Shown: positions 1 to 64,000 of the stretch, piece after piece
How positions within the stretch are numbered: the stretch's first letter is position 1
Layout of the letters: every line of letters starts with the position of its first letter
Source of the DNA: Halanaeroarchaeum sulfurireducens
GTDB taxonomy: Archaea > Halobacteriota > Halobacteria > Halobacteriales > Halobacteriaceae
Reading direction: 5' to 3'
DNA: 64,000 bases
Assembly: GCF_001011115.1 (NCBI RefSeq)
Contig: NZ_CP008874.1
Coordinates: 1,378,440 to 1,442,439, forward strand
Notes under the pieces: model-generated
Told to the model about the DNA's origin: nothing
Database searches by the model: none
Seen by the model: the letters and a program-made list of their open reading frames with translations, nothing else
Program-made: the position numbers and the translations under genes

Positions 1-835
1 TTCGGACGGCCGCGAGGCAGCGGAAGCCGCGATCGAGGAAATGCGGGCCATCGAGCATCGGACGGACGCGACCGTCGAGGCCGTCACCGAGTTGAACGAG
101 ACGCTCTCGGAAATCGAGGACATCACCGACGTCATTCTCGACATCGCCGATCAGACGAACATTCTGGCGCTCAATGCGGGCATCGAGGCCGCCCGCGCCT
201 CCGGGGACGGTGACGGGTTCGCTGTCGTCGCGGAGGAGGTCAAGACCCTCGCCGAAGAGACCAAGGAGTCCGCCGAGGACATCGGGTCGCTCATCGACGA
301 GGTGCAAGAGCAATCCGAGGAGACCGTCTCGGAGATCGAGTCCATGACCGAGCGGGTGGACAGCGGTGTCGAAACGGTCGAAAACGCGACCGACGCCTTC
401 GAGCGAATGGCCGAGAACGTCTCCAACATCAACACCAGCATCCAGGAGGTAAGCGAGGCGACCGCCGATCAGGCCGAATCGACCCAGGACGTGGTGGCGA
501 TGGTCGAGGACATCTCCTCGATCAGCGCCCAGACGTCCGCGGAGGCCCAGACCGTGGCCGCCGCGGCCCAGGAACAGGCCGCGACACTGAACGACGTCGC
601 CCAGAATACGGACCGGCTGGCGTCGAACGCCCTCCAGCTCGAGGACACCCTGGAGGAATTCACGCTCCGCGAGGCAAAACGAACGGTCACGGACGTCGAA
701 ACGGGGACCGCGGACGTAAAAACGGGGAACACGGACGCCGAACCCCTTGGGGATGAGGGGCCCAGCGCAGAGATGGACGGCGGAGAGGGCAATGCCATGG
801 AGTGGCAGTCGGTCGCCACCGACGGCGGCGACTGA
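1..835 (+). CDS. Methyl-accepting chemotaxis transducer, C-terminal part
   Basis: The reading frame is open from the left edge of the window, so this is the 3' part of a longer gene. It encodes the cytoplasmic signalling rod of an MCP/Htr transducer: a long coiled coil whose hairpin tip is recognisable as [20 protein letters not shown] followed by [13 protein letters not shown], the near-invariant contact region for CheA and CheW. Glu/Gln-rich helices on both sides are the expected methylation bundles. The last 45 residues are an acidic, low-complexity tail. The sensor, membrane and HAMP parts lie outside the window, so the ligand cannot be inferred. No chemotaxis partner genes are in the window. 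Confidence 0.93.
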
Positions 836-919
836 ATCGGGCGTTTTTCCGACCGGCGATTGCCCCGAGGAGTCCGACAAGCGGGGTATTCAAATGGTGT
901 GGTTCCCATACCCAGGGGT

Positions 920-1438
920 ATGGCAAAATATTCGACGGGTGGCTCCCCCGGCGGCGACGGTGGTGGGACCTGCGAACTCTGCGGAACGTCGACCGACGAT
1001 CTCCGTACCGTCACGGTCGCCGGTGCCAAACTGCAGGTGTGCCCGGACTGCGCCAGCCACGGCGACGGTGGCGGACCGAAACGGGACGCCGGGGGCGATG
1101 ACGGCACGAACGAACGCCGCGAGAGCCCCGGCAAGCGGGCCGCCCGGAACACCGCGCGAACACTCGACGCGGCGAGTGGGGATTCGGAGCACTGGGAAGA
1201 GGAGGGAACGAACTACGACCGCGACCAACTGCCCTACCTGGTCCGCGATTATGGCGAACGGGTCGTCCGAGCCCGCCAGGACGCGGGACTGAAACGAGAG
1301 GAATTGGCCACGGAACTCGAGATCCCCGAAACGGATCTCCTTGCGGTCGAGCAGGGACGTGCGACGCAGGCGGGCGTGGGCGGGTCGGTCATCGCCGCCC
1401 TGGAGGAACGGCTGGACGTCGAACTGGCCGACGAGTAG
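920..1438 (+). CDS. mbf1: Multiprotein bridging factor type 1 (aMBF1) with zinc ribbon
   Basis: A 172-residue protein. Residues about 15-45 hold a CxxC...CxxC zinc ribbon (CELCG and CPDCA); a disordered Gly/Asp/Arg linker follows; the last 75 residues are a Cro/C1-type helix-turn-helix (VRARQDAGLKREELATELEI). This order is the archaeal MBF1 arrangement, a transcription cofactor thought to bridge TBP and activators, and also ribosome-associated in some archaea. I start it at the ATG at 920 (MAKYSTGG) because homologues begin with the ribbon; the frame stays open upstream to 860, but those residues are not family-like. It is a single gene between the transducer and alaX. Confidence 0.85.
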   Translation: MAKYSTGGSPGGDGGGTCELCGTSTDDLRTVTVAGAKLQVCPDCASHGDGGGPKRDAGGDDGTNERRESPGKRAARNTARTLDAASGDSEHWEEEGTNYDRDQLPYLVRDYGERVVRARQDAGLKREELATELEIPETDLLAVEQGRATQAGVGGSVIAALEERLDVELADE

Positions 1439-1488
1439 CCACTCGGACCGAAATACCGTCTCGTTTTTACCCCGGGCCGCCATGTCGT

Positions 1489-2682
1489 GTGACGATGACG
1501 CATTCGCTCGCAGCGGCGGACCCGACGGTGACCGACTTCGACGCGACGATCGAGCGGGTCGACGGGACCGACGTGGTGCTGGAGGAGACGTACTTCTATC
1601 CGCAGGGCGGTGGGCAACCGGCAGATCGCGGGACCATCGAGGGCGTCCCGGTCGAGCACGTCGAGACTGTCGACGGCGATATCGTCCACCGACTCGAACG
1701 CGAGCCCTCCTTCGACGTCGACGACGAGGTGGTGGCCTCCGTCGACGACGAGTTCAGGCGATACACGATGCGGGCGCACACGGCGAGTCACATTCTGTAC
1801 GGGGCGGGCCGGCGGCTCCTGAACGATCTGGGCTACGGTGGTTTCGGCATCACCAACGAGAAGGTGCGCGTCGACTTCGAGACCACGACCGACGTCACCG
1901 ACGACGTTCTCGTGGAACTCGAGCGGTTGACCAACCGGGCGATCTGGGAGTCGCGTGACGTCGCCTGGGAAGAGGTCCCGAGAGCGGAGGCACTGGATCG
2001 CGAGGAGGTTGCCTTCAACGAAGCCACCGAGGAGGGCGTCATGAACGATGCAGACACCGTTCGGATCGTAACCATCGAGGACTGGGACGTTGCAGCCTGT
2101 GGCGGCACACACGTGGCCAACACCCGAGAAATCGGCGGGGTGACGGTGCAGGAACGGTCGAATCCCGGGGAGGGGCTCACGCGGGTCGAATTTGCCGTCG
2201 GCCCGACCGGCATTCGTCGGCGGGCGACCGAACACCGGGCGGCGCTGTCTGCTGCGCGCTCGATCGGCACCAGCGTCGAGGACCTCCCCGAAGCGGTCGA
2301 ACGGCTCATCGACGAACGCGATGCCCTCGAGGCGGAGGTCCGCTCGCTCACCGACGAGGTGCTGGAGAGTCGTCTGGCGGAACTGGACCGGGTCGAGCAG
2401 GACGGCCAGACGTGGCGCATCGGCGTCGTGAACGACTTCGACTCGAACGAGGTCGGCGAGAAGATCCAAAAACGCGTCGGGACGGACGATGACGTTATCG
2501 CTGTATCGGGCGGGGGTGGCCGGCCCTTCGTCGTCGTCGCGTCGTCGGGTGACGTCGACGCGAACCGGGTCGTCGAGGACGTTACCGACGAGTTCGGCGG
2601 TGGCGGTGGCGGCGGTCCGACGTTCGCCCAGGGTGGCGGGCTCGACGCCGACCCCGAGGAGGTCGTGACGTTCCTGTCGTGA
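1489..2682 (+). CDS. alaX: Alanyl-tRNA editing protein AlaX-type with DHHA1 domain
   Basis: A 397-residue free-standing homologue of the editing half of alanyl-tRNA synthetase, which hydrolyses Ser- or Gly-tRNA(Ala). The N-terminal barrel (YFYPQGGGQPADRG, residues about 30-45) is followed by the editing core with the zinc motifs HTASH (about 97-101) and CGGTH (204-208). A coiled-coil segment leads into a C-terminal DHHA1 domain ending in a six-glycine run and GPTFAQGGG, the tRNA-binding C-Ala region, so this is the long AlaX form. Start is GTG at 1489 or the ATG at 1495; the choice changes only two residues. Confidence 0.9.
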   Translation: MTMTHSLAAADPTVTDFDATIERVDGTDVVLEETYFYPQGGGQPADRGTIEGVPVEHVETVDGDIVHRLEREPSFDVDDEVVASVDDEFRRYTMRAHTASHILYGAGRRLLNDLGYGGFGITNEKVRVDFETTTDVTDDVLVELERLTNRAIWESRDVAWEEVPRAEALDREEVAFNEATEEGVMNDADTVRIVTIEDWDVAACGGTHVANTREIGGVTVQERSNPGEGLTRVEFAVGPTGIRRRATEHRAALSAARSIGTSVEDLPEAVERLIDERDALEAEVRSLTDEVLESRLAELDRVEQDGQTWRIGVVNDFDSNEVGEKIQKRVGTDDDVIAVSGGGGRPFVVVASSGDVDANRVVEDVTDEFGGGGGGGPTFAQGGGLDADPEEVVTFLS

Positions 2683-2729
2683 CCGGCGGGGACCCATCAT
2701 TTTTAGGACAGCTCCACGTAGTTGAATAC

Positions 2730-2849
2730 ATGGAACACTCGGCCGAGCGGCCTACCGCGGGTTCGGGGGCTCACAGTGTGCTGCCAGTGGGCGACAAATG
2801 GCCTCCACTGGCCACCCACGACGATTGTGGTTCCGGATGGGGCCCGTGA
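2730..2849 (+). other. Intergenic stretch with inverted repeat and a 39-codon ORF
   Basis: Between alaX and the HAD gene there is an ATG-initiated 39-residue reading frame (MEHSAERPTAG...) with no recognisable motif. Within it, CCAGTGG and CCACTGG form a 7-bp inverted repeat separated by 14 bp, and the HAD start codon follows 6 bp after the frame ends. It could be a leader structure for the downstream gene or a chance open frame. Nothing supports translation, so I do not call it a gene. Confidence 0.25.
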
Positions 2850-2855
2850 TCGTCA

Positions 2856-3386
2856 ATGACCGATCAGGTGAACCAGTACGGTGCGATCCTCTACGACCTC
2901 GACGGGACGCTCGTCACGCTCGCAGTCGACTGGTCCACCGTCGAGTACGAGATATCGACGGCACTCCGGGATGCCGGTGTAGATCCCGACGGACTGGAGA
3001 CCTGGGACTTGCTCGACGCTGCCGACGACGTGGGCGTCCGAACGGAGGTCGAGGAGATCCTCACGCGCCACGAACGGGAGGGCGCTCGGCGGGCGCTCCG
3101 ACTCCCTCTCGCCGATGATCTACCCGGTACCGGCGTGCCCACGGGCGTCGTCTCGCTCAACGCGGAGGCGGCAGTCCGTATCGCACTCGAGAAGGAGTCG
3201 TTACTCGAGTTCGTCGACGTCGTCGTCGGCCGAGACACGGTGAGCGCGCGAAAACCGGACCCGGAACCGTTGCTCGCGGCCCTGCAAGCCCTCTCCGTGG
3301 CGCCCAGCGATGCCCTGTTCGTCGGAGACAGCGAGACGGACGAACGGGCCGCCGCCCGGGCCGGTGTGGCGTTCAGGCGCGTGTGA
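2856..3386 (+). CDS. HAD-superfamily hydrolase (phosphoglycolate phosphatase-like)
   Basis: A 176-residue phosphatase of the haloacid dehalogenase superfamily. Motif I is YDLDGTL with the nucleophile and acid at Asp14 and Asp16; the small helical cap spans about residues 20-95; motif II is the weaker GVVSLN; motif III is the lysine of ARKPDPEPLL; motif IV is VGDSETDERAA. It is shorter than typical phosphoglycolate phosphatases (about 215 residues). The substrate cannot be read from sequence. Its last codons (FRRV-stop) form the first unit of a tandem repeat array that fills the gap to the convergent gene. Confidence 0.82.
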   Translation: MTDQVNQYGAILYDLDGTLVTLAVDWSTVEYEISTALRDAGVDPDGLETWDLLDAADDVGVRTEVEEILTRHEREGARRALRLPLADDLPGTGVPTGVVSLNAEAAVRIALEKESLLEFVDVVVGRDTVSARKPDPEPLLAALQALSVAPSDALFVGDSETDERAAARAGVAFRRV

Positions 3387-3546
3387 GCCTGACGGTCAGG
3401 TGCGGGTGCGTCTGGCGGTCAGGTGCGGGTGCGTCTGGCGGTCAGGTGCGGGTGCGTCTGGCGGTCAGGTGCGGGTGCGTCTGGCGGTCAGGTGTGTGAA
3501 TCTGGCGTTCAGGCGTTCAGAGGTGTGTGAATCTGACGTTCAGGCA
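3370..3546. repeat. 23-bp tandem repeat array between convergent genes
   Basis: About eight copies of a unit with the core GTCAGGTGCGGGTGCGTCTG lie head to tail. Four central copies of 23 bp (3393-3484) are identical; the outer copies are diverged and read GTTCAGG...GTGTGAATCTG. The array begins inside the last codons and stop of the HAD gene and ends in the last codons of the opposing gene at 3540. The 23-bp period is not a multiple of three, so it is not coding. There are no unique spacers, so it is not CRISPR. Confidence 0.9.
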
Positions 3547-3800
3547 CGTGATAGCCGCGCGTACGCAAAGACGGCGATACTGACGACCAGCCAGACGAAG
3601 GCCCCGACGCGGACGGCGAAGGCAAGGCGGTCGGACCACGTCGGAAGGTCGGCCCACAGCGCGAACACCACGACGAGCGGTGCACCGACCACGATCGAGA
3701 GGACGAAGGTGACCTGGAGGACCCACCCGTAATCGACGCCGGTTGGCTCGGTCGATTCGACAGGTTCGGGCACGCGCCGATAGACGTGCGCGGTTGTCAT
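3540..3800 (-). CDS. Small two-helix membrane protein (haloarchaeal DUF5822-like)
   Basis: An 86-residue protein with a soluble N-terminus (MTTAHVYRRVPEPVEST) and two hydrophobic segments, about residues 28-48 (VTFVLSIVVGAPLVVVFALW) and 62-82 (FAVRVGAFVWLVVSIAVFAY). The VDYGWVLQVTF stretch resembles a small conserved haloarchaeal family that I remember as DUF5822; this assignment is from memory and uncertain. Function is unknown. It converges on the HAD gene, and its stop codon lies inside the repeat array. It is divergent from panB with a 63-bp gap. Confidence 0.65.
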   Translation of the reverse strand: MTTAHVYRRVPEPVESTEPTGVDYGWVLQVTFVLSIVVGAPLVVVFALWADLPTWSDRLAFAVRVGAFVWLVVSIAVFAYARLSRA

Positions 3801-3863
3801 AAATCGCCGTCATCGGCGTCGGGATCGGGAACGTTTACCACGATGGGACGGTGATGATCCCCT

Positions 3864-4676
3864 ATGTCGACCGTCCAGGACCTCCGCCGAGGGGCCGGCG
3901 ACCAGCCGATAACGATGCTCACCGCCTACGACGCGCCCACCGCGGCCATCGTCGATCAGGCGGGAATCGACGTAATCCTCGTCGGCGACAGCATGGGCAA
4001 CGCCGTGCTCGGCTACGATACGACACTGCCGGTAACGGTCGCGGAGGTCGAAAGTCGTACCGCTGCCGTCTCCCGGGCCACCGAGGACGCGCTGGTGGTC
4101 GCGGACATGCCCTTTCTCTCCGTCGGCGTGGACATGGCCCAGAGCGTCGAGCACTGCGGACAAATGCTCAAGGAGGCCGACGCCAACGCTGTCAAGATCG
4201 AGAGCGGCCCCCACACGGTCGAGCTCACCGAACGGCTCACCGATCTCGGAATCCCGGTCATGGCCCACCTCGGGTTGACACCACAGCACGTCAATCAGCT
4301 GGGTGGATACGCTCGGCAGGGGACGACGACCGAGGCCGCAAAGCGAATGCTCGACCTCGCCGAGGCCCACGAGGACGCGGGCGCCTTTTCGGTCGTCCTC
4401 GAGCACGTCCCGGCCAACGTGGCCGAGGGGATCTCCGGAGCACTCGACATCCCGACCATCGGCATCGGTGCCGGCCCCCACACCGACGGGCAGGTGCTCG
4501 TGCTCACCGACGTCTTCGGGCTCTCCGAGAACTCGCCGCCCTTCTCGAAGCAGTTCGGCGACGTGCGCACCGAGATGGAATCGGCGGTGGCGGCCTACCG
4601 CGAGGCCGTCGAGTCGGGGTCGTTCCCGGCGGCAGAACACAGCCACGTCGCAGACGACATCGAAGACGTCTACTGA
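3864..4676 (+). CDS. panB: 3-methyl-2-oxobutanoate hydroxymethyltransferase
   Basis: A 270-residue ketopantoate hydroxymethyltransferase, the first step of pantothenate and CoA synthesis: it transfers a hydroxymethyl group from methylene-folate (or its archaeal counterpart) to 2-oxoisovalerate. Family motifs are all present: MLTAYDAPTA, the metal-binding VGDSMGN, VVADMPF, the lysine in AVKIESG, and the catalytic region MAHLGLTPQ. Length matches the family and there is no fusion. No other CoA gene is nearby, consistent with the scattered pathway in archaea. Confidence 0.96.
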   Translation: MSTVQDLRRGAGDQPITMLTAYDAPTAAIVDQAGIDVILVGDSMGNAVLGYDTTLPVTVAEVESRTAAVSRATEDALVVADMPFLSVGVDMAQSVEHCGQMLKEADANAVKIESGPHTVELTERLTDLGIPVMAHLGLTPQHVNQLGGYARQGTTTEAAKRMLDLAEAHEDAGAFSVVLEHVPANVAEGISGALDIPTIGIGAGPHTDGQVLVLTDVFGLSENSPPFSKQFGDVRTEMESAVAAYREAVESGSFPAAEHSHVADDIEDVY

Positions 4677-4749
4677 CCGGTCGTCGTCCGGCCCGTCCTG
4701 TCTTCGCCCTCACACTTTATGCCGGTGCGCTCGTAGGTTTTCGCGGACC

Positions 4750-6054
4750 ATGTCAACAGAGGACGTTCACGACGAACTGATCGTCGAGGAGTACACAAAG
4801 GGCCTCGTCGGCCCGGAGGTCGAGTGGGCCGGGACGGTCGCCGACGGCGGGACCGTCAGAACGCACACTCCACCAGCCTGCTGGGGACCGATGATCACGC
4901 CGTCGTTCAAAGGGGGCCACGAGGTGACCCGACCGATCGCCGTCGAGGGGGCCACCGTCGGCGACGCAATCGCCATTCACCTCCGGGACATCGAGGTGAC
5001 GAGCGTCGCGACGAGTACCGGAACGATGTCGCCACGAGAGGGGGCCTTCGGCGAGGATCCGTTCGTGGACCACGTCTGCCCGGAGTGTGGCGCGAAATGG
5101 CCCGAAACGGTCGTCGAGGGGACCGGTGAGGACGCGATCCGGTGTGCGGAGTGTGGGGCCGAGGCTTCACCGTTCGCCTTCGAGTACGGCATCACGACCG
5201 TCTTCGACGAGGACCGTGAGGTGGGAATCACCGTCGACGCGGACGCGGCCCACGATCTTGCGCTCCGGGCGGAGGAGGCCGCGGCCCTCCCCGAGAACGC
5301 CGAACAGCATCCAATACTCCTCTACGAACCCTCCGAGATGCCGGGCACGCTCGGCCACCTGCGCCCGTTCGTGGGTAACATCGGCTCTACCCCGCCCATC
5401 GAGATGCCCGACTCGCACAACGCCGGCGACTTCGGGCAGAACCTGGTCGGCGCCGAACACGACTGGGGCCTGACCGAGGACGAACTGGCCCAGCGCACCG
5501 ACGGCCACATGGACGTGAACGCGGTCCGCCCCGGAGCGGTGCTGATCGTCCCGGTGGCCGTCGAGGGCGGCGGGATCTACGTGGGCGACATGCACGCAAA
5601 CCAGGGCGACGGCGAGCTGGCCCTCCACACGACCGACGTGAGCGGCTGGACGGAGTTCGACGTCGAGGTGATCGAGGGCCTGGACATCGACGGGCCACTG
5701 CTATTGCCCAACGAGTCGGACCTCTCGTACATCAGCGCACCGTACTCGGACGATGACGTCGATCGTGGGCGCGCGCTCGGGGCGGAGTACGACGTCGACG
5801 TCGAGACGGACGTCGGCCCGATACAGGTCATCGGATCGGGCGAGACCATCAACGCCGCCACCGAGAACGCCTACGATCGCGCCGAGTCGTTGCTCGGAAT
5901 GAGTACCGGCGAAATCCGGACCAGGGCGACGTTCACCGGCGAGGTGGAGGTTGGTCGTCTCCCCGGCGTGGTCCAGTTGAGCCTGCTGGTGCCCATGGAC
6001 GTGCTGGCCGATCGCGGGATCGACCACCTCGTGCGCGAGCAGTACGGGCTGTGA
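4750..6054 (+). CDS. Acetamidase/formamidase family protein with zinc-ribbon insert
   Basis: A 434-residue member of the FmdA/AmdA family, which hydrolyses formamide or acetamide to ammonia. Typical features are THTPPACWGP near residue 40, the conserved core PFVGNIGSTP...EMPDSHNAGDFGQ, and GGGIYVGDMHANQGDGE. An insert near residues 115-140 carries a CPECG...CAECG zinc ribbon. Start is ATG 4750. Substrate preference cannot be decided, and there is no associated amide transporter. It stands alone, convergent with the alpha/beta hydrolase whose stop directly abuts it. Confidence 0.85.
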   Translation: MSTEDVHDELIVEEYTKGLVGPEVEWAGTVADGGTVRTHTPPACWGPMITPSFKGGHEVTRPIAVEGATVGDAIAIHLRDIEVTSVATSTGTMSPREGAFGEDPFVDHVCPECGAKWPETVVEGTGEDAIRCAECGAEASPFAFEYGITTVFDEDREVGITVDADAAHDLALRAEEAAALPENAEQHPILLYEPSEMPGTLGHLRPFVGNIGSTPPIEMPDSHNAGDFGQNLVGAEHDWGLTEDELAQRTDGHMDVNAVRPGAVLIVPVAVEGGGIYVGDMHANQGDGELALHTTDVSGWTEFDVEVIEGLDIDGPLLLPNESDLSYISAPYSDDDVDRGRALGAEYDVDVETDVGPIQVIGSGETINAATENAYDRAESLLGMSTGEIRTRATFTGEVEVGRLPGVVQLSLLVPMDVLADRGIDHLVREQYGL

Positions 6055-6828
6055 TCACCGTTCGTCGAGAAACTCCCGAAGGGCCGCGTTGAACCGGTCT
6101 GGCACCTCGAGCATCGCGAGGTGCGCCGCGTCGGGGAGGGTCGTCCACGTGCCATCGGGCAGTTCGGTCGCGAGGTACTCGTGGTAGGACGGTGGGGTCA
6201 ACTGGTCGTGCTCGCCGGTCAGTGCGAGCGTGGGGGTGGCAATCTCGTCGATCCGCCCTCGCTCGTCGAAGGTGTGACTCGCGAGGAAGTCCCGTTCGGT
6301 GACCCGTCGGCCCACTGCGCGCATGGCCTCGCGGGACAGTGTCTCGAGGCGCGGATCGGGGTCGTGAAAGAGCCGATCCTCCCCGTGGAGGAAGTCGATG
6401 GCGCGTTCGAAGTCCTCTGCGAGCCACTCCCTGAGTTCCGCAAGGACGGCGAGCTTTGCTCCGGACCCTGCGAGGACCGCGGCGTCGACCCCCGGGTCGC
6501 CTTCGAGCAGCACCGAGAGAACGATCGCACCGCCGAGGGAGTTACCGATCAGGACGTCGCCGCCGACGTCCTCGGTCACGGCGAGGACGTCCTCGACGTA
6601 CCGGTCTCGCGCCGTGGATCCGTCGGTCGTGGGTACGTCGTCCGACTCACCGTGGCCGCTCAGATCGAGGGCGACCACGCGATACTCGCTCGCGAGTCGT
6701 GAGAGCTGTGACGTCCAGACCTCGTGGGTGCCGCCGCTCCCGTGAACGAACACGAGCGTGGCCCCGGAGGCCCCTCGGTCGGCGACCCGAAACGCGGTTC
6801 GCCGGTCGTCGTGACGGATCGATCGCAT
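6055..6828 (-). CDS. Alpha/beta hydrolase
   Basis: A 257-residue single-domain hydrolase when started at the ATG at 6828 (MRSIRHDDRRTAFRV); the frame extends upstream to 6906 but those residues are Arg-rich and unlike the family. The oxyanion region is VFVHGSGGTHEVW, the nucleophile elbow is GNSLGG (Ser), the acid is probably the Asp of TGEHDQLTPP, and the histidine is in DAAHLAMLEVP. The catalytic triad is complete. Substrate unknown; related sequences include esterases and ring-cleavage hydrolases. Confidence 0.88.
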   Translation of the reverse strand: MRSIRHDDRRTAFRVADRGASGATLVFVHGSGGTHEVWTSQLSRLASEYRVVALDLSGHGESDDVPTTDGSTARDRYVEDVLAVTEDVGGDVLIGNSLGGAIVLSVLLEGDPGVDAAVLAGSGAKLAVLAELREWLAEDFERAIDFLHGEDRLFHDPDPRLETLSREAMRAVGRRVTERDFLASHTFDERGRIDEIATPTLALTGEHDQLTPPSYHEYLATELPDGTWTTLPDAAHLAMLEVPDRFNAALREFLDER

Positions 6829-6940
6829 ACCGTGGCACTCGTGGGCCCAACGCATCAACGTTCGGTCTGGATGCGAGCGGAACCGCAATTCGACACTAAC
6901 CGGCAATCAATGCGCATGCGGGTGGTTTTGGGACGCAAGA

Positions 6941-6973
6941 TTTATATATCGGAACGGCTAACGTGGTGTTAGC
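6941..6973 (+). promoter_or_regulatory. TATA box and HSR1-type palindrome of the hsp20-like/cdc48 operon
   Basis: A strong TATA element (TTTATATA, 6941-6948) sits about 30 bp before the ATG at 6977. Directly downstream, over the expected start site, is the perfect palindrome GCTAAC-GTGGT-GTTAGC (6957-6973). Its core CTAAC-N5-GTTAG is identical to the site I recall for the Archaeoglobus fulgidus heat-shock regulator HSR1, which controls its own hsp20-cdc48 operon. Repression by occluding the start site is the natural reading; no regulator gene lies next to it here. Confidence 0.75.
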
Positions 6974-6976
6974 AAG

Positions 6977-7228
6977 ATGGAATCCGCACCCCACCAGGCC
7001 CGCGACGAGGTGTTGTATCGCCAGTACGACTACGGTGACGAAACGGTGTTCGTCGCCGACCTCGGTGCGAGCGGCATGAATGCGTCCGTGGACGTCATCG
7101 GGGGGACCGCGATCGTGGTCCTCGATACCCCGGAGGGGTCCGAACAGTACGAGTTCGACGTTCCGGCGGGGGACGCGCATACGTTTATTTCGAATGGCGT
7201 GCTTACTGTCGAGGTGAGCGAAGAATGA
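6977..7228 (+). CDS. Mini Hsp20/alpha-crystallin-like protein upstream of Cdc48
   Basis: An 83-residue protein whose C-terminal half has the strand pattern of the alpha-crystallin fold and ends in [11 protein letters not shown], the classic final strand of small heat-shock proteins (NGVLTV). The I-x-I tail needed for oligomer assembly is absent and the domain is shorter than a standard Hsp20, so it is probably a divergent relative or adaptor rather than a typical chaperone. It overlaps cdc48 by 4 bp (ATGA), so the two are translationally coupled, which suggests a client-handling or cofactor role for Cdc48. Function is inferred from fold resemblance and context only. Confidence 0.7.
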
Positions 7229-9507
7229 GCGACCCGATAGAACTCACCGTCAAACCACTCAAACAGAAAGACGCGGGCCGTGGACTCGCCGCCGTCGATC
7301 GCGCGTCGATGCAGAAGATGGACCTCGAGAACGGGGACTACATCGTCATCGAGGGCACACAGCAGGGACGCGCCGTCGGGCGCGTCTGGCCGGGCTATCC
7401 CGAAGACGAGGGCAAGGGCGTCATTCGCATCGACGGTCGGCTCCGACAGGAGGCAGACGTCGGGATCGACGATCGGGTCACCGTGACGAAAGCCGATATC
7501 AAACCCGCGACCGCAGTGACCGTGGCCCTCCCCCAGAACCTTCGCATCCGGGGGAACGTCGAGCCGATGATTCGGGACAAGTTGAGCGGCCGACCCGTGA
7601 CCACGGGACAGACGGTGCCCGTGTCTCTGGGATTCGGCGGCATTGCCTCGGTTTCGGGCCAGCAGATCCCGCTGAAGATCGCTGAGACGGATCCCAGCGG
7701 CACGGTCGTCGTGACCGATTCCACCGAGATCCGGCTGAGCGAGCGCCCCGCCGAGGACATCGCTGGTCAGGAGACCGGCGCGGCGGACACCCCGAACATC
7801 ACCTACGAGGACATCGGTGGCCTGGACGAGGAACTCGAACAGGTCCGCGAGATGATCGAATTGCCTATGCGACACCCCGAGCTCTTCCAGCAGCTCGGCA
7901 TCGAACCGCCCAAGGGCGTTCTCCTCCACGGTCCGCCAGGGACCGGCAAGACCCTCATCGCGAAGGCCGTGGCGAGTGAGATCGATGCCGCCTTCAAGAA
8001 CATCTCCGGCCCGGAGATCATGTCGAAGTACTACGGCGAGTCCGAAGAGCAACTCCGCGAGGTCTTCGAGGAGGCCGAAGAGGAAGCCCCGGCCGTCATC
8101 TTCATCGACGAGATCGACTCCATCGCGCCCAAGCGCGGGGAAACCTCTGGCGACGTCGAGCGTCGGGTCGTTGCCCAGTTGCTCTCGCTAATGGACGGCC
8201 TCGAGGAGCGCGGCGACGTCGTCGTTATCGCGGCGACCAACCGCGTGGACGCCATCGACCCGGCACTGCGCCGCGGGGGACGCTTCGACCGCGAGATCGA
8301 GATCGGCGTCCCCGACAAGAAGGGGCGCAAGGAGATCTTCCAGGTCCACACGCGCGGCATGCCACTGACCGACGAAATCGACCTGGACGAGTTCGCCGAG
8401 AACACCCACGGCTACGTGGGTGCGGATATCGAGCAACTGGCAAAGGAAGGGGCGATGAACGCGCTCCGTCGCGTCCGCCCCCAGATCGACCTCGAGTCCG
8501 ACGAGATCGACGCCGAGATCCTGGAGGGAATCCAGGTCACGGAGGACGACTTCAAGCAGGCGATGAAGGGAATCGAGCCCGCCGGGCTCCGCGAGGTCTT
8601 CATCGAGGTACCCGACGTCACCTGGGAGTCGGTGGGCGGCCTGACCGAAACCAAAGAGCGTCTCCGCGAGACGGTCCAGTGGCCACTCGAGTACGGTACG
8701 GTATTCGAAGAGATGGATCTCGAACCGGCGAAGGGCATTCTTCTCTACGGGCCGCCGGGCACCGGGAAGACGCTCCTGGCCAAGGCCGTCGCCAACGAGT
8801 CGACCAGCAACTTCATCTCGGTGAAGGGGCCGGAGCTGCTCAACAAGTACGTCGGCGAATCCGAGAAGGGCGTTCGCGAGATCTTTCAGAAGGCCCGGCA
8901 GAACGCGCCGACGATCATCTTCTTCGACGAGATCGACTCCGTCGCCGGCGAGCGGGGCCGCCACGCCGGTGACTCCGGCGTCGGCGAGCGCGTGGTTTCC
9001 CAGCTCCTCACGGAACTCGACGGCATCGAGGACTTAGAGGACGTCGTGGTCGTTGCCACGACGAACCGCCCGGATCTCATCGACTCGGCACTGTTGCGCC
9101 CGGGGCGGCTCGACCGGCACATCCACGTGCCCGTCCCCGACCAAGAAGCACGCAAAGCCATCTTCGAGGTTCATACCGAGAACAAGCCCCTGGCCGACGA
9201 CATCGACCTGGATGAACTCGCTCGACGGACTGAGAACTACGTGGGCGCCGACATCGAAGCCGTCTGCCGGGAGGCCACAATGTCTGCGACCCGCGAATTC
9301 ATCAATAGCGTCGCTCCCGACGAGGCAGAAGACAGCGTCGGCAACGTCCGGATCACGATGGACCACTTCGAGGAGGCCCTCGAGTCGGTCGCCCCGAGCG
9401 TCGACGACGAGGTGACCGAGCGCTACGAGGAGATGGAAGAGCGGTTCAAAAAGGCGCGGACGGCACCCGAAGACGAAGACCAGGCGGGCGGTCGAGCGTT
9501 CCAGTAA
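7225..9507 (+). CDS. cdc48: Cdc48/VAT-type AAA+ ATPase
   Basis: A 760-residue double-AAA ATPase of the Cdc48/p97/VAT family, an unfoldase that delivers proteins to the proteasome. The N-terminal double-psi barrel ([15 protein letters not shown]...) is followed by D1 with GPPGTGKT near residue 236 and [12 protein letters not shown], and D2 with GPPGTGKT near 509 and [18 protein letters not shown] arginines are visible in both ([25 protein letters not shown]). The C-terminus lacks the HbYX proteasome-docking motif and ends ...GGRAFQ. It is co-transcribed with the Hsp20-like gene under the palindrome-bearing promoter, which points to stress control. Confidence 0.96.
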
Positions 9508-9547
9508 CGCCGGGTGTCCGCCCGAAAGACCGGACCTTTCGAACCGG

Positions 9548-10330
9548 TCACTCTAGCTTCTCCGCGGCGTCACGTTCGAGGAGTGGCTCGGCGTTCTCCG
9601 TGGGCAACTGAACCACGTCGTCCTCGTACAGCGAGTACTCCCGCTCGTCCACTCCAAAAATTTCGCCGACGTCGCTCGTCACTCGAACCGTCGTCGTCTC
9701 GACGTCGTCGGCAGCGGAATCGGACTGGGTGGCCGCTTCGCCCACGTCCGTCTCGTCAGCCGAGTTCGTCTCCGCGTCCGGTCCACCGCCCATCGCCTCC
9801 GCAGCAGGCGCCCCGGTGCCATTCTGCGATGGGTCCGCAGGCGATTCCGGCGGGTCGTCGGCCGGGTGTGTACTGGCGGCGTCCGATTCGTCGTTGCTGC
9901 CAGGTTCGGTGTCTGCCGCCCCGCGTTCGGCCTCGATGGGGGCGTCGCCCGCGATGACGTCCAGAACACCCTGTTTGTTCTCCTTGATGCGGTCGACGAG
10001 GTCGGTGTAGAGGTCGCGCTCCTCGTTCGTGAGTCCGGTCTGATCGTCGGGCATCCCGGCGGCAGCCAGACTCGCCTGTTTGACGAGTTTGCCGATGCGA
10101 CGCTCGTAGATGGCCTCGGCGACCTGTTCGGCGACCTCGATCTCGTCGGTCAGCTCGTTGACGGTGTCGTTGCGGAACGGCTCGTCGGCCTCGGCCGCCA
10201 CGCGGTCACGCTCCTCGCGCAGCTCCTGAATGTAGGTCGCGACGTCGGCGTAAAACGAATCGCGTAGCTCCTGGAGGCCGTCGGTCGCTCGCTCGCGGGT
10301 CTGTACGGCGCGTAACTCCTCGAGATCCAT
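9548..10330 (-). CDS. GINS complex subunit Gins51
   Basis: A 260-residue protein directly downstream of primase, the usual archaeal position of Gins51, which joins MCM and the Cdc45/GAN homologue in the replicative helicase complex. The N-terminal helical A domain (residues 1-105, MDLEELRAVQTRERATDG...) and a small beta-rich B domain at the C-terminus (about 205-260, VRVTSDVGEIFGVDEREYSL...DVVQLP) are joined by a long acidic low-complexity linker (about 125-200) typical of halophiles. The A-then-B order is that of Gins51/Sld5. Primase ends 3 bp before its start. Confidence 0.85.
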   Translation of the reverse strand: MDLEELRAVQTRERATDGLQELRDSFYADVATYIQELREERDRVAAEADEPFRNDTVNELTDEIEVAEQVAEAIYERRIGKLVKQASLAAAGMPDDQTGLTNEERDLYTDLVDRIKENKQGVLDVIAGDAPIEAERGAADTEPGSNDESDAASTHPADDPPESPADPSQNGTGAPAAEAMGGGPDAETNSADETDVGEAATQSDSAADDVETTTVRVTSDVGEIFGVDEREYSLYEDDVVQLPTENAEPLLERDAAEKLE

Positions 10331-10333
10331 CGT

Positions 10334-11509
10334 CTATTCTTTGGCCTTCTCGGCCGCCCCGCGGGCCATGAGGAATATACCCGCGTACTCTGGAAGTACC
10401 TTACGTCCCGGGGACACCACGCGCACTTCGCCGTCGAACTCGAGTCGGGTCTCGTCCTCGACCTCGACTGCGATGTCGTGACCACGGAACGTCTCGGGGA
10501 TGGCATCGGAGAGCGGATCGAAATCGGACACCTCGTCGGGGGCGAGCGGGGTGACGAGCAGACCGCTCCCGCCATGGAGTGTCTCCGGAAGCCGGATGAG
10601 CCGGTGGGTGTCGGTCGTCACCGGTTCGTCGATGTAGGCGGCACCGTCCTCGACCGTTTCCCGGACGAGTTGCCGGGCCACGGGGAGGAATGCGGGGTGG
10701 ACGTCGACGTTCCCCGAGCGCACCTGTTCGGTGTTGTCCCGCACTACCGTCAACACCGCGTTCGCGTTCTTCTCCCCGATTCGGTCGAAGCTCTGCAGAT
10801 AGTCGATCGCCGCCTCCTCGTCCATATCCAGGAGATCGTCGACGAAGTCGCCGATCCGTTCGGTGGCACGCCGACCCCACCCGCCGTCAGTGGGGAGCGA
10901 CCGGCGCGTCGTCGGCGTCTTCCGGCCCCGCCCGCCGACGGCCTCCTCCTCGACTAGCGATTCGAGTTCGACGCCCTGACCCCGGACGTACTCGACGACC
11001 TCCCGACGCTGTTGGCGATCGAGGCCGCGGACGTCCTCGTCGCGGACGTGGACGTGATAGCCGCGACCGCCCGAGAACGCCACGAACAGGTCCTCGAAGC
11101 CGAAATCGTCAGTAAGAAGATAAACGAGTCGTTCCAGGGAGTCCTTGCCCGCGGCCAGCATCTCGGCGTAGGTCGTCTCCGCCGGGTCGACGTTCGGCAG
11201 ATGGTCGGCGTCGATGTCGAAGACCAGATCGGATCCGCGCCACCCCTTCTCGGCCATGGAGCGCGCGCTCGGGTCGTCGTAGTAGCCGGCCGAGTAGTAC
11301 ACGTGCCGCGGGCGTTCCCGGGCGAGGAACGTCTCTATGTCGCCCAGATCGAGCTGGGAGCGGTGACGGACCATCGTCGTGTCCGGCCCCGACGTCCACG
11401 GGATGTATCCCCATTCGCGGGCGGCCGGATCCGGGGGCGCCGTCGGGGTCGACCAGCGGTAGTGATCGCGGAAACGGCCCCCCAGATAGGCCCGCGTTCG
11501 GTCCTCCAT
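10334..11509 (-). CDS. priS: DNA primase small (catalytic) subunit
   Basis: A 391-residue eukaryotic-type primase catalytic subunit that makes RNA primers with PriL. Motifs include YYSAGYYDDP near residue 71, the metal-binding DLVFDIDAD (Asp98, Asp100) and SGGRGYHVHV, the nucleotide-binding histidine region. Length is standard for haloarchaea. The gene starts a minus-strand pair with gins51, so leading components of the replisome are co-expressed. The large subunit is not in the window. Confidence 0.95.
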   Translation of the reverse strand: MEDRTRAYLGGRFRDHYRWSTPTAPPDPAAREWGYIPWTSGPDTTMVRHRSQLDLGDIETFLARERPRHVYYSAGYYDDPSARSMAEKGWRGSDLVFDIDADHLPNVDPAETTYAEMLAAGKDSLERLVYLLTDDFGFEDLFVAFSGGRGYHVHVRDEDVRGLDRQQRREVVEYVRGQGVELESLVEEEAVGGRGRKTPTTRRSLPTDGGWGRRATERIGDFVDDLLDMDEEAAIDYLQSFDRIGEKNANAVLTVVRDNTEQVRSGNVDVHPAFLPVARQLVRETVEDGAAYIDEPVTTDTHRLIRLPETLHGGSGLLVTPLAPDEVSDFDPLSDAIPETFRGHDIAVEVEDETRLEFDGEVRVVSPGRKVLPEYAGIFLMARGAAEKAKE

Positions 11510-11557
11510 GTCGCACCGGGGTACGAAAGCTGGTGGTAAAGGCGTATCGCTCCGTGT

Positions 11558-12034
11558 TCACCGGCCGAGCAATTCGGAGATGCGATCGACGAGGTCCTCC
11601 TCGTCCCCCAGTCGGAGGTAGAAGGCGGGAGCGCCGTCCTCGTAGTAGTTGTCGATCCGTCGCACGATGGAAAACCCGATGTGCTGGTAGAACTCCAGTG
11701 CGTTTCCATTCGTCGTCCGGACGTGGCAGGTAACCTCGCCGTACTCCTCGGCAACCAGTCCGATGAGCCGTTCGCCGAACCCGTCGCCACGGTAGGCATC
11801 GTCGACGGCCAAAAAGAGGAGGTATCCGTCACCACGAGCGGACGCGAACCCGATGAGGGTGTCGCCGTCGAAGTAGGCGTAGACGGTCGATCGGCGGTAG
11901 GCGTCCGAGAAGAAGCCCCAGCGCTGTTTGAGGAGGCCCTCCTCATCCCGTATCGACTCCTTGAGGTCCCAGGCCTCCGAGAGGTATTCGTCGTCCCCCG
12001 GTGGGATCACTTTCTCATCAACCGTGACACTCAC
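11558..12034 (-). CDS. GNAT-family N-acetyltransferase (RimI-like)
   Basis: A 158-residue single GNAT domain. The acetyl-CoA-binding motif A is LFLAVDDAYRGDGFGERLI (R/Q-x-x-G-x-G/A variant RGDGFGE), preceded by the FASARGDGYLL strand and followed by HVRTTNGNALEFYQHIGF, the usual N-x-x-A-x-x-F-Y motif. Proteins of this kind acetylate protein N-termini or small amines; the target is not evident. It lies upstream of priS in the same orientation with a 48-bp gap. A TATA-like AAATAAATA at about 12056-12064 is the right distance for a near-leaderless transcript. Confidence 0.85.
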   Translation of the reverse strand: MSVTVDEKVIPPGDDEYLSEAWDLKESIRDEEGLLKQRWGFFSDAYRRSTVYAYFDGDTLIGFASARGDGYLLFLAVDDAYRGDGFGERLIGLVAEEYGEVTCHVRTTNGNALEFYQHIGFSIVRRIDNYYEDGAPAFYLRLGDEEDLVDRISELLGR

Positions 12035-12206
12035 ACGATATTCCTAATGGGGGCGCGTATTTATTTTTACCGTCCATGATACGGTGTGCCATCGTCGTCG
12101 GCTGGCCGAACCCAGCGGAGCGGGTCACGTCCGCCCGGTTTCAATACAGCGGCAGCCGTATCCGGCGTATGAGCACCCGTCACATTCATAGCGGAGGGGG
12201 GTCCTG

Positions 12207-12617
12207 ATGCCGTTCGAATTGCGAGATCACACCGCCGACATCGCCGTCGAGGCGACCGGCACAACGCTCGGAGCGGTGTTCGCCGCCGTCGCCGGGGGAA
12301 TGACGGCAGCGATGGCCGAGGAAATCCCCGCCACGGGCGACCGGTTCGCCTTCACCGTCACTGCGGAGGGCAGGGAGGCACTGTTGTTCGACTACCTCGA
12401 CCGACTCATCTACGAACGTGACGTCCGGCAGATACTCCCGGTCGACCACGAGGCGTCGGTCACAGGGGCCAGCGAGGAGTGGACCGTCGAGGCGTCTGCC
12501 CGGGGGGTGCCCCTGGCGGACGTCGTGGCGCGCGATCTAAAAGCTGTCACATATTCGGAGATGGAACTCGCCGAACGGGACGGGGAATGGTACGCGTACG
12601 TGGTCTTCGACGTGTGA
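12207..12617 (+). CDS. Archease, RtcB activator
   Basis: A 136-residue archease. Hallmarks are the N-terminal FELRDHTADIAVEATG with the conserved Asp-His, the RLIYERDV stretch, and the C-terminal KAVTYSEMELAERDG with the metal-site residues. Archease lets the RNA ligase RtcB perform multiple turnovers of guanylylation. Here rtcB follows on the same strand after 138 bp, so they are likely co-regulated for tRNA splicing and RNA repair. A GGAGG Shine-Dalgarno-like stretch precedes the ATG. The last codons are the first unit of a downstream repeat. Confidence 0.95.
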   Translation: MPFELRDHTADIAVEATGTTLGAVFAAVAGGMTAAMAEEIPATGDRFAFTVTAEGREALLFDYLDRLIYERDVRQILPVDHEASVTGASEEWTVEASARGVPLADVVARDLKAVTYSEMELAERDGEWYAYVVFDV

Positions 12618-12713
12618 TCAGGCCGATTGACGTGTGATTGTGTGAGTTCTAGTCGGTTGACGTGGGATCGGGTCAGTTGACACGTGATCGGGCCGATTGT
12701 CACGAGATCGGGC
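12609..12713. repeat. Degenerate 20-bp tandem repeat after archease
   Basis: Five imperfect units with the consensus GACGTGTGATCGGGCCGATT run from the last two codons and stop of the archease gene towards rtcB; one unit carries a 10-bp insertion and the last is truncated. As in the array at 3.4 kb, the unit contains GTGTGA, that is, the end of the gene with its stop codon. Possible roles are termination or leader structure for rtcB; slippage duplication is the simplest origin. Confidence 0.75.
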
Positions 12714-12755
12714 CGGGCCGAAACGTACACATCAGTGCCGAGTTAATTGGACAGT

Positions 12756-15641
12756 ATGACTACATTTGATGCGGACGGCATCGAGTTAACCCGGATCGAG
12801 GACAACGTCTGGGAAATCGAGGCCGAGGAAGAAATGAATGTGCCCGTCCGCGTGATGGCGAGCGAGGCACTTCTCGAGGAGATCCAGCAGGACAAGACCC
12901 TCCAGCAGATCAAAAACGTCACCCATCTCCCCGGAATCCAGTCCCCGGCGGTCTGCATGCCGGACGGCCACCAGGGGTACGGGTTCCCGGTCGGAGGGGT
13001 GGCTGCCACAGATGCCGAAAACGGCGTCATCAGCCCTGGAGGCGTCGGGTATGACATCAATTGCCTAGCGGGAGATACGGACGTCCTCCTCTCGTTCGGG
13101 CGACGGCGCTCCATCCAAACGCTCGACGACGGAGTCGCAAGCGAGTCCGCGCGTGTTATCTCCGACCGGCCCACAGACGCGGACGTTCAGCTGTTCACGG
13201 AGTCGGAAAAGCCGGTTCTGGAACTCGTAACCGAGGCTGGAACCACGATCGAGGCCAGTCGGGATCACCCGTTCCGAACCCCGTCTGGGATGACGGAGGC
13301 CGACGAACTGGAACGAGGCTCGATCGTCCACGTTCACCCCTTCGACGGACTGCCCGACGAGGAGCCACCGTCCAAGACGATACTCACCAAAGACGACTTC
13401 TCGGACGAGGATCCCCAGCTGATCGCGGCGCTCGAGCGACGAGACCTGCTCCCGCTCTCCACGGACGATGAGGCGTTCCATCGGTTGTTGAAACTCGTGG
13501 GATTCCACACGGGCGACGGTTCGAAGAGCGGCAACCAGACGTGGTTCTACGGCGACCCCGAGGACCTCGAGGAGATCGCTACAGACATCGAGGCGATCGG
13601 TTTCACGCCGTCGAAGATCTACGAACGCGAGCGGACACACACCATCGATGGGAACTCCTTCGAGCGGACCGAGTACAGCGTTCGATCGACGGCGAACTCC
13701 TTCGCGGCGCTTCTCGAACGGCTGGGGGCGCCGACGGGGCGGAAAGTCGCCTCGGATTTTACCGTTCCAGACTACGTCGAGGACCTCACGGACTGGCAGA
13801 AGGCCCTCTATCTCTCGGCGTTCTTCGGCGCGGAGATGAGTGCACCCGACACCGTCGCGGCAATGAACTTCTATGCCCCATCGGTCTCGCACAACCGGCT
13901 AGAATCCGTCGAGGAGGCAGGTGCGCAGTTCCTCCGAGAGTTGATGGACCTCCTTGAGGACGTTGGGATCGAAACGAACGAACTCGAGCGGGTCGAACGG
14001 ACAGATCGAACGCAGGAGGTGAGTGTCCGATTCCGCTTCGGGGTCTCCAGCGAGGCGAGGAATTTGATTCGGTTCTTCACGACGGTCGGGTACCGGTACA
14101 ACGCCGAGAAGCAGCGTCGTGGCCTCCAGGCAGCGGCGTATCTCGAGAAAAAAGAGCGAGCCATCGAGCGACGGACGTCGATCGCCCGCAAGGCCGTCAC
14201 GATGTCGGACGGTGGGACGCCCGTGAGCGAGATTGCGTCCTCGTTCGACGTGGTGAATCGACGCTTCATCGAACGGAGCATCTACGATCAACGTGTGGGA
14301 CGGCCGAGGCCCTCGGCGGACTTTCCCGACTTCGAGGAGTTCGTCGAGACACACCCCATGGGTTCGGACATGACGATTCCGGTTCGTATCGAGGATATTC
14401 GGCCACTCGGAGAGAAATCGGTGTACGATATCGGCGTGGCACACGAGGCACACAACTTCGTCGCGAACGGGTTCGTCGTCTCGAACTGCGGCGTCCGAAT
14501 GGTGAAAACAAACCTCACCTACGAGGACGTACAGGGCCACGAGGAGGAACTCGTGAACGCCCTCTTCGACGCAGTTCCGTCGGGGCTGGGCGGGGGTGGT
14601 GTCGTCCAGGGGACGACCGCGACCATCGACGAGATCCTCGACCGGGGCATGCAATGGGCGCTCGACAACGGGTACGCCATCGAGGACGACCTCGAACACT
14701 GTGAGGACAACGGCTTCCGCGAGGAGGCCGACCCCTCGACGGTCTCAGACGAGGCGAAAAACCGGGGGCGCAAACAGATCGGAAGCCTGGGAAGTGGAAA
14801 CCACTTCCTTGAGGTGCAGCGGGTCACGGACATCTATCGCGAGGACGTCGCCGAGGCGTTCGGCCTCAGGGAAGACCAGATCGTCGTCCTGATTCACTGT
14901 GGTTCACGGGGACTCGGTCACCAGGTCTGCACCGATTACCTCCGCCGTATCGAACAGGACCACTCCGATCTGCTCGAGTCACTTCCCGACAAGGAACTGG
15001 CCGCTGCACCGGCGGGGAGCCCGCTGGCCGAGGACTACTACGGCGCGATGAACGCGGCCATCAACTTCGCGTGGGTGAACCGACAGCTCGTCATGCATCA
15101 GACCCGTCAGGTCTTCGCCGACGTCTTCGAGACGGACTGGCGGGACCTGGACATGTATCTGCTCTACGACGTGGCTCACAACATCGCGAAAAAGGAGACG
15201 CACACGGTGGCGGGCGAAAAAAAGGAACTCTTCGTCCATCGCAAGGGCGCGACCCGGGCGTTCCCGGCCGGACACCCGGAGGTGCCCGAGGCATACCGAG
15301 ACGTCGGACAGCCAGTCATCATTCCCGGAAGCATGGGCTCTGGAAGCTACGTTCTGCGCGGCGGGGAGAACTCGCTGGACCGAACGTTCGGATCGACCGC
15401 GCATGGGGCCGGGCGGCTGATGAGCCGGACGCAGGCCAAACAGGAGTTCTGGGGCGAAGACGTTCGGGACGAACTCCGCGACGAGAACCAGATCTACGTC
15501 AAAGCACAGAGCGGGGCCACCATCGCCGAGGAGGCCCCCGGCGTGTACAAGGACGTCGACGAGGTCGTCCGGGTCTCCGAAGAACTGGGCATCGGTGACT
15601 CGGTCGCCCGTACCTATCCGGTCGTGAACATCAAAGGGTGA
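12756..15641 (+). CDS. rtcB: RNA-splicing ligase RtcB, interrupted by an intein
   Basis: A 961-residue precursor of the 3'-phosphate/5'-OH RNA ligase that joins tRNA exons. The N-extein (residues 1-102) contains MPDGHQGYGFPVGGVAA and ends GGVGYDIN; the C-extein resumes with CGVRMVKTNL, so the intein sits directly before the active-site, Mn-binding cysteine. The C-extein carries LGSGNHFLEVQ, IHCGSRGLGHQV, HRKGATRAFPAG and the GTP-linked histidine region FGSTAHGAGR. The mature ligase would be 486 residues, normal for the family. I start at ATG 12756 (MTTFDADG) rather than the in-frame TTG at 12747. Activity must depend on protein splicing. Confidence 0.96.
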   Translation: MTTFDADGIELTRIEDNVWEIEAEEEMNVPVRVMASEALLEEIQQDKTLQQIKNVTHLPGIQSPAVCMPDGHQGYGFPVGGVAATDAENGVISPGGVGYDINCLAGDTDVLLSFGRRRSIQTLDDGVASESARVISDRPTDADVQLFTESEKPVLELVTEAGTTIEASRDHPFRTPSGMTEADELERGSIVHVHPFDGLPDEEPPSKTILTKDDFSDEDPQLIAALERRDLLPLSTDDEAFHRLLKLVGFHTGDGSKSGNQTWFYGDPEDLEEIATDIEAIGFTPSKIYERERTHTIDGNSFERTEYSVRSTANSFAALLERLGAPTGRKVASDFTVPDYVEDLTDWQKALYLSAFFGAEMSAPDTVAAMNFYAPSVSHNRLESVEEAGAQFLRELMDLLEDVGIETNELERVERTDRTQEVSVRFRFGVSSEARNLIRFFTTVGYRYNAEKQRRGLQAAAYLEKKERAIERRTSIARKAVTMSDGGTPVSEIASSFDVVNRRFIERSIYDQRVGRPRPSADFPDFEEFVETHPMGSDMTIPVRIEDIRPLGEKSVYDIGVAHEAHNFVANGFVVSNCGVRMVKTNLTYEDVQGHEEELVNALFDAVPSGLGGGGVVQGTTATIDEILDRGMQWALDNGYAIEDDLEHCEDNGFREEADPSTVSDEAKNRGRKQIGSLGSGNHFLEVQRVTDIYREDVAEAFGLREDQIVVLIHCGSRGLGHQVCTDYLRRIEQDHSDLLESLPDKELAAAPAGSPLAEDYYGAMNAAINFAWVNRQLVMHQTRQVFADVFETDWRDLDMYLLYDVAHNIAKKETHTVAGEKKELFVHRKGATRAFPAGHPEVPEAYRDVGQPVIIPGSMGSGSYVLRGGENSLDRTFGSTAHGAGRLMSRTQAKQEFWGEDVRDELRDENQIYVKAQSGATIAEEAPGVYKDVDEVVRVSEELGIGDSVARTYPVVNIKG
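13062..14486 (+). mobile_element. Intein with DOD homing endonuclease inside RtcB
   Basis: This encodes 475 residues of a class-1 intein. Block A is CLAGDTDVLLSF with Cys1; block B is TTIEASRDHPF with the expected Thr/His; the LAGLIDADG endonuclease is present as LLKLVGFHTGDG near residue 247 and LYLSAFFGAEMS near 350, both retaining acidic residues; block F is SVYDIGVAHEAHNFVANG. The C-terminus is VVSN followed by Cys+1: the final Asn is present but the usual penultimate His is Ser. The insertion site in the most conserved part of the active site is typical for inteins, and an RtcB intein is also known in Pyrococcus horikoshii. Confidence 0.93.
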
Positions 15642-15751
15642 GCGGCCCCACGACACACAGTCCCAGATACACGGCCACTGGCGCAGACCAATGGGACGCC
15701 TGACCGCGGATTCCCGGAAAGCATTTGGATTCGCCCGCGAAGGGTCACGGT

Positions 15752-16603
15752 ATGATCGACGAGACCGCCGAGGAGATCCGTGAGATGCGAACCCACAGCT
15801 CCTCGGTCGTCGCCGTGAAGGCCGCTCAGGCGCTTCTCGAGGTCACCGAACAGTCCTTTCCGACCGTCGAGGAGTACGTTCGCGCCCTCGAACGAAATAG
15901 CAGCGCCCTCCGTCGTGCGAACTCATCGCACGCCTCGCTGGTGACGACCCAGCGTCAGATCGTCGCCGCCATCGACGAGGGCGATTTCGAGGGCGTGGAG
16001 ACCGCCAAGGAACGGACCAGGGATGTGATCCAGTCCGTCATCGCGGACGTCGAACGCGGCAAGGCGAAAGCGGCCGAACGGCTCGCCGAGGAACTGTCAG
16101 ACGGTTCGACGCTGCTCTTGCACGACTACTCGACGACCGTCATCGAGGCAATTACGAAAGCCATCGGGGCTGGCAAGTCCTTCGACGCCTACGTCACCGA
16201 GGCCCGGCCCCGATACCTCGGTCGGAAGACGGCCCGCGAGTTGGGTGCCATCGACGGCGTGGCGCCGACGCTGATCGTGGACGGAGCCGCCGGTCACTAC
16301 ATGTCCGATATCGACGAGGTCCTCGTCGGCATGGACTGCGTCGTCGACGACGTCCTCTACAATCGAATCGGTACGTATCCGATCGCCGCGGTCGCCGCGA
16401 ACGCGAACGTCCCCGTGACGGTCGCCGGATCGAGTGCCAAAATCGTCGATGGGAGTTTCCAGTTCGAGAACGATTTCCGCTCCCCGTCGGAGGTCATCAG
16501 AGAACCGCCGGAGGGATTCGACGTCACGAACCCGGCCTACGACGCGACCCCGACCGACCTCCTCTCCCGGGTCGTCACTGACGAGGGAATCCGGGAGTGC
16601 TGA
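15752..16603 (+). CDS. eIF2B-alpha-like protein, probable ribose-1,5-bisphosphate isomerase
   Basis: A 283-residue member of the eIF2B/methylthioribose-1-phosphate isomerase/R15P isomerase superfamily. It has an N-terminal helical domain (MIDETAEEIREMRTHSSS) and the Rossmann-like C-terminal domain with LLHDYSTTV, ARPRYLGRKTARELGA, and VLVGMDCVVDDVLYNRIGTYPIA. In archaea this subfamily converts ribose-1,5-bisphosphate to ribulose-1,5-bisphosphate in nucleoside breakdown rather than exchanging GDP on eIF2. I favour the isomerase role, supported by nucleoside-salvage genes at 61.9-64 kb; translation-factor function is not excluded. Start is ATG 15752. Confidence 0.82.
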   Translation: MIDETAEEIREMRTHSSSVVAVKAAQALLEVTEQSFPTVEEYVRALERNSSALRRANSSHASLVTTQRQIVAAIDEGDFEGVETAKERTRDVIQSVIADVERGKAKAAERLAEELSDGSTLLLHDYSTTVIEAITKAIGAGKSFDAYVTEARPRYLGRKTARELGAIDGVAPTLIVDGAAGHYMSDIDEVLVGMDCVVDDVLYNRIGTYPIAAVAANANVPVTVAGSSAKIVDGSFQFENDFRSPSEVIREPPEGFDVTNPAYDATPTDLLSRVVTDEGIREC

Positions 16604-16645
16604 AGGGCCGACCGGTTTACGTGGGTGCGAAAAGAAACGGCCCAC

Positions 16646-16750
16646 ATGGGCGACTGGACGTGTTTAATGGCGTTCTACCCGGAGTGCGAGGAGCGGTTGG
16701 GACGATGGAGGAGGGGTGTCCCGATTGCGGGTCGTACGTGAAGTGGGGGT
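16646..16750 (+). pseudogene. Frameshifted small zinc-ribbon protein
   Basis: From ATG 16646 the frame reads MGDWTCLMAFYPECEERLG and then loses sense; in the +2-shifted frame from 16705 the sequence reads MEEGCPDCGSYVKWG and stops at 16750. Joined, the two give a protein of about 35 residues with a C...C / CPDC zinc-ribbon layout like the many tiny zinc-finger proteins of haloarchaea. One indel between about 16697 and 16705 would explain it. It follows the R15P isomerase gene on the same strand. It may be a real pseudogene or a sequencing error. Confidence 0.5.
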
Positions 16751-16765
16751 AGCTCACAGACCCGG

Positions 16766-18142
16766 TCAGTAGTCGCTGCCCGCCGATCGGACGATACGAC
16801 CGGATCGGATGGGATCGATGCCACGTTCGCGGGCGTAGTCGGCCAGTACCTCGTACTGGGTGTCGAGACGGCGAACGCGGTGGCGTTCGTCCAGTGCGGG
16901 GAACTCGTCGGCGGAGAAAAACAGGTAATCCGTCGTCGCGAGGGAGTAGGTGGCATCGGGATCGACGGGGTCGCCACCGACGGTGACGTCGACCAGCGAG
17001 TGTTCGTTCCGATCCCAGACGAGTCTGGCGCCACTCACGTGGGCGTGCCACCAGTCCGGTTCGGCGAATTTGAGGTCGCTCTCGACCGCGCCCCGGAGGA
17101 CGGCCAGCAGTTCCGTTCCCGAGAGTTCGGCCACGGAGACGGGCTCCTGGAACGGAACGACGCTCACCAGGTCCGCCACTGTCACGGCGTCGATTAGGGG
17201 CGGCCCCGCCCGGACGCCCCCGCTGTTCTGGAGACCGACGTCGGCTCCGGCGGCCCAGCGGTACGCGTCCGCGACGAAGTTTCCGATACGGCTCTCGCCC
17301 CGGAAGACGGCCGACTCGGTACGCTCGATCGGCTCCTCGACGTATCCGACGACCTCGTCCAGGCCCGCATCCGACAGTCGTTCGTCGAGTCGGGACTGGA
17401 CGGATCCGTCGGGGGGCGCGTCGTCAACTTCGTGACGATTCACGGCTCCATCGGTGAGGTCGAGTTCGAGGAGGACCTGACCACCCGACCCTGGCCGGGT
17501 GAGGGTCGTCCCGTCGATGCGCTCGATCCGCTCGCTCGGGACGTGTCCGCCCAGCACCGCATCCACGTCGACCGCTGCGGCGAGTTCCCGGTCGCCAGTT
17601 CCCAGATGGGAGAGCGCGACGACCGCGTCGACGCCCCGGTCGCGCAGGGCGCCCGTCGCCTCCCGCGCCGCCTCGACCGGATCGGTGACGTCGAGGGGTT
17701 CGGCGGTCGGGTTCAGGGCCGGCGTCGCGTCGTCGAGGACGCCGAACACACCGACGCGATCACCCCCTCGTTCGACGATCGTCCACGGTTCGACGCCCAC
17801 GCCCTCCCCGAAGGGGCGCCCATCCAGGAAGACGTTACTGGAGACCCAGGCCTGGGGCGACTCCGCGACGATCTCGCGGGCCGTGTCGAGACCGTAATCG
17901 AAGTCGTGGTTGCCGAACGTCTCGACGTCCGGGTCGAGCGTGCGATAGAGATCGAGCGATTGGCGCCCCTCGTACGTAAGCGACAGAACGCCCGGAGCGG
18001 TGTCGTCGCCCGAACCGAGTACGATGGGATCAGGTCCCGCGTCGGCTCGCACCCGCTCGACGAGACCGGCGACCCGCGCCGCACGGGTCGGATCGTCGTA
18101 GGCGTTCTCGAGATCCGAATAGTGAATCAGTCGCAGCGACAC
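16766..18142 (-). CDS. 5'-nucleotidase/UshA-type metallophosphoesterase, divergent motifs
   Basis: From GTG 18142 this is a 458-residue two-domain protein: an N-terminal calcineurin-like phosphoesterase (VSLRLIHYSDLENAYDD, GSGDD, FGNHDFDYG, ALSHLGTGD, LGGHVPSE) and a C-terminal 5'-nucleotidase substrate domain (SRIGNFVADAYRWAAGADVGLQNSGGVR, VVPFQEPV, YSLATTDYLFF). Compared with UshA, motif I has SDLE where D-x-H is usual and GHVP where GHTH is usual, so two metal ligands are altered, while GNHDFD is intact. No signal peptide is visible, so it is probably cytoplasmic. The frame is open upstream to 18184, but the extra residues are Arg-rich. Confidence 0.82.
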   Translation of the reverse strand: MSLRLIHYSDLENAYDDPTRAARVAGLVERVRADAGPDPIVLGSGDDTAPGVLSLTYEGRQSLDLYRTLDPDVETFGNHDFDYGLDTAREIVAESPQAWVSSNVFLDGRPFGEGVGVEPWTIVERGGDRVGVFGVLDDATPALNPTAEPLDVTDPVEAAREATGALRDRGVDAVVALSHLGTGDRELAAAVDVDAVLGGHVPSERIERIDGTTLTRPGSGGQVLLELDLTDGAVNRHEVDDAPPDGSVQSRLDERLSDAGLDEVVGYVEEPIERTESAVFRGESRIGNFVADAYRWAAGADVGLQNSGGVRAGPPLIDAVTVADLVSVVPFQEPVSVAELSGTELLAVLRGAVESDLKFAEPDWWHAHVSGARLVWDRNEHSLVDVTVGGDPVDPDATYSLATTDYLFFSADEFPALDERHRVRRLDTQYEVLADYARERGIDPIRSGRIVRSAGSDY

Positions 18143-18299
18143 GGGTTGTACTCGCCGGCGTATTCGGATAGGTACTTCGGCCACGACGAGCCTGCGCGTG
18201 ATATCGACGTCTGCGTGGCTCCCGTTCGAACCGACGACGGAATTCGTGGAACCGACGGACGGAAAAGCGGCTTCGCGTCTCTCGGAGTGTCGTTGCCGA

Positions 18300-18755
18300 T
18301 TACTCGTACAGCCACTGCTCGTCGACCCGCTCGTAATGGATCAACTCCGCTTCGTCGAAGAACAGGTCGATCTCGCGCTCGTTGGATCCCGGCTCCGTAT
18401 CGGAGCCGTGGATGACGTTACGGCCGAGGTCGAGGCCGAAGTCGCCGCGGATCGTGCCGGGAGCGGATTCGGCTGGGTCGGTCTCGCCCATCATGGTGCG
18501 GACCTGCTGGACCGCGTCCTGGCCTTCCCAGACCATGGCCATGACCGGACCGGAGGTGATGAACCCCACGAGGTCGTCGAAGAAGGGCTTGTCCTCGTGT
18601 TCCCCGTAGTGTTCCTCGGCCAGGTCCCGGTCGATCTGCATGAGCTTTCCGCCGACCATCTTCAGACCGCGGTCTTCCAGCCGACCGACGATTTCGCCCA
18701 CGAGGCCGCGCTGGACCCCGTCGGGCTTGACCATCACGAAGGTACGCTCGGTCAT
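18300..18755 (-). CDS. ndk: Nucleoside diphosphate kinase
   Basis: A 151-residue NDP kinase that equilibrates nucleoside di- and triphosphates through a phosphohistidine. Key features: [21 protein letters not shown] at the N-terminus with the nucleotide-binding lysine, [11 protein letters not shown], and the active-site region [18 protein letters not shown] with the catalytic His. I start at 18755; the frame extends 25 residues upstream but those overlap rpl24e in another frame. The ATGA overlap with rpl24e indicates coupling in the L7Ae operon, a common haloarchaeal arrangement. Confidence 0.96.
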
Positions 18756-18937
18756 TGCTCGCCGCCGCGTGCCTCCTCGGTCCACTCGACGTCTCGGGGC
18801 TCGCGCCCGAGGTCCGCGTTCTTCTCGCACTTCGCGGAACAGAAGTACATCGTCTGTCCGTTGATGTAGACGTACATCGTGCCCGTCCCGGGCTCGATGT
18901 CCGATCCACAGTAGTCACACTGACGTGTTTGTGGCAT
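18752..18937 (-). CDS. rpl24e: Ribosomal protein L24e (eL24)
   Basis: A 61-residue archaeal L24e, a small zinc-binding protein of the large subunit. The zinc motif is [11 protein letters not shown]...FCSAKCEKN (C-x2-C, C-x3-C). Length fits the family. It overlaps ndk by 4 bp and abuts rps28e (shared base at 18937), so the four genes are one transcript. Confidence 0.96.
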
Positions 18938-19161
18938 TATTGGCCTCCGATGGCGTCGGCTTCGCGGGCCGTCTCACGCAGCTGAAGCACGTCGCCGACC
19001 CGGACGGGGCCGAGGACGTTTCGCGTGATGATGCGACCCTGGTTCGATCCTTCCTGGATGCGACATTTCACCTGCATCGCCTCGCCGTGCATCCCGGTCT
19101 TTCCGACGACCTCGATGACCTCGGCAGGCGTGGAGCCCTCTTCTTGTTCTTCCGCGCTCAT
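18937..19161 (-). CDS. rps28e: Ribosomal protein S28e (eS28)
   Basis: A 74-residue small-subunit protein with the family core [20 protein letters not shown] and the closing [22 protein letters not shown] short acidic N-terminus (MSAEEQEEG) is a halophile feature. It sits 9 bp downstream of rpl7ae and immediately before rpl24e, an arrangement conserved among archaea. Confidence 0.97.
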
Positions 19162-19170
19162 GGCTCTGGA

Positions 19171-19533
19171 TTACCGCAGGTCCTCGACCTTCGATGCGAT
19201 GTCTTCGACGTCGGTCTCGGCCTCGCCGGCGTCGACGATGGCGGCGGCCGCGCTGCCGACGTCCAGGCCGGCGGCGGCACCGAGATCGTCCTGGGCCTCG
19301 ACGAACACGTACGAGATCCCCTTTTCGTCCGCTAGTTCGGGGATGTGCATGACGATCTCTTCCGGCGAGACGTCTTCGGCGACCGCCACGAGCGAGGCAT
19401 TCCCTCGCTCGATGGCCTTCGTCGTCTCGTTCGTTCCTTTCTTGATGCGACCGGTGTCGCGGGCCACCTCGAGCGCTTCGAGCGCTCGTTCTTGGAGGTC
19501 CGCGGGGACGTCGTAGTCTACGTATACTGGCAT
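19171..19533 (-). CDS. rpl7ae: Ribosomal protein L7Ae (K-turn binding)
   Basis: A 120-residue L7Ae/eL8: a ribosomal protein that also binds kink-turns in box C/D and H/ACA guide RNAs and RNase P. Diagnostic segments are [35 protein letters not shown] (RNA-binding NETTK) and [20 protein letters not shown]. It is the first gene of the operon. The mRNA leader is predicted to be about 90 nt, long for a haloarchaeon, which leaves room for the autoregulation known for archaeal L7Ae. Confidence 0.97.
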
Positions 19534-19572
19534 GGTTGTTCACCTGGGTCCCGCGATCGGGCTTGCGCTCCC

Positions 19573-19654
19573 CCGCCATAGTGAGTCCTGGGGCTGGGAG
19601 CATCATCGACCCTCGCAGGGTGTACACGACACTGGGGTACCCGTGCTTAAAAGC
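19573..19654 (-). promoter_or_regulatory. rpl7ae promoter and structured leader
   Basis: On the minus strand a TATA element CTTTTAAG (19646-19653) would start transcription near 19620, about 90 nt before the rpl7ae ATG. In that leader GCTCCC and GGGAGC can pair around a loop, and ATGATG lies at the base of the stem, reminiscent of a box C side of a kink-turn. I could not find a convincing matching GA side, so autoregulation remains a suggestion. The same palindromic TATA (GCTTAAAAGC) could also serve tmcA in the other direction. Confidence 0.45.
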
Positions 19655-19737
19655 GTGTTCAAACCCCCTCGGCGTGCGATGCCGGAACAGCCCCTGGCAC
19701 CGAGGGGAAACGGTCTTGCGGGTGCCACACGAACGCC

Positions 19738-21984
19738 ATGCCGATGCTTCGCGAGGCCGCCGCCGACCTGCGGGCCGAGGCCAGACGGACCAACGAGCGA
19801 CGGCTCCTCGTCCTCGCCGGCGAGCGGACCGCCGGTCATCGGGCGGCGGAAGCCGCCATCTCGGCGGGGGGAATATCCCGGGAATCCGTCGTTGCCGTGG
19901 GATCCGGCGACGGGACGCACTTCGAGACGGTCCCGGTGACTCGGACCGATTCGATCCTCGGGACGACGCAGGCCGCCATCGTCCTCGACTGTCACGAGGC
20001 CTGCCGTCCGAACGCGCTGGGCCGGATGGTCGGCGCCGTCGACGGGGGCGGCCTGCTCGTACTCGTCGTCCCGCCGCTCGACGAGTGGGCCCACCGACGC
20101 GACGACTTCGACGAATACCTGGCCGTACCACCGGCGACCGTCGAGGACGTCGACGGACGCTTTCGAACCCGCATCGTCCGCACGCTCCGCCAGCACCGCG
20201 GTATCGCCGTGTACGACGTCGACGCACAAGCGCTGCAGGACAACGGCCTGACCGACCCGGCCCCCCGCCCGGCACCGCCGCCGATCGAGGTGCCGGCCGG
20301 ATCGGACTTTCCGTCCGCGGCGTACGACGCCTGTCTCACCCGGGACCAGGCGGACGCTCTGCGTTCCCTCGAAGCACTGTCTACCGACGAGAACGGCGTC
20401 GTCATCGAGGCAGACCGCGGCCGAGGGAAATCGAGTGTCGCCGGCCTCGCCGCGGGCAGTTTCGCGGTTGCCGGGGAGGACGTGCTCGTAACCGCGCCGT
20501 CCTACCGGAGCGCGAGGGCTGTCTTCGCGAGAGCGAACGAATTGTGTTCCACACTCGACATGTTGTCCAACGACGAAGGGGAGAGCGGGGCGCGCGTGCT
20601 CCGGACGGCTGCAGGCGGACGGGTCCGCTTCGAGCGTCCCCCGGCAGCAGCCACGCTCCCGGATTCCCCGGACGTCGTGCTGGTCGACGAGGCGGCAGCC
20701 TTGCCAGTGCGCGTGCTCGAATCCTTCCTCGAGGCCCCACGGGTCGCATTCACCACGACCGTCCACGGCTACGAGGGCGCTGGCCGAGGCTTCGACGTTC
20801 GATTCCGCGATCGACTCGCCGCGAGCGAGCACACCGTTCACGACGTCCACATGGGAGAGCCGATCCGCTACGCCCCGGGCGATCCGGTCGAGGTATGGGC
20901 CTTCCGGGCGCTTCTCCTCGACGCGCGCGGTGCGGTCGATCCGCTCGTCTCTGACGCGACACCAACCGAGGCGTCCTATCGAGCGCTCAGCGCCGACGAA
21001 CTCGTCGCCGACGAACACCTGCTCCGCGAGACGTTCGGACTGCTCGTCGCCGCCCACTACCGGACCGAACCGAACGACCTCGCCCGACTCCTCGACGCCC
21101 CCAACATCTCCGTCCGGGCCCTGCTCGTCGACGGGCACGTGGTGAGCGTCGCACTGCTGTCCCGCGAAGGCGGACTCGATGCCGAAACCCGGTCGGCGGT
21201 GTACGAGGGTAGCCGGATCCGGGGGAACATGATTCCCGACGTGTTGATGAGTCAGCTACGCGACGAGGCCGCCGGCGAGCCTGTCGGGGTGCGCGTGATG
21301 CGCATCGCGACCCACGCCGCCGCCCGCAACCGGGGGTTCGGCTCCCGACTGCTTGCGGAGATTCGCTCGGACGTCGAGGGCGTGGACTGGCTCGGCACCG
21401 GGTACGGAGCGACGCCACAACTCCTGCGGTTCTGGGCACGGAACGGGTACGGGGCCATTCACCTCTCGACGACGCGCAACGAGACGAGCGGCGAGTACTC
21501 CGTCGTCATGCTCGACCCGCTCACGGACGCCGGCGAGCGACTCCACGCTCGCCACGCCAGCTGGTTCGCTGCACGGGTGGGTCACCAGATGCACGACGTC
21601 CTCCGGGACGTGGACCCGGACGTCGTTCGAGCGGTCCTCCGTGCAGTCGACGCCGACCCGCCGATGGACCTCTCGAGGCGGCAGTGGCGACTGGTCGTGG
21701 GCGCGGCCTACGGTCCCGCGCTGTACAGCGCGGATCCCGGGCCGTTCTCACGACTGGCGATCACCCACCTCGTCTCTGGGGACCCGGGCGTGCTCACCCC
21801 CCGTGAGGAACGCCTTCTCGTGTGCAAAGTTCTGCAGGGCCACTCCGTGGAGACCGTCGCGAACCGGCTCGACTATCCTGGCACCTCCGCAGCCATGCGA
21901 GCGCTCGGCGACGCGTACCGGCCCCTCGTCGATGCATATGCCCCGAGCGACGTCCTCGACGAGCGCGACCGATACGGATCCTAA
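19738..21984 (+). CDS. tmcA: tRNA(Met)/RNA cytidine acetyltransferase TmcA
   Basis: A 748-residue TmcA/Kre33-type enzyme that makes N4-acetylcytidine using ATP and acetyl-CoA. Domains in order: N-terminal DUF1726-like (1-190), RNA-helicase-like ATPase with Walker A EADRGRGKSS (about 220) and Walker B VVLVDEAAALP, GNAT acetyltransferase with MRIATHAAARNRGFGSRLLAEI (about 520), and a C-terminal tRNA-binding region. Archaeal versions modify tRNA and in some species rRNA widely. It diverges from the rpl7ae operon, so both may share the intergenic promoter region. Confidence 0.95.
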   Translation: MPMLREAAADLRAEARRTNERRLLVLAGERTAGHRAAEAAISAGGISRESVVAVGSGDGTHFETVPVTRTDSILGTTQAAIVLDCHEACRPNALGRMVGAVDGGGLLVLVVPPLDEWAHRRDDFDEYLAVPPATVEDVDGRFRTRIVRTLRQHRGIAVYDVDAQALQDNGLTDPAPRPAPPPIEVPAGSDFPSAAYDACLTRDQADALRSLEALSTDENGVVIEADRGRGKSSVAGLAAGSFAVAGEDVLVTAPSYRSARAVFARANELCSTLDMLSNDEGESGARVLRTAAGGRVRFERPPAAATLPDSPDVVLVDEAAALPVRVLESFLEAPRVAFTTTVHGYEGAGRGFDVRFRDRLAASEHTVHDVHMGEPIRYAPGDPVEVWAFRALLLDARGAVDPLVSDATPTEASYRALSADELVADEHLLRETFGLLVAAHYRTEPNDLARLLDAPNISVRALLVDGHVVSVALLSREGGLDAETRSAVYEGSRIRGNMIPDVLMSQLRDEAAGEPVGVRVMRIATHAAARNRGFGSRLLAEIRSDVEGVDWLGTGYGATPQLLRFWARNGYGAIHLSTTRNETSGEYSVVMLDPLTDAGERLHARHASWFAARVGHQMHDVLRDVDPDVVRAVLRAVDADPPMDLSRRQWRLVVGAAYGPALYSADPGPFSRLAITHLVSGDPGVLTPREERLLVCKVLQGHSVETVANRLDYPGTSAAMRALGDAYRPLVDAYAPSDVLDERDRYGS

Positions 21985-22030
21985 CGCACCGAACGAAACG
22001 GCCATCTCTCTCGAAACGCTGAACACCGTC

Positions 22031-22501
22031 ATGGACCCGCTGGTCGCCGTCGCCTTCGTGCTGCTCGGGTTCGGTGTCGTCGCGAGCGTGGTTCCCATCC
22101 TTCCGGCAGGCGCCGTCTCGATGGCCGGCGTGCTTCTCTACTGGTGGGTCACGGGTCGGCCCGGCCCTATCGCAGTGGCGATCCTATTGATGACGGGGAT
22201 CGTCGCCCTGGCCGTCGACTGGGTGGCGGGACTCGTCGGGGCGAACGTCGGCGGCGCGTCGCTCCGAACGGGCATCGTCGCGACGGCGGTCGGCCTCCTG
22301 CTCTTCGTTCTGACCGGACCCGTCGGACTCGTCGCCGGCATCGGCGGGACGGTCTTCGCGATCGAACTGTCGCGGGGCGCGTCGAGGGAGGCCAGCCTTC
22401 GCGCCGCGGGATTTGCCGTCATCGGGGTGCTCGGGTCCGCTCTCATGCAAGCGGTCCTGACCGGGGCAATACTCGTCTCGATGGCCCTGATCTACCTGTG
22501 A
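22031..22501 (+). CDS. DUF456-type membrane protein
   Basis: A 156-residue protein that is almost entirely hydrophobic, with four or five helices. The PILPAGAVSMAGVLLYWW and glycine-rich GPVGLVAGIGGTVFAIELSRG segments resemble the DUF456 family, which contains GxxxG-type glycine-zipper repeats; its function is unknown. The ATG at 22031 lies 46 bp after the tmcA stop, so it may be the second gene of that operon. Its 3' end overlaps gltX by 10 bp tail to tail. Confidence 0.75.
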   Translation: MDPLVAVAFVLLGFGVVASVVPILPAGAVSMAGVLLYWWVTGRPGPIAVAILLMTGIVALAVDWVAGLVGANVGGASLRTGIVATAVGLLLFVLTGPVGLVAGIGGTVFAIELSRGASREASLRAAGFAVIGVLGSALMQAVLTGAILVSMALIYL

Positions 22502-24249
22502 GCGAAGTAGGCTACCGTCTCCTCCTCGGTATGGCGGTCGATTCGTGCGAAGCCGACACGGACGAACTGGACCAGTGCGTCGGACGGATAATCCGCGACA
22601 CCGGGTTCCGCGAAGCCGGAGACGTCGCCCTCCGTGGTCCGCATGCGGACGGGAATGCTCTCCGCGGCCGGCACCCAGTGGACGACGTCCACGCCACCCT
22701 CCCGGACCACGTCGATGTCGTCGTCGGTCGCGACGAGGCGATCCCCCTCGTATCGGACCGCGCCGAACCCCTTGAGCCAAACTACCTCACCCTCGGCGGG
22801 TAGGTCGCGGTCCTCGAGGTGGACTGCCTCGCCGACAGGGATGTCGCGGGTCCCGCGCTCCTCGTGATCGGGATGAAGGAGGGGAGCGGCGGTCGACGGC
22901 CCGCCCTCGACGGGGAGTTCGACGGCCTCGAAGGTCTGCTCGGCCTCGCCGCCGCGGGCGTCGAAGTCGGTCCTGACGAAAAAGCGCCGGTCGGTCTCGT
23001 CGTCGATCCGCTCGCGGTTGTTCGCGTAGACGCTGGACATCGACAGGTCCACGTTGCTCGTCGACGTGCCGAGCTCGATCATGGCGTCGACGATGGCCTC
23101 GCCCTGGATGCCCCGACGCCGAACGCTCTTGAGAGTCGGGGCGCGCGGGTCGTCCCACCCGTCCAGTTCGCCACCATCGATCAGCTCCTTGATCGTCGAC
23201 GTGCTCATCGAGACGTCGTACTCGTCGACCTGGACGTGCCCCCAGTGGACGACCTCCGGGTACTCCCAGTCGAAGTAGTCGTAGACGAAGCGCTGGCGCT
23301 TCGCTGAATCCTGGAGGTCGATACCGCGAATGATGTGCGTGATGTCGGTGAGGTGGTCATCGATGCCGGACTGGAAATCGAGCATCGGCCAGCACCGGTA
23401 CTCGGCGGCCGCCTCGCGAGGGTGGGGGACGTCGATCTGTCGGAAGGCGACCCAGTCGCGCAGCGCCGGGTTCTTGTGCTCGATGTCCGTTTTCACCCGG
23501 AGTACCATCTCGCCCGGGGCGTACTCCCCCTCGACCATCGCCTCGAACTCCGCTGTGACCGTTTCGCGGTCCTTCTCGCGGTGCGGACAGGCCGTACCGG
23601 CGTTTTTCAGCTCGGAGAACTCCTCGCCGGGGCAACTACAGGTGTACGCACCCCCCGCCTCGATGAGTTCCCTGGCGTACTCGTAGTACGTCTCCAGGCG
23701 ATCGCTCGCCAGGAGGACGTCGTCGGGCTCGAACCCAAGATACTCGATGTCCTCGAGGATCTGGTCGTACGCGTCGAGGTCCGGACGCTTCGTCTCCGGA
23801 TCGGTGTCGTCGAATCGGCAGATGAACGACCCGTCGTAGCGCTCCTTGTACGTCCCGATGACCGCCGGCATCCGTGCGTGGCCGAGGTGCCAGGGACCGT
23901 TCGGGTTGGGGGCGACTCGCATGCGGACCGCGTCGTATTCTTCGACGTTTGGCAGGTCCGGCAGCGTGGTCTCCGCTTCGTCGTCTTCGGCCTCCAGGTC
24001 CGCGAGCGCGTCGGGGTCGATCTCCCGGAGCCGTTCGCGCTGCTCCGTGGGATCCATCCCGTTCACTCGCTGGACGACGGGGGCGGCGACGCCGGCGATC
24101 TCGTCGCCGTGCTCGCGGAAGTCTGGGTTGTCGCCCATCAGTGGCCCCATTATCGCGCCGACCTGTGCCTCGCTTTCGTGTTTGAGCGCGTTGTAGAGGG
24201 CGTTACGCTCGACTGCCCGCTCGACCCGCTCTCGAAGCTCCTCGTCCAT
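22492..24249 (-). CDS. gltX: Glutamyl-tRNA synthetase (archaeal, non-discriminating type)
   Basis: A 585-residue class I synthetase of the archaeal GluRS/GlnRS type with a beta-barrel anticodon domain. The HIGH motif is NPNGPWHLGH (about residue 125); the KMSKS equivalent is VSMSTSTIKELI. A long N-terminal extension (1-110) and a zinc-site-like CSCPGEEF...CPHR segment precede the anticodon-binding half. In archaea it also charges tRNA(Gln) with Glu for later amidation. Start is ATG 24249 (MDEELRERV). Confidence 0.96.
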   Translation of the reverse strand: MDEELRERVERAVERNALYNALKHESEAQVGAIMGPLMGDNPDFREHGDEIAGVAAPVVQRVNGMDPTEQRERLREIDPDALADLEAEDDEAETTLPDLPNVEEYDAVRMRVAPNPNGPWHLGHARMPAVIGTYKERYDGSFICRFDDTDPETKRPDLDAYDQILEDIEYLGFEPDDVLLASDRLETYYEYARELIEAGGAYTCSCPGEEFSELKNAGTACPHREKDRETVTAEFEAMVEGEYAPGEMVLRVKTDIEHKNPALRDWVAFRQIDVPHPREAAAEYRCWPMLDFQSGIDDHLTDITHIIRGIDLQDSAKRQRFVYDYFDWEYPEVVHWGHVQVDEYDVSMSTSTIKELIDGGELDGWDDPRAPTLKSVRRRGIQGEAIVDAMIELGTSTSNVDLSMSSVYANNRERIDDETDRRFFVRTDFDARGGEAEQTFEAVELPVEGGPSTAAPLLHPDHEERGTRDIPVGEAVHLEDRDLPAEGEVVWLKGFGAVRYEGDRLVATDDDIDVVREGGVDVVHWVPAAESIPVRMRTTEGDVSGFAEPGVADYPSDALVQFVRVGFARIDRHTEEETVAYFAHR

Positions 24250-24301
24250 TGGTGGGAAATAACGGCGGGAGGGCAAATCGGTTGGGGTTCCACAACGGCG
24301 T

Positions 24302-24487
24302 TTAGCTTTCGAATAGATCGGAGAAGTCCCGTTCGCTCAATTCCTCTCGCGTTGATAGCGCCTCCTCCGATAAGGAGACGAGCGTCTCCAGAGCGACTTG
24401 AAAGGACTCGGCCTCGTAATTCGTTTCTACTTCGTGGATCTTCTCGATGTGCCGTTGCAGGTCCTCCGGGATTTCGTGGCTGGGCAT
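24302..24487 (-). CDS. Small acidic helical protein, unknown
   Basis: A 61-residue acidic, mostly helical protein (MPSHEIPEDLQRHIEKIHEVE...ALSTREELSERDFSDLFES). I choose ATG 24487 because GGTGAG lies just upstream and a TATA-like TATACATG is about 30 bp upstream; longer in-frame starts exist at 24499 and 24553. No family is recognised. It is 52 bp upstream of gltX in the same orientation and could be co-transcribed. Confidence 0.6.
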   Translation of the reverse strand: MPSHEIPEDLQRHIEKIHEVETNYEAESFQVALETLVSLSEEALSTREELSERDFSDLFES

Positions 24488-24598
24488 CTCACCTATCATG
24501 TTCGTTGTGATGGCATGTATAGGTTTGCGCCCGCAACCGCTATGCGCTCCCACCCATCGCCCGATAACGAGTGCACTCGTCCGGCCAGAACGGACCGC

Positions 24599-25045
24599 TC
24601 ACTTCGAAAACAGGGTGTCGGCGGTCGCCGCCCCGACGACGCTAAAGACCGAACCGAGAGTTACGGCCCTGAACGTGATCAGGACGGTCGAGAGATTGCT
24701 TTCGCTTTCCGCGATAAAGGTATCGGGGGCACCGAACAGGATCGCCAGTATCGCCACCGAGCCGAACGAGACGCCCATCAGCGAGATGAATCGGATCGGA
24801 ATGCCGGCGATGGTCGTTTCTTCCGATTGATCGCGTGTCGGATCTGCCTTGTACAGGGTCGCGTACCCGATGGCGAACACGACAGCGATCGTCGCCAGTG
24901 CCTGGAGTGCCGTCAAGTCGACAGCCAGCATCCAGACTTCCTCGGTCACGACGAACGGCCCAGCGAGGAGGAAACCCCCAACGATCTGCTGGGCGGTATC
25001 AGCGAGGTGAAATCGGGACGGACGGCGTGGCCGCTGCATTTTCAT
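24599..25045 (-). CDS. DUF2391-type integral membrane protein
   Basis: A 148-residue membrane protein with about four helices; the N-terminal FHLADTAQQIVGGFLLAGPF followed by VVTEEVWMLA is characteristic of the DUF2391/TIGR02587 family of unknown function. Two in-frame ATGs (25045, 25039) are equally possible. An AT-rich CATATTTGA about 28 bp upstream is a plausible TATA element, implying a nearly leaderless mRNA. No functional partner is evident. Confidence 0.72.
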   Translation of the reverse strand: MKMQRPRRPSRFHLADTAQQIVGGFLLAGPFVVTEEVWMLAVDLTALQALATIAVVFAIGYATLYKADPTRDQSEETTIAGIPIRFISLMGVSFGSVAILAILFGAPDTFIAESESNLSTVLITFRAVTLGSVFSVVGAATADTLFSK

Positions 25046-25124
25046 ATACAGGTACAGATTCCGCGGTCAAATATGGCCCGGTACCCGGAAAACGCCCCTG
25101 CGCGAACCGGTTCCGAACCGTCGC

Positions 25125-26177
25125 TCAATAGCCGCGCTCGATCAGATAATCGGCCACCTGCTCGAGACGGGCCCGGGCGTCGTTGTCCGGGAGTACCTGG
25201 AGGTATTCTTTGCCCTCTTCGACGTACTCCCGAGCGAGCGTGCGCCCGTAGTCGATGCTGCCCGCCTCCTCGAGAACGGCGACCGCCTCGTCGATGGCCT
25301 CCTGGCTGACAGCGTCCGGGTCGTCGCCCGTGATGAGACCGTCGACGTCGACACCCTGCTCACGGGCGTGGTGCGTGACGATCGTCTGTTTCCCCTCGAC
25401 CAGATCACTCCCGCGCTGTTTGCCGAGATCGTCGCTGGAAACGATCAGATCCAGGATGTCGTCGTGAATCTGAAAGGCCTTCCCGACGGCATGACCGTAT
25501 TCTTCGAGTGCGTTGCGGGTATGTTCGTCCGCGCCCAGGAGAATGGCGGGGATCGAGGCGGAAGCCGCGTACAGCACGGCGGTCTTGCGGTCGACCATGT
25601 CCAGATACTCGTCGGTCCCAACGGTGGGACGTGTTTCGAACTCGAGATCCAGGGACTGCCCCTCGCAGATGCGAGTGCACGTCGACGCGAGCGTGTCGAG
25701 GGCGTCCATGGACCGCGCCGAAGGAGCCCCCGCGGCGATCATGATCTCGAAGGCCTTCGAGTAGAGGGTGTCGCCGGCCAGAATCGCGGTTTCCGGATCG
25801 TACTCGACGTGGACGGACTGAACGCCCCGACGCATCTCGTCCTGGTCCATGATATCGTCGTGGATCAGCGTAAACGACTGGATGACCTCGACGCTCACGG
25901 CCGCCTTCATCAGGTCAATGGGCGGTTCCCCCTCGACGAGGGTCGGGAACTCGCGATAGTCCTCGCCCAGCAGGGGCACGTCGAGGAGCGCCTCGGCCGT
26001 CAACAGGAGGATCGCTGGCCGAAGCCTTTTCCCACCGGCCTCGAGGAGGTACCGGGACGCCTCGTAGAGCCGTTCGGGATCGCCGATCGGCAAGTCGGCG
26101 TCGATGGCGTCGTTGACGAGTTCGCGTCGCCGTTGCACCGCTTCGAGCACCGTCTCCTCACGTGCTTCGGGTGTCAT
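25125..26177 (-). CDS. idsA: Geranylgeranyl/farnesyl diphosphate synthase
   Basis: A 350-residue trans-prenyltransferase that builds C15/C20 prenyl diphosphates for archaeal lipids. The first aspartate motif is LIHDDIMDQDEMRRG, the second QIHDDILDL, with GGKRLRPAI near the N-terminus and the lysine/threonine region DRKTAVLYAASASIPAILLG. It follows RNase J by 1 bp, in the conserved haloarchaeal isoprenoid operon. Confidence 0.95.
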   Translation of the reverse strand: MTPEAREETVLEAVQRRRELVNDAIDADLPIGDPERLYEASRYLLEAGGKRLRPAILLLTAEALLDVPLLGEDYREFPTLVEGEPPIDLMKAAVSVEVIQSFTLIHDDIMDQDEMRRGVQSVHVEYDPETAILAGDTLYSKAFEIMIAAGAPSARSMDALDTLASTCTRICEGQSLDLEFETRPTVGTDEYLDMVDRKTAVLYAASASIPAILLGADEHTRNALEEYGHAVGKAFQIHDDILDLIVSSDDLGKQRGSDLVEGKQTIVTHHAREQGVDVDGLITGDDPDAVSQEAIDEAVAVLEEAGSIDYGRTLAREYVEEGKEYLQVLPDNDARARLEQVADYLIERGY

Positions 26178-26178
26178 C

Positions 26179-27525
26179 TCACTCGACGAGCTGTATTCTG
26201 TTGCCGTTGCGCGTCACGTGCAGGTCACGGCCGACGTCGTAGCCCATACCTTCTGCGAGTTCGACGTACGGTGCGTACCCCTCCATGCTCTGGTGTGCGG
26301 GAATGACGTTCTGGGGCTGGAGCGCGTCCAGCATCTGGTAGTGGCCTTCCTGGCTGAGGTGGCCGGAGACGTGGATCTCGTCGTAGATGCGCGCGCCCTG
26401 CATCTGGAGCAGTTGTTCGGCCTGGTAGCGCTGGCCCTCGTTCGTCGGTTCCGGGATGATGCGCGCCGAGAAGATGACCTTGTCGCCGTCCTCCAGTTCG
26501 AAGGGCGTCTCCCCCCGGCCCATCCGGGTGAGCATGGCGCGCGGTTCACCCTGATGACCGGTGACGATCGGCAGGAAGTTGCCCTTTCCTTCGTTCATGA
26601 TACGCTTGAACGCCCGGTCGACGCTCTTTCGGTGGCCGAACATACCGAGATTGTCGGGAAAGTCCACGTAGCCCATGCGCTCTGCAGCACCCGAGTAGTG
26701 TTCCATCGACCGGCCGAGGAGAATGGGCTGGCGACCGATCTCCTTGGCGAACTCGACCAGGCTGCTAACCCGGGAGATGTGCGAGGAGAAAGTCGTTGCG
26801 ACGATGCCGCCCGTGTAATCCTCCATACTCTTGAGCGTATCACGGAGGTGGTGGCGCGCGATTGATTCACTCGGCGTCCGCCCTTTCTTGACCGCGTTCG
26901 TCGTGTCCTCGATATAACAGAGCACGCCTTCCCCCTCGCGGCCGATCTCGCGGAACCGCTTCATATCGAATGGGTCCTCGAGGACCGGGTCGTGGTCGAT
27001 ACGTTTGTCCAGCCCGTAGACGATGGCACCCTCGGGCGTGTGCAGGACGGGGTTGATGGCGTCGATGATGGAGTGTGTGACGTGGACGAATTCGAGTTCG
27101 ACTCCATCGCCGATCTCCATCGACTCGCCGCCGGACATCGTAACCAGATCGTTGTCGACGCCGAACTTCTGTTCGCCCTCGAGTTGGCCTTTGACCAGCT
27201 CGATGGTGTACGGCGTCGCGACGATCGGTGCGTCGTAGCGGTGGGCGAGTTTGGAGATGGCGCCGATGTGATCGAGGTGGCCGTGGGTCGGCACGATGGC
27301 CTTCACGTCGCCCTCGAGTTCGGACATCACCCGGTCGTCCGGGATTGCGCCCATGTCGATCAGATCGAGGCTGTGCATGCGCTCGGTCTCAACGTTGTCG
27401 TGGATCAGAACCTTCGAGAGGTTGAGCCCCATGTCGAAGATGACCACGTCGTTTCCTGCTCGCACGGCAGTCATCTGCCGTCCGACCGCTTCGTATCCGC
27501 CTATCGTTGCGATTTCGATTTCCAT
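26179..27525 (-). CDS. rnj: Archaeal RNase J (5'-3' exoribonuclease)
   Basis: A 448-residue beta-CASP metallo-beta-lactamase nuclease. The HxHxDH motif is HGHLDH (His81, His83, Asp85, His86); further metal ligands are in [11 protein letters not shown] and the C-terminal [19 protein letters not shown] and [11 protein letters not shown]. Archaeal RNase J degrades RNA 5' to 3'. Its fixed place between the prenyl-kinase genes and idsA is a known haloarchaeal arrangement whose reason is unclear. Confidence 0.94.
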
Positions 27526-27705
27526 AGTTGGATCACTGAATGCCGCTGTGCGGCCCGCTCAGTACTGAAACCCGCCACGTGCTCGGCGTCGGCGTCCCCG
27601 GCGTCTTGCAGCCGTCGGTCGCCGCCGCGTTATCGCCCGCGACGGCCTCGTTAGGGGTACGTATGTGGCCATCTATTAAAAAGAGCGGGTTTGCCGGATG
27701 CCAAC
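27526..27705. other. Gap between ipk and rnj
   Basis: A 180-bp stretch without a gene. On the minus strand a TTTTTAATA element (about 27672-27680) may be a separate promoter for rnj-idsA with a leader of roughly 120 nt. Nothing else is recognised. Confidence 0.4.
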
Positions 27706-28449
27706 TCACGGGCTCGGACCGATACGGGTCCCTGCCTCCGCTCCCGACAGAAACGGTCCGATGTCCTCGAGGCCGAAGACGTACGCCGGGGCCGTCGCGT
27801 CCAACAGAGACTCGACCTTGGCTGCCATGCCCCCTGTAACGTCCGTACTTCCACTACCGCCCAGAACGGTCTCGGCCTCGGCGTACCGTTCGATCGTCGG
27901 AACCACGTCGCCCTCGTCGTCGAGGACGCCCGGAACGGTCGAGCAGACCCCAATCCGTTCGGCATCGAGTTCTGCGGCGAGCGCGACGACCAGTTCGTCC
28001 CCGCTGACGATTGTGGCCCCGCGACCCGCGGTCGCGAACACGTCGCCGTGTAATATCGGCACGAACCCTTCCTCCAGCATCATTGCGATGGTTTCGGTGG
28101 ATAGTTCGACGTCTCCGGCCACCGTACGATATCCCGCCGAAAGCGGTCTGACCGGCACCGCCGGTACGCCCGCCGCCCCGAGTTCGTCCGTGACCGTCGT
28201 AAGTAACTCCCCCATGGCGCGGTGGATCGCCCGGACGTCGGCCGCATCTGTGGTCCCCTCGGTGGCGCTCACGTTCCGATCGGCCGCGTTCGGATGACCG
28301 AACGAGCCACCGCCGTGGACGACGACGAGGCCCTCGGTGTCGGCCTCGGCGATGGCGTCGGCAGCATTCGCGAGTGCGGCGTCGTCGACGGTCTCGCGGC
28401 GATCCTTGTCCGTGACGACGCTCCCGCCCAGTTTCAGTATCGTCGTCAT
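27706..28449 (-). CDS. ipk: Isopentenyl phosphate kinase
   Basis: A 247-residue amino-acid-kinase-fold enzyme that phosphorylates isopentenyl phosphate to IPP in the archaeal mevalonate route. N-terminal TTILKLGGSVVTDK, then VVVHGGGSFGHP with the IPK-specific histidine (His52) that distinguishes it from carbamate and fosfomycin kinases, and the nucleotide-binding TDVTGGMAAKVE. It overlaps mevalonate kinase by 4 bp. Confidence 0.94.
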   Translation of the reverse strand: MTTILKLGGSVVTDKDRRETVDDAALANAADAIAEADTEGLVVVHGGGSFGHPNAADRNVSATEGTTDAADVRAIHRAMGELLTTVTDELGAAGVPAVPVRPLSAGYRTVAGDVELSTETIAMMLEEGFVPILHGDVFATAGRGATIVSGDELVVALAAELDAERIGVCSTVPGVLDDEGDVVPTIERYAEAETVLGGSGSTDVTGGMAAKVESLLDATAPAYVFGLEDIGPFLSGAEAGTRIGPSP

Positions 28450-29432
28450 CGTTCCAACCGGACCCCATCTGAGTCGAGGCGAGCCCGAAAGACCTGTTCG
28501 CAGTCCGGCGTGTACTTGAGGGCCGTCTCCGTGGCGTCGGTCTCGTCGAGGGCCACGATACAGCCGCCACCGCCCGCACCGGTGAGTTTCGCCCCCACTG
28601 CGCCCGCCTCGCGCGCGCCCCAGACCATCGCGTCCAGACTTCTGGCGGACACGCCCAGCGCGGAGAGGAGTCCGTGGTTGAAATCCATCAGCCGGCCGAG
28701 TTCCTCGACGTCACCCGCCTCCAGGGCGTCTTCGCCCTGCCGGACCACGTCTCCGATGGCCCTGACGGTATCATCTGCAAAATCGTACGTCCCTTTGAGG
28801 GCGCGAACGCCGGCGACGAGTTCCCCGGTGTCGCCGGCCCCGCCGTCGTAGCCGACGACGAACGGCAGGTCCGGTGCATCGATGGTCTCACACTGGTCGC
28901 CCTCGACACGGACTGCGCCACCCATCGTCGAGCAGTAGGTGTCCGCCCTGGACGCCTGGCCGTCCTGGACCTCGTGTTCGACGCGATAGGCACGCTCCGC
29001 GAGTTCCGACCGCGAGAGTTCCACGCCGAGTTCCCGGGTGGCGGCCTCGATCCCGGCGACCACGACCGCGGCGGACGAGCCGAGCCCCGCGCCAAGCGGG
29101 ATGTCGCTCTCGATGATGACGTCGAAGCCGGCATCGGGCCTGTCGGCCGCGTCCCGGGCCTCTTCGACGGCGGTGTCGACGTAGCCCATGGCCGCGTTCA
29201 CCAGCGATTCGGAGACGTCGACGGCCGGGTTCGCGTCCGTTGGCCCGCTGTACTCCACCGTGAATCCGTCGAGGCTCAGATCTTCGGCCTCGACGCGAAG
29301 TTTGTCGTCGGCTCGTTCCTCGACCGTCACCGTCGCCCGTCGCTCGATCGCGCATGGGACGGCCGGCTCGCCGTACACGACGGCGTGTTCCCCGAAGAGG
29401 TAGACCTTCCCCGGGGCGGATGCGGTGGCCAT
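28446..29432 (-). CDS. mvk: Mevalonate kinase
   Basis: A 328-residue GHMP kinase that phosphorylates mevalonate. Motif 1 is ASAPGKVYLFGEHAVVYGEPA, motif 2 (ATP loop) IPLGAGLGSSAAVVV, motif 3 VGAKLTGAGGGGCIVAL. Start ATG 29432; the frame is open further upstream but the family begins at MATASAPGK. It heads the mvk-ipk-rnj-idsA series. Confidence 0.95.
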   Translation of the reverse strand: MATASAPGKVYLFGEHAVVYGEPAVPCAIERRATVTVEERADDKLRVEAEDLSLDGFTVEYSGPTDANPAVDVSESLVNAAMGYVDTAVEEARDAADRPDAGFDVIIESDIPLGAGLGSSAAVVVAGIEAATRELGVELSRSELAERAYRVEHEVQDGQASRADTYCSTMGGAVRVEGDQCETIDAPDLPFVVGYDGGAGDTGELVAGVRALKGTYDFADDTVRAIGDVVRQGEDALEAGDVEELGRLMDFNHGLLSALGVSARSLDAMVWGAREAGAVGAKLTGAGGGGCIVALDETDATETALKYTPDCEQVFRARLDSDGVRLER

Positions 29433-29517
29433 ACCGATGGGTGGTCGCCGGCGAATAAAACCGATGCGGCTTCGAAACACCATCCCGCTTATCCGCCGGC
29501 CCGTCGAACCGTCGGGT
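29433..29517. promoter_or_regulatory. Divergent promoter region mvk / VOC protein
   Basis: The 85-bp divergent gap carries a TATA element for each side: TTTTATTCG on the minus strand (29450-29458), about 25 bp from the mvk ATG, and CGCTTATCC on the plus strand (29486-29494), about 28 bp from the other ATG. Both transcripts would be nearly leaderless. Confidence 0.55.
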
Positions 29518-30330
29518 ATGCGACCCGTCGTCGACCACGTTCCGTTCGCGGTCCGCGACCTCGCCGAGGCGAACGCACGATTCGAACGCGCCGGACTCCC
29601 CACCACGAGCGGTGGCACGCACGGCGACGGGACGACCGAGATGGCACAGGTCGTCCTGCCGGACGGCTCCTACCTCGAACTCCTCGCGCCGACCGGGGAG
29701 GGCGAACCCGGATTCTGGCCCACCGCCCTGGCGGTCGGAGCCGGCCCCTGTGCGTGGGGCGTCCAGTCGGGGAGCGTCCACAACGAACTCCAGCGGGTCA
29801 TCACGCACGACGTCCGGGTCGACGGCCCACACCGGGCGAGCCGGTCTCGACCGGACGGCACGCACGTCGAGTGGGACATGGGCTTTCTCGGCCCGGACGA
29901 CCGGGAGGTTCTTCCCTTTCTCATCGCCGACCGGACGCCTCGCGACTACCGCGTTCCCGACTCGGAACTCTACGGCAGTCCAGTCTCCGGTATCGGCTGG
30001 ATCGTCATCGCCGTGCGCGATCTGAACGCAACAATCGAGGAGTTTCACGACCTGTTCCGGTTGCCCGAACCGAAAACCGACGTCGACACCAGGTTTGGCG
30101 AGCTGGCGTGGTTTCCCGAGCAGTCGTTCGTCCTGGCCGAACCGACCGATGGCCAGGTGGCGGACCGTCTGGACAGCATCGGACCAGGGCCGGCGGCGGT
30201 CTTTCTCTCGGCGGAAATCGACCGAGCCCGGAATCGGTTCCCCCTCGAGGGCGCGCGGTCGCTGTTCGATCATCGCCTCGCCTTCATCGAGGAGTTCGAC
30301 GGTCGGCTGGGCCTCGTGAGCCGTGGCTAG
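29518..30330 (+). CDS. VOC/glyoxalase-like domain protein
   Basis: A 270-residue protein with two tandem glyoxalase-type beta-alpha-beta-beta-beta modules, starting VVDHVPFAVRDLAEANARFERAGL (residues 3-26) and IGWIVIAVRDLNATIEEFHDLF (about 160-180). It belongs to the VOC superfamily (glyoxalase, dioxygenase, bleomycin-resistance folds); metal ligands His7 and Glu (YLELLAP) are present in the first half. The substrate is unknown. ATG 29518 is chosen; the longer frame from 29425 crosses the mvk promoter. Confidence 0.78.
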   Translation: MRPVVDHVPFAVRDLAEANARFERAGLPTTSGGTHGDGTTEMAQVVLPDGSYLELLAPTGEGEPGFWPTALAVGAGPCAWGVQSGSVHNELQRVITHDVRVDGPHRASRSRPDGTHVEWDMGFLGPDDREVLPFLIADRTPRDYRVPDSELYGSPVSGIGWIVIAVRDLNATIEEFHDLFRLPEPKTDVDTRFGELAWFPEQSFVLAEPTDGQVADRLDSIGPGPAAVFLSAEIDRARNRFPLEGARSLFDHRLAFIEEFDGRLGLVSRG

Positions 30331-30366
30331 CGGCAGTGATCTGCGGAAAAGTGTCTCCCGCTCCGA

Positions 30367-31080
30367 TCAAAGTTCGTCGTCTTCGAAGTCGTCGAGCCCG
30401 TAGACGGGTTCGGCGCCGCGTCGATCGAGGGTCTCGTTGGCCAGCAGCCAGTAGACCACGGAGAGCGCGCGTCGACCCTTGTTGTTCGTCGGAACGACCA
30501 GATCGACGTTGCTCGTGGAGTTGTTCGAGTCGCACATCGCGATGACCGGGATGCCGACCGTGATGGCTTCCTTGACGGCCTGTGCGTCACCGATCGGGTC
30601 GGTCACCACGAGGACGTCGGGTTCGATGTAGCCCTCGTACTGAGGGTTGGTGAGCGTGCCCGGGATGAATCGCCCCGTGCGCGCCCGTGCCCCGACGGCC
30701 TCGGCGAACTTTTCGGCCGGGAATCGGCCGTACTGTCGCGACGACGTGACCAGGACCTGCTCCGGGTCGTAGTTCGCGAGGAAGTTCGCCGCCGTGCGGA
30801 TGCGATTGTCGGTCGTGCTCACGTCGAGAACGTACAGACCATCGGTCCGGACCCGGTGGATGAACCGGTCCATGTCCTTGGTCTTCTGCTGGGTGCCGAT
30901 GTGAACGCCGGCGCCGAGGTAATCCTCGACGGGAATCAGCAGATCGGCGTCCTCGTCGGCCATCACGTCCTCGGGCTGTTCGTCTGGCCCCGCGTCTTCG
31001 GCGGCGTCCGGCTCGGCTGCCGGTTCCGCGTCGTCGGGGGCCTCGAGGTCTGTGTCGTCTGTTGGTTCGTTTTCGCTCAT
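30367..31080 (-). CDS. rps2: Ribosomal protein S2 (uS2)
   Basis: A 237-residue archaeal S2 with a highly acidic 45-residue N-terminal extension ([19 protein letters not shown]...), then the core [46 protein letters not shown], and [29 protein letters not shown]. It overlaps enolase by 4 bp and is the last gene of the long minus-strand operon. Confidence 0.97.
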
Positions 31081-32276
31081 TGTGCCTCCTCGGCAATGCG
31101 AATAAGTTCGTTGAGCTTCGCGGTTCGCTCGCCGCCGACCGCACCCGTCTTGATGTACGGGGCGTCCGTGGCCACGGCGAGGTGGGCGATCGTCGTGTCT
31201 TCGGTTTCGCCGCTGCGGTGGGAGATGACCGGATCGTACCCGTTCTCCGTGGCCATTTCGATGGCGTCGAAGGCATCGGAGAGCGTCCCGATCTGGTTCG
31301 GTTTGACGAGGACGCTGTTCGCCGCACCGACGTCGATGCCGTGGGCGATCCGTTCGGTGTTCGTGACGAACAGGTCGTCGCCGCAGATCAGCGTCCGCGA
31401 CCCGACCCGATCGGTGAGATCGGCGAACGCGGTGAAGTCGTTCTCGTCGAGGGGATCCTCGACGTAGACCAGATCGTACTCCTCGACGAGTCCGGCGACG
31501 TACGAGACCTGCTCGGCTGTCGTTCGCTCCTCGTCGCCGTACCGGTAGACGCCGTCCTCGTAGAGTTCGGCGGCGGCGACGTCGAGGCCGAAGCCGATCT
31601 CGAAGCCGACGTCGTCGGTGACCCGATCGGTCGCCTCGGCGACGATCTCGAAGGCCTCCTCGTCGTCGATCGAGGGGGCCCAGGCTCCTTCGTCACCTTT
31701 CGCTGCGGGGATGTCGCGTTCGTCGAGGATATCCCCGACAGTTCGGTGGACCGCGGCGTTGGCGAACACCGCCTCGCGGACGTTCGGTGCGCCGACGGGA
31801 GCGGCGAGGAACTCCTGGATGTGCGTGGCGTCGGCGGCGTGTTCGCCGCCCCCCACGACGTTCCCCAGGGGGATCGGGTAGTTGCGGCCGCGGAACGCGC
31901 CGCCCAGATGCTGGTAGAGCGGTGCACCGAGCACGTCGGCCCCGGCCTTCGCGGCGGCCATGCTAATCGCGACGGCACTGTTCGCGCCGATGTCGGAGAA
32001 GTCCTCCGAGCCGTCAGCGGCGTGAAGTGCCGCGTCCACGGCGCGCTGGTCGCCGGAGAACACACGGCCTTCCAGCCTGGGAACGGCTTTCTCCCGGGCG
32101 GCGGCGATGGCCTCGTCGACCGGCAACTCGATCGCCTCGTGTTCGCCCGTGCTCGCACCGCTGGGCGCGGCCCCGCGACCGAAGCCGCCCGATGCGGTTC
32201 GTACCTCGGCCTCGACCGTTCGGTTGCCGCGGGAGTCGAGGATCGCCCGGAGCGATACCTCCTCGATGCGGGTCAT
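31077..32276 (-). CDS. eno: Enolase
   Basis: A 399-residue enolase (2-phosphoglycerate to PEP). N-terminal [16 protein letters not shown], the loop [12 protein letters not shown], metal ligands in [12 protein letters not shown] (Asp), [11 protein letters not shown] (Glu/Asp) and [10 protein letters not shown] (Asp), and the catalytic lysine in [12 protein letters not shown]. The [15 protein letters not shown] motif is intact. Its presence between RpoK and S2 in a ribosomal operon is typical for archaea. Confidence 0.97.
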
Positions 32277-32450
32277 TCAGGTGCCCCTCCGAACCGTGAA
32301 CGGCAGGACGCCCTCATCGTACTCCTCGGCAGCGATGAGGATCGGCTCGGTCTGGTTGGTGTCGATCAGAACCGGCGCTCCGTAGGATACCTGGAGGGCC
32401 CGGGCCCCGATGATGCGTGCTTTCTCGTACCGATTGTATGTCTGTGGCAT
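32277..32450 (-). CDS. rpoK: RNA polymerase subunit K (Rpb6/omega)
   Basis: A 57-residue subunit, [20 protein letters not shown] with [10 protein letters not shown] and [16 protein letters not shown]. It corresponds to eukaryotic Rpb6 and bacterial omega and helps assemble the largest subunit. It lies just before eno with no gap (TGA 32277-32279, then the eno ATG). Being under 60 residues, it is easily missed. Confidence 0.96.
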
Positions 32451-32455
32451 GCTCG

Positions 32456-32656
32456 TTATTGATACGGTGAAACGACGTCGACGAGGTCGTCGTGCGATAC
32501 GAGCATTCGCCTGCAGCAGTACCGATCCAGTCCCAGGTCGTCGAGTACCTCCTCGGGGTCTTCGTCACCTTCCTGCGTGGCAGCACGGGCCTTGTATTCG
32601 TCCCAGTGCTCACCCACCGGCTTGCCGCACGTGAAACAGCGGACGGGTACCATCAT
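32456..32656 (-). CDS. rpoN: RNA polymerase subunit N (Rpb10)
   Basis: A 66-residue Rpb10 homologue with the atypical zinc-binding CFTCG near the N-terminus and CCRRM near the C-terminus (C-x2-C ... CC). [15 protein letters not shown] and [18 protein letters not shown] are hallmarks. It follows rps9 by 12 bp and precedes rpoK by 5 bp. Confidence 0.97.
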
Positions 32657-32668
32657 GGCTCTATCACC

Positions 32669-33067
32669 TTAGCGGTAAGATTTCTGATAGCGGGCACGGG
32701 CGCCTGGGCCACCCCACTTCTTGGCCTCGGACTGGCGCACGTCGTTGACGAGCAGGGTGCGGTCGAACGCCATGTAGGCGTCGCGCAGCTCCGCGTCGTT
32801 CCGGTGCTCGACCAGTCCACGAGCGATCGCCGTGCGAACGGCGTCCGCCTGACCGGCGAACCCGCCGCCCTGAATGTTCACGTCGACGTCGACCTGATCG
32901 CGGAGGTCCTCGTCGGCGATGCGGAACGGCTCCAGCATCTTCAGACGGGCCATCTCCGGTTCGACCAGTTCGATCGGTCTCGAGTTGATTCGTACGCGAC
33001 CCTCCCCGTCGCGCACGGTGGCGCGCGCGACGGCCGTTTTCTTCTTTCCACTCGTGTTAGTTACCAT
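32669..33067 (-). CDS. rps9: Ribosomal protein S9 (uS9)
   Basis: A 132-residue S9: [21 protein letters not shown] at the N-terminus and the invariant Arg-rich tail [14 protein letters not shown] that reaches the P-site tRNA. It overlaps the end of rpl13 by 7 bp. Confidence 0.97.
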
Positions 33068-33498
33068 GTGACGTTCGCTCCCAGGTGGTCTGCGACTTCG
33101 CCGAGCGTGACGAAGCGGGTGTTCGAGAGCCTGTCGATGGACGTGCCGTCGAGCAACTCCCCGTCCTCGTCGAACGGATTGTCGACGTACACGCGGACGT
33201 TGCTGAACGCCTCGCGACCACGCTTCGATTTGTACGGCAGCATGCCGCGAATGGCACGCTTGAAGATGCGGTCGGGGCGTTTTGGGTACGCCGGGCCACG
33301 GTCGGACCCGAGCTCCGCTCGCTTCTGGTATTTCTCGAGGATGTCGTCCCTACTGCCGGTAATGACCGCGTCTTCGGCGCGGACGACCGCGACGCGATCG
33401 CCCTCGAGGGCGCGTTCGGCGACGTTCGTCGCAACGCGTCCCATCACGCAGTCGCGGGCGTCGATCACGACGTCGGCGTCGAACTCTGCCAGACTCAT
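33061..33498 (-). CDS. rpl13: Ribosomal protein L13 (uL13)
   Basis: A 145-residue L13 with [22 protein letters not shown], the [14 protein letters not shown]-type region, and [22 protein letters not shown]. It overlaps rpl18e by 4 bp at its start. Confidence 0.97.
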
Positions 33499-33848
33499 GC
33501 GATCACCCGCACGTTCGTTCCCTCGGAGTACTGTTCCATTGCCTGTTCTAGATGTAGTGCCTCGCCGTTCGCGTGCTCGATCTTCGTCTTCGCGCTGGCG
33601 GAGAAGTCGACCGCCGCAATGGTGACCGACTTCTGGAGGGCGCCGGACCCGAGGACCTTCCCCGGGACGACGACCGTCTCGCCCTCGCTCGCGTACCGCT
33701 CGATGCGACTCAGATTGACTTCGGCGTGGCTCCGCCGCGGCTTCTCCAGCCGGCCGGCGACGTCACGCCACACGTCCGCTCCCGAATCTCGGGAGACGGA
33801 TTTAAGCTCGGCGATGAGGCTGCTAAGTCTCGGACTTGTCTTGCTCAT
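33495..33848 (-). CDS. rpl18e: Ribosomal protein L18e (eL18)
   Basis: A 117-residue archaeal L18e: [38 protein letters not shown] and [22 protein letters not shown]. It is the first protein gene after tRNA-Leu and is followed by L13-S9-RpoN-RpoK. Confidence 0.97.
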
Positions 33849-33887
33849 GCTACGGACTCCTTGGCAGTAATGAGCTGAATACGGGAG

Positions 33888-33972
33888 TGCAGGGAGCAGG
33901 ATTCGAACCTGCGAACCCCTACGGGACAGCGCCCTGAACGCTGCGCCTTTGGCCTGACTCGGCTATCCCTGC
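33888..33972 (-). tRNA. tRNA-Leu (CAG)
   Basis: An 85-nt class II tRNA. Acceptor GCAGGGA pairs with TCCCTGC plus discriminator A (33888); the anticodon stem CAGCG/CGCTG holds the loop TTCAGGG, anticodon CAG; a variable arm is present; the T arm is GCAGG-TTCGAAT-CCTGC. CCA is not encoded. It lies inside the ribosomal operon between rpoD and rpl18e, so it is probably processed from the long transcript. Confidence 0.97.
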
Positions 33973-33976
33973 ACGC

Positions 33977-33993
33977 CCACGCAAAACGCGTGG
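33977..33993 (-). other. Hairpin 5' of tRNA-Leu
   Basis: CCACGC and GCGTGG form a perfect 6-bp stem with a 5-nt loop, 4 bp upstream of the tRNA 5' end. In the operon transcript it may be a processing mark or weak terminator after rpoD. The rest of the 144-bp gap to rpoD holds nothing I recognise. Confidence 0.4.
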
Positions 33994-34116
33994 TTCGTTG
34001 AGCAATACCTCCTAACTCCCCGCCCTTGAAACCAATTTCGGTTGCAGGCACCGGGGCAGCCGCTCCTGGGGTCGGGGCGGGCGCCGCGGTCTGGTGGTGG
34101 GTCGGGGGGATCATTG

Positions 34117-34863
34117 TTATAGCTGGACGGCCTGCTCGAGCTCCGCTGCGCGGTCGTACAGCGTGTCGACCGCTCGGAGCACCAGCTCTTCGACGGACAT
34201 CGATCCGTCCGTCTCGACGTGGAAGACAAAGGCGTCCTCTACGTCGTTCACTTCGACTTCCTTCTCCGGGTATCGGTTTCGCAGATCGTTGTCGAAGGAC
34301 TCTGCGGGGATCAGCTCGCCATCCTCCTCGATGACGCCGCGGACCATCTGGGCCTCACTGTCCCCGTATTCCGCTGCGTCGCCGACGACCTCGACGTGTT
34401 GGAGATTGCGGTATCCGATCGCGACGCCGCCCTGGTGTTTGGCGTGGTCGCGACCACGACCGAGGACTGCGTCGGCCTCGAGTTCGAGACGCTGGTCCTC
34501 TTTGAGCTCGATGATCGGAATGTTCGTGTCCGCCGGCTCGACCATCGGATCCGCGGTGACCAGGTCGCCCGAGTAGGCGGTGCCGGGTCCCTGAACGTCG
34601 AGTGCGAGGGTGACCTCCTCACCCTCCTCGAACTCGCCCTCCGGGGTGGTCAGGGGGACCAGCCCCAGTCGGAGTGCGAGCTGCTCGTCGAACATCACGC
34701 TCGAATTCTCGACGAACCGAACGGTGTCGATGGAGAGCGTGGGGACGTCGGCCAGCATCGCCCGGCGGATGCCGTTGGCGAGCGCTGGCGTGATACCGCG
34801 AACGAGGAACCGGGCGTCCCGGTTCTCGTGTTCGATGAATTCGACGTCGAAGTCTCCTGCCAT
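34117..34863 (-). CDS. rpoD: RNA polymerase subunit D (Rpb3/alpha-like)
   Basis: A 248-residue assembly subunit that pairs with subunit L. N-terminal dimerisation segment [25 protein letters not shown] and [14 protein letters not shown]. The cysteine-rich Fe-S cluster domain of many archaeal D subunits is absent: no cysteines occur in the insert, as is usual in haloarchaea. It follows rps11 by 1 bp. Confidence 0.97.
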
Positions 34864-34864
34864 G

Positions 34865-35248
34865 TTAGAACCCGCTGTTTTTCGGCGGGCGGGTGCCGTC
34901 GTGCGGGATGGGGGTCACGTCTTCGATGCGACCGATCTCCAGGCCAGCACGTGCGAGCGCACGAATGGCGGCCTGTGCGCCCGGGCCCGGGTTTCGCTGC
35001 AGGTTGCCGCCAGGACCGCGCACGCGGACGTGGACGCCCTCAATTCCCCGTTCCTGTACCGTCTCCGCGATCTGTTCGGCCATCTGCATCGCTGCGTACG
35101 GGGACGCCTCGTCCCGGTTCTGCTTGACCACCGCACCACCGCTCGACTTCGCCAGCGTTTCGGCACCGGTCTGGTCGGTGATGGTCATGATGGTGTTGTT
35201 GAACGAAGCGTGGATGTGGGCGATGGCCCATTTGGAATCTTCAGCCAT
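34865..35248 (-). CDS. rps11: Ribosomal protein S11 (uS11)
   Basis: A 127-residue S11: [20 protein letters not shown], then [25 protein letters not shown] and the conserved C-terminus [17 protein letters not shown]. Part of the S13-S4-S11-RpoD set conserved in archaea. Confidence 0.98.
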
Positions 35249-35254
35249 GCGTAA

Positions 35255-35767
35255 TCACTCCTGTGCGGATGCCCGTTCCGGGTGTAGTTCGTCCGCGAGT
35301 GGGCTGGACTCGTCGAATTCGATGTGGTCCTCCACGTCGACCTCGACCTTGTACGACGGGGCGCTCACGCGCCGTCCGTCGATCAGGATGTGACCGTGGC
35401 CGACGAACTGGCGGGCCTGCTCGACCGTGTTCGCCAGGCCCTTCCGGTAGACGACCGTCTGGAACCGTCGCTCCAGCACGTCAGTCACGTCGAGTGACAG
35501 GACGTCGTCCAGTTCGTCACCCTCGTCGAGGACGCCGATACGAGTCAGCCGGGAGACGAACTCGTCGGCGGACTCCTCACCGGTGCGACCGAGGAGGCGC
35601 CGCGCCTCGCGTCGGTACGACCGGAGTTCGGACTGGGCACGCCAGAGTTCCTCTTTGTTCTTCAGGCCGTAGCGCCCGAGGAGGTCCGCTTCCTCCGCGA
35701 TGCGCTCACCCTGGTAGGGGTGGTTCGGCGTCTCGTAGAACTTGGTGTTCTCGCCTGGGAGTGCCAT
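35255..35767 (-). CDS. rps4: Ribosomal protein S4 (uS4)
   Basis: A 170-residue S4 with the archaeal N-terminus [20 protein letters not shown] and an S4 RNA-binding domain [17 protein letters not shown]...[15 protein letters not shown]. It overlaps the rps13 stop by one base. Confidence 0.97.
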
Positions 35768-36285
35768 TATTCAATTGCCTCCTCTTCTTCTGCTTCCTCT
35801 TCTTCTGCCTGTTCTTCACGGATTGCCTCGACGTTCACGCCGATGGTACCCTCGGTCCGACCGGTCGACTTCGTCCGCTGACCGCGAACCTTCTGACCTC
35901 GCTCGTGGCGGATGCCCTTGTAGGATCGGACCATCCGCATGCGATTGATGTCCTGGTTTCGCGTCAGCTCGACCTGATTACCCGTCACGTGGCTCGTGTC
36001 GCCGGTGTAGAAGTCGTTCTGGCGATTGGCCATCCAGTCGGGTGCGTAGTCGGCGAAGTTCTCGACCGCCTCGATGACGTCTTCGATGACGTCGTCGTCG
36101 AGACGGCCGAGTGTCGCGGTCCGGTCGACGTCGGCCGCTTCGGCGATCATTCTCGCCGCGCGTCGGCCGATGCCGTCCATTCCGTTGAGGGCACGCTCGA
36201 CGGTCTTCGTCCCGTCGAGGTCCGTCTGTCCGATGCGGACGAAGTATCGAAGGTCCTCGTCCGCTTCTTGTTCTTCCGAACTCAT
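35767..36285 (-). CDS. rps13: Ribosomal protein S13 (uS13)
   Basis: A 172-residue S13: [20 protein letters not shown], the helix-hairpin-helix [13 protein letters not shown] and [24 protein letters not shown]. The C-terminus is an extra Glu-rich tail ([16 protein letters not shown]), a halophile addition. First protein gene after tRNA-Ser. Confidence 0.97.
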
Positions 36286-36302
36286 AGTTTGGTGGTCGAA
36301 TG

Positions 36303-36385
36303 CGTCGTGGCGGGGATTTGAACCCCGGAGGCTTACGCCACAGAGTTAGCAACCCTGCGCCTTGACCAGGCTAGGCTACCACGAC
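36303..36385 (-). tRNA. tRNA-Ser (GCT)
   Basis: An 83-nt class II tRNA. Acceptor GTCGTGG/CCACGAC with discriminator G (36303), anticodon stem CAGGG/CTCTG around loop TTGCTAA, anticodon GCT; T arm CGGGG-TTCAAAT-CCCCG. No encoded CCA. It precedes rps13 by 17 bp and shares the promoter at about 36470, so tRNA and ribosomal proteins are probably one transcript. Confidence 0.97.
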
Positions 36386-36465
36386 GCGCTCGTTCGTATT
36401 GTCGCCCGTGTGGACTCGGGGCCTAGCACCCCTACAGTGCAACGCGCTTCGTCGTACCCTTCGGC

Positions 36466-36480
36466 GTCACTTAAACCCCT
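36466..36480 (-). promoter_or_regulatory. TATA box of the tRNA-Ser/ribosomal operon
   Basis: On the minus strand GGGTTTAAGTG (TATA core at 36470-36475) lies about 85 bp before the tRNA-Ser 5' end; the expected start site near 36445 is followed only by tRNA-Ser and the S13...S2 genes. It is the only good promoter seen upstream of this long series. Confidence 0.5.
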
Positions 36481-36516
36481 CGAAACACGGGTGTCAGATC
36501 GCACGAGACGGATTCC

Positions 36517-37491
36517 CTAGTCGGACGGGAGGGGCGTCTCGACGTATCGCTCGTTCTGGACCCACTCGTCGTCCTCGTTTTGAACCTTGTACTCCCCGTA
36601 GTAGGGGACCCGGTTCTCGACCGTCTCGCGGAACGCCGTCCTGATCTCGTCCTTGCTCAGACCGCCCATCGAGCGGAGATCGTCCGTCCGATTGAGACAG
36701 CCCTTGAGCTTTCCGTCGGGGGTAACACGGACCCGGTGGCAGTTCGCACAGAAGTCCTCGTTCTCGACGGGATCGACGATTTCGACCATGCCGCCGTTCA
36801 CGTAGTAGCGGTTGCGATGGTGCATCTCGCGAACTTCGACCCGGTCTGCACGCTCGGCGAGCCAGTCGTGAACGCGGTCGATGTCGATGGCCCACTCGGG
36901 TCGCTCGACCAGTTCCGGCATGTACTCGATGAGTTGGAGACGGAGGCCGTCGTTCTCCGCGACGTAATCGACCATCTCCGGGACGTGCTCGACCGTCCTG
37001 TCGAAGACGACCATGTTCAACTTCACGGGGGTGAGATCCGCCTCGACGGCGGCTTTCACCCCTTCGATCACTTCGTTGTAGGCGCCGCTTTTCGTGATCT
37101 CCCGAAAGGCCGCCGGATCGAGGGCGTCCTGGGAGACGTTTACGCGTTCGAGCCCAGCGGCCCGGAGGGCATCGGCGCGCTCCGGAAGGTAGGTCCCGTT
37201 GGTCGTCAGGGAGGGGGTGATCGCGTCGGGGGTCCGTCGAACGATCTCTTCGAGGTCCTCGCGGAGCATGGGTTCACCCCCGGTGAATTTCACTTTCTCC
37301 ACGTCGAACTCCGCTGCGACCTCGAGAAAGCGGATCACGGCATCGGCCGACAGTTCGTCCTCGCGCGGGGCCATGGGCCCACGCGTGTCACCCAGTCCCT
37401 CGTTATGGCAGTAGATACAGTCGAAATTACACCGGTCGGTAAGGGACACGCGGACCTGGCTCACTTCACGACCGAACCCGTCGACGAGCAT
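36517..37491 (-). CDS. moaA: GTP 3',8-cyclase MoaA (molybdenum cofactor)
   Basis: A 324-residue radical SAM enzyme for the first step of molybdopterin synthesis. The SAM cluster motif is CNFDCIYC (C-x3-C-x2-C) near residue 21; the second cluster is [10 protein letters not shown]...LKGC near residue 250-265. Unlike most MoaA proteins, whose C-terminus ends in Gly-Gly, it ends in TPLPSD. No other moa gene is in the window. A TATA box wrapped in an inverted repeat precedes it. Confidence 0.93.
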
Positions 37492-37504
37492 ACTCCGGAC
37501 TCAG

Positions 37505-37528
37505 CACCGAATCATATTAAATTCGGTG
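37505..37528 (-). promoter_or_regulatory. moaA TATA box inside a perfect inverted repeat
   Basis: CACCGAAT (37505-37512) and ATTCGGTG (37521-37528) are perfect 8-bp inverted arms flanking CATATTAA. On the minus strand the TATA core TTTAATAT (37514-37521) lies within it, about 23 bp before the moaA ATG, so the transcript is leaderless. A protein bound here would block TBP access: a repressor operator is the simplest interpretation. Confidence 0.65.
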
Positions 37529-37612
37529 GCGGATACCGGCTTCACGTAACCATTACACGTTAACAACTCCAGGACACAACCCTTATCGGTCGTCTCCCCC
37601 CTACGCACGGGT

Positions 37613-38683
37613 ATGGACGCAGATGCGGTACGCGACTTACTGACGGATGTCGAGGATCCGGACCTCGGTGCGGATATCGTATCGTCGAATCTCGTGGGCG
37701 ATATCTCCGTCGACGGAGACGATGTCACCGTCGAGTTGGCCCTGGAGGCACCGGGCTCGTCGGTCGAGGAGGAGATCGAGCAATCCGTGATCGAGACCCT
37801 CGAGGCTGCGGGCCTCGACGTGACGATCACAGAACTCGAAGAGGACGAGGATGATGGTGTCGGCGTCGAGGCGGTCGGGCCGGACGCCGACGAAGAGGAG
37901 CCGCTTCCTGGCGTGACCAACGTCATCGCCGTGACGTCGGGCAAGGGTGGGGTCGGCAAGAGCACGATCTCGGTGAATCTCGCGGCCGGGCTGGCCCAGA
38001 CGGGGGCGGACGTCGCCCTCTTCGACGCGGACATGTACGGCCCGAACGTGCCGCGCATGCTGGGATCGACCGGCCAGCCCAGAGCCACGGAAGAGGAGAA
38101 CATCATCCCTCCGGAGGCCTACGGGATGAAACTCATGAGCATCGGCCTGATGGTGGGCGAGGACGACCCGGTCATCTGGCGGGGTGCGCTGGTCCACCAA
38201 ACCATCACGCAGCTCATCGACGACGTCGAATGGGGCGACCTCGATTACATGGTCGTGGACTTCCCGCCAGGGACGGGCGATACACAACTCACCTTCCTGC
38301 AGTCGGTGCCGATCACCGGCTCGGTCATCGTCACGACCCCCCAGGAGGTCGCCATCGACGACGCCCGCCGTGGACTCCAGATGTTCGCCCGACACGACAC
38401 GCCGGTGCTCGGGATCGCCGAGAACATGGGCACGTTCGTCTGTCCGGACTGTGGATCCGAACACGATATCTTCGGGGCCGGAGGTGGCGAAGCCTTCGCC
38501 GAGGAGAACGACATGCCGTTCCTGGGATCGATTCCCCTCGATCCGTCGATTCGGGAGAGCGGTGACGAGGGCGAACCGGTCGTCCTCGATGAGGACAGCG
38601 AGACGGGGCAGGCCTTCCGCGATATGGCCGCCGAGACTGCCGACATGGTCGGCATCCTCAATCGCCAGCAGCGTTCACAGTAG
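37613..38683 (+). CDS. mrp: Mrp/NBP35-type Fe-S cluster carrier ATPase
   Basis: A 356-residue protein: an N-terminal DUF59/MIP18-like domain (residues 1-75, DLLTDVEDPDLGADIVSSNL), an acidic linker, then a ParA-type P-loop ATPase with the deviant Walker A TSGKGGVGKSTISVN near residue 107 and VVDFPPGTGDTQL. The C-terminal CPDCGS provides the CxxC that bridges a 4Fe-4S cluster in the dimer. It delivers clusters to apo-proteins; proximity to moaA and porAB, both Fe-S enzymes, is suggestive only. Confidence 0.94.
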   Translation: MDADAVRDLLTDVEDPDLGADIVSSNLVGDISVDGDDVTVELALEAPGSSVEEEIEQSVIETLEAAGLDVTITELEEDEDDGVGVEAVGPDADEEEPLPGVTNVIAVTSGKGGVGKSTISVNLAAGLAQTGADVALFDADMYGPNVPRMLGSTGQPRATEEENIIPPEAYGMKLMSIGLMVGEDDPVIWRGALVHQTITQLIDDVEWGDLDYMVVDFPPGTGDTQLTFLQSVPITGSVIVTTPQEVAIDDARRGLQMFARHDTPVLGIAENMGTFVCPDCGSEHDIFGAGGGEAFAEENDMPFLGSIPLDPSIRESGDEGEPVVLDEDSETGQAFRDMAAETADMVGILNRQQRSQ

Positions 38684-39019
38684 GCCGAGTCGCGTATTTT
38701 TCTCCCACGGACTACCCGATACCACCCGTCACGCATTTTCTGTCAATGGTCGTACTAACCGTGCTATAGTGGTGGTTGGGATCGCTGGTCGACCGTTCCG
38801 AGGCTGACGGTCTGCCGACCGACCGCCGCGCCGGCGGTATCGACCTGACGAACGGGGTCCGTAACTTGCCGGTACTTTTCGACCGAGGGCGGCGTTTCGA
38901 CCGAATGGTCGGCTCCGGGCCCATATCCCATGATTATTCAATGGTAATCTATGCCAAATGATTTAGTGTGGTCGCCCCAAATTTCGAGGTAGCGGTCCAC
39001 ACCGGACCGAGGCCACACT
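38684..39019. other. Mrp-PorA intergenic region, porA leader inverted repeat
   Basis: 336 bp without a convincing gene; a 61-codon frame at 38776-38961 lacks motifs. A T-rich stretch (GTATTTTTC at about 38694) may end mrp transcripts. Close to porA, TAGTGTGG (38964-38971) and CCACACTA (39013-39020) are perfect 8-bp inverted arms; the second includes the A of the porA start codon, so a hairpin in the mRNA would bury the start. Confidence 0.55.
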
Positions 39020-40912
39020 ATGACTACAGATGAACTCATCTGGCGAATCTCGGGGGGCTCCGGCGACGGGGTCGACTCGACGAGTCAGAACTTCACGAAG
39101 GCACTGATGCGGTCGGGCCTGCACGTATTCACGCATCGGCACTACCCGTCTCGGATTCGAGGCGGTCACACCTACGTCGAGGTACGGGCGTCGGCCGAAC
39201 CGGTCGCCTCACGGGGCGACGGCTTCAACGTCCTGCTCACGCTGGGTGACAGTTTCGCACGAAACACGGACGAGGATGCCGTCTACGGAAACGAAGCCAT
39301 CAAACCACTCTCCGAAAACCTGGATGAGCTCCGAGACGGCGGCATCATCGTCTTCGACAGCGGACAGGTGGACATCGAGGAGGTGCCCAACTTCGAGGAG
39401 CGCGCCGAGGAACACGATTGGCAGGTGTTCCCCGTCGACCTCCGTGGGATCGCCAAGGAACACGGGCGGGAGATCATGCGGAATACGGCGGGTGTGGGTG
39501 CGACGGCCGCCCTCATCGACATGGACCTCGACCCCGTCGAGGACCTGATGGCGGAGGCCATGAGCGGGGACATCCTCGAGGCAAACCTCGACGTTCTCGA
39601 GGACGCCCACGATCACGTCACCGAGGAGTTCGACACCGACACCGGTCTGTCCGTTCCGCAGGGCGAACACGACGAGGAGCAGGTCCTGCTGTCCGGCAGT
39701 CACGGTATCTCCTACGGCGCCATCGACGAGGGCTGTCGGTTTATCTCGGGCTACCCGATGACTCCGTGGACCGACGTGTTCACGATCATGTCCCAGGAAC
39801 TCGAGGAGATGGGCGGCATCGCCGAGCAGGTCGAAGACGAGATCGCCGCCGCGGCCGCCGCGATCGGTGCCAGCCACGCGGGTGCGAAGGCCATGTCCGG
39901 ATCGTCCGGCGGTGGCTTCGCGTTGATGTCCGAACCGCTCGGTCTCGCGGAGATGACCGAGACGCCACTCGTTCTCGTGGAGTCGATGCGCGCCGGCCCA
40001 TCGACCGGGATGCCAACGAAGACCGAGCAGGCCGACCTGGAGCACGTCCTGTACACGTCCCAGGGCGACCATTCGCGGCTGGCGTTCGCGCCGGGCGACC
40101 CGGTCGAAGCGTACGAACAGACGCGCAAGGCCTTCGAACTCGCCTGGAAGTACCAGATGCCGGCCATCGTCATCTACGACTCCAAACTGGCCGGGGAGTA
40201 TCGAAGCGTCCCCAAGAGTGCGTTCGACCAGGAACCCAACCCCGACCTCGGTTCGACGCTCACCGAGGACGAACTCGCGGACGCTCCCCACGACGACACC
40301 GGCCGTTTTCAGCGGTTCCAGCACGACGTCGAAGACGACGTCAGCCCGCGCTCGCTACCGGGTCAGGAGAACGGGCGATTCCTCGCGACCGGCAACGAGC
40401 ACTGGCCGAACGGTCAGATCGCCGAGGACACGACCAATCGCGTCAACCAGGTCGATCGGCGCCTCGGGAAGCTCTCGTCGGTCCGTGATGACCTGAACGC
40501 GATGGAGGAGTCCTTCCAGTCCCACTGGGGCACAGAGGACGCCGAGATCGGCGTCCTCACCTGGGGCAGTACGCAGGACTCCGTCGAGGAGGCCGTCGAA
40601 AACCTCGCAGCCACGGGACGACCGGTCGCGGGACTCGGCGTCAGCGAGATCGCCCCCTTCCCGGAGGCAGAGATCGTGGAATTCGTCGAGAGCGTCGACG
40701 AGGTGATGATCGTCGAGATGAACGCCAGCGCCCAGTTCCGGGGACTTCTCCAGAAGGAACTCGGTGCGTACGGCCAGAAGATATCGAGCCTGCTCAAGTA
40801 CAATGGGGAACCCTTCCGCGCCGGCGAAATCGAAGAGGCCATCGAGATCGAACTGAACGGCGGGGGCGAGCCAACTGCCCAGGTAACCCTTCGACCGGCA
40901 ACGGGTGATTAG
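39020..40912 (+). CDS. porA: Pyruvate:ferredoxin oxidoreductase, gamma-alpha fusion subunit
   Basis: A 630-residue 2-oxoacid:ferredoxin oxidoreductase subunit. The gamma domain comes first (residues 1-190, GGSGDGVDSTSQNFTKALMRSG, RIRGGHTYVEVR), then the alpha domain (GISYGAIDEGCRFISGYPMTPWTDVF; SGSSGGGFALMSEPLGLAEM) and the C-terminal domain (LTWGSTQDSVEEAV...). Length matches haloarchaeal PorA (about 630) rather than KorA (about 590), so pyruvate is favoured over 2-oxoglutarate. It oxidises pyruvate to acetyl-CoA in place of pyruvate dehydrogenase. Confidence 0.88.
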   Translation: MTTDELIWRISGGSGDGVDSTSQNFTKALMRSGLHVFTHRHYPSRIRGGHTYVEVRASAEPVASRGDGFNVLLTLGDSFARNTDEDAVYGNEAIKPLSENLDELRDGGIIVFDSGQVDIEEVPNFEERAEEHDWQVFPVDLRGIAKEHGREIMRNTAGVGATAALIDMDLDPVEDLMAEAMSGDILEANLDVLEDAHDHVTEEFDTDTGLSVPQGEHDEEQVLLSGSHGISYGAIDEGCRFISGYPMTPWTDVFTIMSQELEEMGGIAEQVEDEIAAAAAAIGASHAGAKAMSGSSGGGFALMSEPLGLAEMTETPLVLVESMRAGPSTGMPTKTEQADLEHVLYTSQGDHSRLAFAPGDPVEAYEQTRKAFELAWKYQMPAIVIYDSKLAGEYRSVPKSAFDQEPNPDLGSTLTEDELADAPHDDTGRFQRFQHDVEDDVSPRSLPGQENGRFLATGNEHWPNGQIAEDTTNRVNQVDRRLGKLSSVRDDLNAMEESFQSHWGTEDAEIGVLTWGSTQDSVEEAVENLAATGRPVAGLGVSEIAPFPEAEIVEFVESVDEVMIVEMNASAQFRGLLQKELGAYGQKISSLLKYNGEPFRAGEIEEAIEIELNGGGEPTAQVTLRPATGD

Positions 40913-40915
40913 ACC

Positions 40916-41851
40916 ATGACTGCATTCAACGCCACCGGCTCGGAATCGGACGTAGAGCGCGACGAGTACACTCCCGAAATCGAACCGCAAGCGACCTGGT
41001 GTCCGGGCTGTGGCGACTTCGCCGTTCTCAAAGCCCTGAAGGGTGCACTCGCCGAACTGGGCAAGGATCCCGAGGAGATCCTCCTCGTGTCGGGGATCGG
41101 CTGCTCCTCGAAGATCAACAGCTACTTCGACAGTTACGGGTTCCACTCCATTCACGGGCGCCCGTTGCCCATCGCGCGGTCGGCCAACCTGGCCAATCCC
41201 GATCTGGAGGTCGTCGCCGCAGGTGGGGACGGCGACGGGTACGGCATCGGTGGGAACCACTTCACCCACTCGGCCCGCGAGAACCACGACATGACCTACA
41301 TCGTGTTCAACAACGAGGTCTTCGGACTCACCAAGGGCCAGTCGTCGCCGACCAGTCCGAAGGGGCACACGTCCAAAACACAGAAAAAGGGGGTCGCGAA
41401 GGACCCGGTCCGCCCCCTCTCGCTCGGACTGTCCGCCGGCGCGTCCTACATCGCACGGACGGCCGCGGTCAATCCCCGGCAGGCACAGGACATTCTCGTC
41501 GAGGCGATCCAGCACGACGGGTTCTCTCACGTGGACTTCCTCACGCAGTGTCCGACCTGGAACAAGGACGCACGCCAGTACGTCCCGTACGTCGACGTCC
41601 AGGACTCCGAGGACTACGACTTCGACATCACTGATCGCGGCGAGGCCTTCGAGATGATGTACGAGACGGAGAACGCCCTCTACGAGGGGACGGTTCTCAC
41701 CGGTCGGTACTACCGTGACGAAGAGCGCCGTACCTACCGGGAGGAAAAGCAGATGCGCGGCGAGATGCCCGACGACCCCCTCGTGGAACGCTACTTCGAC
41801 GAGGACTACGAATGGGAGCGCTCGTACGACCTCCTCGACCGCCACGCGTAA
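40916..41851 (+). CDS. porB: Pyruvate:ferredoxin oxidoreductase, beta subunit
   Basis: A 311-residue thiamine-diphosphate-binding beta subunit. Cluster and cofactor motifs: TWCPGCGDFAVLKAL, SGIGCSSKINSYF, and the TPP motif GGDGDGYGIGGNHF; a further cysteine is in LTQCPTWNKD. Length matches PorB rather than KorB (about 285). It starts 3 bp after porA stops. Confidence 0.9.
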   Translation: MTAFNATGSESDVERDEYTPEIEPQATWCPGCGDFAVLKALKGALAELGKDPEEILLVSGIGCSSKINSYFDSYGFHSIHGRPLPIARSANLANPDLEVVAAGGDGDGYGIGGNHFTHSARENHDMTYIVFNNEVFGLTKGQSSPTSPKGHTSKTQKKGVAKDPVRPLSLGLSAGASYIARTAAVNPRQAQDILVEAIQHDGFSHVDFLTQCPTWNKDARQYVPYVDVQDSEDYDFDITDRGEAFEMMYETENALYEGTVLTGRYYRDEERRTYREEKQMRGEMPDDPLVERYFDEDYEWERSYDLLDRHA

Positions 41852-41911
41852 ACGGCCAATCCGCCTTTTCGATTCGGCAGGTATTTTTTCCGTGAACCCA
41901 AAGAGATTGAC

Positions 41912-42340
41912 GTGAGCGCCGAATCGACCAAGGACCGAATTCTGGAAGTGCTCGAAGCGGACGCCAAAGCGTCCTACGCCGAGATCGCCGAGCGGGCTGG
42001 CGTCTCGAAGCCCACCGTCCGCAAATACATCAACGAACTCGAGGAGGAGGGCGTCGTCGTCGGCTACTCCGCCGACGTCGATCCCAAAAAACTCTCCGGA
42101 CAGAGCATCGCCATCGTCGGCATCTCCGTCGAGAGCGACAGCTACGTCACGGCGACGAACGAGCTAACCGATCTCGATGCGGTCAAAACCCTCTACACAT
42201 CCAGTGGCGACCACATGCTCATGGCCGAAGTCCGGGCCCAGGACGGCGACGCGCTCGGCGAGGTCATCCGCGAATCGATCCTCGGCATCGAGGGCGTCAC
42301 TGCCGCCCACCCCTCCTTCCTTCAGGAACGACTCAAGTGA
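41912..42340 (+). CDS. Lrp/AsnC-family transcriptional regulator
   Basis: A 142-residue regulator: N-terminal winged HTH (DRILEVLEADAKASYAEIAERAGVSKPTVRKYI) and a C-terminal RAM ligand-binding domain with the VKTLYTSSGDHMLMAEV core. Start is GTG 41912; GTATTTTTTCC about 30 bp upstream is a possible TATA. It lies after porB and converges with an aminotransferase, overlapping it by 19 bp. In Halobacterium an Lrp (LrpA1) next to an aspartate transaminase gene controls that gene; this pair looks like the same set, but I rely on memory for it. Confidence 0.9.
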   Translation: MSAESTKDRILEVLEADAKASYAEIAERAGVSKPTVRKYINELEEEGVVVGYSADVDPKKLSGQSIAIVGISVESDSYVTATNELTDLDAVKTLYTSSGDHMLMAEVRAQDGDALGEVIRESILGIEGVTAAHPSFLQERLK

Positions 42341-43488
42341 GCTTCCGGTCCGAACTCCACCAGTAGCTCGTCGAGCCGATCGATCGCCAGTTCGATGTCG
42401 GCAGTGCTGGTCGCATACGACGCCCGGAGCGTGTCCTCCGCCATCGATCCGAAATCGGGGCCGGGCGTCATCGCGACGTTCGCTTCCTCCAGGAACACGT
42501 CCGCGACCTCGAAGGCGTCCCCTGGGAGGTCGCTCACGTCAAGGAGGAGGTAATACGCGCCCGAGGGGGTGTACCCCATGTCGAGCCCCCAGCGGCGGGC
42601 CGCGTCGAGCAACAGGTCACGACGCTCGCGATAGGTGTCCCGCGCATCCTCGAGCCAGGAGGGCTCCGTCTCGAGGGCGGCCCGGGCACCGTCCTGGACG
42701 AAGTTCGGCGCACAGATGAGGACGTTCTGGACGAGGTTATTGAAAGCCCTGACCTCTCCCGGCGGTACGACGGCCCAGCCCAGCCGCCAGCCGGTCATCC
42801 CGTACCGCTTCGAGACGCCGTCGAGGACGAACGCCTCGTCGGTGTACTCCAGCACCGAGTGTTCGGTCGCATCGTACGCCAGCCCGTGATAGATCTCGTC
42901 GGAGATGATGCGGGTGTCGGTCCGCTCGGCCAGCGTCACGAGTTCCTCGATCGTTCGACCGTCCATGACGGCGCCCGTGGGATTTTGCGGGGAGTTGAGC
43001 ATCATGGCGGCCGTGTGCTGGTCCACTTTTTCCTCGAAGTCAGCGACACGCGGGACGAACCCGTTCTCGGGATCGAGGGTAACCGTCGTCACCCGTCCCT
43101 CGGCCTGGCGCACGAAGTTGGGATACGGCGCGTAGTACGGATCGGTGAGCACGACTTCCTCGCCCGGGTCAACGGTCGTCAGCATCGTCACGAGGAGCGC
43201 GGGCGATGAGCCCGGAGCTACGATGATTCGGTCCGGCGGCACGTCGACGCCGTACGTCCGTTCGTAATATCGGGCGATAGCCTCGCGGAGGTCCGCTTTC
43301 CCGCGAGAGGAGGTGTACCCGACGTTCCCTGCGCGAAGCGATGCGATGGCTGCCTCTGTTGCTGCTTTCGGGGGTTCGATGTCGGGTTCGCCCACTTCCA
43401 TGTGGACGACACCCTCACGTTCACTGGCCCGTTCGAGGACGTCCATCGCCGAGAAAGGCGATGTTTCCATCGCTCGCTTCGAAGGCAT
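42322..43488 (-). CDS. PLP-dependent class I/II aminotransferase (aspartate aminotransferase-like)
   Basis: A 388-residue fold-type I aminotransferase. Features: VVHMEVGEPDIEPP, the helix GYTSSRGKADLREAIARYY, NSPQNPTGAVMD (cofactor-binding Asn), ISDEIYHGLAY, the PLP lysine in DGVSKRYGMTGWRLGW, and a C-terminal substrate arginine region. Start is ATG 43488 (MPSKRAMETSP); the upstream open frame overlaps the divergent promoter. GCTTTATAGG on the minus strand (about 43519-43528) is a good TATA. Substrate range is likely aspartate/aromatic or alanine; not decidable. Confidence 0.9.
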   Translation of the reverse strand: MPSKRAMETSPFSAMDVLERASEREGVVHMEVGEPDIEPPKAATEAAIASLRAGNVGYTSSRGKADLREAIARYYERTYGVDVPPDRIIVAPGSSPALLVTMLTTVDPGEEVVLTDPYYAPYPNFVRQAEGRVTTVTLDPENGFVPRVADFEEKVDQHTAAMMLNSPQNPTGAVMDGRTIEELVTLAERTDTRIISDEIYHGLAYDATEHSVLEYTDEAFVLDGVSKRYGMTGWRLGWAVVPPGEVRAFNNLVQNVLICAPNFVQDGARAALETEPSWLEDARDTYRERRDLLLDAARRWGLDMGYTPSGAYYLLLDVSDLPGDAFEVADVFLEEANVAMTPGPDFGSMAEDTLRASYATSTADIELAIDRLDELLVEFGPEAHLSRS

Positions 43489-43686
43489 TGCAATCACAGG
43501 AAAGGCGGGCGCCCCTATAAAGCTCCGGCGGTCTTCCGCGATCGACCGCCCGTTCGGGGCTTCGACAAACCCACGAAATCCCGTCCCGACTGCCGTTTTC
43601 CCGAGTCTGCTCCTCCCGGCGCCGCGCACCGCTCGCTCCACGGACGAACGGCAACTTATTTCGCCGTTCTCGCCGACGTATCGTCC

Positions 43687-44586
43687 GTGTACGCGTTGAC
43701 CTCGTCGGTCGAAGACCGCGTTCCGCCGATGGCGGCCGTCGCGGTCGCGATCGTCGCCGTCAGCACGAGCGCGATCCTGGTTCGGCTCAGCGAGGCCCCG
43801 AGCCTGGTAAAAGCCTTCTACCGCGTCCTTTTCACCACGGTCTTCTTGCTCCCGTTCGCCGGGCGGTATCGCCACGACTTCGGCCGAATCCAGCGTCGCG
43901 ATCTCCTCATCGCGTTGATCACCGGCGTCGCGTTAGCCGTCCACTTCGCGGCGTGGTTCGAATCCCTCGAGTGGACGAGCGTCGCGGCCTCCGTGACGCT
44001 CGTCCAGATCCAGCCGATCTTCGTCGCGGTCGGCGCGTGGGCCTTCCTCGACGAACGGATCGGTGCCCGAACGATCGGTGGGATTCTCGTGGCACTTGTG
44101 GGAGCGACCATCCTGTCCGGTGCGAGCCTCTTCGGCGAGGGGGTCGTTGGGGCGGACCCGTTGCTCGGTAACATGCTGGCGACCGTCGGCGCCGTAATGG
44201 CCGCAGGGTACGTCCTCGCCGGTCGGTCGCTCCGGCAGCGTCTCCCGCTGGTGCCCTACGCCCTCGTCGTGTACAGCGCTGCTGCCACTGCGCTGCTGGC
44301 GTTCGCCGTGGCCGATGGGGCCGCACTGTCTGGCTATCCGCCCCGGGAGTGGGCACTCTTCGTGGCGATGGCGGTCGGTCCCGGACTCCTCGGTCACACG
44401 CTCATCAACTGGGCGTTGAAGTACGTCGAATCAAGTGTCGTCAGCGTTTCGTTGCTCGGGGAGCCCGTCGGTAGCGCGATTCTAGCCCTGCTCATCTTCA
44501 CGGAGGTTCCGGGAGTCGCCACCATCATCGGCGGCTCGATCGTCCTCGTGGGCATCTTCGTCACCGCTCGGGCGCGCCGAACCTGA
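43687..44586 (+). CDS. EamA-family drug/metabolite transporter
   Basis: A 299-residue DMT transporter with ten predicted helices as two EamA repeats (about 15-140 and 155-290), e.g. VAVSTSAILVRLSEAP...AFYRVLF and SVVSVSLLGEPVGSAILALLIF. Such proteins export metabolites or amino acids. I choose GTG 43687 since CTTATTT lies about 30 bp upstream; ATG 43729 is possible. The last 105 bp overlap the convergent thioesterase. Confidence 0.86.
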   Translation: MYALTSSVEDRVPPMAAVAVAIVAVSTSAILVRLSEAPSLVKAFYRVLFTTVFLLPFAGRYRHDFGRIQRRDLLIALITGVALAVHFAAWFESLEWTSVAASVTLVQIQPIFVAVGAWAFLDERIGARTIGGILVALVGATILSGASLFGEGVVGADPLLGNMLATVGAVMAAGYVLAGRSLRQRLPLVPYALVVYSAAATALLAFAVADGAALSGYPPREWALFVAMAVGPGLLGHTLINWALKYVESSVVSVSLLGEPVGSAILALLIFTEVPGVATIIGGSIVLVGIFVTARARRT

Positions 44587-44988
44587 TCCGGTCGCGATAT
44601 CGCGACCGAGCGCGTCGCGCCATTGGTCCGACAGCCGCTTCGTGTCGCCCGTTTCGGTGTCGACTCGCACCTGGACCGTCGACGCCGTCGCCGCGAGGGT
44701 TTCACCGGACGCGATGGTGTAGTCCATCTCGAAACTTCGAGTTCCGATGTCGGTGGGCCGTACGCCGACGACGACGGTTCGGTCGGTCACGGACGCCCGA
44801 AACGCTATCTCCAGATTCGCGATGACGATCGATCGTGCGTCGTAGTCCTCGCCGAACAGGTTCCGAAGGTAGGCGATGCGTCCCTTATCGAGGTAGGTCG
44901 CGTAAAGTGCGTTATTGACGTGACCGAGCGTGTCGCGGTCCGAAAAGCGGACCGGGATCTCGGTCTCGAAGGCCATCTCGGTCATCAC
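44482..44988 (-). CDS. 4HBT-type acyl-CoA thioesterase with antisense-coded tail
   Basis: A 168-residue hot-dog-fold thioesterase: IPVRFSDRDTLGHVNNALYATYLDKGRIAYL is the canonical N-terminus with the catalytic Asp, followed by ARSIVIANLEIAFRASV and TIASGETLAATASTVQV. The domain ends near residue 130. Residues 134-168 are an acidic, low-complexity tail (SGDEDAHEDDRAADDGG) encoded opposite the 3' end of the EamA gene; it looks like an extension made by loss of the original stop. Alternative starts are Met2 and Met5. Confidence 0.88.
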   Translation of the reverse strand: MMTEMAFETEIPVRFSDRDTLGHVNNALYATYLDKGRIAYLRNLFGEDYDARSIVIANLEIAFRASVTDRTVVVGVRPTDIGTRSFEMDYTIASGETLAATASTVQVRVDTETGDTKRLSDQWRDALGRDIATGSGSARPSGDEDAHEDDRAADDGGDSRNLREDEQG

Positions 44989-45108
44989 CGATCGTTCAGC
45001 GCCGGCGATGAAAACCGTTCCCCTGGGACCGCCGCTCCAGCAATCGCCAGAACCGTCGATCCGGCGGAGCCAGTCAGAAAAGCGTCGAAACGGTGGAAGA
45101 GGCGTGGA

Positions 45109-46104
45109 TCAGTAGCCCTCTCCGACCTGCACCGGCCCGCGGAACGCGTTGTAGAGGACGGCGAAGTACATGAGCACGAGCGGCAGGAAGATCGCCAGGA
45201 CGACGGTCATCAGGTTCATCGCGAGCTCAGAGACGGCGGCTTTCTGGGCCGTAAGCCCGGTGATCGGGTAGATCGTCGGATAGAGGAGATACCCGACGAG
45301 CGCAACGAGCCCAAACGTCTGGACGCCTGCCATCACGAAGGCGTACAGCGCCTGGCCACTCCGAAGCATGACGATGTACGCGACCCCTAGAACGGCCGTA
45401 AGCCCGACCAGCGCGAGCGAGAACTCGCTCATGACCTTCGTGGCCATGCCCGCAACGAAGAGGTACAGGTACGCGACCGTCGTGACCGCGAGAACCAGGT
45501 AGGCGACCTGTGCCAGTGTGCCGTACGTGGTGATCTCGCCGGTCGGTTGCTCGATTTTCATGTTCGTGAACGCCGCACCCTCGACGGTGGCAAGCGCGAC
45601 GACCGCCAGGCCGACCACGATGCCTGGCACGGTGAAAAGATCCGTCGAGCCCACCAGCCAATTGGCGGTGAACATTCCCAGGAAGAAGGGCGCGAGGACG
45701 CTCCCGGCGACGAACAGCCCTCCAAAGACCCGCTGCCAGGTCTCGTCGTGGCGCTGTTCGCGGAACTCGGGGGAGACGCCCCTGATGATCAGCGCGCCCA
45801 GGATCAGGAACATGAGCATGTAGTTCCCGCTGAAGAGGCCCGCGTACACGTCGGGGAAGACGGCGAACATCGCACCGCCGAAGACGATCAGCCAGACCTC
45901 GGTCCCGTCCCAGAGCGGGGCCACTGCCGCGAGCATCGATTCTTCTATCTCCTCGTCGTCGACGAGACCGAAGAGCACTCCGATGCCGAAGTTTGAGCCG
46001 TCGAGCCACAGGAACATGGCCAGCGTGAGGAACATCACGACGAACCATATCTCGACGAGCGGGAGGCCGAACAGGTAGCTCTCGGAGAGGGCGAGGGGCA
46101 TCAT
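45109..46104 (-). CDS. cydB: Cytochrome bd ubiquinol oxidase subunit II
   Basis: A 331-residue membrane protein with about eight helices. LVEIWFVVMFLTLAMFLWLDGSNFGIGVLFGL and WDGTEVWLIVFGGAMFAVFPDVYAGLFSG are the conserved N-terminal CydB segments. With CydA it forms a quinol oxidase that reduces oxygen without proton pumping, usually of high oxygen affinity. It overlaps cydA by 4 bp. No CydX or cydDC genes are near. Confidence 0.95.
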   Translation of the reverse strand: MMPLALSESYLFGLPLVEIWFVVMFLTLAMFLWLDGSNFGIGVLFGLVDDEEIEESMLAAVAPLWDGTEVWLIVFGGAMFAVFPDVYAGLFSGNYMLMFLILGALIIRGVSPEFREQRHDETWQRVFGGLFVAGSVLAPFFLGMFTANWLVGSTDLFTVPGIVVGLAVVALATVEGAAFTNMKIEQPTGEITTYGTLAQVAYLVLAVTTVAYLYLFVAGMATKVMSEFSLALVGLTAVLGVAYIVMLRSGQALYAFVMAGVQTFGLVALVGYLLYPTIYPITGLTAQKAAVSELAMNLMTVVLAIFLPLVLMYFAVLYNAFRGPVQVGEGY

Positions 46105-47489
46105 TGGACGGACACCTCCTCGGACGAGGCGGTGCTCTCAGATTCCGGCGCGGCCGGCCCGCTTCGCACCAGGCGGTAGACGAGATAACTCCACGTCCCA
46201 AACAGAAGGAGGTACCCGCCCACGAAACCGATCAGGGTCAGCATGGCTTCGCCTCCGGTGAGCCCCGGTGAGACGCTATCGGAGACCAAGAGCTCGCCGT
46301 AGATGGCCCAGGGCTGGCGACCGATCTCCGCGACCATCCAGCCGAACTCCACGGCAAGGACCCCGAGTCCGGTCGAGGCCACCATCGCCTTCTGGAGGAG
46401 CGTGTCATCGAGGAGGCTGCCCTGGCGCCAGCGATAGACGCCCCAGAGTGCCAGGAAGATGAACCAGAATCCGAGACCGACCATGGCCCGGAACGAGTAG
46501 AACACGAGCAGGTACGGCGGGAGGTCGTGTTCAATGTCCTCGAAGCCCGTGATCACGGTCGATGGATCGCCCGCCCCGGCGAGCATCGACGCCCCCCAGG
46601 GGATCCCGACGGTGAACAGGTCCTCCTCGGCCGGTGCCACGACGTTATCGGTGCTCGTCGGGGCCGCCACGAGGTACAGCGGCGCGTACCCGCCGGTCTC
46701 CCAGGTCGCCTCGATGGCGGCCATCTTCGACTCCTGGGTGTCGTGGATGTGTCGACCGTAGGCGTCACCATGCACCGCCAGCAGGGGCGCAGTGATGATC
46801 ATCGCAACGAGGGCCACCTTCATCGTCTTCATCCAGAACGCCGAGCGGTCGTCAGTGGTGAGCAACTTATAGGACGCGATCCCCGCGATGAACAGCGCCG
46901 CGGAGAGCACCGCGGCCGTCTGCATGTGGGTGAACATGTAGAAGAACCGCGGCGTCAGGTAGGCCGCAACCGGGTCCGTGAGGACGGCGACCTGTTCGCC
47001 CGCCCGCTCACTCATCTTGAATCCGGCCGGCGTCTGCATCCACGCGTTGGCGATGAGAATCCAGACGGCCGACAGCCACGAGCCAAGGGCCACGAGGAAC
47101 GCCGAGCCGAGAAAGGCCCGGTCAGACACCCGTTCCCGACCGAACAGGAATATTCCGAGCATCGTCGACTCCAGGAAAAACGCCATCAATCCCTCGGTCG
47201 CCAATGGACCACCGAAGATACCCCCAACCTGAGTGGCGTAACTGGCGAAGTTTGTCCCGAACTCGAATTCCAGCACGATGCCCGTCACCGTCCCGGTGAC
47301 GAACGTCAGCGCGAAGATCTTCGTCCAGAAGCGTCGCAACCGCGCGTACACTTCCCCGTCACCCCGGACCTCCTTCCAGGTCCAGTACACGAGGAAGGGT
47401 GCGAGCCCCATCGTGATCGTCGGGAAGATGATGTGGATTGCAGTCGTCCACGCGAACTGCAACCTACTTGCCAATACTGGATCAACCAT
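46101..47489 (-). CDS. cydA: Cytochrome bd ubiquinol oxidase subunit I
   Basis: A 462-residue haem-bearing subunit. His19 in TTAIHIIFPTITMGL is the expected high-spin haem ligand; the second haem histidine is in FYMFTHMQTAA; the quinol-side GRQPWAIYGELL motif is present, with a short Q-loop as in CIO-like forms. GGTGA lies 3 bp before the ATG as a ribosome-binding site. Its upstream region is the 716-bp gap before tRNA-Arg. Confidence 0.95.
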   Translation of the reverse strand: MVDPVLASRLQFAWTTAIHIIFPTITMGLAPFLVYWTWKEVRGDGEVYARLRRFWTKIFALTFVTGTVTGIVLEFEFGTNFASYATQVGGIFGGPLATEGLMAFFLESTMLGIFLFGRERVSDRAFLGSAFLVALGSWLSAVWILIANAWMQTPAGFKMSERAGEQVAVLTDPVAAYLTPRFFYMFTHMQTAAVLSAALFIAGIASYKLLTTDDRSAFWMKTMKVALVAMIITAPLLAVHGDAYGRHIHDTQESKMAAIEATWETGGYAPLYLVAAPTSTDNVVAPAEEDLFTVGIPWGASMLAGAGDPSTVITGFEDIEHDLPPYLLVFYSFRAMVGLGFWFIFLALWGVYRWRQGSLLDDTLLQKAMVASTGLGVLAVEFGWMVAEIGRQPWAIYGELLVSDSVSPGLTGGEAMLTLIGFVGGYLLLFGTWSYLVYRLVRSGPAAPESESTASSEEVSVQ

Positions 47490-48094
47490 AGTTCACCTAT
47501 TTGACCGGTTTGCCTTAGTCGTTTGCCGTCCGATACCACCGTACCACACCCCGGCGTCGGGCCGGTGTCCAACAGTCCACGTCTCCATACTATTGGGGTA
47601 ATCCAACCCATCCCTAATAACATCGGTGCATTCTCGTCGTCTGGGAATGTCCCCCAACGCAAACCACCGGACGGGACTATGTATTCCAGGGCGTGGAACG
47701 GGACGGCGTGGGTGTAACCGAAGCGTCCCGGCTGAGATCGCCCCCGCTTCCAGACCCTGAAAAGTGAGGGTTCAGTCTTGGGGTCTGGCGTCAGAGATCG
47801 CTATCGTGTGTATCAGTCGGTAATCGATTCGATTTCCGTGTCCCGAATCGGTCGTCGCTTTGCTCATCTCTGCACGGGCATGGCAAAAGTTCTAGAGCGT
47901 CCGATAGCGGATCGAAATTCTCGTTCTGTTTCACCGTCCAACAACACCTTACCGAGAGAATGTTTCGCCAGCATCCGCCGAGCGAAGCGAGGCGGTTCGC
48001 TCGGTGCGAACGGAGTGAGTACCGAGGGCGTTTTTGGTCCAGATTTTTGCGAGGAGGGGTTCGCCGCAGGCGAACCCGACGAGTAAAAAGGTGG
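47490..48094. other. Non-coding region between cydA and tRNA-Arg
   Basis: About 600 bp with no credible gene. It should contain the cydA promoter; AATAGTATGG on the minus strand near 47585 is a candidate TATA. A nested hairpin occurs at 47750-47788: outer arms CCAGACCC/GGGTCTGG, inner arms CTGAA/TTCAG. From about 47980 the sequence becomes the repetitive tRNA-associated kind (GAGCGAAGCGAGGCGG, CTCGGT...ACCGAG), with a perfect 9-bp hairpin GGGTTCGCC-GCA-GGCGAACCC at 48057-48077. Confidence 0.6.
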
Positions 48095-48185
48095 ACGGGC
48101 GCGGCGGGATTCGAACCGAGTGGAGACGGTCGGTCTCACTGCGTTCGACCGCTGCGACTCCCCGGGTTCGAATCCCTTGGCCCGT
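48095..48185. repeat. Partial direct and inverted copies of the tRNA-Arg 3' end
   Basis: 48095-48117 repeats exactly 23 bp of the tRNA-Arg 3' end (48205-48227), 110 bp away. An inverted, less perfect copy of the same segment follows at 48160-48185 (contains GGGTTCGAATCCC and GGCCCGT), with a small CGGTCG/CGACCG hairpin between. The whole forms a long imperfect stem. It may be left from an integrase att site or be a 3'-trailer structure. The same design occurs at tRNA-Gly. Confidence 0.8.
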
Positions 48186-48205
48186 TCAGTCACTTCGTTC
48201 CTTCA

Positions 48206-48278
48206 CGGGCGCGGCGGGATTCGAACCCGCGATCGAGAGGTTAGGAACCTCTCGCCCTGTCCGCTAGGCCACGCGCCC
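48206..48278 (-). tRNA. tRNA-Arg (CCT)
   Basis: A 73-nt tRNA. Acceptor GGGCGCG/CGCGCCC with discriminator G, D arm GCCTAGCGGACAGGGC, anticodon stem GAGAGG/CCTCTC around TTCCTAA, anticodon CCT; T arm GCGGG-TTCGAAT-CCCGC. No encoded CCA. It stands alone between tatA and the repetitive region. Confidence 0.97.
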
Positions 48279-48311
48279 CACAGTCCCATCGGATGCTCTC
48301 GCGAAAAACGA

Positions 48312-48578
48312 TTACGTTTCGGTGGACGATTCGGACTCCGCCTCTGCGGACTCGTCTTCGGGTGTCTCGGAACTGGACGACGGTCCCTCCCGCATCTCCT
48401 CGAGCTCCTGTTCGACTTCTTCGCGCCCCTTCTGGAATTCTCCCATCGCTTCGCCGGTCGATCGGGCGAGCTTCGGAATCTTGTTCGCGCCGAACAGCAA
48501 GACAGCAATCAGCAGGATGACGGCCAGCTCCATCCCCCCGGGCATGCCGCCCACGAACAGTGGTAGTGCGTCGATCAT
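48312..48578 (-). CDS. tatA: Twin-arginine translocase subunit TatA
   Basis: An 88-residue TatA/E: short N-terminus, one membrane helix (MELAVILLIAVLLFGANKIPKLA, with the conserved F-G hinge), an amphipathic helix (RSTGEAMGEFQKGREEVEQ), and an acidic Ser/Glu-rich tail. Haloarchaea export most proteins by Tat; the Tat lipoprotein at 55.2 kb would be a client. No tatC is nearby. Confidence 0.95.
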   Translation of the reverse strand: MIDALPLFVGGMPGGMELAVILLIAVLLFGANKIPKLARSTGEAMGEFQKGREEVEQELEEMREGPSSSSETPEDESAEAESESSTET

Positions 48579-48695
48579 CTCTACTCCATGCTTGCCTACA
48601 GCCGACTATAGGCTTTTTGCTCGCCACCACCGGTGATTTGGAGAGCGATTCGCCCCTTGCACAACCATAATGCCCATGTCACCGCAACTATGGGT

Positions 48696-49175
48696 ATGGT
48701 CGAAACAGGCGACGACGCACCCGATTTCACCGCACCGATCGCGAACGGCGACATCGAGCCCTTCACGCTCTCCGAGCACCTCGGGGAGTCTCCGATCGTC
48801 CTGGCCTTCTTCCCCGGGGCATTTACGAGCGTCTGCACTGAGGAGATGTGTACCTTCCGCGACGAGATGGCCCAATTCAACGACGTAGGCGCCACGGTCT
48901 ACGGTCTGAGCGTGGATACGCCCTTCTCGCTCAACGAGTTCCGCGATCAGTACGATCTGCAGTTCGGTATCGTGAGCGACCATGCAAAGGAGATCATCGA
49001 CGCCTACGACGTGGAGATGGACTTTGCGGACATGGGCTACTACGGCGTCGCAAAGCGCTCGGTCTTCGTCGTCGACGCCGATGGCGAAATCACGTACTCG
49101 TGGGTCAGCGACGACCCCGGCGTCGAACCGGACTACGAGGCGGTCGAGGCGGCGGCCGAAGAGGCAGCGCGGTAG
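48696..49175 (+). CDS. Peroxiredoxin (AhpC/TSA, redoxin family)
   Basis: A 159-residue thioredoxin-fold peroxidase. VLAFFPGAFTSVCTEEMCTF carries the peroxidatic cysteine in T-x-x-C; a second cysteine five residues on (EEMC) may be the resolving one, as in Bcp/PrxQ-like types. Start is ATG 48696 or 48690. It is divergent from tatA with a 117-bp gap. Removal of peroxides near a bd oxidase locus is plausible but may be chance. Confidence 0.92.
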   Translation: MVETGDDAPDFTAPIANGDIEPFTLSEHLGESPIVLAFFPGAFTSVCTEEMCTFRDEMAQFNDVGATVYGLSVDTPFSLNEFRDQYDLQFGIVSDHAKEIIDAYDVEMDFADMGYYGVAKRSVFVVDADGEITYSWVSDDPGVEPDYEAVEAAAEEAAR

Positions 49176-49310
49176 GCACCCGGCAGTCGAAACAGTAGCT
49201 CGGAAGGGTCACGGCGGCCGGAAAAGGAGCCCGGTAGAGACAAGCCCGGTAGGCACAATCACTTTTCCCCGCGTGTAACCATCCTCTACACATGAGCAGT
49301 GTGTCCATCC

Positions 49311-50123
49311 ATGAGCGATGACAACAATTCGAGTGGCGACCGCCACTACGACCCCGATGCCGACCACGCCTTTCCAGACGAACGGTTGAACGCGGTGCTG
49401 GAGACGCTCCTATCGGATCCCGAGGTGACGGCATATCTCGAAGCCCAGAACGTAAATCCCGTGGCCCGGCTTGGATACAACGACCACGGGGCCAAACACG
49501 TCGAGATCGTCCGGAACCGTGCGCTCCGACTGTACGAACTGCTGAAACGCGGCGGCGTCTCCTTCAATGGAGCCGCAGACCAGGACCTCGAGGAGGCCGA
49601 CGAGCCGGTCATCATCGCCCTCGCCGCGACACTTCACGACATCGGTCACGTCGTCCACCGCGACGATCATACCTACTACTCGATTCCGCTCGCCGCGGAC
49701 CTCCTCGATAGAATTCTCCCCGAGTTCTACGACGTGACGGACCGGGTTCGCGTGAAATCAGAGGTCCTCCACGCGATCCTCTGTCATCATACCGAGGAGG
49801 ATCCGCTCACGACGGAGGCAGGGGTCATCAGGGTAGCGGATGCACTCGACATGGAGGAGGGGCGGTCGCGCATCCCCTACGAACGTGGCGGGCGCGGCAT
49901 CAACACGCTCTCGAGTCAGGCCATCGAGACGGTGGCACTCGTCGAGGGGGAGGAGGCGCCGGTGCTCGTGGAGATACGGATGCGCAACGCAGCCGGCGTC
50001 TATCAGGTCGACGGGTTGCTCAAGGACAAACTGCGAGATTCCCGACTGGAAGACGACATTCGCATCGTCGCGGTCAACACCGGCGCGTCGGACGACCAGC
50101 TTGTCGAGCGAATCGAGCTGTAA
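49311..50123 (+). CDS. HD-domain phosphohydrolase
   Basis: A 270-residue HD-domain protein. GYNDHGAKHVEIVRN provides the first His, ATLHDIGHVVHR the His-Asp pair, and HAILCHHTEEDP further histidines; DALDMEEGR supplies the last Asp. The metal site looks complete. Substrates of such proteins are nucleotides or cyclic nucleotides. ATG 49311 is preferred over GTG 49299; a 9-codon out-of-frame ATG frame (49292-49321) overlaps the start. Confidence 0.85.
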   Translation: MSDDNNSSGDRHYDPDADHAFPDERLNAVLETLLSDPEVTAYLEAQNVNPVARLGYNDHGAKHVEIVRNRALRLYELLKRGGVSFNGAADQDLEEADEPVIIALAATLHDIGHVVHRDDHTYYSIPLAADLLDRILPEFYDVTDRVRVKSEVLHAILCHHTEEDPLTTEAGVIRVADALDMEEGRSRIPYERGGRGINTLSSQAIETVALVEGEEAPVLVEIRMRNAAGVYQVDGLLKDKLRDSRLEDDIRIVAVNTGASDDQLVERIEL

Positions 50124-50132
50124 GCCTGGAAC

Positions 50133-50867
50133 TCAGGTGGCGAAGTCCTGAAGTGTCGCTTCCACGTCCTTCTCCGTCGCCGTCACGCGGAGGGCGAGGG
50201 CCTGTTCAAGATCGTTGTCGGCCGCCCATGACCGGAGTTTCCGTTTCGTTTCTGACCGGGAATCGGTTTCAGAGAGGGACGGCGAAATCCGTCCGTCGCC
50301 GAGGAATCCCTCCGCGAGTTCCTCGAAGGTGCGACCGAGTTGCCGCGAGTAGAGGTCGTGGTGAGGGGTCTGGCGCTTCTGTGGGTCGGTCAGCGAGGCG
50401 ACGGACTGGGCGGGCACGACGTGCACGCGCTGCTCGCCGACCACGAAGACGAAGGCGTCGGCAGTGATCGCGAGGAGTCGGTCGAGTGCTTCGCTCTCGT
50501 TCGTCTCGGCGAGGCTGTACTCCGGGTCCCCGAGCGCTCGCGCGTCGACCGTCTTCGCTACCAGTCCGGTCACCTGTTCGAAATCCGGGACAGAGACGTG
50601 GATGAGGACCCCGAGGTCCGGGTCTATCGCGGTCGAATCGTCCGTCGCGACGGTGGTCGCCCGAAATCGTGTCTGGGCTCTGGACGCACCGTCGACGTGT
50701 GTGGCGACGGTGCGGGGGAGGGCCCGACGGACGGCTTCGTGGGGATCACCCTGGTCGCCGGTGAGCCGCTCCGCCGGCTCGCGGGACGTCGCTGCATTCG
50801 CGGCGATGTCCCTGCTCGCTGCCTCGACGCGATCGCCCAGAAACCGCACGAATCGATACGTCCGCAT
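50133..50867 (-). CDS. Conserved-looking hypothetical protein
   Basis: A 244-residue protein with no membrane segment or signal peptide. It begins MRTYRFVRFLGDRVEAASRD; the middle has regular strands (GVLIHVSVPDFEQVTGLV, AFVFVVGEQRVHVVPAQSV) and the end is charged and helical (KRKLRSWAADNDLEQALALRV). I do not recognise a family. It converges on the HD gene (gap 9 bp) and lies downstream of the aminotransferase on the same strand. Confidence 0.7.
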   Translation of the reverse strand: MRTYRFVRFLGDRVEAASRDIAANAATSREPAERLTGDQGDPHEAVRRALPRTVATHVDGASRAQTRFRATTVATDDSTAIDPDLGVLIHVSVPDFEQVTGLVAKTVDARALGDPEYSLAETNESEALDRLLAITADAFVFVVGEQRVHVVPAQSVASLTDPQKRQTPHHDLYSRQLGRTFEELAEGFLGDGRISPSLSETDSRSETKRKLRSWAADNDLEQALALRVTATEKDVEATLQDFAT

Positions 50868-50920
50868 TCGTTCGAAGGGTCGCGTGGTCGGTACAAAAGG
50901 CTATGGCTCCCAATCCGCGC

Positions 50921-51997
50921 TCAGTCGAGGACATCCTCGATTGCGTCCATCGTTCGTTCGACCTTCCCCACGTTGGCGTTGTAGCCCATGTGGCCGACCC
51001 GGAGGATGTCGTCGGCCATGTCGCCGAGACCGGTCGCGAGGGTGATATCGTGTCGGTCGGCGACGGTCCGCTGGATCTCCGTCGCGCGCCCCGGCACGTG
51101 AAACGCGGTCACGGTCGGGGAACTCAACTCCTCGGCGGGGTAGAGATCGAGACCCATCTCGCCACCCCGCTGTCGGCATCGTTGTGCGGCCCGTTCGTGG
51201 CGATCGTAGACGGCTGTGAGTCCCTCGTCCAGGAGCAGGTCGAGGGCCCCGTCGAGGGCCGCGACGTTCGCGGCGAGGTGCGTGTAGGGGAACCCCTCGC
51301 TCACGTCTTTCCAGGGGAGGAAGCTCGTGTACAGCGATGAGGGGTCCCGTTCCTCGATGACGTCCCACGCCCGATCGCTCACCGCCGCTGTGGTGAGTCC
51401 CGTCGGTGCGCTGATGGCCTTCTGTGAGGCCCCAAGCGCGATATCGATCTTTCCCGTCGGGACAGGAGTCCCACCGAGCGACGAGACGGCGTCGACGATC
51501 GAGAGAATTTCCCGGTCCGCCAGTCGGTCGAGTATCGGCTCGATATCGTTGTGATTGCCCGTCGGCGTATCGCAGTGCACCATGGTCGCGGCTTTGAAGT
51601 CCGACGTTCCGAGCGCTTCGGTCACCCCTTCGACGTCGAGGGGCTGGCCCCTGGGCGCGGCGACCACCTTCGGGTTTCCGCCGTAGGATTCGACGAAATT
51701 CGCGAACCCCTCCCCGTAGAGACCGTTGGCGACGACCAACACGTCGTCGCCCGGCTCGATCGTGGACGCGATGGCGGCTTCTAGCCCCAAGATCCCCTCG
51801 CCACCCATCACGATGACGTCGTCGTCGGTGCCGTACACCCTCGACAGCTTGTCGGTGACCGCCTCGTACCGGTCAGCGAAGGCGGGGTCGACGTCCGGGT
51901 TTGGCTGCTCGGTGGCCATCGCTTCCCTGACCTGATCGGGCACCGCGGTCGGCCCAGGCGTCATCAACATAGTTCGGTGTTCACTCCGCCGCGCCAT
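50921..51997 (-). CDS. Class V aminotransferase (alanine/serine-glyoxylate type)
   Basis: A 358-residue PLP enzyme of the AGXT/SgaA group: MLMTPGPTAVPDQVREAM at the start, VIVMGGEGILGLEAAI, HCDTPTGNHNDI, IVDAVSSLGGTPVPT (cofactor Asp) and the PLP lysine in GASQKAISAPTGL. It transfers amino groups from Ala or Ser to glyoxylate or pyruvate. I start at ATG 51997; Met34 of the longer frame (51970) is equally possible. Confidence 0.88.
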   Translation of the reverse strand: MARRSEHRTMLMTPGPTAVPDQVREAMATEQPNPDVDPAFADRYEAVTDKLSRVYGTDDDVIVMGGEGILGLEAAIASTIEPGDDVLVVANGLYGEGFANFVESYGGNPKVVAAPRGQPLDVEGVTEALGTSDFKAATMVHCDTPTGNHNDIEPILDRLADREILSIVDAVSSLGGTPVPTGKIDIALGASQKAISAPTGLTTAAVSDRAWDVIEERDPSSLYTSFLPWKDVSEGFPYTHLAANVAALDGALDLLLDEGLTAVYDRHERAAQRCRQRGGEMGLDLYPAEELSSPTVTAFHVPGRATEIQRTVADRHDITLATGLGDMADDILRVGHMGYNANVGKVERTMDAIEDVLD

Positions 51998-52084
51998 CAA
52001 CGCACGGGTCGCTCGAAAACTCGCGTGGCGTCGTGGGTCGGGGTCGCCATCGTGAGTCGATCGGAACACTGAACTTTTCGATCG

Positions 52085-53329
52085 ATGTATGAGCGATCAG
52101 TTCCCCTCGGAATGTCTTCCGGACGCGATACTTCCGATTCCGATCGACGAAGTACCACGGCCACTGTCGGGGTCATTCTCGGAGCGAGTCTCATCTCTAT
52201 GGGTCTTGCAGCATTTGAGATCGTTCCCGCGAGCGTTACGCCGATGATCCGCGAATCGCTGCAAATCGGCCCCTCTCTCGCCGGGTTGATCGTTAGCATC
52301 ATGTTCGGAATTGCCGTTCTGACGAGTCTCCCCGCCGGTATCGTCCTCGATCGAACGAATTCCAGAGTGGCGATTGCCGCCGCGACGTTCGTCCTGTTGA
52401 TCGCGGGAGGGTGGGCCTGGTACGCGGGGGTGAATGGTGAGTACTGGTCCGTTATCCTTTCGAGAGCGTTTGCCGGCGTCGCTTATGTGGTCGTCTGGAA
52501 CGCCGGAATTGACGTCGTAAGCCGGGGAGTGAGTTTTTCGAACCAGGCGACGGCCGTCAGCGTGTTTACGGCGAGTGGACCGTTAGGATTCGCACTCGGG
52601 CAGGGCGCAGGGCCCATCGTCGCCCGCCACTTCGGGTGGCCGGCAATATTCCTGGTGTTCAATGGCATCACCGTTCTCGGTCTGGTAATTTTCTGGCCGG
52701 CGAGCACGGGGTTAGGTCGAAGTGAGGGCGCCGCGCCATCATTACAAGAATTCAGAACCGTCATCCAGTCCCGGGACGTCTGGACGGTTGGATTTCTGGG
52801 TTTCCTTTCGTATTCGCTGTATCTGTTCGTGAACACCTGGGGGTCGTCGTATCTCACCGAGGAGATTGGCCTCACACTGGCAGTAAGCGGCTTTCTCGTC
52901 GCAGCATTCCCCGCTGTCGGCGTCATATCGCGGATCGGGGGCGGGTTCCTCTCGGATCGATTGTTCGAGAGTCGGCGCCGACCGATTCTGTACGGGTCGT
53001 TCGGGCTGGCGGCACCGCTCTTGTTACTGTTCACCCACGTGCGCTCCATTCCAGTGCTCGCGGGTGTCCTTCTTCTCTCGGGGTTCGCGATTCAGCTCAG
53101 TCTCGGGCTGACGTTCACGTACGTAAGAGAGCTGGTCGATATACGCGTTGCAGCCACGGCAGTTGCCTTCCAGACGAGCATCGGTCTGACCGGCGCCTTT
53201 CTCTCGCCGATAGCCGGCGGAGTCGTCGTCGAAAAGGCTGGATTCGGGACGGCGTTTTTCCTCGCTGGAGTGCTCGCCATCGTCGGGATTCTGGTCACGA
53301 AGAGTGCCCAGGAGCCGACACGGCTGTGA
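52085..53329 (+). CDS. MFS transporter
   Basis: A 414-residue major facilitator with 12 helices. The loop 2-3 signature is present as AGIVLDRTNSRVA and repeated in the second half as GGFLSDRLFESRRRP. The nitrate/hexuronate-like layout gives no substrate. ATG 52112 (MSSGRDTSD) is an alternative start. Codons are less GC-rich than in the upstream genes: this is where the AT-richer accessory stretch begins. Confidence 0.88.
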   Translation: MYERSVPLGMSSGRDTSDSDRRSTTATVGVILGASLISMGLAAFEIVPASVTPMIRESLQIGPSLAGLIVSIMFGIAVLTSLPAGIVLDRTNSRVAIAAATFVLLIAGGWAWYAGVNGEYWSVILSRAFAGVAYVVVWNAGIDVVSRGVSFSNQATAVSVFTASGPLGFALGQGAGPIVARHFGWPAIFLVFNGITVLGLVIFWPASTGLGRSEGAAPSLQEFRTVIQSRDVWTVGFLGFLSYSLYLFVNTWGSSYLTEEIGLTLAVSGFLVAAFPAVGVISRIGGGFLSDRLFESRRRPILYGSFGLAAPLLLLFTHVRSIPVLAGVLLLSGFAIQLSLGLTFTYVRELVDIRVAATAVAFQTSIGLTGAFLSPIAGGVVVEKAGFGTAFFLAGVLAIVGILVTKSAQEPTRL

Positions 53330-53611
53330 CCATCGGGTGATTTTCGTACATCCCCGTCTCGCTTTCCACCACGCAGGACCGAGACGAGATAGGTCCTTGA
53401 GAAACCTGGAGTACCCCGACCATCAACTGCAACAGCACTATTTGTCGTCGGCGTGATGTGTCGAACAATCCGCCCCAGTATACGCAGGCTGTGCTGGCGA
53501 ATAGGGTGGTGAGTCAATTGTCCATCACCCGTCAGTTTGCCGAAGGGATATAAGGCTTCGACGACGAGGCGAGTGCACCCACGCTTCGTGGGTGCACTGA
53601 GGGCAACCACC
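53330..53611. promoter_or_regulatory. Leader with TATA box and perfect 11-bp hairpin before the EamA-like gene
   Basis: 282 bp without a gene. A clear TATA (ATATAA, 53548-53553) predicts a start near 53575-53578. Exactly there GTGCACCCACG (53573-53583) and CGTGGGTGCAC (53587-53597) form an 11-bp stem with a 3-nt loop, 14 bp before the ATG at 53612. It may be a repressor operator at +1 or a 5'-terminal RNA hairpin controlling translation or stability. Confidence 0.7.
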
Positions 53612-54025
53612 ATGAATTACGTGCTCTGGGCGATCGTGGCGATGGTGAGCTATTCCTTCGCGTTTCTCTTCATCAAGGTCGCGCTCCGAGGGCTCCCCAC
53701 GTTCACCGCTTTACCGATCTCAATCGTGACGTTGATGGTGACAGCGACGACCCTGTCGACGGTATTCGGTGAGTGGCGTATACCCGAGCACACGACTCGC
53801 CACGTTGGATTCGCGTTCGTGGGCGGGCTCTTTCTTGCCAGCGCCGTCCTCGGATATTTCCAGGCACTTTCGGCCGGACCAGTGAGCATCGTCGTGCCGA
53901 TCTTCGGGATGTTTCTCGTCGGCGGTGCGACCCTGGGGATCGTCTTTTTGGGCGAACCACTCACGGCGAAGAAGGCCCTTGGCATCGCGTTCGGTGCAAT
54001 GGCGGTCGTACTCATTGCCACCTGA
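53612..54025 (+). CDS. Half-size EamA transporter (four to five helices)
   Basis: A 137-residue single EamA domain: NYVLWAIVAMVSYSFAFLFIKVALRG, LPISIVTLMVTATTLS, FAFVGGLFLASAVLGYFQAL, and GPVSIVVPIFGMFLVGGATL with FLGEPLTAKKALGIAFGAM. Full DMT transporters contain two such units, so it probably acts as a dimer like SMR pumps. The cargo is unknown. The preceding hairpin suggests regulation. Confidence 0.82.
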   Translation: MNYVLWAIVAMVSYSFAFLFIKVALRGLPTFTALPISIVTLMVTATTLSTVFGEWRIPEHTTRHVGFAFVGGLFLASAVLGYFQALSAGPVSIVVPIFGMFLVGGATLGIVFLGEPLTAKKALGIAFGAMAVVLIAT

Positions 54026-54060
54026 GACGATCCGCATGCGTGGCGATCATGTCGAGAGAG

Positions 54061-54076
54061 CGTAGATATATTGGGG
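54061..54076 (+). promoter_or_regulatory. TATA box of the stress-protein gene
   Basis: GATATATTG (54065-54073) is about 28 bp before the ATG at 54097, giving a leaderless transcript. It sits 36 bp after the stop of the EamA-like gene. Confidence 0.55.
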
Positions 54077-54096
54077 AGGGTCCACCATGTGATAGT

Positions 54097-54855
54097 ATGC
54101 CGAAGCCCCTATCGGCGAATACAACACCGGAGTCGCTCGATCGAGTCCTCCTTCCGGTTGAGGTATCCGGCCCGGTTTCTCTCCAAGAGACAGTCATTGA
54201 GATGGTTCGATCCTCGAAGGTCGTTCTTCTCGGTTACTGGTCGATTCCGGACCAATCCTCGGCTGATCAACATCGCGATCAGTTCGGTAAGGAGGCAGAA
54301 AAACGGCTACAGGCTGTTGGAGATCGGTTAAGCAGTCACGGGATCGAGTTCCAGAAAGAGGTGGTGTTTACAAAAAATCGGGGAGGTCTGATTGATGACG
54401 CCGCGAACAAATATGACTGTCAGTCAGTGGTACTCCCGGGGACCGAAGAACCTTCGTCGAGGCCGACACGCGGGATCGTTCTCGTGAAGCCGAATGCTGA
54501 TCTTGACCGGATCGTCACGACCCTTAGTGCATTGTTCGCCGATAGCGACGTCGAATTGCTTCTCTTTCACGCCGCCAAGAACAAAAACAAACACCTCTAC
54601 GATTCGACAGAATATATGCTCCGCGGACTCGCAGGTCAACTCACGGAACGTGGGATAGATTCCGACCGAATCGAGTGGGAGCAATCGATCGAAGGCGAGC
54701 GGCTTGAAATGATTCTATCGCGGGTTCCCGACTTCGACTTTGTCGTCCTTGGTGAAAGCGACCCATCGATCCGTGCACGAATTTTTGGCACCGTTCAGGC
54801 ACGGCTTGCCGAGGAGACGGAGAAAACACAGCTCACGATTCGAACGAGTATCTGA
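54097..54855 (+). CDS. Universal stress protein-like, two UspA-type halves
   Basis: A 252-residue soluble protein. Two alpha/beta halves can be traced: SLDRVLLPVEVSGPVSL...VVLLGYW...DCQSVVLPG (1-125) and RGIVLVKPNADLDRIVTTL...ELLLFHA...FDFVVLGESDPSIRARIFG (130-252). The second ends with a Usp-like VLGESDPS...G that resembles the phosphate-binding G-x2-G-x9-G but is degenerate, so ATP binding is uncertain. Codon use is AT-richer than the core genes. Confidence 0.72.
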   Translation: MPKPLSANTTPESLDRVLLPVEVSGPVSLQETVIEMVRSSKVVLLGYWSIPDQSSADQHRDQFGKEAEKRLQAVGDRLSSHGIEFQKEVVFTKNRGGLIDDAANKYDCQSVVLPGTEEPSSRPTRGIVLVKPNADLDRIVTTLSALFADSDVELLLFHAAKNKNKHLYDSTEYMLRGLAGQLTERGIDSDRIEWEQSIEGERLEMILSRVPDFDFVVLGESDPSIRARIFGTVQARLAEETEKTQLTIRTSI

Positions 54856-55169
54856 GGGCTTGACTGTGGGGATGGGTATAATTACTGAGACATTTCCGTT
54901 CCATCTGGAGTTGAATTGAAAACCGACATCGACTAGACTCTGTTGCTGAAGATAGACGTTGAGGGCGCTATAGAAAGGGTGTTTCGCTATATATTTGCAG
55001 GGTAGAGGGCTTCTCCCGCCAACTAATCAATGTCAGATCCCCGAGGACCCCCCCCCCCTTTCTACGGTGCCCTCAGACGTTTTATTCAGCACGCCTCGCA
55101 ATCTCTCAAGCACTTAATACTCAATACTGCTTACACAAAGCACTTGTCTAATAAGTCATTTCTGGATGC
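54856..55169. other. AT-rich gap with C11 tract and repeat half-arm
   Basis: 314 bp without a credible gene. It holds an AT-rich stretch (CTATATATTTG near 54993), an 11-C homopolymer at 55048-55058, and TTTTATTCAGCACGC (55080-55094), which recurs at 56109-56123. The segment 54930-55025 looks like an insertion-sequence end but no transposase or paired end was found. A TATA-like CTTAATACT or CTAATAAGT precedes the next gene. Confidence 0.45.
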
Positions 55170-56045
55170 ATGGACCGCAGACAATTTCTCGCGTTATCCG
55201 GACTCGGAATTTCTGGACTTGCGGGGTGTAGCTCGCCGCAAGAGAACCAACAAGCGTCAAAAAATGATAGTGAGTCCGGCTCCACTACGGAGACGACAAC
55301 GTTTGCGGATCGTGAGGTAAGAGTCGAGTTTAGTGGCCTCCAAACGGGGGTAGTCCAATTCATAGAGGACTTTTACGATGTGGTTTCTGACCCCAACTCC
55401 CAGTATCTCTTTTTAGATGTGACCGTAACATCTGGGTCAACCCCGACTCTTTCAGAGTTTACCTTCCACTTCGACGATGAGGAATATTCTCCAGTTACAG
55501 ATCTGACCGTCCCCGTCCATCGAGGAGAGGAATCAGACAGAGAGTATCCCGACAAACCTGGCCGGACCGTTGTAAGAAGTGAGTTTACAGGAGGCGGATT
55601 GCTCCTCTTCCAGTTGCCAGAGACTGGAGACGCCAGCGACGCCGTATTGACATGGCCAATAGGTGAATGGAAACCCGACGGTGAACTGCGCAGGCGGATT
55701 GCTGAACCGTTACCACTCTTATACACGACCCGGTGGCAAGCCTATATACCCGTTTCACGCGATAACCCCCCAGTGTTCAGGTTCACAGTGGAAAACAAGG
55801 GTAACCTACCAGGACAGTACTTTGCAGGTATCTGGGGTGAAGGAAGTGTCCATGGACCGATCACACTCGTATCTCGGCGGATTGAACCTGACGAGACGGA
55901 GGTGTGGAAGGTTCCAGGGGGACCGGAATTTATTTATAGAGAATCGGAGATGAATGAGAGCGAAAATGAAGAGTTCACTATGGAATATATGCTGGAGGGC
56001 CCCTACGGAAGCAGAAGCAAGTCTGTACCTGTCCAATATGAATAA
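55170..56045 (+). CDS. Tat-exported lipoprotein, unknown function
   Basis: A 291-residue protein. MDRRQFLALSGLGISGLAGC is a textbook haloarchaeal Tat-lipobox signal: twin Arg, hydrophobic stretch, and LAGC with the lipid-modified Cys20. A Ser/Thr/Glu linker (residues 22-45) leads to two beta-rich parts (about 48-170 and 190-290) without recognisable family. It is exported folded and anchored outside the membrane. The gene is clearly AT-richer than the core and is bracketed by copies of a 15-bp repeat, so it is probably acquired. Confidence 0.78.
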   Translation: MDRRQFLALSGLGISGLAGCSSPQENQQASKNDSESGSTTETTTFADREVRVEFSGLQTGVVQFIEDFYDVVSDPNSQYLFLDVTVTSGSTPTLSEFTFHFDDEEYSPVTDLTVPVHRGEESDREYPDKPGRTVVRSEFTGGGLLLFQLPETGDASDAVLTWPIGEWKPDGELRRRIAEPLPLLYTTRWQAYIPVSRDNPPVFRFTVENKGNLPGQYFAGIWGEGSVHGPITLVSRRIEPDETEVWKVPGGPEFIYRESEMNESENEEFTMEYMLEGPYGSRSKSVPVQYE

Positions 56046-56091
56046 GTGGAATGTGTTAGGGTGAATATTGCGTCTGCCTTCGTACGAAAAC

Positions 56092-56122
56092 CGTGCTGAA
56101 TATGCGCCTTTTATTCAGCACG
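56092..56122 (+). terminator. Hairpin downstream of the lipoprotein gene
   Basis: CGTGCTGAATA and TATTCAGCACG form a perfect 11-bp stem with a 9-nt loop, 47 bp after the lipoprotein stop. It could end the transcript. Its right arm is part of the 15-bp direct repeat shared with 55080-55094. Confidence 0.5.
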
Positions 56123-56386
56123 CATGAATTCCTCCAATTATTGAGGTTTCCTTCAAAAATCGAGATCTGAAAGCACACCTATCAATGACTTTCACCATAC
56201 TATCTCTACAGATGAAGAATGATCAGTATCTCACAGTCGGTTTCTAACGGATTTCAAATGTGGCCCTGACGGCGCTTGCAAAACACATCGTTTACCGATA
56301 GGAAATAACAGAATTAGCAGTAAATCGCCTTATCAACCGGTTATCGACGTGGTAAGAAACACAATTCAAGATGCGCCGGCCGGGAG

Positions 56387-56506
56387 TCCCGCGAGCGACT
56401 GACAGGGAGCGAGGGGGAAGTCGGGCGGCGCACGTCCGATGCGAGGTCCCGCGAGCGACTGACAGGGAGCGAGGGGGAAGTCGGGCGGCGCACGACCGAT
56501 GCGAGG
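56387..56506. repeat. Two-copy 60-bp tandem repeat
   Basis: 56387-56446 and 56447-56506 are adjacent copies, differing at one base (CACGTCC versus CACGACC). Each contains GAGCGACTGACAGGGAGCGA. It follows directly a 14-bp partial copy of the tRNA-Gly 3' end (56372-56385). Confidence 0.9.
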
Positions 56507-56569
56507 ACGAGTGAAACTGAGTCCTCGGAAACGGGAACGGCGAGTGAAACGAGCCGTGACCGAAGGGAG

Positions 56570-56648
56570 TGCGCCGGCCGGGATTTGAACCAAAATCTGA
56601 CGTGCTCACTTCGTTGCGCGCGTCAGATAGGGCTCAAATCCCGGGGCG
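56570..56648. repeat. Partial direct and inverted copies of the tRNA-Gly 3' end
   Basis: 56570-56591 repeats 22 bp of the tRNA-Gly 3' end (56680-56701), exactly 110 bp away. It is followed by a perfect 8-bp hairpin ATCTGACG/CGTCAGAT (56595-56628) and an inverted copy (GGCTCAAATCCCGGGGCG, 56631-56648). A third, 14-bp copy is at 56372-56385. Same plan and spacing as at tRNA-Arg. Confidence 0.82.
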
Positions 56649-56679
56649 ATTTCTCTCGTCACCTGCGTTCCTCGAGAAA

Positions 56680-56751
56680 TGCGCCGGCCGGGATTTGAAC
56701 CCGGGCCATGAGCTTGGAAGGCTCAGGTCCTAGCCGCTAGACCACCGGCGC
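56680..56751 (-). tRNA. tRNA-Gly (TCC)
   Basis: A 72-nt tRNA. Acceptor GCGCCGG/CCGGCGC with discriminator A, anticodon stem TGAGC/GCTCA around CTTCCAA, anticodon TCC; T arm CCGGG-TTCAAAT-CCCGG. No encoded CCA. CCTTATTG on the minus strand (56774-56781) is a good TATA about 25 bp upstream. It marks the right border of the AT-rich accessory stretch. Confidence 0.97.
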
Positions 56752-56819
56752 GCACTACCCCATACCCGATGGCACAATAAGGACGTTTCCCTTCGCGACC
56801 ACGCGACCGCACCATCCGC

Positions 56820-57482
56820 TCACGCCGAATCCGCGCCGCGAACGACCGCATAACAGTTCCCCTGGGAAACCCACTCCCGCTCCACGACCACCGCACTCGC
56901 AGCGAGATCCTCGCCAAACTCCACCGTGTCGTAAATGTGGTAATACCGAGGTACCTCGGTCCCATCCGGCATGGTGAAGGTGACCGTCGTGTCGAATCCA
57001 CGCGTCTCCTGAAAATAATCGTGCTCGACGCTCCAGACGCTGACCAGCCCCCGTGCGTCCGGTTTCAACACCCGGGCGAGTTCGTCGAGACTCCCGATTC
57101 GATCCTCGCGTCGTGGCAGGTGATGCATCGTCGCCACGTAGACCGCGAGATCGACGCTATCGGTCCGGACCGGCAATCGAAGGGCGTCCCCCTGGACGAG
57201 GCCCGCGTCGAACCCGTGATCGCGCTCGCGCTCGACCGCCTCGCGGAGCAGTTCGCGGCTCGCGTCCAGACCCACTGCTCGCTCGGCGACGTCCGCGAGC
57301 AGTTCCGTGTGCCGCCCGTTTGCACACCCCACGTCGATGGCCGTCTCGACGTCCCGGCCCGCGATGAAATCCTGAGCCTCGGGCCACGGGTTCTCACGCT
57401 TGGTGGCGAAGTGGCCGGCGATGTAATCGTAGGTCTCGACGACCCCTCGACGGTCCGGATCGGTGTCTTCGTCGCCGGTCAT
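56820..57482 (-). CDS. SAM-dependent methyltransferase, Trm9/ALKBH8-like
   Basis: A 220-residue class I methyltransferase. Motif I is AIDVGCANGRHTELL, followed by AVGLDAS, VQGDALRLPVRTDSVDLAVYVATMHHL. The N-terminus VETYDYIAGHFATKRENPWPEAQDFI closely resembles the start of Trm9/ALKBH8 methyltransferases, which finish wobble-uridine carboxymethyl esters in eukaryotes, so a tRNA wobble role is plausible. It overlaps the pilus platform gene by 4 bp and so belongs to that operon. Confidence 0.8.
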   Translation of the reverse strand: MTGDEDTDPDRRGVVETYDYIAGHFATKRENPWPEAQDFIAGRDVETAIDVGCANGRHTELLADVAERAVGLDASRELLREAVERERDHGFDAGLVQGDALRLPVRTDSVDLAVYVATMHHLPRREDRIGSLDELARVLKPDARGLVSVWSVEHDYFQETRGFDTTVTFTMPDGTEVPRYYHIYDTVEFGEDLAASAVVVEREWVSQGNCYAVVRGADSA

Positions 57483-59566
57483 CCGATCACCAGGAAGACG
57501 ACGTAGGCGATGGAGACCAGCGCCGTCGCGTGCTTCGCGCCCGCCTTGATGTTACCAGATCCCATCTGCCCGGCAACGAACCCGGAGGTGAGCCCCTGGA
57601 TGAGTGCGCCGTGGAAGAAGACGAGGCTATAGGCGTCCTTGTCCGCCTGCGTCACCTGCTGGACGCCGCCGGCGATGCCGCCCCCGGCGACCGGTCCCGT
57701 CCCGCCGGCCCCCATCGTTCCCGTCGGGATGGCCGGCACGAAGATGAGTTCCAGGGCCACGACGATGACCAGAAAGACCAGAAAGGAAACGTAGACGACG
57801 ACGATGTAGGTCACCATCTCGTTGCGCCGCTCGCGTTCGAGCCGTCTGGTCGCCTGAGCCTCGTCGGCCGCGATGCGGAGCACTTGACCGATGTCGTTCG
57901 TTGCTGCCATCGCGTTGGTCGTGAGGGTGACGACGCGCGTGATCGCGGACGTGCTGACGCGGCGATGGAGACGAGTGAGCGCGTACTCGACGCGACCGCC
58001 CCAGGAGATGTCGGCCCACGTCCGCTCGAGTTCGATGGAAAGCGAACCAAGCTCCGAGGAGACGACCCGCCCGAAACTCTCCACGATGGACATTCCCGCC
58101 TCGTTGGTGCTCGCCAATCTGTCGAGGAAATCGGGGATTGCCGCCTCGATCGCCTTCACGCGACGGTTGGCCACCTCGAACGTGATCGCGAACGTTCCGA
58201 TGACGAACAGGGACGCCTGGATGAGGGGGTCGTCGTACAGCGCAATCGCGAACTCGCCGGCGCGAAGGTGTGGCCACCACTGCAGGAGGGTCCAGAGGAG
58301 ACCGATGGGAACCGTTATCCAGAGGATCGCCATCGGGCGCTCGGTCAGAGCGCGAGTCGGGTCGCGAAGCCGATCGAGGTACGGCCGCACCCGTCTGTAC
58401 GTCCGCAGGCGATATCGGTTCGCGTCCAGCGTCGTCGTGCCACCATCAGTCCGCGGTTCGCTGGCGACGTTCGGGGCGATCCGGACGTCCGAGAACCGCT
58501 CCCCGTTCGTGCCCCCGACGGTCTCGGGGATGGCCTCGCTGACGTCCTCGGTGATCGTATCCAGATAAATGACGAAGCCGAGCGTCGCAAGCGGGAGGAT
58601 GAGGTAGACGAGTGCACGCAGAAAGCTGAGGGTGTCTCCCATCATCAACCCGATGACCACGAGGATCGTGATGAGTAACAGCGGCCCGGCCACGAACACC
58701 GTGACGTACGCCTCTGCCAGCGTTCCCAGCAGTTCGAGAAAGGCCTGCTGCTGGGCCTCTTCTTCGCTCTTGTAGTGTTCGTACTGACCTCTCAGAAACG
58801 TCGAGAGTGACTGACCGCTTTGTAACACACTGGAGAGATTTTCCGCCAGGTCCTCCAGATTACGACTCGGCGTCCGGTCGCGGAGGCGCCGAATCGAGGA
58901 GAGGAGGTCGGTCCCGAAGAGGTCGATGTCCCGGACGGACACCGCAATCTCGTTCGCCGTCTCGCCGTACACCCCACGATTGTTGGCCAGGACACGCAGA
59001 ACCTCCGGGAAGGGCATTCCGGACCGCGAAAGCGCGAACATGAACGCCACGTTGCGCTTCAACGAGTTGTCGATGCGGCGCTCGCGCTCGTCGCTGGTCA
59101 ATCGCGGGAGCGTCCGTCGCACCTGATAGGTACCGAAGGCCGTCACCACCCCGACGGTCGCGGCACTGAGGAGCCCCACGGCCACGACACCGATCGCACC
59201 CAATTCGCCGGGACCCCAGATGACGAACTGGACCCCCGCAGGGAGGCGATCGATCGTTGCGGTCGACCGCAGGACGTTGACGGCCCCGACGATTGCGTAC
59301 GCACCGATAATCGTTCCGACCACTGCGGAGACCACCGCGTACGTGTACGTCCGCGACGTGTAGACGCGATAGGTAGTCCCGACGTGTGCCGACTCGAGCC
59401 ACTGTCGTAACTGATGGTCGCTCGCAGCGTGGCGGCGTACAAGGTCGTCGAACGCGGCGAGGGACAGGCCCGTGATCGCCCGATTCGTGACGGCGAAATA
59501 CGGGGAGAGCGCCAGCGCCACGGCGACGAGGACAGCCACCGCCAGGGGGACGAATTCGAGCGCCAT
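57479..59566 (-). CDS. Type IV pilus membrane platform protein (TadC/PilC-like, double T2SSF)
   Basis: A 695-residue membrane protein with two T2SSF domains: the first around residues 150-310 (NVAFMFALSRSGMPFPEVLRVLAN...) and the second around 470-640 (LDRLASTNEAGMSIVESFGRVV...). Hydrophobic segments flank both, including a C-terminal set. This is the fused archaeal platform that works with the adjacent ATPase to assemble pilins. It shares one base with the ATPase gene. No pilin with a class III signal is seen in the window. Confidence 0.88.
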   Translation of the reverse strand: MALEFVPLAVAVLVAVALALSPYFAVTNRAITGLSLAAFDDLVRRHAASDHQLRQWLESAHVGTTYRVYTSRTYTYAVVSAVVGTIIGAYAIVGAVNVLRSTATIDRLPAGVQFVIWGPGELGAIGVVAVGLLSAATVGVVTAFGTYQVRRTLPRLTSDERERRIDNSLKRNVAFMFALSRSGMPFPEVLRVLANNRGVYGETANEIAVSVRDIDLFGTDLLSSIRRLRDRTPSRNLEDLAENLSSVLQSGQSLSTFLRGQYEHYKSEEEAQQQAFLELLGTLAEAYVTVFVAGPLLLITILVVIGLMMGDTLSFLRALVYLILPLATLGFVIYLDTITEDVSEAIPETVGGTNGERFSDVRIAPNVASEPRTDGGTTTLDANRYRLRTYRRVRPYLDRLRDPTRALTERPMAILWITVPIGLLWTLLQWWPHLRAGEFAIALYDDPLIQASLFVIGTFAITFEVANRRVKAIEAAIPDFLDRLASTNEAGMSIVESFGRVVSSELGSLSIELERTWADISWGGRVEYALTRLHRRVSTSAITRVVTLTTNAMAATNDIGQVLRIAADEAQATRRLERERRNEMVTYIVVVYVSFLVFLVIVVALELIFVPAIPTGTMGAGGTGPVAGGGIAGGVQQVTQADKDAYSLVFFHGALIQGLTSGFVAGQMGSGNIKAGAKHATALVSIAYVVFLVIG

Positions 59567-61248
59567 TACTCACCGGACACGTCGTCGCTCGCGCTTCCGG
59601 GCATCGTCTCCTCGACATCGGCCTGGAGACGGCCCTCGATCCGATCGACGACGCGGTCCTTGTCGGCGTAATATTCGTTGATTAGCGCCGTGAATTCCCG
59701 GTAATCCGTGACCTCCCGTTCGACGAAGTACTGAAGGACTCGCTTCCGGTCGCGAAACTCACGAAGCATCTCTGCGTGCGACCATCCCCGTTCGTCCCGG
59801 ATCTCGTCGAGGACTTCGCTGTCGAATTGCGAGAAGGTGTCGTCCTCCGGATTCCACTCGAAGGCCCTCGAGTAGTCCAGGTCCCCCGTCCGCTGGTCGA
59901 TGCCCTCGATCTCCGCGATCACCTGGTTCCGTCGGACCCGCTCGTCGCCCACGTAAGTGAGTGTCTGGACGGAGAGGATGTCGAGGGACTGGATCATCGC
60001 TCGCGGAACGTTGATCGGCTCGTTCTCGAGGCGGTTGATTGCCGTCTGGACGCTGTCGGCGTGCATCGTGGAAAACGTCGTGTGGCCCGTGTTCATCGCC
60101 TGGAACAACGTCATCGCCTCGGCACCACGCACCTCCCCGACCACGATATATTCGGGACGGTGACGAAGTGCCGACCGCAGCAGGTCGTACATCGTTATGT
60201 CGTCGCCTTCCCCCAAACTCTCCCGGGTGATCGACGAGAGCCAGTTATCGTGGTACAGGGTCAACTCGCGGGTGTCCTCGATGGTGAGGACCTTCGATCG
60301 TGGCGTCACGAACATCGACACCGCGTTCATCGAGGTCGTCTTTCCCGAGGCCGTCCCGCCGGCGAAGATGAGCGACTTGTTGTTCTCGATGGCAAGCCAG
60401 AGATAGGCCATCTGGTTCAGATCGAAGGTGTCGTAATCGATAAGGGTCGCCGGCGTGAACGGCTCATCGGCGTACTTCCGGATCGTGAACGCCGAGCCAC
60501 GTGGGGTCACCTCGGTTCCGAGTGCGAGTTCCGCCCGACTCCCTTCCGAGAGGGTGGTTTCGGTGACCGGATCGCCGATGCTGATATGGCGTCCGGACTG
60601 CTGGGCCAGCCTGATGACGAAGTTGTCGAGTTCCTCGCGGCCGTACATCCGATTCGTTTCGATGTCGGTGTAGTCGTCGTGATAGACGAACACCGGGATG
60701 TCGTAGCCGTCACACGAGATGTCTTCGATGTGCGGATCGGCCATCAACGGGTCGAGTTGCTCGAACCCCTCGAACGACCGGTACAGGTAGTAGAACAGCC
60801 GGTAGAACGTGTTCGTGTCGACCTCGACCCCGTACTGACCCAGCAGTTCTTCGAGGTGCTCTTTCAGGACGGTCTCGCTGTCCTCGGGGTCGTAGTCGGC
60901 CCGGTAGATCAACGTGTCCCGAATGTCCTCAAAGAGATCCGTGAGCAAGGTGTGTTCGAACTCGGTGAGTTCCGGCTCGACGACGTGATAGCGGTACTCG
61001 TTGTGTCGTTCGTCGTGGTTCACCGAAACGAACGCGAACGGTGCGTTCACCCAGTACCGGTCCACCTCCTCGTACCCGTCCAACCCGTCGAAGGAAACCA
61101 GCGGCCCGTGTCGGTCCGGATCGTACCCCTCGGCCGAGACCGACGAGCCCCGCAGCACCTCGACGATTCTGGCCAGTCGCCATCTGGCGTCGTCGAGCCA
61201 GCTATCGCCACGGTCTGGCGATCCGTCGTCGGTATACTCGATCGACAT
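59566..61248 (-). CDS. Type II/IV secretion system ATPase (TadA/PilB-like)
   Basis: A 560-residue assembly ATPase. N-terminal domain 1-250, then Walker A FAGGTASGKTTSMNA near residue 300, the Asp box VLTIEDTRELTL, Walker B YIVVGEVRGAEAMTLFQAMNTGH and the His box FSTMHADS. It powers extension of archaeal adhesion pili. A TTTTATGC element on the minus strand near 61283-61290 is about 38 bp upstream. First gene of the ATPase-platform-methyltransferase operon. Confidence 0.92.
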   Translation of the reverse strand: MSIEYTDDGSPDRGDSWLDDARWRLARIVEVLRGSSVSAEGYDPDRHGPLVSFDGLDGYEEVDRYWVNAPFAFVSVNHDERHNEYRYHVVEPELTEFEHTLLTDLFEDIRDTLIYRADYDPEDSETVLKEHLEELLGQYGVEVDTNTFYRLFYYLYRSFEGFEQLDPLMADPHIEDISCDGYDIPVFVYHDDYTDIETNRMYGREELDNFVIRLAQQSGRHISIGDPVTETTLSEGSRAELALGTEVTPRGSAFTIRKYADEPFTPATLIDYDTFDLNQMAYLWLAIENNKSLIFAGGTASGKTTSMNAVSMFVTPRSKVLTIEDTRELTLYHDNWLSSITRESLGEGDDITMYDLLRSALRHRPEYIVVGEVRGAEAMTLFQAMNTGHTTFSTMHADSVQTAINRLENEPINVPRAMIQSLDILSVQTLTYVGDERVRRNQVIAEIEGIDQRTGDLDYSRAFEWNPEDDTFSQFDSEVLDEIRDERGWSHAEMLREFRDRKRVLQYFVEREVTDYREFTALINEYYADKDRVVDRIEGRLQADVEETMPGSASDDVSGE

Positions 61249-61351
61249 TGGGGCGTTCGTCTACCCTGTGGAGGGTGGCTTGCATAAAACTGGCTGCCGG
61301 GCGGATCGCCGTTACGTTCATCTTCTTCAAACCCAAACCCTTCAATAACTG

Positions 61352-61822
61352 ATGCGGCGCGACTATTTCACGCTGTCCGTCAGCAACGTCGACTGGGTCG
61401 ACGGGGGAGGGTCCCCTCGTTTACCGACGGTCGAAATAGACTTCCGTGGCCCGGAGTCGACGCTTCGTTCCCGGTTTACGGATTCGGAGGGCGAGGTTCT
61501 CGATGCAGCGGATACCGACGTGGCGTTTCGCCTCCAGACCGCCGTCGACGACGAGGAGGCGTCGGGGGTCGTCGCCGTCACGAATCGCCTCACTGGTGAT
61601 TTCATCCTCGAACTGAACGTGGACGCAGAGGACGTTCTGGAGTTCATCACGGCGGCCCGGCGATACGCCGACGCCACCGACGGGGACGCCCGATACCGGG
61701 TCGAGGTCGCTTTTGGCGGGGACCACTTCGTCACGTACGAAAAGTCGACGTTTCTGGTGTACAACAGGGACGGAGATCTCATGCGCTCGAACAGCCTCAT
61801 CCCGAGCGGCGTCGAGCTGTGA
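61352..61822 (+). CDS. Haloarchaeal conserved protein (DUF5793-like)
   Basis: A 156-residue acidic soluble protein: MRRDYFTLSVSNVDWVDGGG at the start, FRLQTAVDDEEASGVVAVTNRLTGDFILELN in the middle. The beginning recalls a haloarchaeal family I remember as DUF5793; the name is uncertain and the function unknown. It diverges from the pilus operon with a 103-bp gap and precedes the mutase by 44 bp on the same strand. Confidence 0.7.
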   Translation: MRRDYFTLSVSNVDWVDGGGSPRLPTVEIDFRGPESTLRSRFTDSEGEVLDAADTDVAFRLQTAVDDEEASGVVAVTNRLTGDFILELNVDAEDVLEFITAARRYADATDGDARYRVEVAFGGDHFVTYEKSTFLVYNRDGDLMRSNSLIPSGVEL

Positions 61823-61866
61823 TCCGCATGGACAGGCTCTAAGTGGTCGCCCGGCGACTCCCAGAT

Positions 61867-63264
61867 ATGGACCTTTTCGGAACCGCCGGGATCCGGGGCA
61901 ACGTTGAGACGCGGGTCACACCGGCCCTGGCGCTCGCCGTGGGTCAGGCTGTGGGTGAAGACGGTGGGGAGTTCGTACTCGGACGTGACGGGCGCGTGAC
62001 CGGACCAGCCCTGACCGCCGCGATGGAAGCGGGCCTCGAGAGTGCCGGCGCGGACGTACGGTCGCTCGGCGAGGTTCCGACGCCGACGGTCGCCTTCGCC
62101 TCGCGCGATCGGCGCGGCGTGGTGATCACCGCCTCGCACAACCCACCTCACGACAACGGCATCAAGCTCTTCGTGGATGGCGTGGAGTACGACGCGGCGG
62201 CAGAGCGCCGTATCGCAGAGCGCGTCGCGGACGAGCCGTCTCCGACCGCGTGGTCCGAGTGGGGCGAGCGCGAGTCACTCGACGTGCTGTCTGCCTATCG
62301 CGACGCCGTGGAAACGTACGCCACGAAGCACGATCTCGCCCCCTCTCACCCGGCCGCTGACCCCGACGGGAGCCGTTCGAATCGACCGCTCGACGGGGTC
62401 TCGATCGCCGTCGACTGTGGCAACGGTATGGCGAGTCTGGCGACGCCACAGGTGCTGGGCGCCCTCGGCGCCCGGGTCGTCACGCTCAACGGGTCGGTCG
62501 ACGGGTTCTTCCCCGGTCGACCGAGCAAGCCAACCCCGGAGACGGTGGGCGACCTGCGATCGTTCGTCGCCGGCGGCGATTTTACACTCGGGATCGCGCA
62601 CGACGGGGACGCCGATCGGATCGTCGTCGTTGCACCGGACGGCAGTATCGTCCACGAGGATACCGTCGTCGCGATCCTGGCAGAACACTACGTACGAAAG
62701 GCCGAATCGCCCGATCCGGTGGTGGTGACCACGCCGAACGCTTCGGGCCGTATCGACGAGCGCGTCGACGTGGCTGGTGGGCGTACAGAACGGGTCCACC
62801 TCGGTGGTCTCCACGAGGGGATCGAGCGCGTCCGCGCGGCATCAGGCTCGGTCGTCTTCGCCGCCGAACCCTGGAAGCACGTCCACCCCGACTTCGGGGA
62901 CTGGATCGACGGCGTGGCGAGTGCAGCTGTCCTCTCCATGCTCGCCGCGTCGGCGGACGGTCTCGCCCCGCTTCGCGATCCGGTACCGGAGCGGCCATAT
63001 CGGAAGGTGAACGTGGAGTGTCCCGAGGAGCGCAAACGGGACGCGATGGCGACGATCGAGGTGACACTCCCAGAGAAGTTCCCCGACGCGGCCGTCGACA
63101 CCGAGTACGGCGTCAGACTCGACTTCGACGACGGTTCCTGGGTGCTGGTCCGACCGAGCGGGACCGAACCGTACCTCCGGATGTACGCGGAGAGCGACGA
63201 CGTAGAGGACTTCGTCGATCGCATCCACCCGGTGGTCGTTGCCGCCGTCGAGGGCGCCGAATAG
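61867..63264 (+). CDS. Alpha-D-phosphohexomutase family enzyme, probable phosphopentomutase or GlmM
   Basis: A 465-residue phosphomutase: FGTAGIRGNVE, the phosphoserine loop ITASHNPPHDNGIK, the metal-binding IAHDGDADRIVVV, a sugar-binding EPWKHVHPDF where GEQSGH or EPS-type motifs usually stand, and the phosphate-binding RPSGTEPYLRMY. Archaeal members include phosphoglucosamine mutase and phosphopentomutase. The neighbours cytidine deaminase and uridine phosphorylase favour ribose-1-phosphate to ribose-5-phosphate conversion. Start ATG 61867. Confidence 0.85.
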   Translation: MDLFGTAGIRGNVETRVTPALALAVGQAVGEDGGEFVLGRDGRVTGPALTAAMEAGLESAGADVRSLGEVPTPTVAFASRDRRGVVITASHNPPHDNGIKLFVDGVEYDAAAERRIAERVADEPSPTAWSEWGERESLDVLSAYRDAVETYATKHDLAPSHPAADPDGSRSNRPLDGVSIAVDCGNGMASLATPQVLGALGARVVTLNGSVDGFFPGRPSKPTPETVGDLRSFVAGGDFTLGIAHDGDADRIVVVAPDGSIVHEDTVVAILAEHYVRKAESPDPVVVTTPNASGRIDERVDVAGGRTERVHLGGLHEGIERVRAASGSVVFAAEPWKHVHPDFGDWIDGVASAAVLSMLAASADGLAPLRDPVPERPYRKVNVECPEERKRDAMATIEVTLPEKFPDAAVDTEYGVRLDFDDGSWVLVRPSGTEPYLRMYAESDDVEDFVDRIHPVVVAAVEGAE

Positions 63265-63338
63265 GACTCGGCGTAGAAGTCCAGTCACCGCGGAACGGCC
63301 TCCGGGAGCTATTTTTCGAGCGCCCTCCTAGAGCGGTC

Positions 63339-63725
63339 ATGGACGATCTCATGCAAGCGGCCCGTGAGGCGATGGATCTGGCGTACGTGCCCTATTCGGA
63401 GTTCCCCGTCGGAGCGGCCATCGAAACGGCCGACGGCTCCGTCTTCGCGGGCACCAACATGGAGGTGGCCAACTTCTCGAACAGTCTCCACGCCGAGGAA
63501 GTCGCCATTGCCCGGGCCCGGATGGCCGGCCACGAGTCGTTCGCGCGCATCGCCGTCACGTCCGAGCGACGGAACGGCGTTACCCCCTGTGGCATGTGTC
63601 GGCAAACGCTCGCCGAGTTCGCCGGCGAGGACCTGATCGTCCTCACGGAAGACGAGGACGGGATCACGTCCCATACACTCGGTCACCTTCTGCCGCAGGC
63701 GTTCTCCGAGGAAATGATGGAGTGA
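63339..63725 (+). CDS. cdd: Cytidine deaminase
   Basis: A 128-residue zinc hydrolase that converts cytidine to uridine. The zinc motifs are LHAEEVAI (His and catalytic Glu) and GVTPCGMCRQTLAEF (two Cys); AYVPYSEFPVGAAIET is the typical N-terminus. GCTATTTTT about 28 bp upstream is a plausible TATA, giving a near-leaderless mRNA. Its product feeds the uridine phosphorylase encoded next. Confidence 0.96.
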   Translation: MDDLMQAAREAMDLAYVPYSEFPVGAAIETADGSVFAGTNMEVANFSNSLHAEEVAIARARMAGHESFARIAVTSERRNGVTPCGMCRQTLAEFAGEDLIVLTEDEDGITSHTLGHLLPQAFSEEMME

Positions 63726-63759
63726 GCCCGGACGAAGGTTCTTTGCGGTGGGCAGGTGA

Positions 63760-64000
63760 ATGACGACTGTTCACATGCCCGCGGATAGCGAGGACCCAAG
63801 CGACGACACACAGTATCACCTCGACGTCGGCCCGGACGACGTGGCCGACGCCGTCCTGCTACCGGGCAATCCGGAGCGCGTAGAGCGGATCACGCAGTTC
63901 TGGGAGGACGCCGAGCAGCGCGGCGAACACCGCGAATATCGCACCGTCACCGGCACGTACGATGACGTTCCGATCTCGGTCACCTCGACGGGGATCGGGA
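63760..64000 (+). CDS. udp: Uridine phosphorylase, N-terminal part
   Basis: The frame runs off the right edge; 80 residues are visible. YHLDVGPDDVADAVLLPGNPERVERI and PISVTSTGIG are the N-terminal phosphate-binding and substrate-loop segments of the PNP/UDP phosphorylase family; homologues with this start are uridine phosphorylases. ATG 63775 (MPADSEDPS) is an alternative start. It cleaves uridine to uracil and ribose-1-phosphate, which the upstream mutase could handle. Confidence 0.88.
   Translation, partial: MTTVHMPADSEDPSDDTQYHLDVGPDDVADAVLLPGNPERVERITQFWEDAEQRGEHREYRTVTGTYDDVPISVTSTGIG

Follow-up and report, generated by a model that had tools for sequence, protein, structure and literature searches.

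Results and Discussion

Promoter and Operon at the Locus

The stretch of DNA analysed here (64,000 nucleotides, called the window) contains a two-gene operon in which a small Hsp20-like gene precedes cdc48, with a palindrome between the TATA box and the first start codon. The features are as follows:

6941-6948, + strand: TATA box TTTATATA of the operon promoter (sequence).
6957-6973, + strand: putative operator GCTAAC-GTGGT-GTTAGC, between the TATA box and the start codon (sequence, conservation and matrix score).
6958-6972, + strand: operator core CTAAC-GTGGT-GTTAG (CTAAC-N5-GTTAG); one extra base pair extends the palindrome.
6977-7228, + strand: gene for an 83-residue mini alpha-crystallin (Hsp20-like) protein, Pfam DUF7127 (profile and fold model).
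7225-9507, + strand: cdc48, encoding a 760-residue double-AAA ATPase (TIGR01243).

The CTAAC half-site starts 17 nt after the start of the TATA box, with nine bases between TTTATATA and CTAAC, and four bases separate GTTAG, which ends at 6972, from the ATG (6977) of the 83-residue ORF. From this arrangement the operator is expected to lie over the transcription start. In profile searches the 83-residue ORF matched Pfam DUF7127 (E = 4.9e-15) and the downstream gene was identified as Cdc48 (TIGR01243, 1020 bits). The stop codon of the mini-Hsp20 gene overlaps the cdc48 start (ATGA, 7225-7228), and the same overlap of the DUF7127 stop with the cdc48 ATG was found in 29 of 30 loci checked. The first-pass annotation had placed the palindrome GCTAAC-N5-GTTAGC over the predicted start site of an Hsp20-like/Cdc48 operon, and it is present at 6957-6973.

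The whole genome (2.21 Mb) was searched by pattern and by profile. The exact 15-mer operator occurred once and the reversed control pattern twice; within the 64-kb window, seven sites with up to two mismatches were observed against 8.4 expected by chance. The bare string is no rarer than chance, so that its significance comes from position and conservation, and on these two grounds a chance palindrome was ruled out. A weight matrix of TATA box plus operator, built from other haloarchaea, scored 38.3 at the locus, the next best score in the window being -3.6.

Conservation of the Site in Haloarchaea

Eighty named haloarchaeal DUF7127 loci (from Natrinema, Haloarcula, Halorussus, Halobacterium, Natrialba and others) were fetched by protein profile and not by DNA motif. 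When the best 15-mer near the start was taken, CTAAC-N5-GTTAG was found in all 80 with zero to two mismatches (exact in 32, one mismatch in 38 and two mismatches in 10). The GTTAG half-site was intact in 79 of the 80 loci, the left half being mostly CTAAC or CTTAC, and in 73 of the 80 promoters the TATA box began 17 nt upstream of the site. Conservation upstream of cdc48 in related genomes, one of two checks set beforehand on the earlier annotation, was thus observed at every locus fetched.

A genome scan for TATA box, spacing and operator together gave 28 matches in 59 genomes, against none for the reversed control. Whole-genome searches placed the site at one or two promoters per genome, nearly always those of cdc48 or of a TFB (TFIIB) gene. 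Among 54 sites with no more than two mismatches, 49 preceded cdc48/DUF7127 (32), TFB (13), Hsp20 (2) or proteasome alpha (2) genes. No site was found upstream of the plasmid cdc48 paralogues of H. salinarum (cdc48d), Halorussus and Haloarcula. The palindrome is thus a putative binding site for a repressor, whose spacing to the TATA box has been preserved in nearly all haloarchaea.

The 83-Residue Mini-Hsp20

The AlphaFold (AF2) model of the 83-residue protein had a pLDDT of 82.7, and the top 33 PDB matches of the DUF7127 model in Foldseek were all small Hsps, the best being the alpha-crystallin domain of Hsp20.1 (4rzk, E = 3.4e-4). Alignment of DUF7127 with the Hsp20s of hsr1-cdc48-hsp20 operons by hhalign covered the whole domain (probability 92.7, E = 4.3e-7). 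The PF00011 profile does not recognise the protein, for which DUF7127 is the sole match at E up to 1; the protein also has no C-terminal I-x-I tail, and only about 12 residues stand ahead of the domain, so that a long N-terminal arm is missing. A Natrinema plasmid record already labels a DUF7127 homologue Hsp20/alpha crystallin in the submitters' annotation. The presence of an alpha-crystallin beta-sandwich in the 83-residue protein is supported by the fold model and by the profile match to the operon Hsp20s, and the reading of it as alpha-crystallin-like in the first-pass annotation held up. The mini-Hsp20 may have arisen from the operon Hsp20 by reduction, or it may be an alpha-crystallin protein with a separate origin.

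The HSR1-Like Regulator

The second check set beforehand was for an HSR1 homologue elsewhere in the genome, and a Phr-family protein of 216 residues was found outside the window:

G000:C1:1826377-1827018 (this genome): gene for an HSR1-like winged-helix protein, 216 residues (profile and structure relatives).

This single-copy gene is unlinked, about 0.44 Mb from the mini-Hsp20-cdc48 operon. The best PDB relative of its product is Phr of Pyrococcus (2p4w, E = 1.4e-21), with SurR (PF0095) far behind (E = 3.8e-4). Its identity to the proteins encoded at the head of hsr1-cdc48-hsp20 operons is 36-40% in three families and 30-35% in family f21; the C-terminal half of HSR1 corresponds to Pfam Cmi2, and the recognition-helix residues PKAV..HL are conserved between haloarchaeal HSR1 and the operon HSR1s of other classes. 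The HSR1 profile search was positive in 55 of 59 relatives, including all 43 near-complete haloarchaeal relatives with one gene each.

The promoter of the HSR1 gene itself carries no operator in this genome (best matrix score -20.3), so that autoregulation of the A. fulgidus kind is absent or degenerate here, and it was rejected for this genome. A weak CTAAC-N5-GTGAA is kept at the HSR1 promoter in several relatives, mostly Halobacterium. Most haloarchaeal HSR1 genes share an unusual block close to AGACACCCTTTT, not a normal TATA box, about 40 nt before the start codon (L097-L126). Haloarchaeal HSR1 genes mostly adjoin gatD; in this genome the gene sits between a divergent Vms1-like gene, recognised by eye, and gatD (C1, about 1.826 Mb). 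Eukaryotic Vms1 is a partner of Cdc48.

hsr1-cdc48-hsp20 Operons in Other Classes

Other classes of the phylum have a homologue of the HSR1-like gene at the head of an hsr1-cdc48-hsp20 operon, and the same CTAAC-N5-GTTAG element precedes these operons 16 or 17 nt from the TATA box. The order hsr1-hsp20-cdc48, claimed earlier, has to be corrected accordingly to hsr1-cdc48-hsp20 for these classes; given this order, the mini-Hsp20 gene occupies the former place of hsr1, ahead of cdc48.

Six genomes with HSR1 and without DUF7127 have the site directly before one cdc48 and none at the other cdc48; in one of them, G036, the cdc48 site has three mismatches. In G034 and G036, both without DUF7127, the operator stands before a full Hsp20 gene instead, and the Hsp20 of G034 closely resembles those of the hsr1-cdc48-hsp20 operons. 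Neither an HSR1 match nor a site at any cdc48 was found in three genomes of family f2, a reduced haloarchaeal clade whose genomes are 70-78% complete. This co-absence is confined to one clade and so counts as one evolutionary event at most.

TFB and Proteasome Genes as Possible Further Targets

A search of this genome with up to three mismatches gave only one other TATA-spaced operator, at a putative target that the first-pass annotation had missed:

G000:C1:1459577-1460578, - strand: TFB (TFIIB) gene, with CTTAC-GTATG-GTTAG 17 nt after the TATA box (L063/L236).

With the cdc48-derived matrix, 22 of 110 TFB promoters scored above 20, each in a different genome; the maximum was 10.1 in 2200 shuffles, and reverse strands reached at most 5.9. 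Combining matrix scores with sites read from other scans brings the number of genomes with a TFB site to about 28 of 59. A tree of 30 TFBs requires two changes of the site label, as compared with ten in shuffles, which indicates that the site marks related TFBs and is degraded in some Halobacterium.

Among the proteasome alpha (psmA) loci examined only two scored high, and two more were identified from coordinates. The TATA-spaced operator-like site at the proteasome alpha gene of four genomes reads CTAAC-N5-GTGAA in three (L365, L366, L367) and CTAAC-N5-GTTAA in the fourth (L371). These sites are lineage-specific, and proteasome alpha was discarded as a general target.

Published Heat-Shock Data

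Heat shock of Halobacterium NRC-1 raised cdc48b 5.6-fold, cdc48d 3.4-fold, hsp5 3.0-fold, cctA 8.7-fold and tfbG 2.4-fold (PMC1971269), where the induced cdc48 and tfb paralogues may not be the operator-bearing ones. In H. volcanii, tfb2 mRNA rose up to eight-fold on heat (PMC2121645). The heat-induced hsp5-cdc48d promoter on pNRC200 of NRC-1 carries no operator, which fits control via TFB rather than directly by HSR1. According to a 2022 review, no HSR1/Phr-type mechanism had been identified in halophiles and TFBs alone were pointed to (PMC9133787). Neither an HSR1 site nor an HSR1 regulon is described for haloarchaea in the open-licence literature searched; earlier work in subscription journals is possible.

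Proposed Mechanism and Alternatives

It is very likely that a repressor of the HSR1/Phr family controls the mini-Hsp20-cdc48 operon through the palindrome and is released on protein-damaging stress such as heat, the same operator serving at the TFB gene. The sites with their geometry and conservation, the identities of the genes, the presence of the regulator gene and its joint absence with the site in one clade are direct observations; binding of HSR1 to the sites, its action as a repressor and heat as its signal are inferred. At normal temperature an HSR1 dimer would occupy the DNA between the TATA box and the start site and block recruitment of RNA polymerase; heat or another protein-damaging stress would release it from the operator, and mini-Hsp20 and Cdc48 would be made together. 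Since the same operator stands before the TFB gene, release of HSR1 in this genome would also raise the alternative TFB. In related lineages, Hsp20 or proteasome-alpha genes with the same operator before them would be reached in addition.

The alternative that fares best is that HSR1 binds the site and answers to a signal other than heat (redox, salt or protein damage in general), in the way that SurR senses sulfur. SurR belongs to arCOG01684, as do HSR1 and Phr (PMC9426492; PMC5852551), and targets such as Cdc48, the proteasome and TFB would suit any proteotoxic stress. Against this, the HSR1-like protein is far closer to Phr than to SurR among solved structures, and in Halobacterium and Haloferax heat raises the expression of cdc48 and TFB genes; we regard another signal as unlikely, while giving it some weight.

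Lower still is the probability that the operator is real but bound by another winged-helix regulator of the ArsR/TrmB type, the HSR1-like gene having another job. The genome does hold 65 loose HTH_20 matches, 18 of them over the family cut-off, and the HSR1-like gene lies apart, beside gatD and the Vms1-like gene, with no site at its own promoter. This reading is opposed by the operons of other classes, in which the same site heads an operon starting with hsr1, by the conserved recognition helix, by the one clade that lacks both HSR1 match and site, and by the CTAAC-N5-GTTAG motif reported for A. fulgidus HSR1 itself (PMC9133787); we consider it improbable. An initiator or other core-promoter element bound by no regulator, which the fixed distance from the TATA box and the position over the expected start might suggest, was dismissed, as only one or two promoters per genome bear the palindrome, almost always those of cdc48 or TFB, and neither other cdc48 paralogues nor the clade that lacks an HSR1 match have it.

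Control by HSR1 could form the upper tier of a two-tier heat-shock cascade. The HSR1-type repressor would act directly on Cdc48/mini-Hsp20 and, in many lineages, on one dedicated TFB, and this TFB, like an alternative sigma factor, would then switch on a wider set of genes without HSR1 sites (thermosome, hsp5 and others). The chances for and against such a cascade seem to us evenly balanced, and the same balance applies to the evolutionary reading held jointly with it, in which an ancestral hsr1-cdc48-hsp20 operon would have been broken up, the operator remaining at the fragment that held cdc48 and, in some lineages, at the hsp20 fragment.

Comparison with Known Systems

The HSR1 regulon of Archaeoglobus fulgidus was reportedly described by Rohlin et al. 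in 2005. The haloarchaeal system resembles it in the 5-5-5 operator CTAAC-N5-GTTAG, in the small Hsp and Cdc48 targets and in the homologous single-copy regulator. It differs in that the regulator gene is unlinked and without a clear operator of its own, the small Hsp is an 83-residue alpha-crystallin protein upstream of cdc48, and a TFB gene has been added. Phr of Pyrococcus furiosus and Thermococcus belongs to the same protein family as haloarchaeal HSR1, as the best PDB match (2p4w) indicates, and acts as a repressor of hsp20 and of an AAA ATPase gene, whose start sites it blocks; its site, with TTTA, TGGTAA and AAAA elements, is different from CTAAC-N5-GTTAG (PMC9133787).

TFB-directed control in haloarchaea (the hsp5 promoter and TFB2/TFBb; Lu et al. 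2008, cited through PMC9133787) concerns the same group of organisms and likewise involves heat-shock genes together with a TFB that is induced by heat. The account of that work given in the review names no upstream regulator of TFB; here an HSR1-type operator precedes one TFB gene. As regards the Hsp20/alpha-crystallin small Hsps, the 83-residue protein models as an alpha-crystallin domain, and departs from the usual members in the N-terminal arm, the I-x-I tail and the PF00011 match, all of which it lacks.

What appears to be new is a putative HSR1 regulon with an unlinked regulator, a mini alpha-crystallin protein in place of the small Hsp, and a recruited TFB gene. The analysis provides a candidate regulator, an operator and a target list for haloarchaeal heat-shock control that are directly testable. 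It connects a repressor that recognises a specific sequence with the gene of a general transcription factor and, if true, would link HSR1 to the TFB-driven heat-shock response. In addition, the operator kept its exact spacing while the surrounding operon came apart.

Neighbouring Genes

After cdc48, on the other strand (9548-11509, - strand), the window contains a GINS51-like gene and a primase small subunit-like gene, the latter recognised by eye. Further on, a 964-residue ORF (12747-15641) was read by eye as an RtcB RNA ligase interrupted by an intein.
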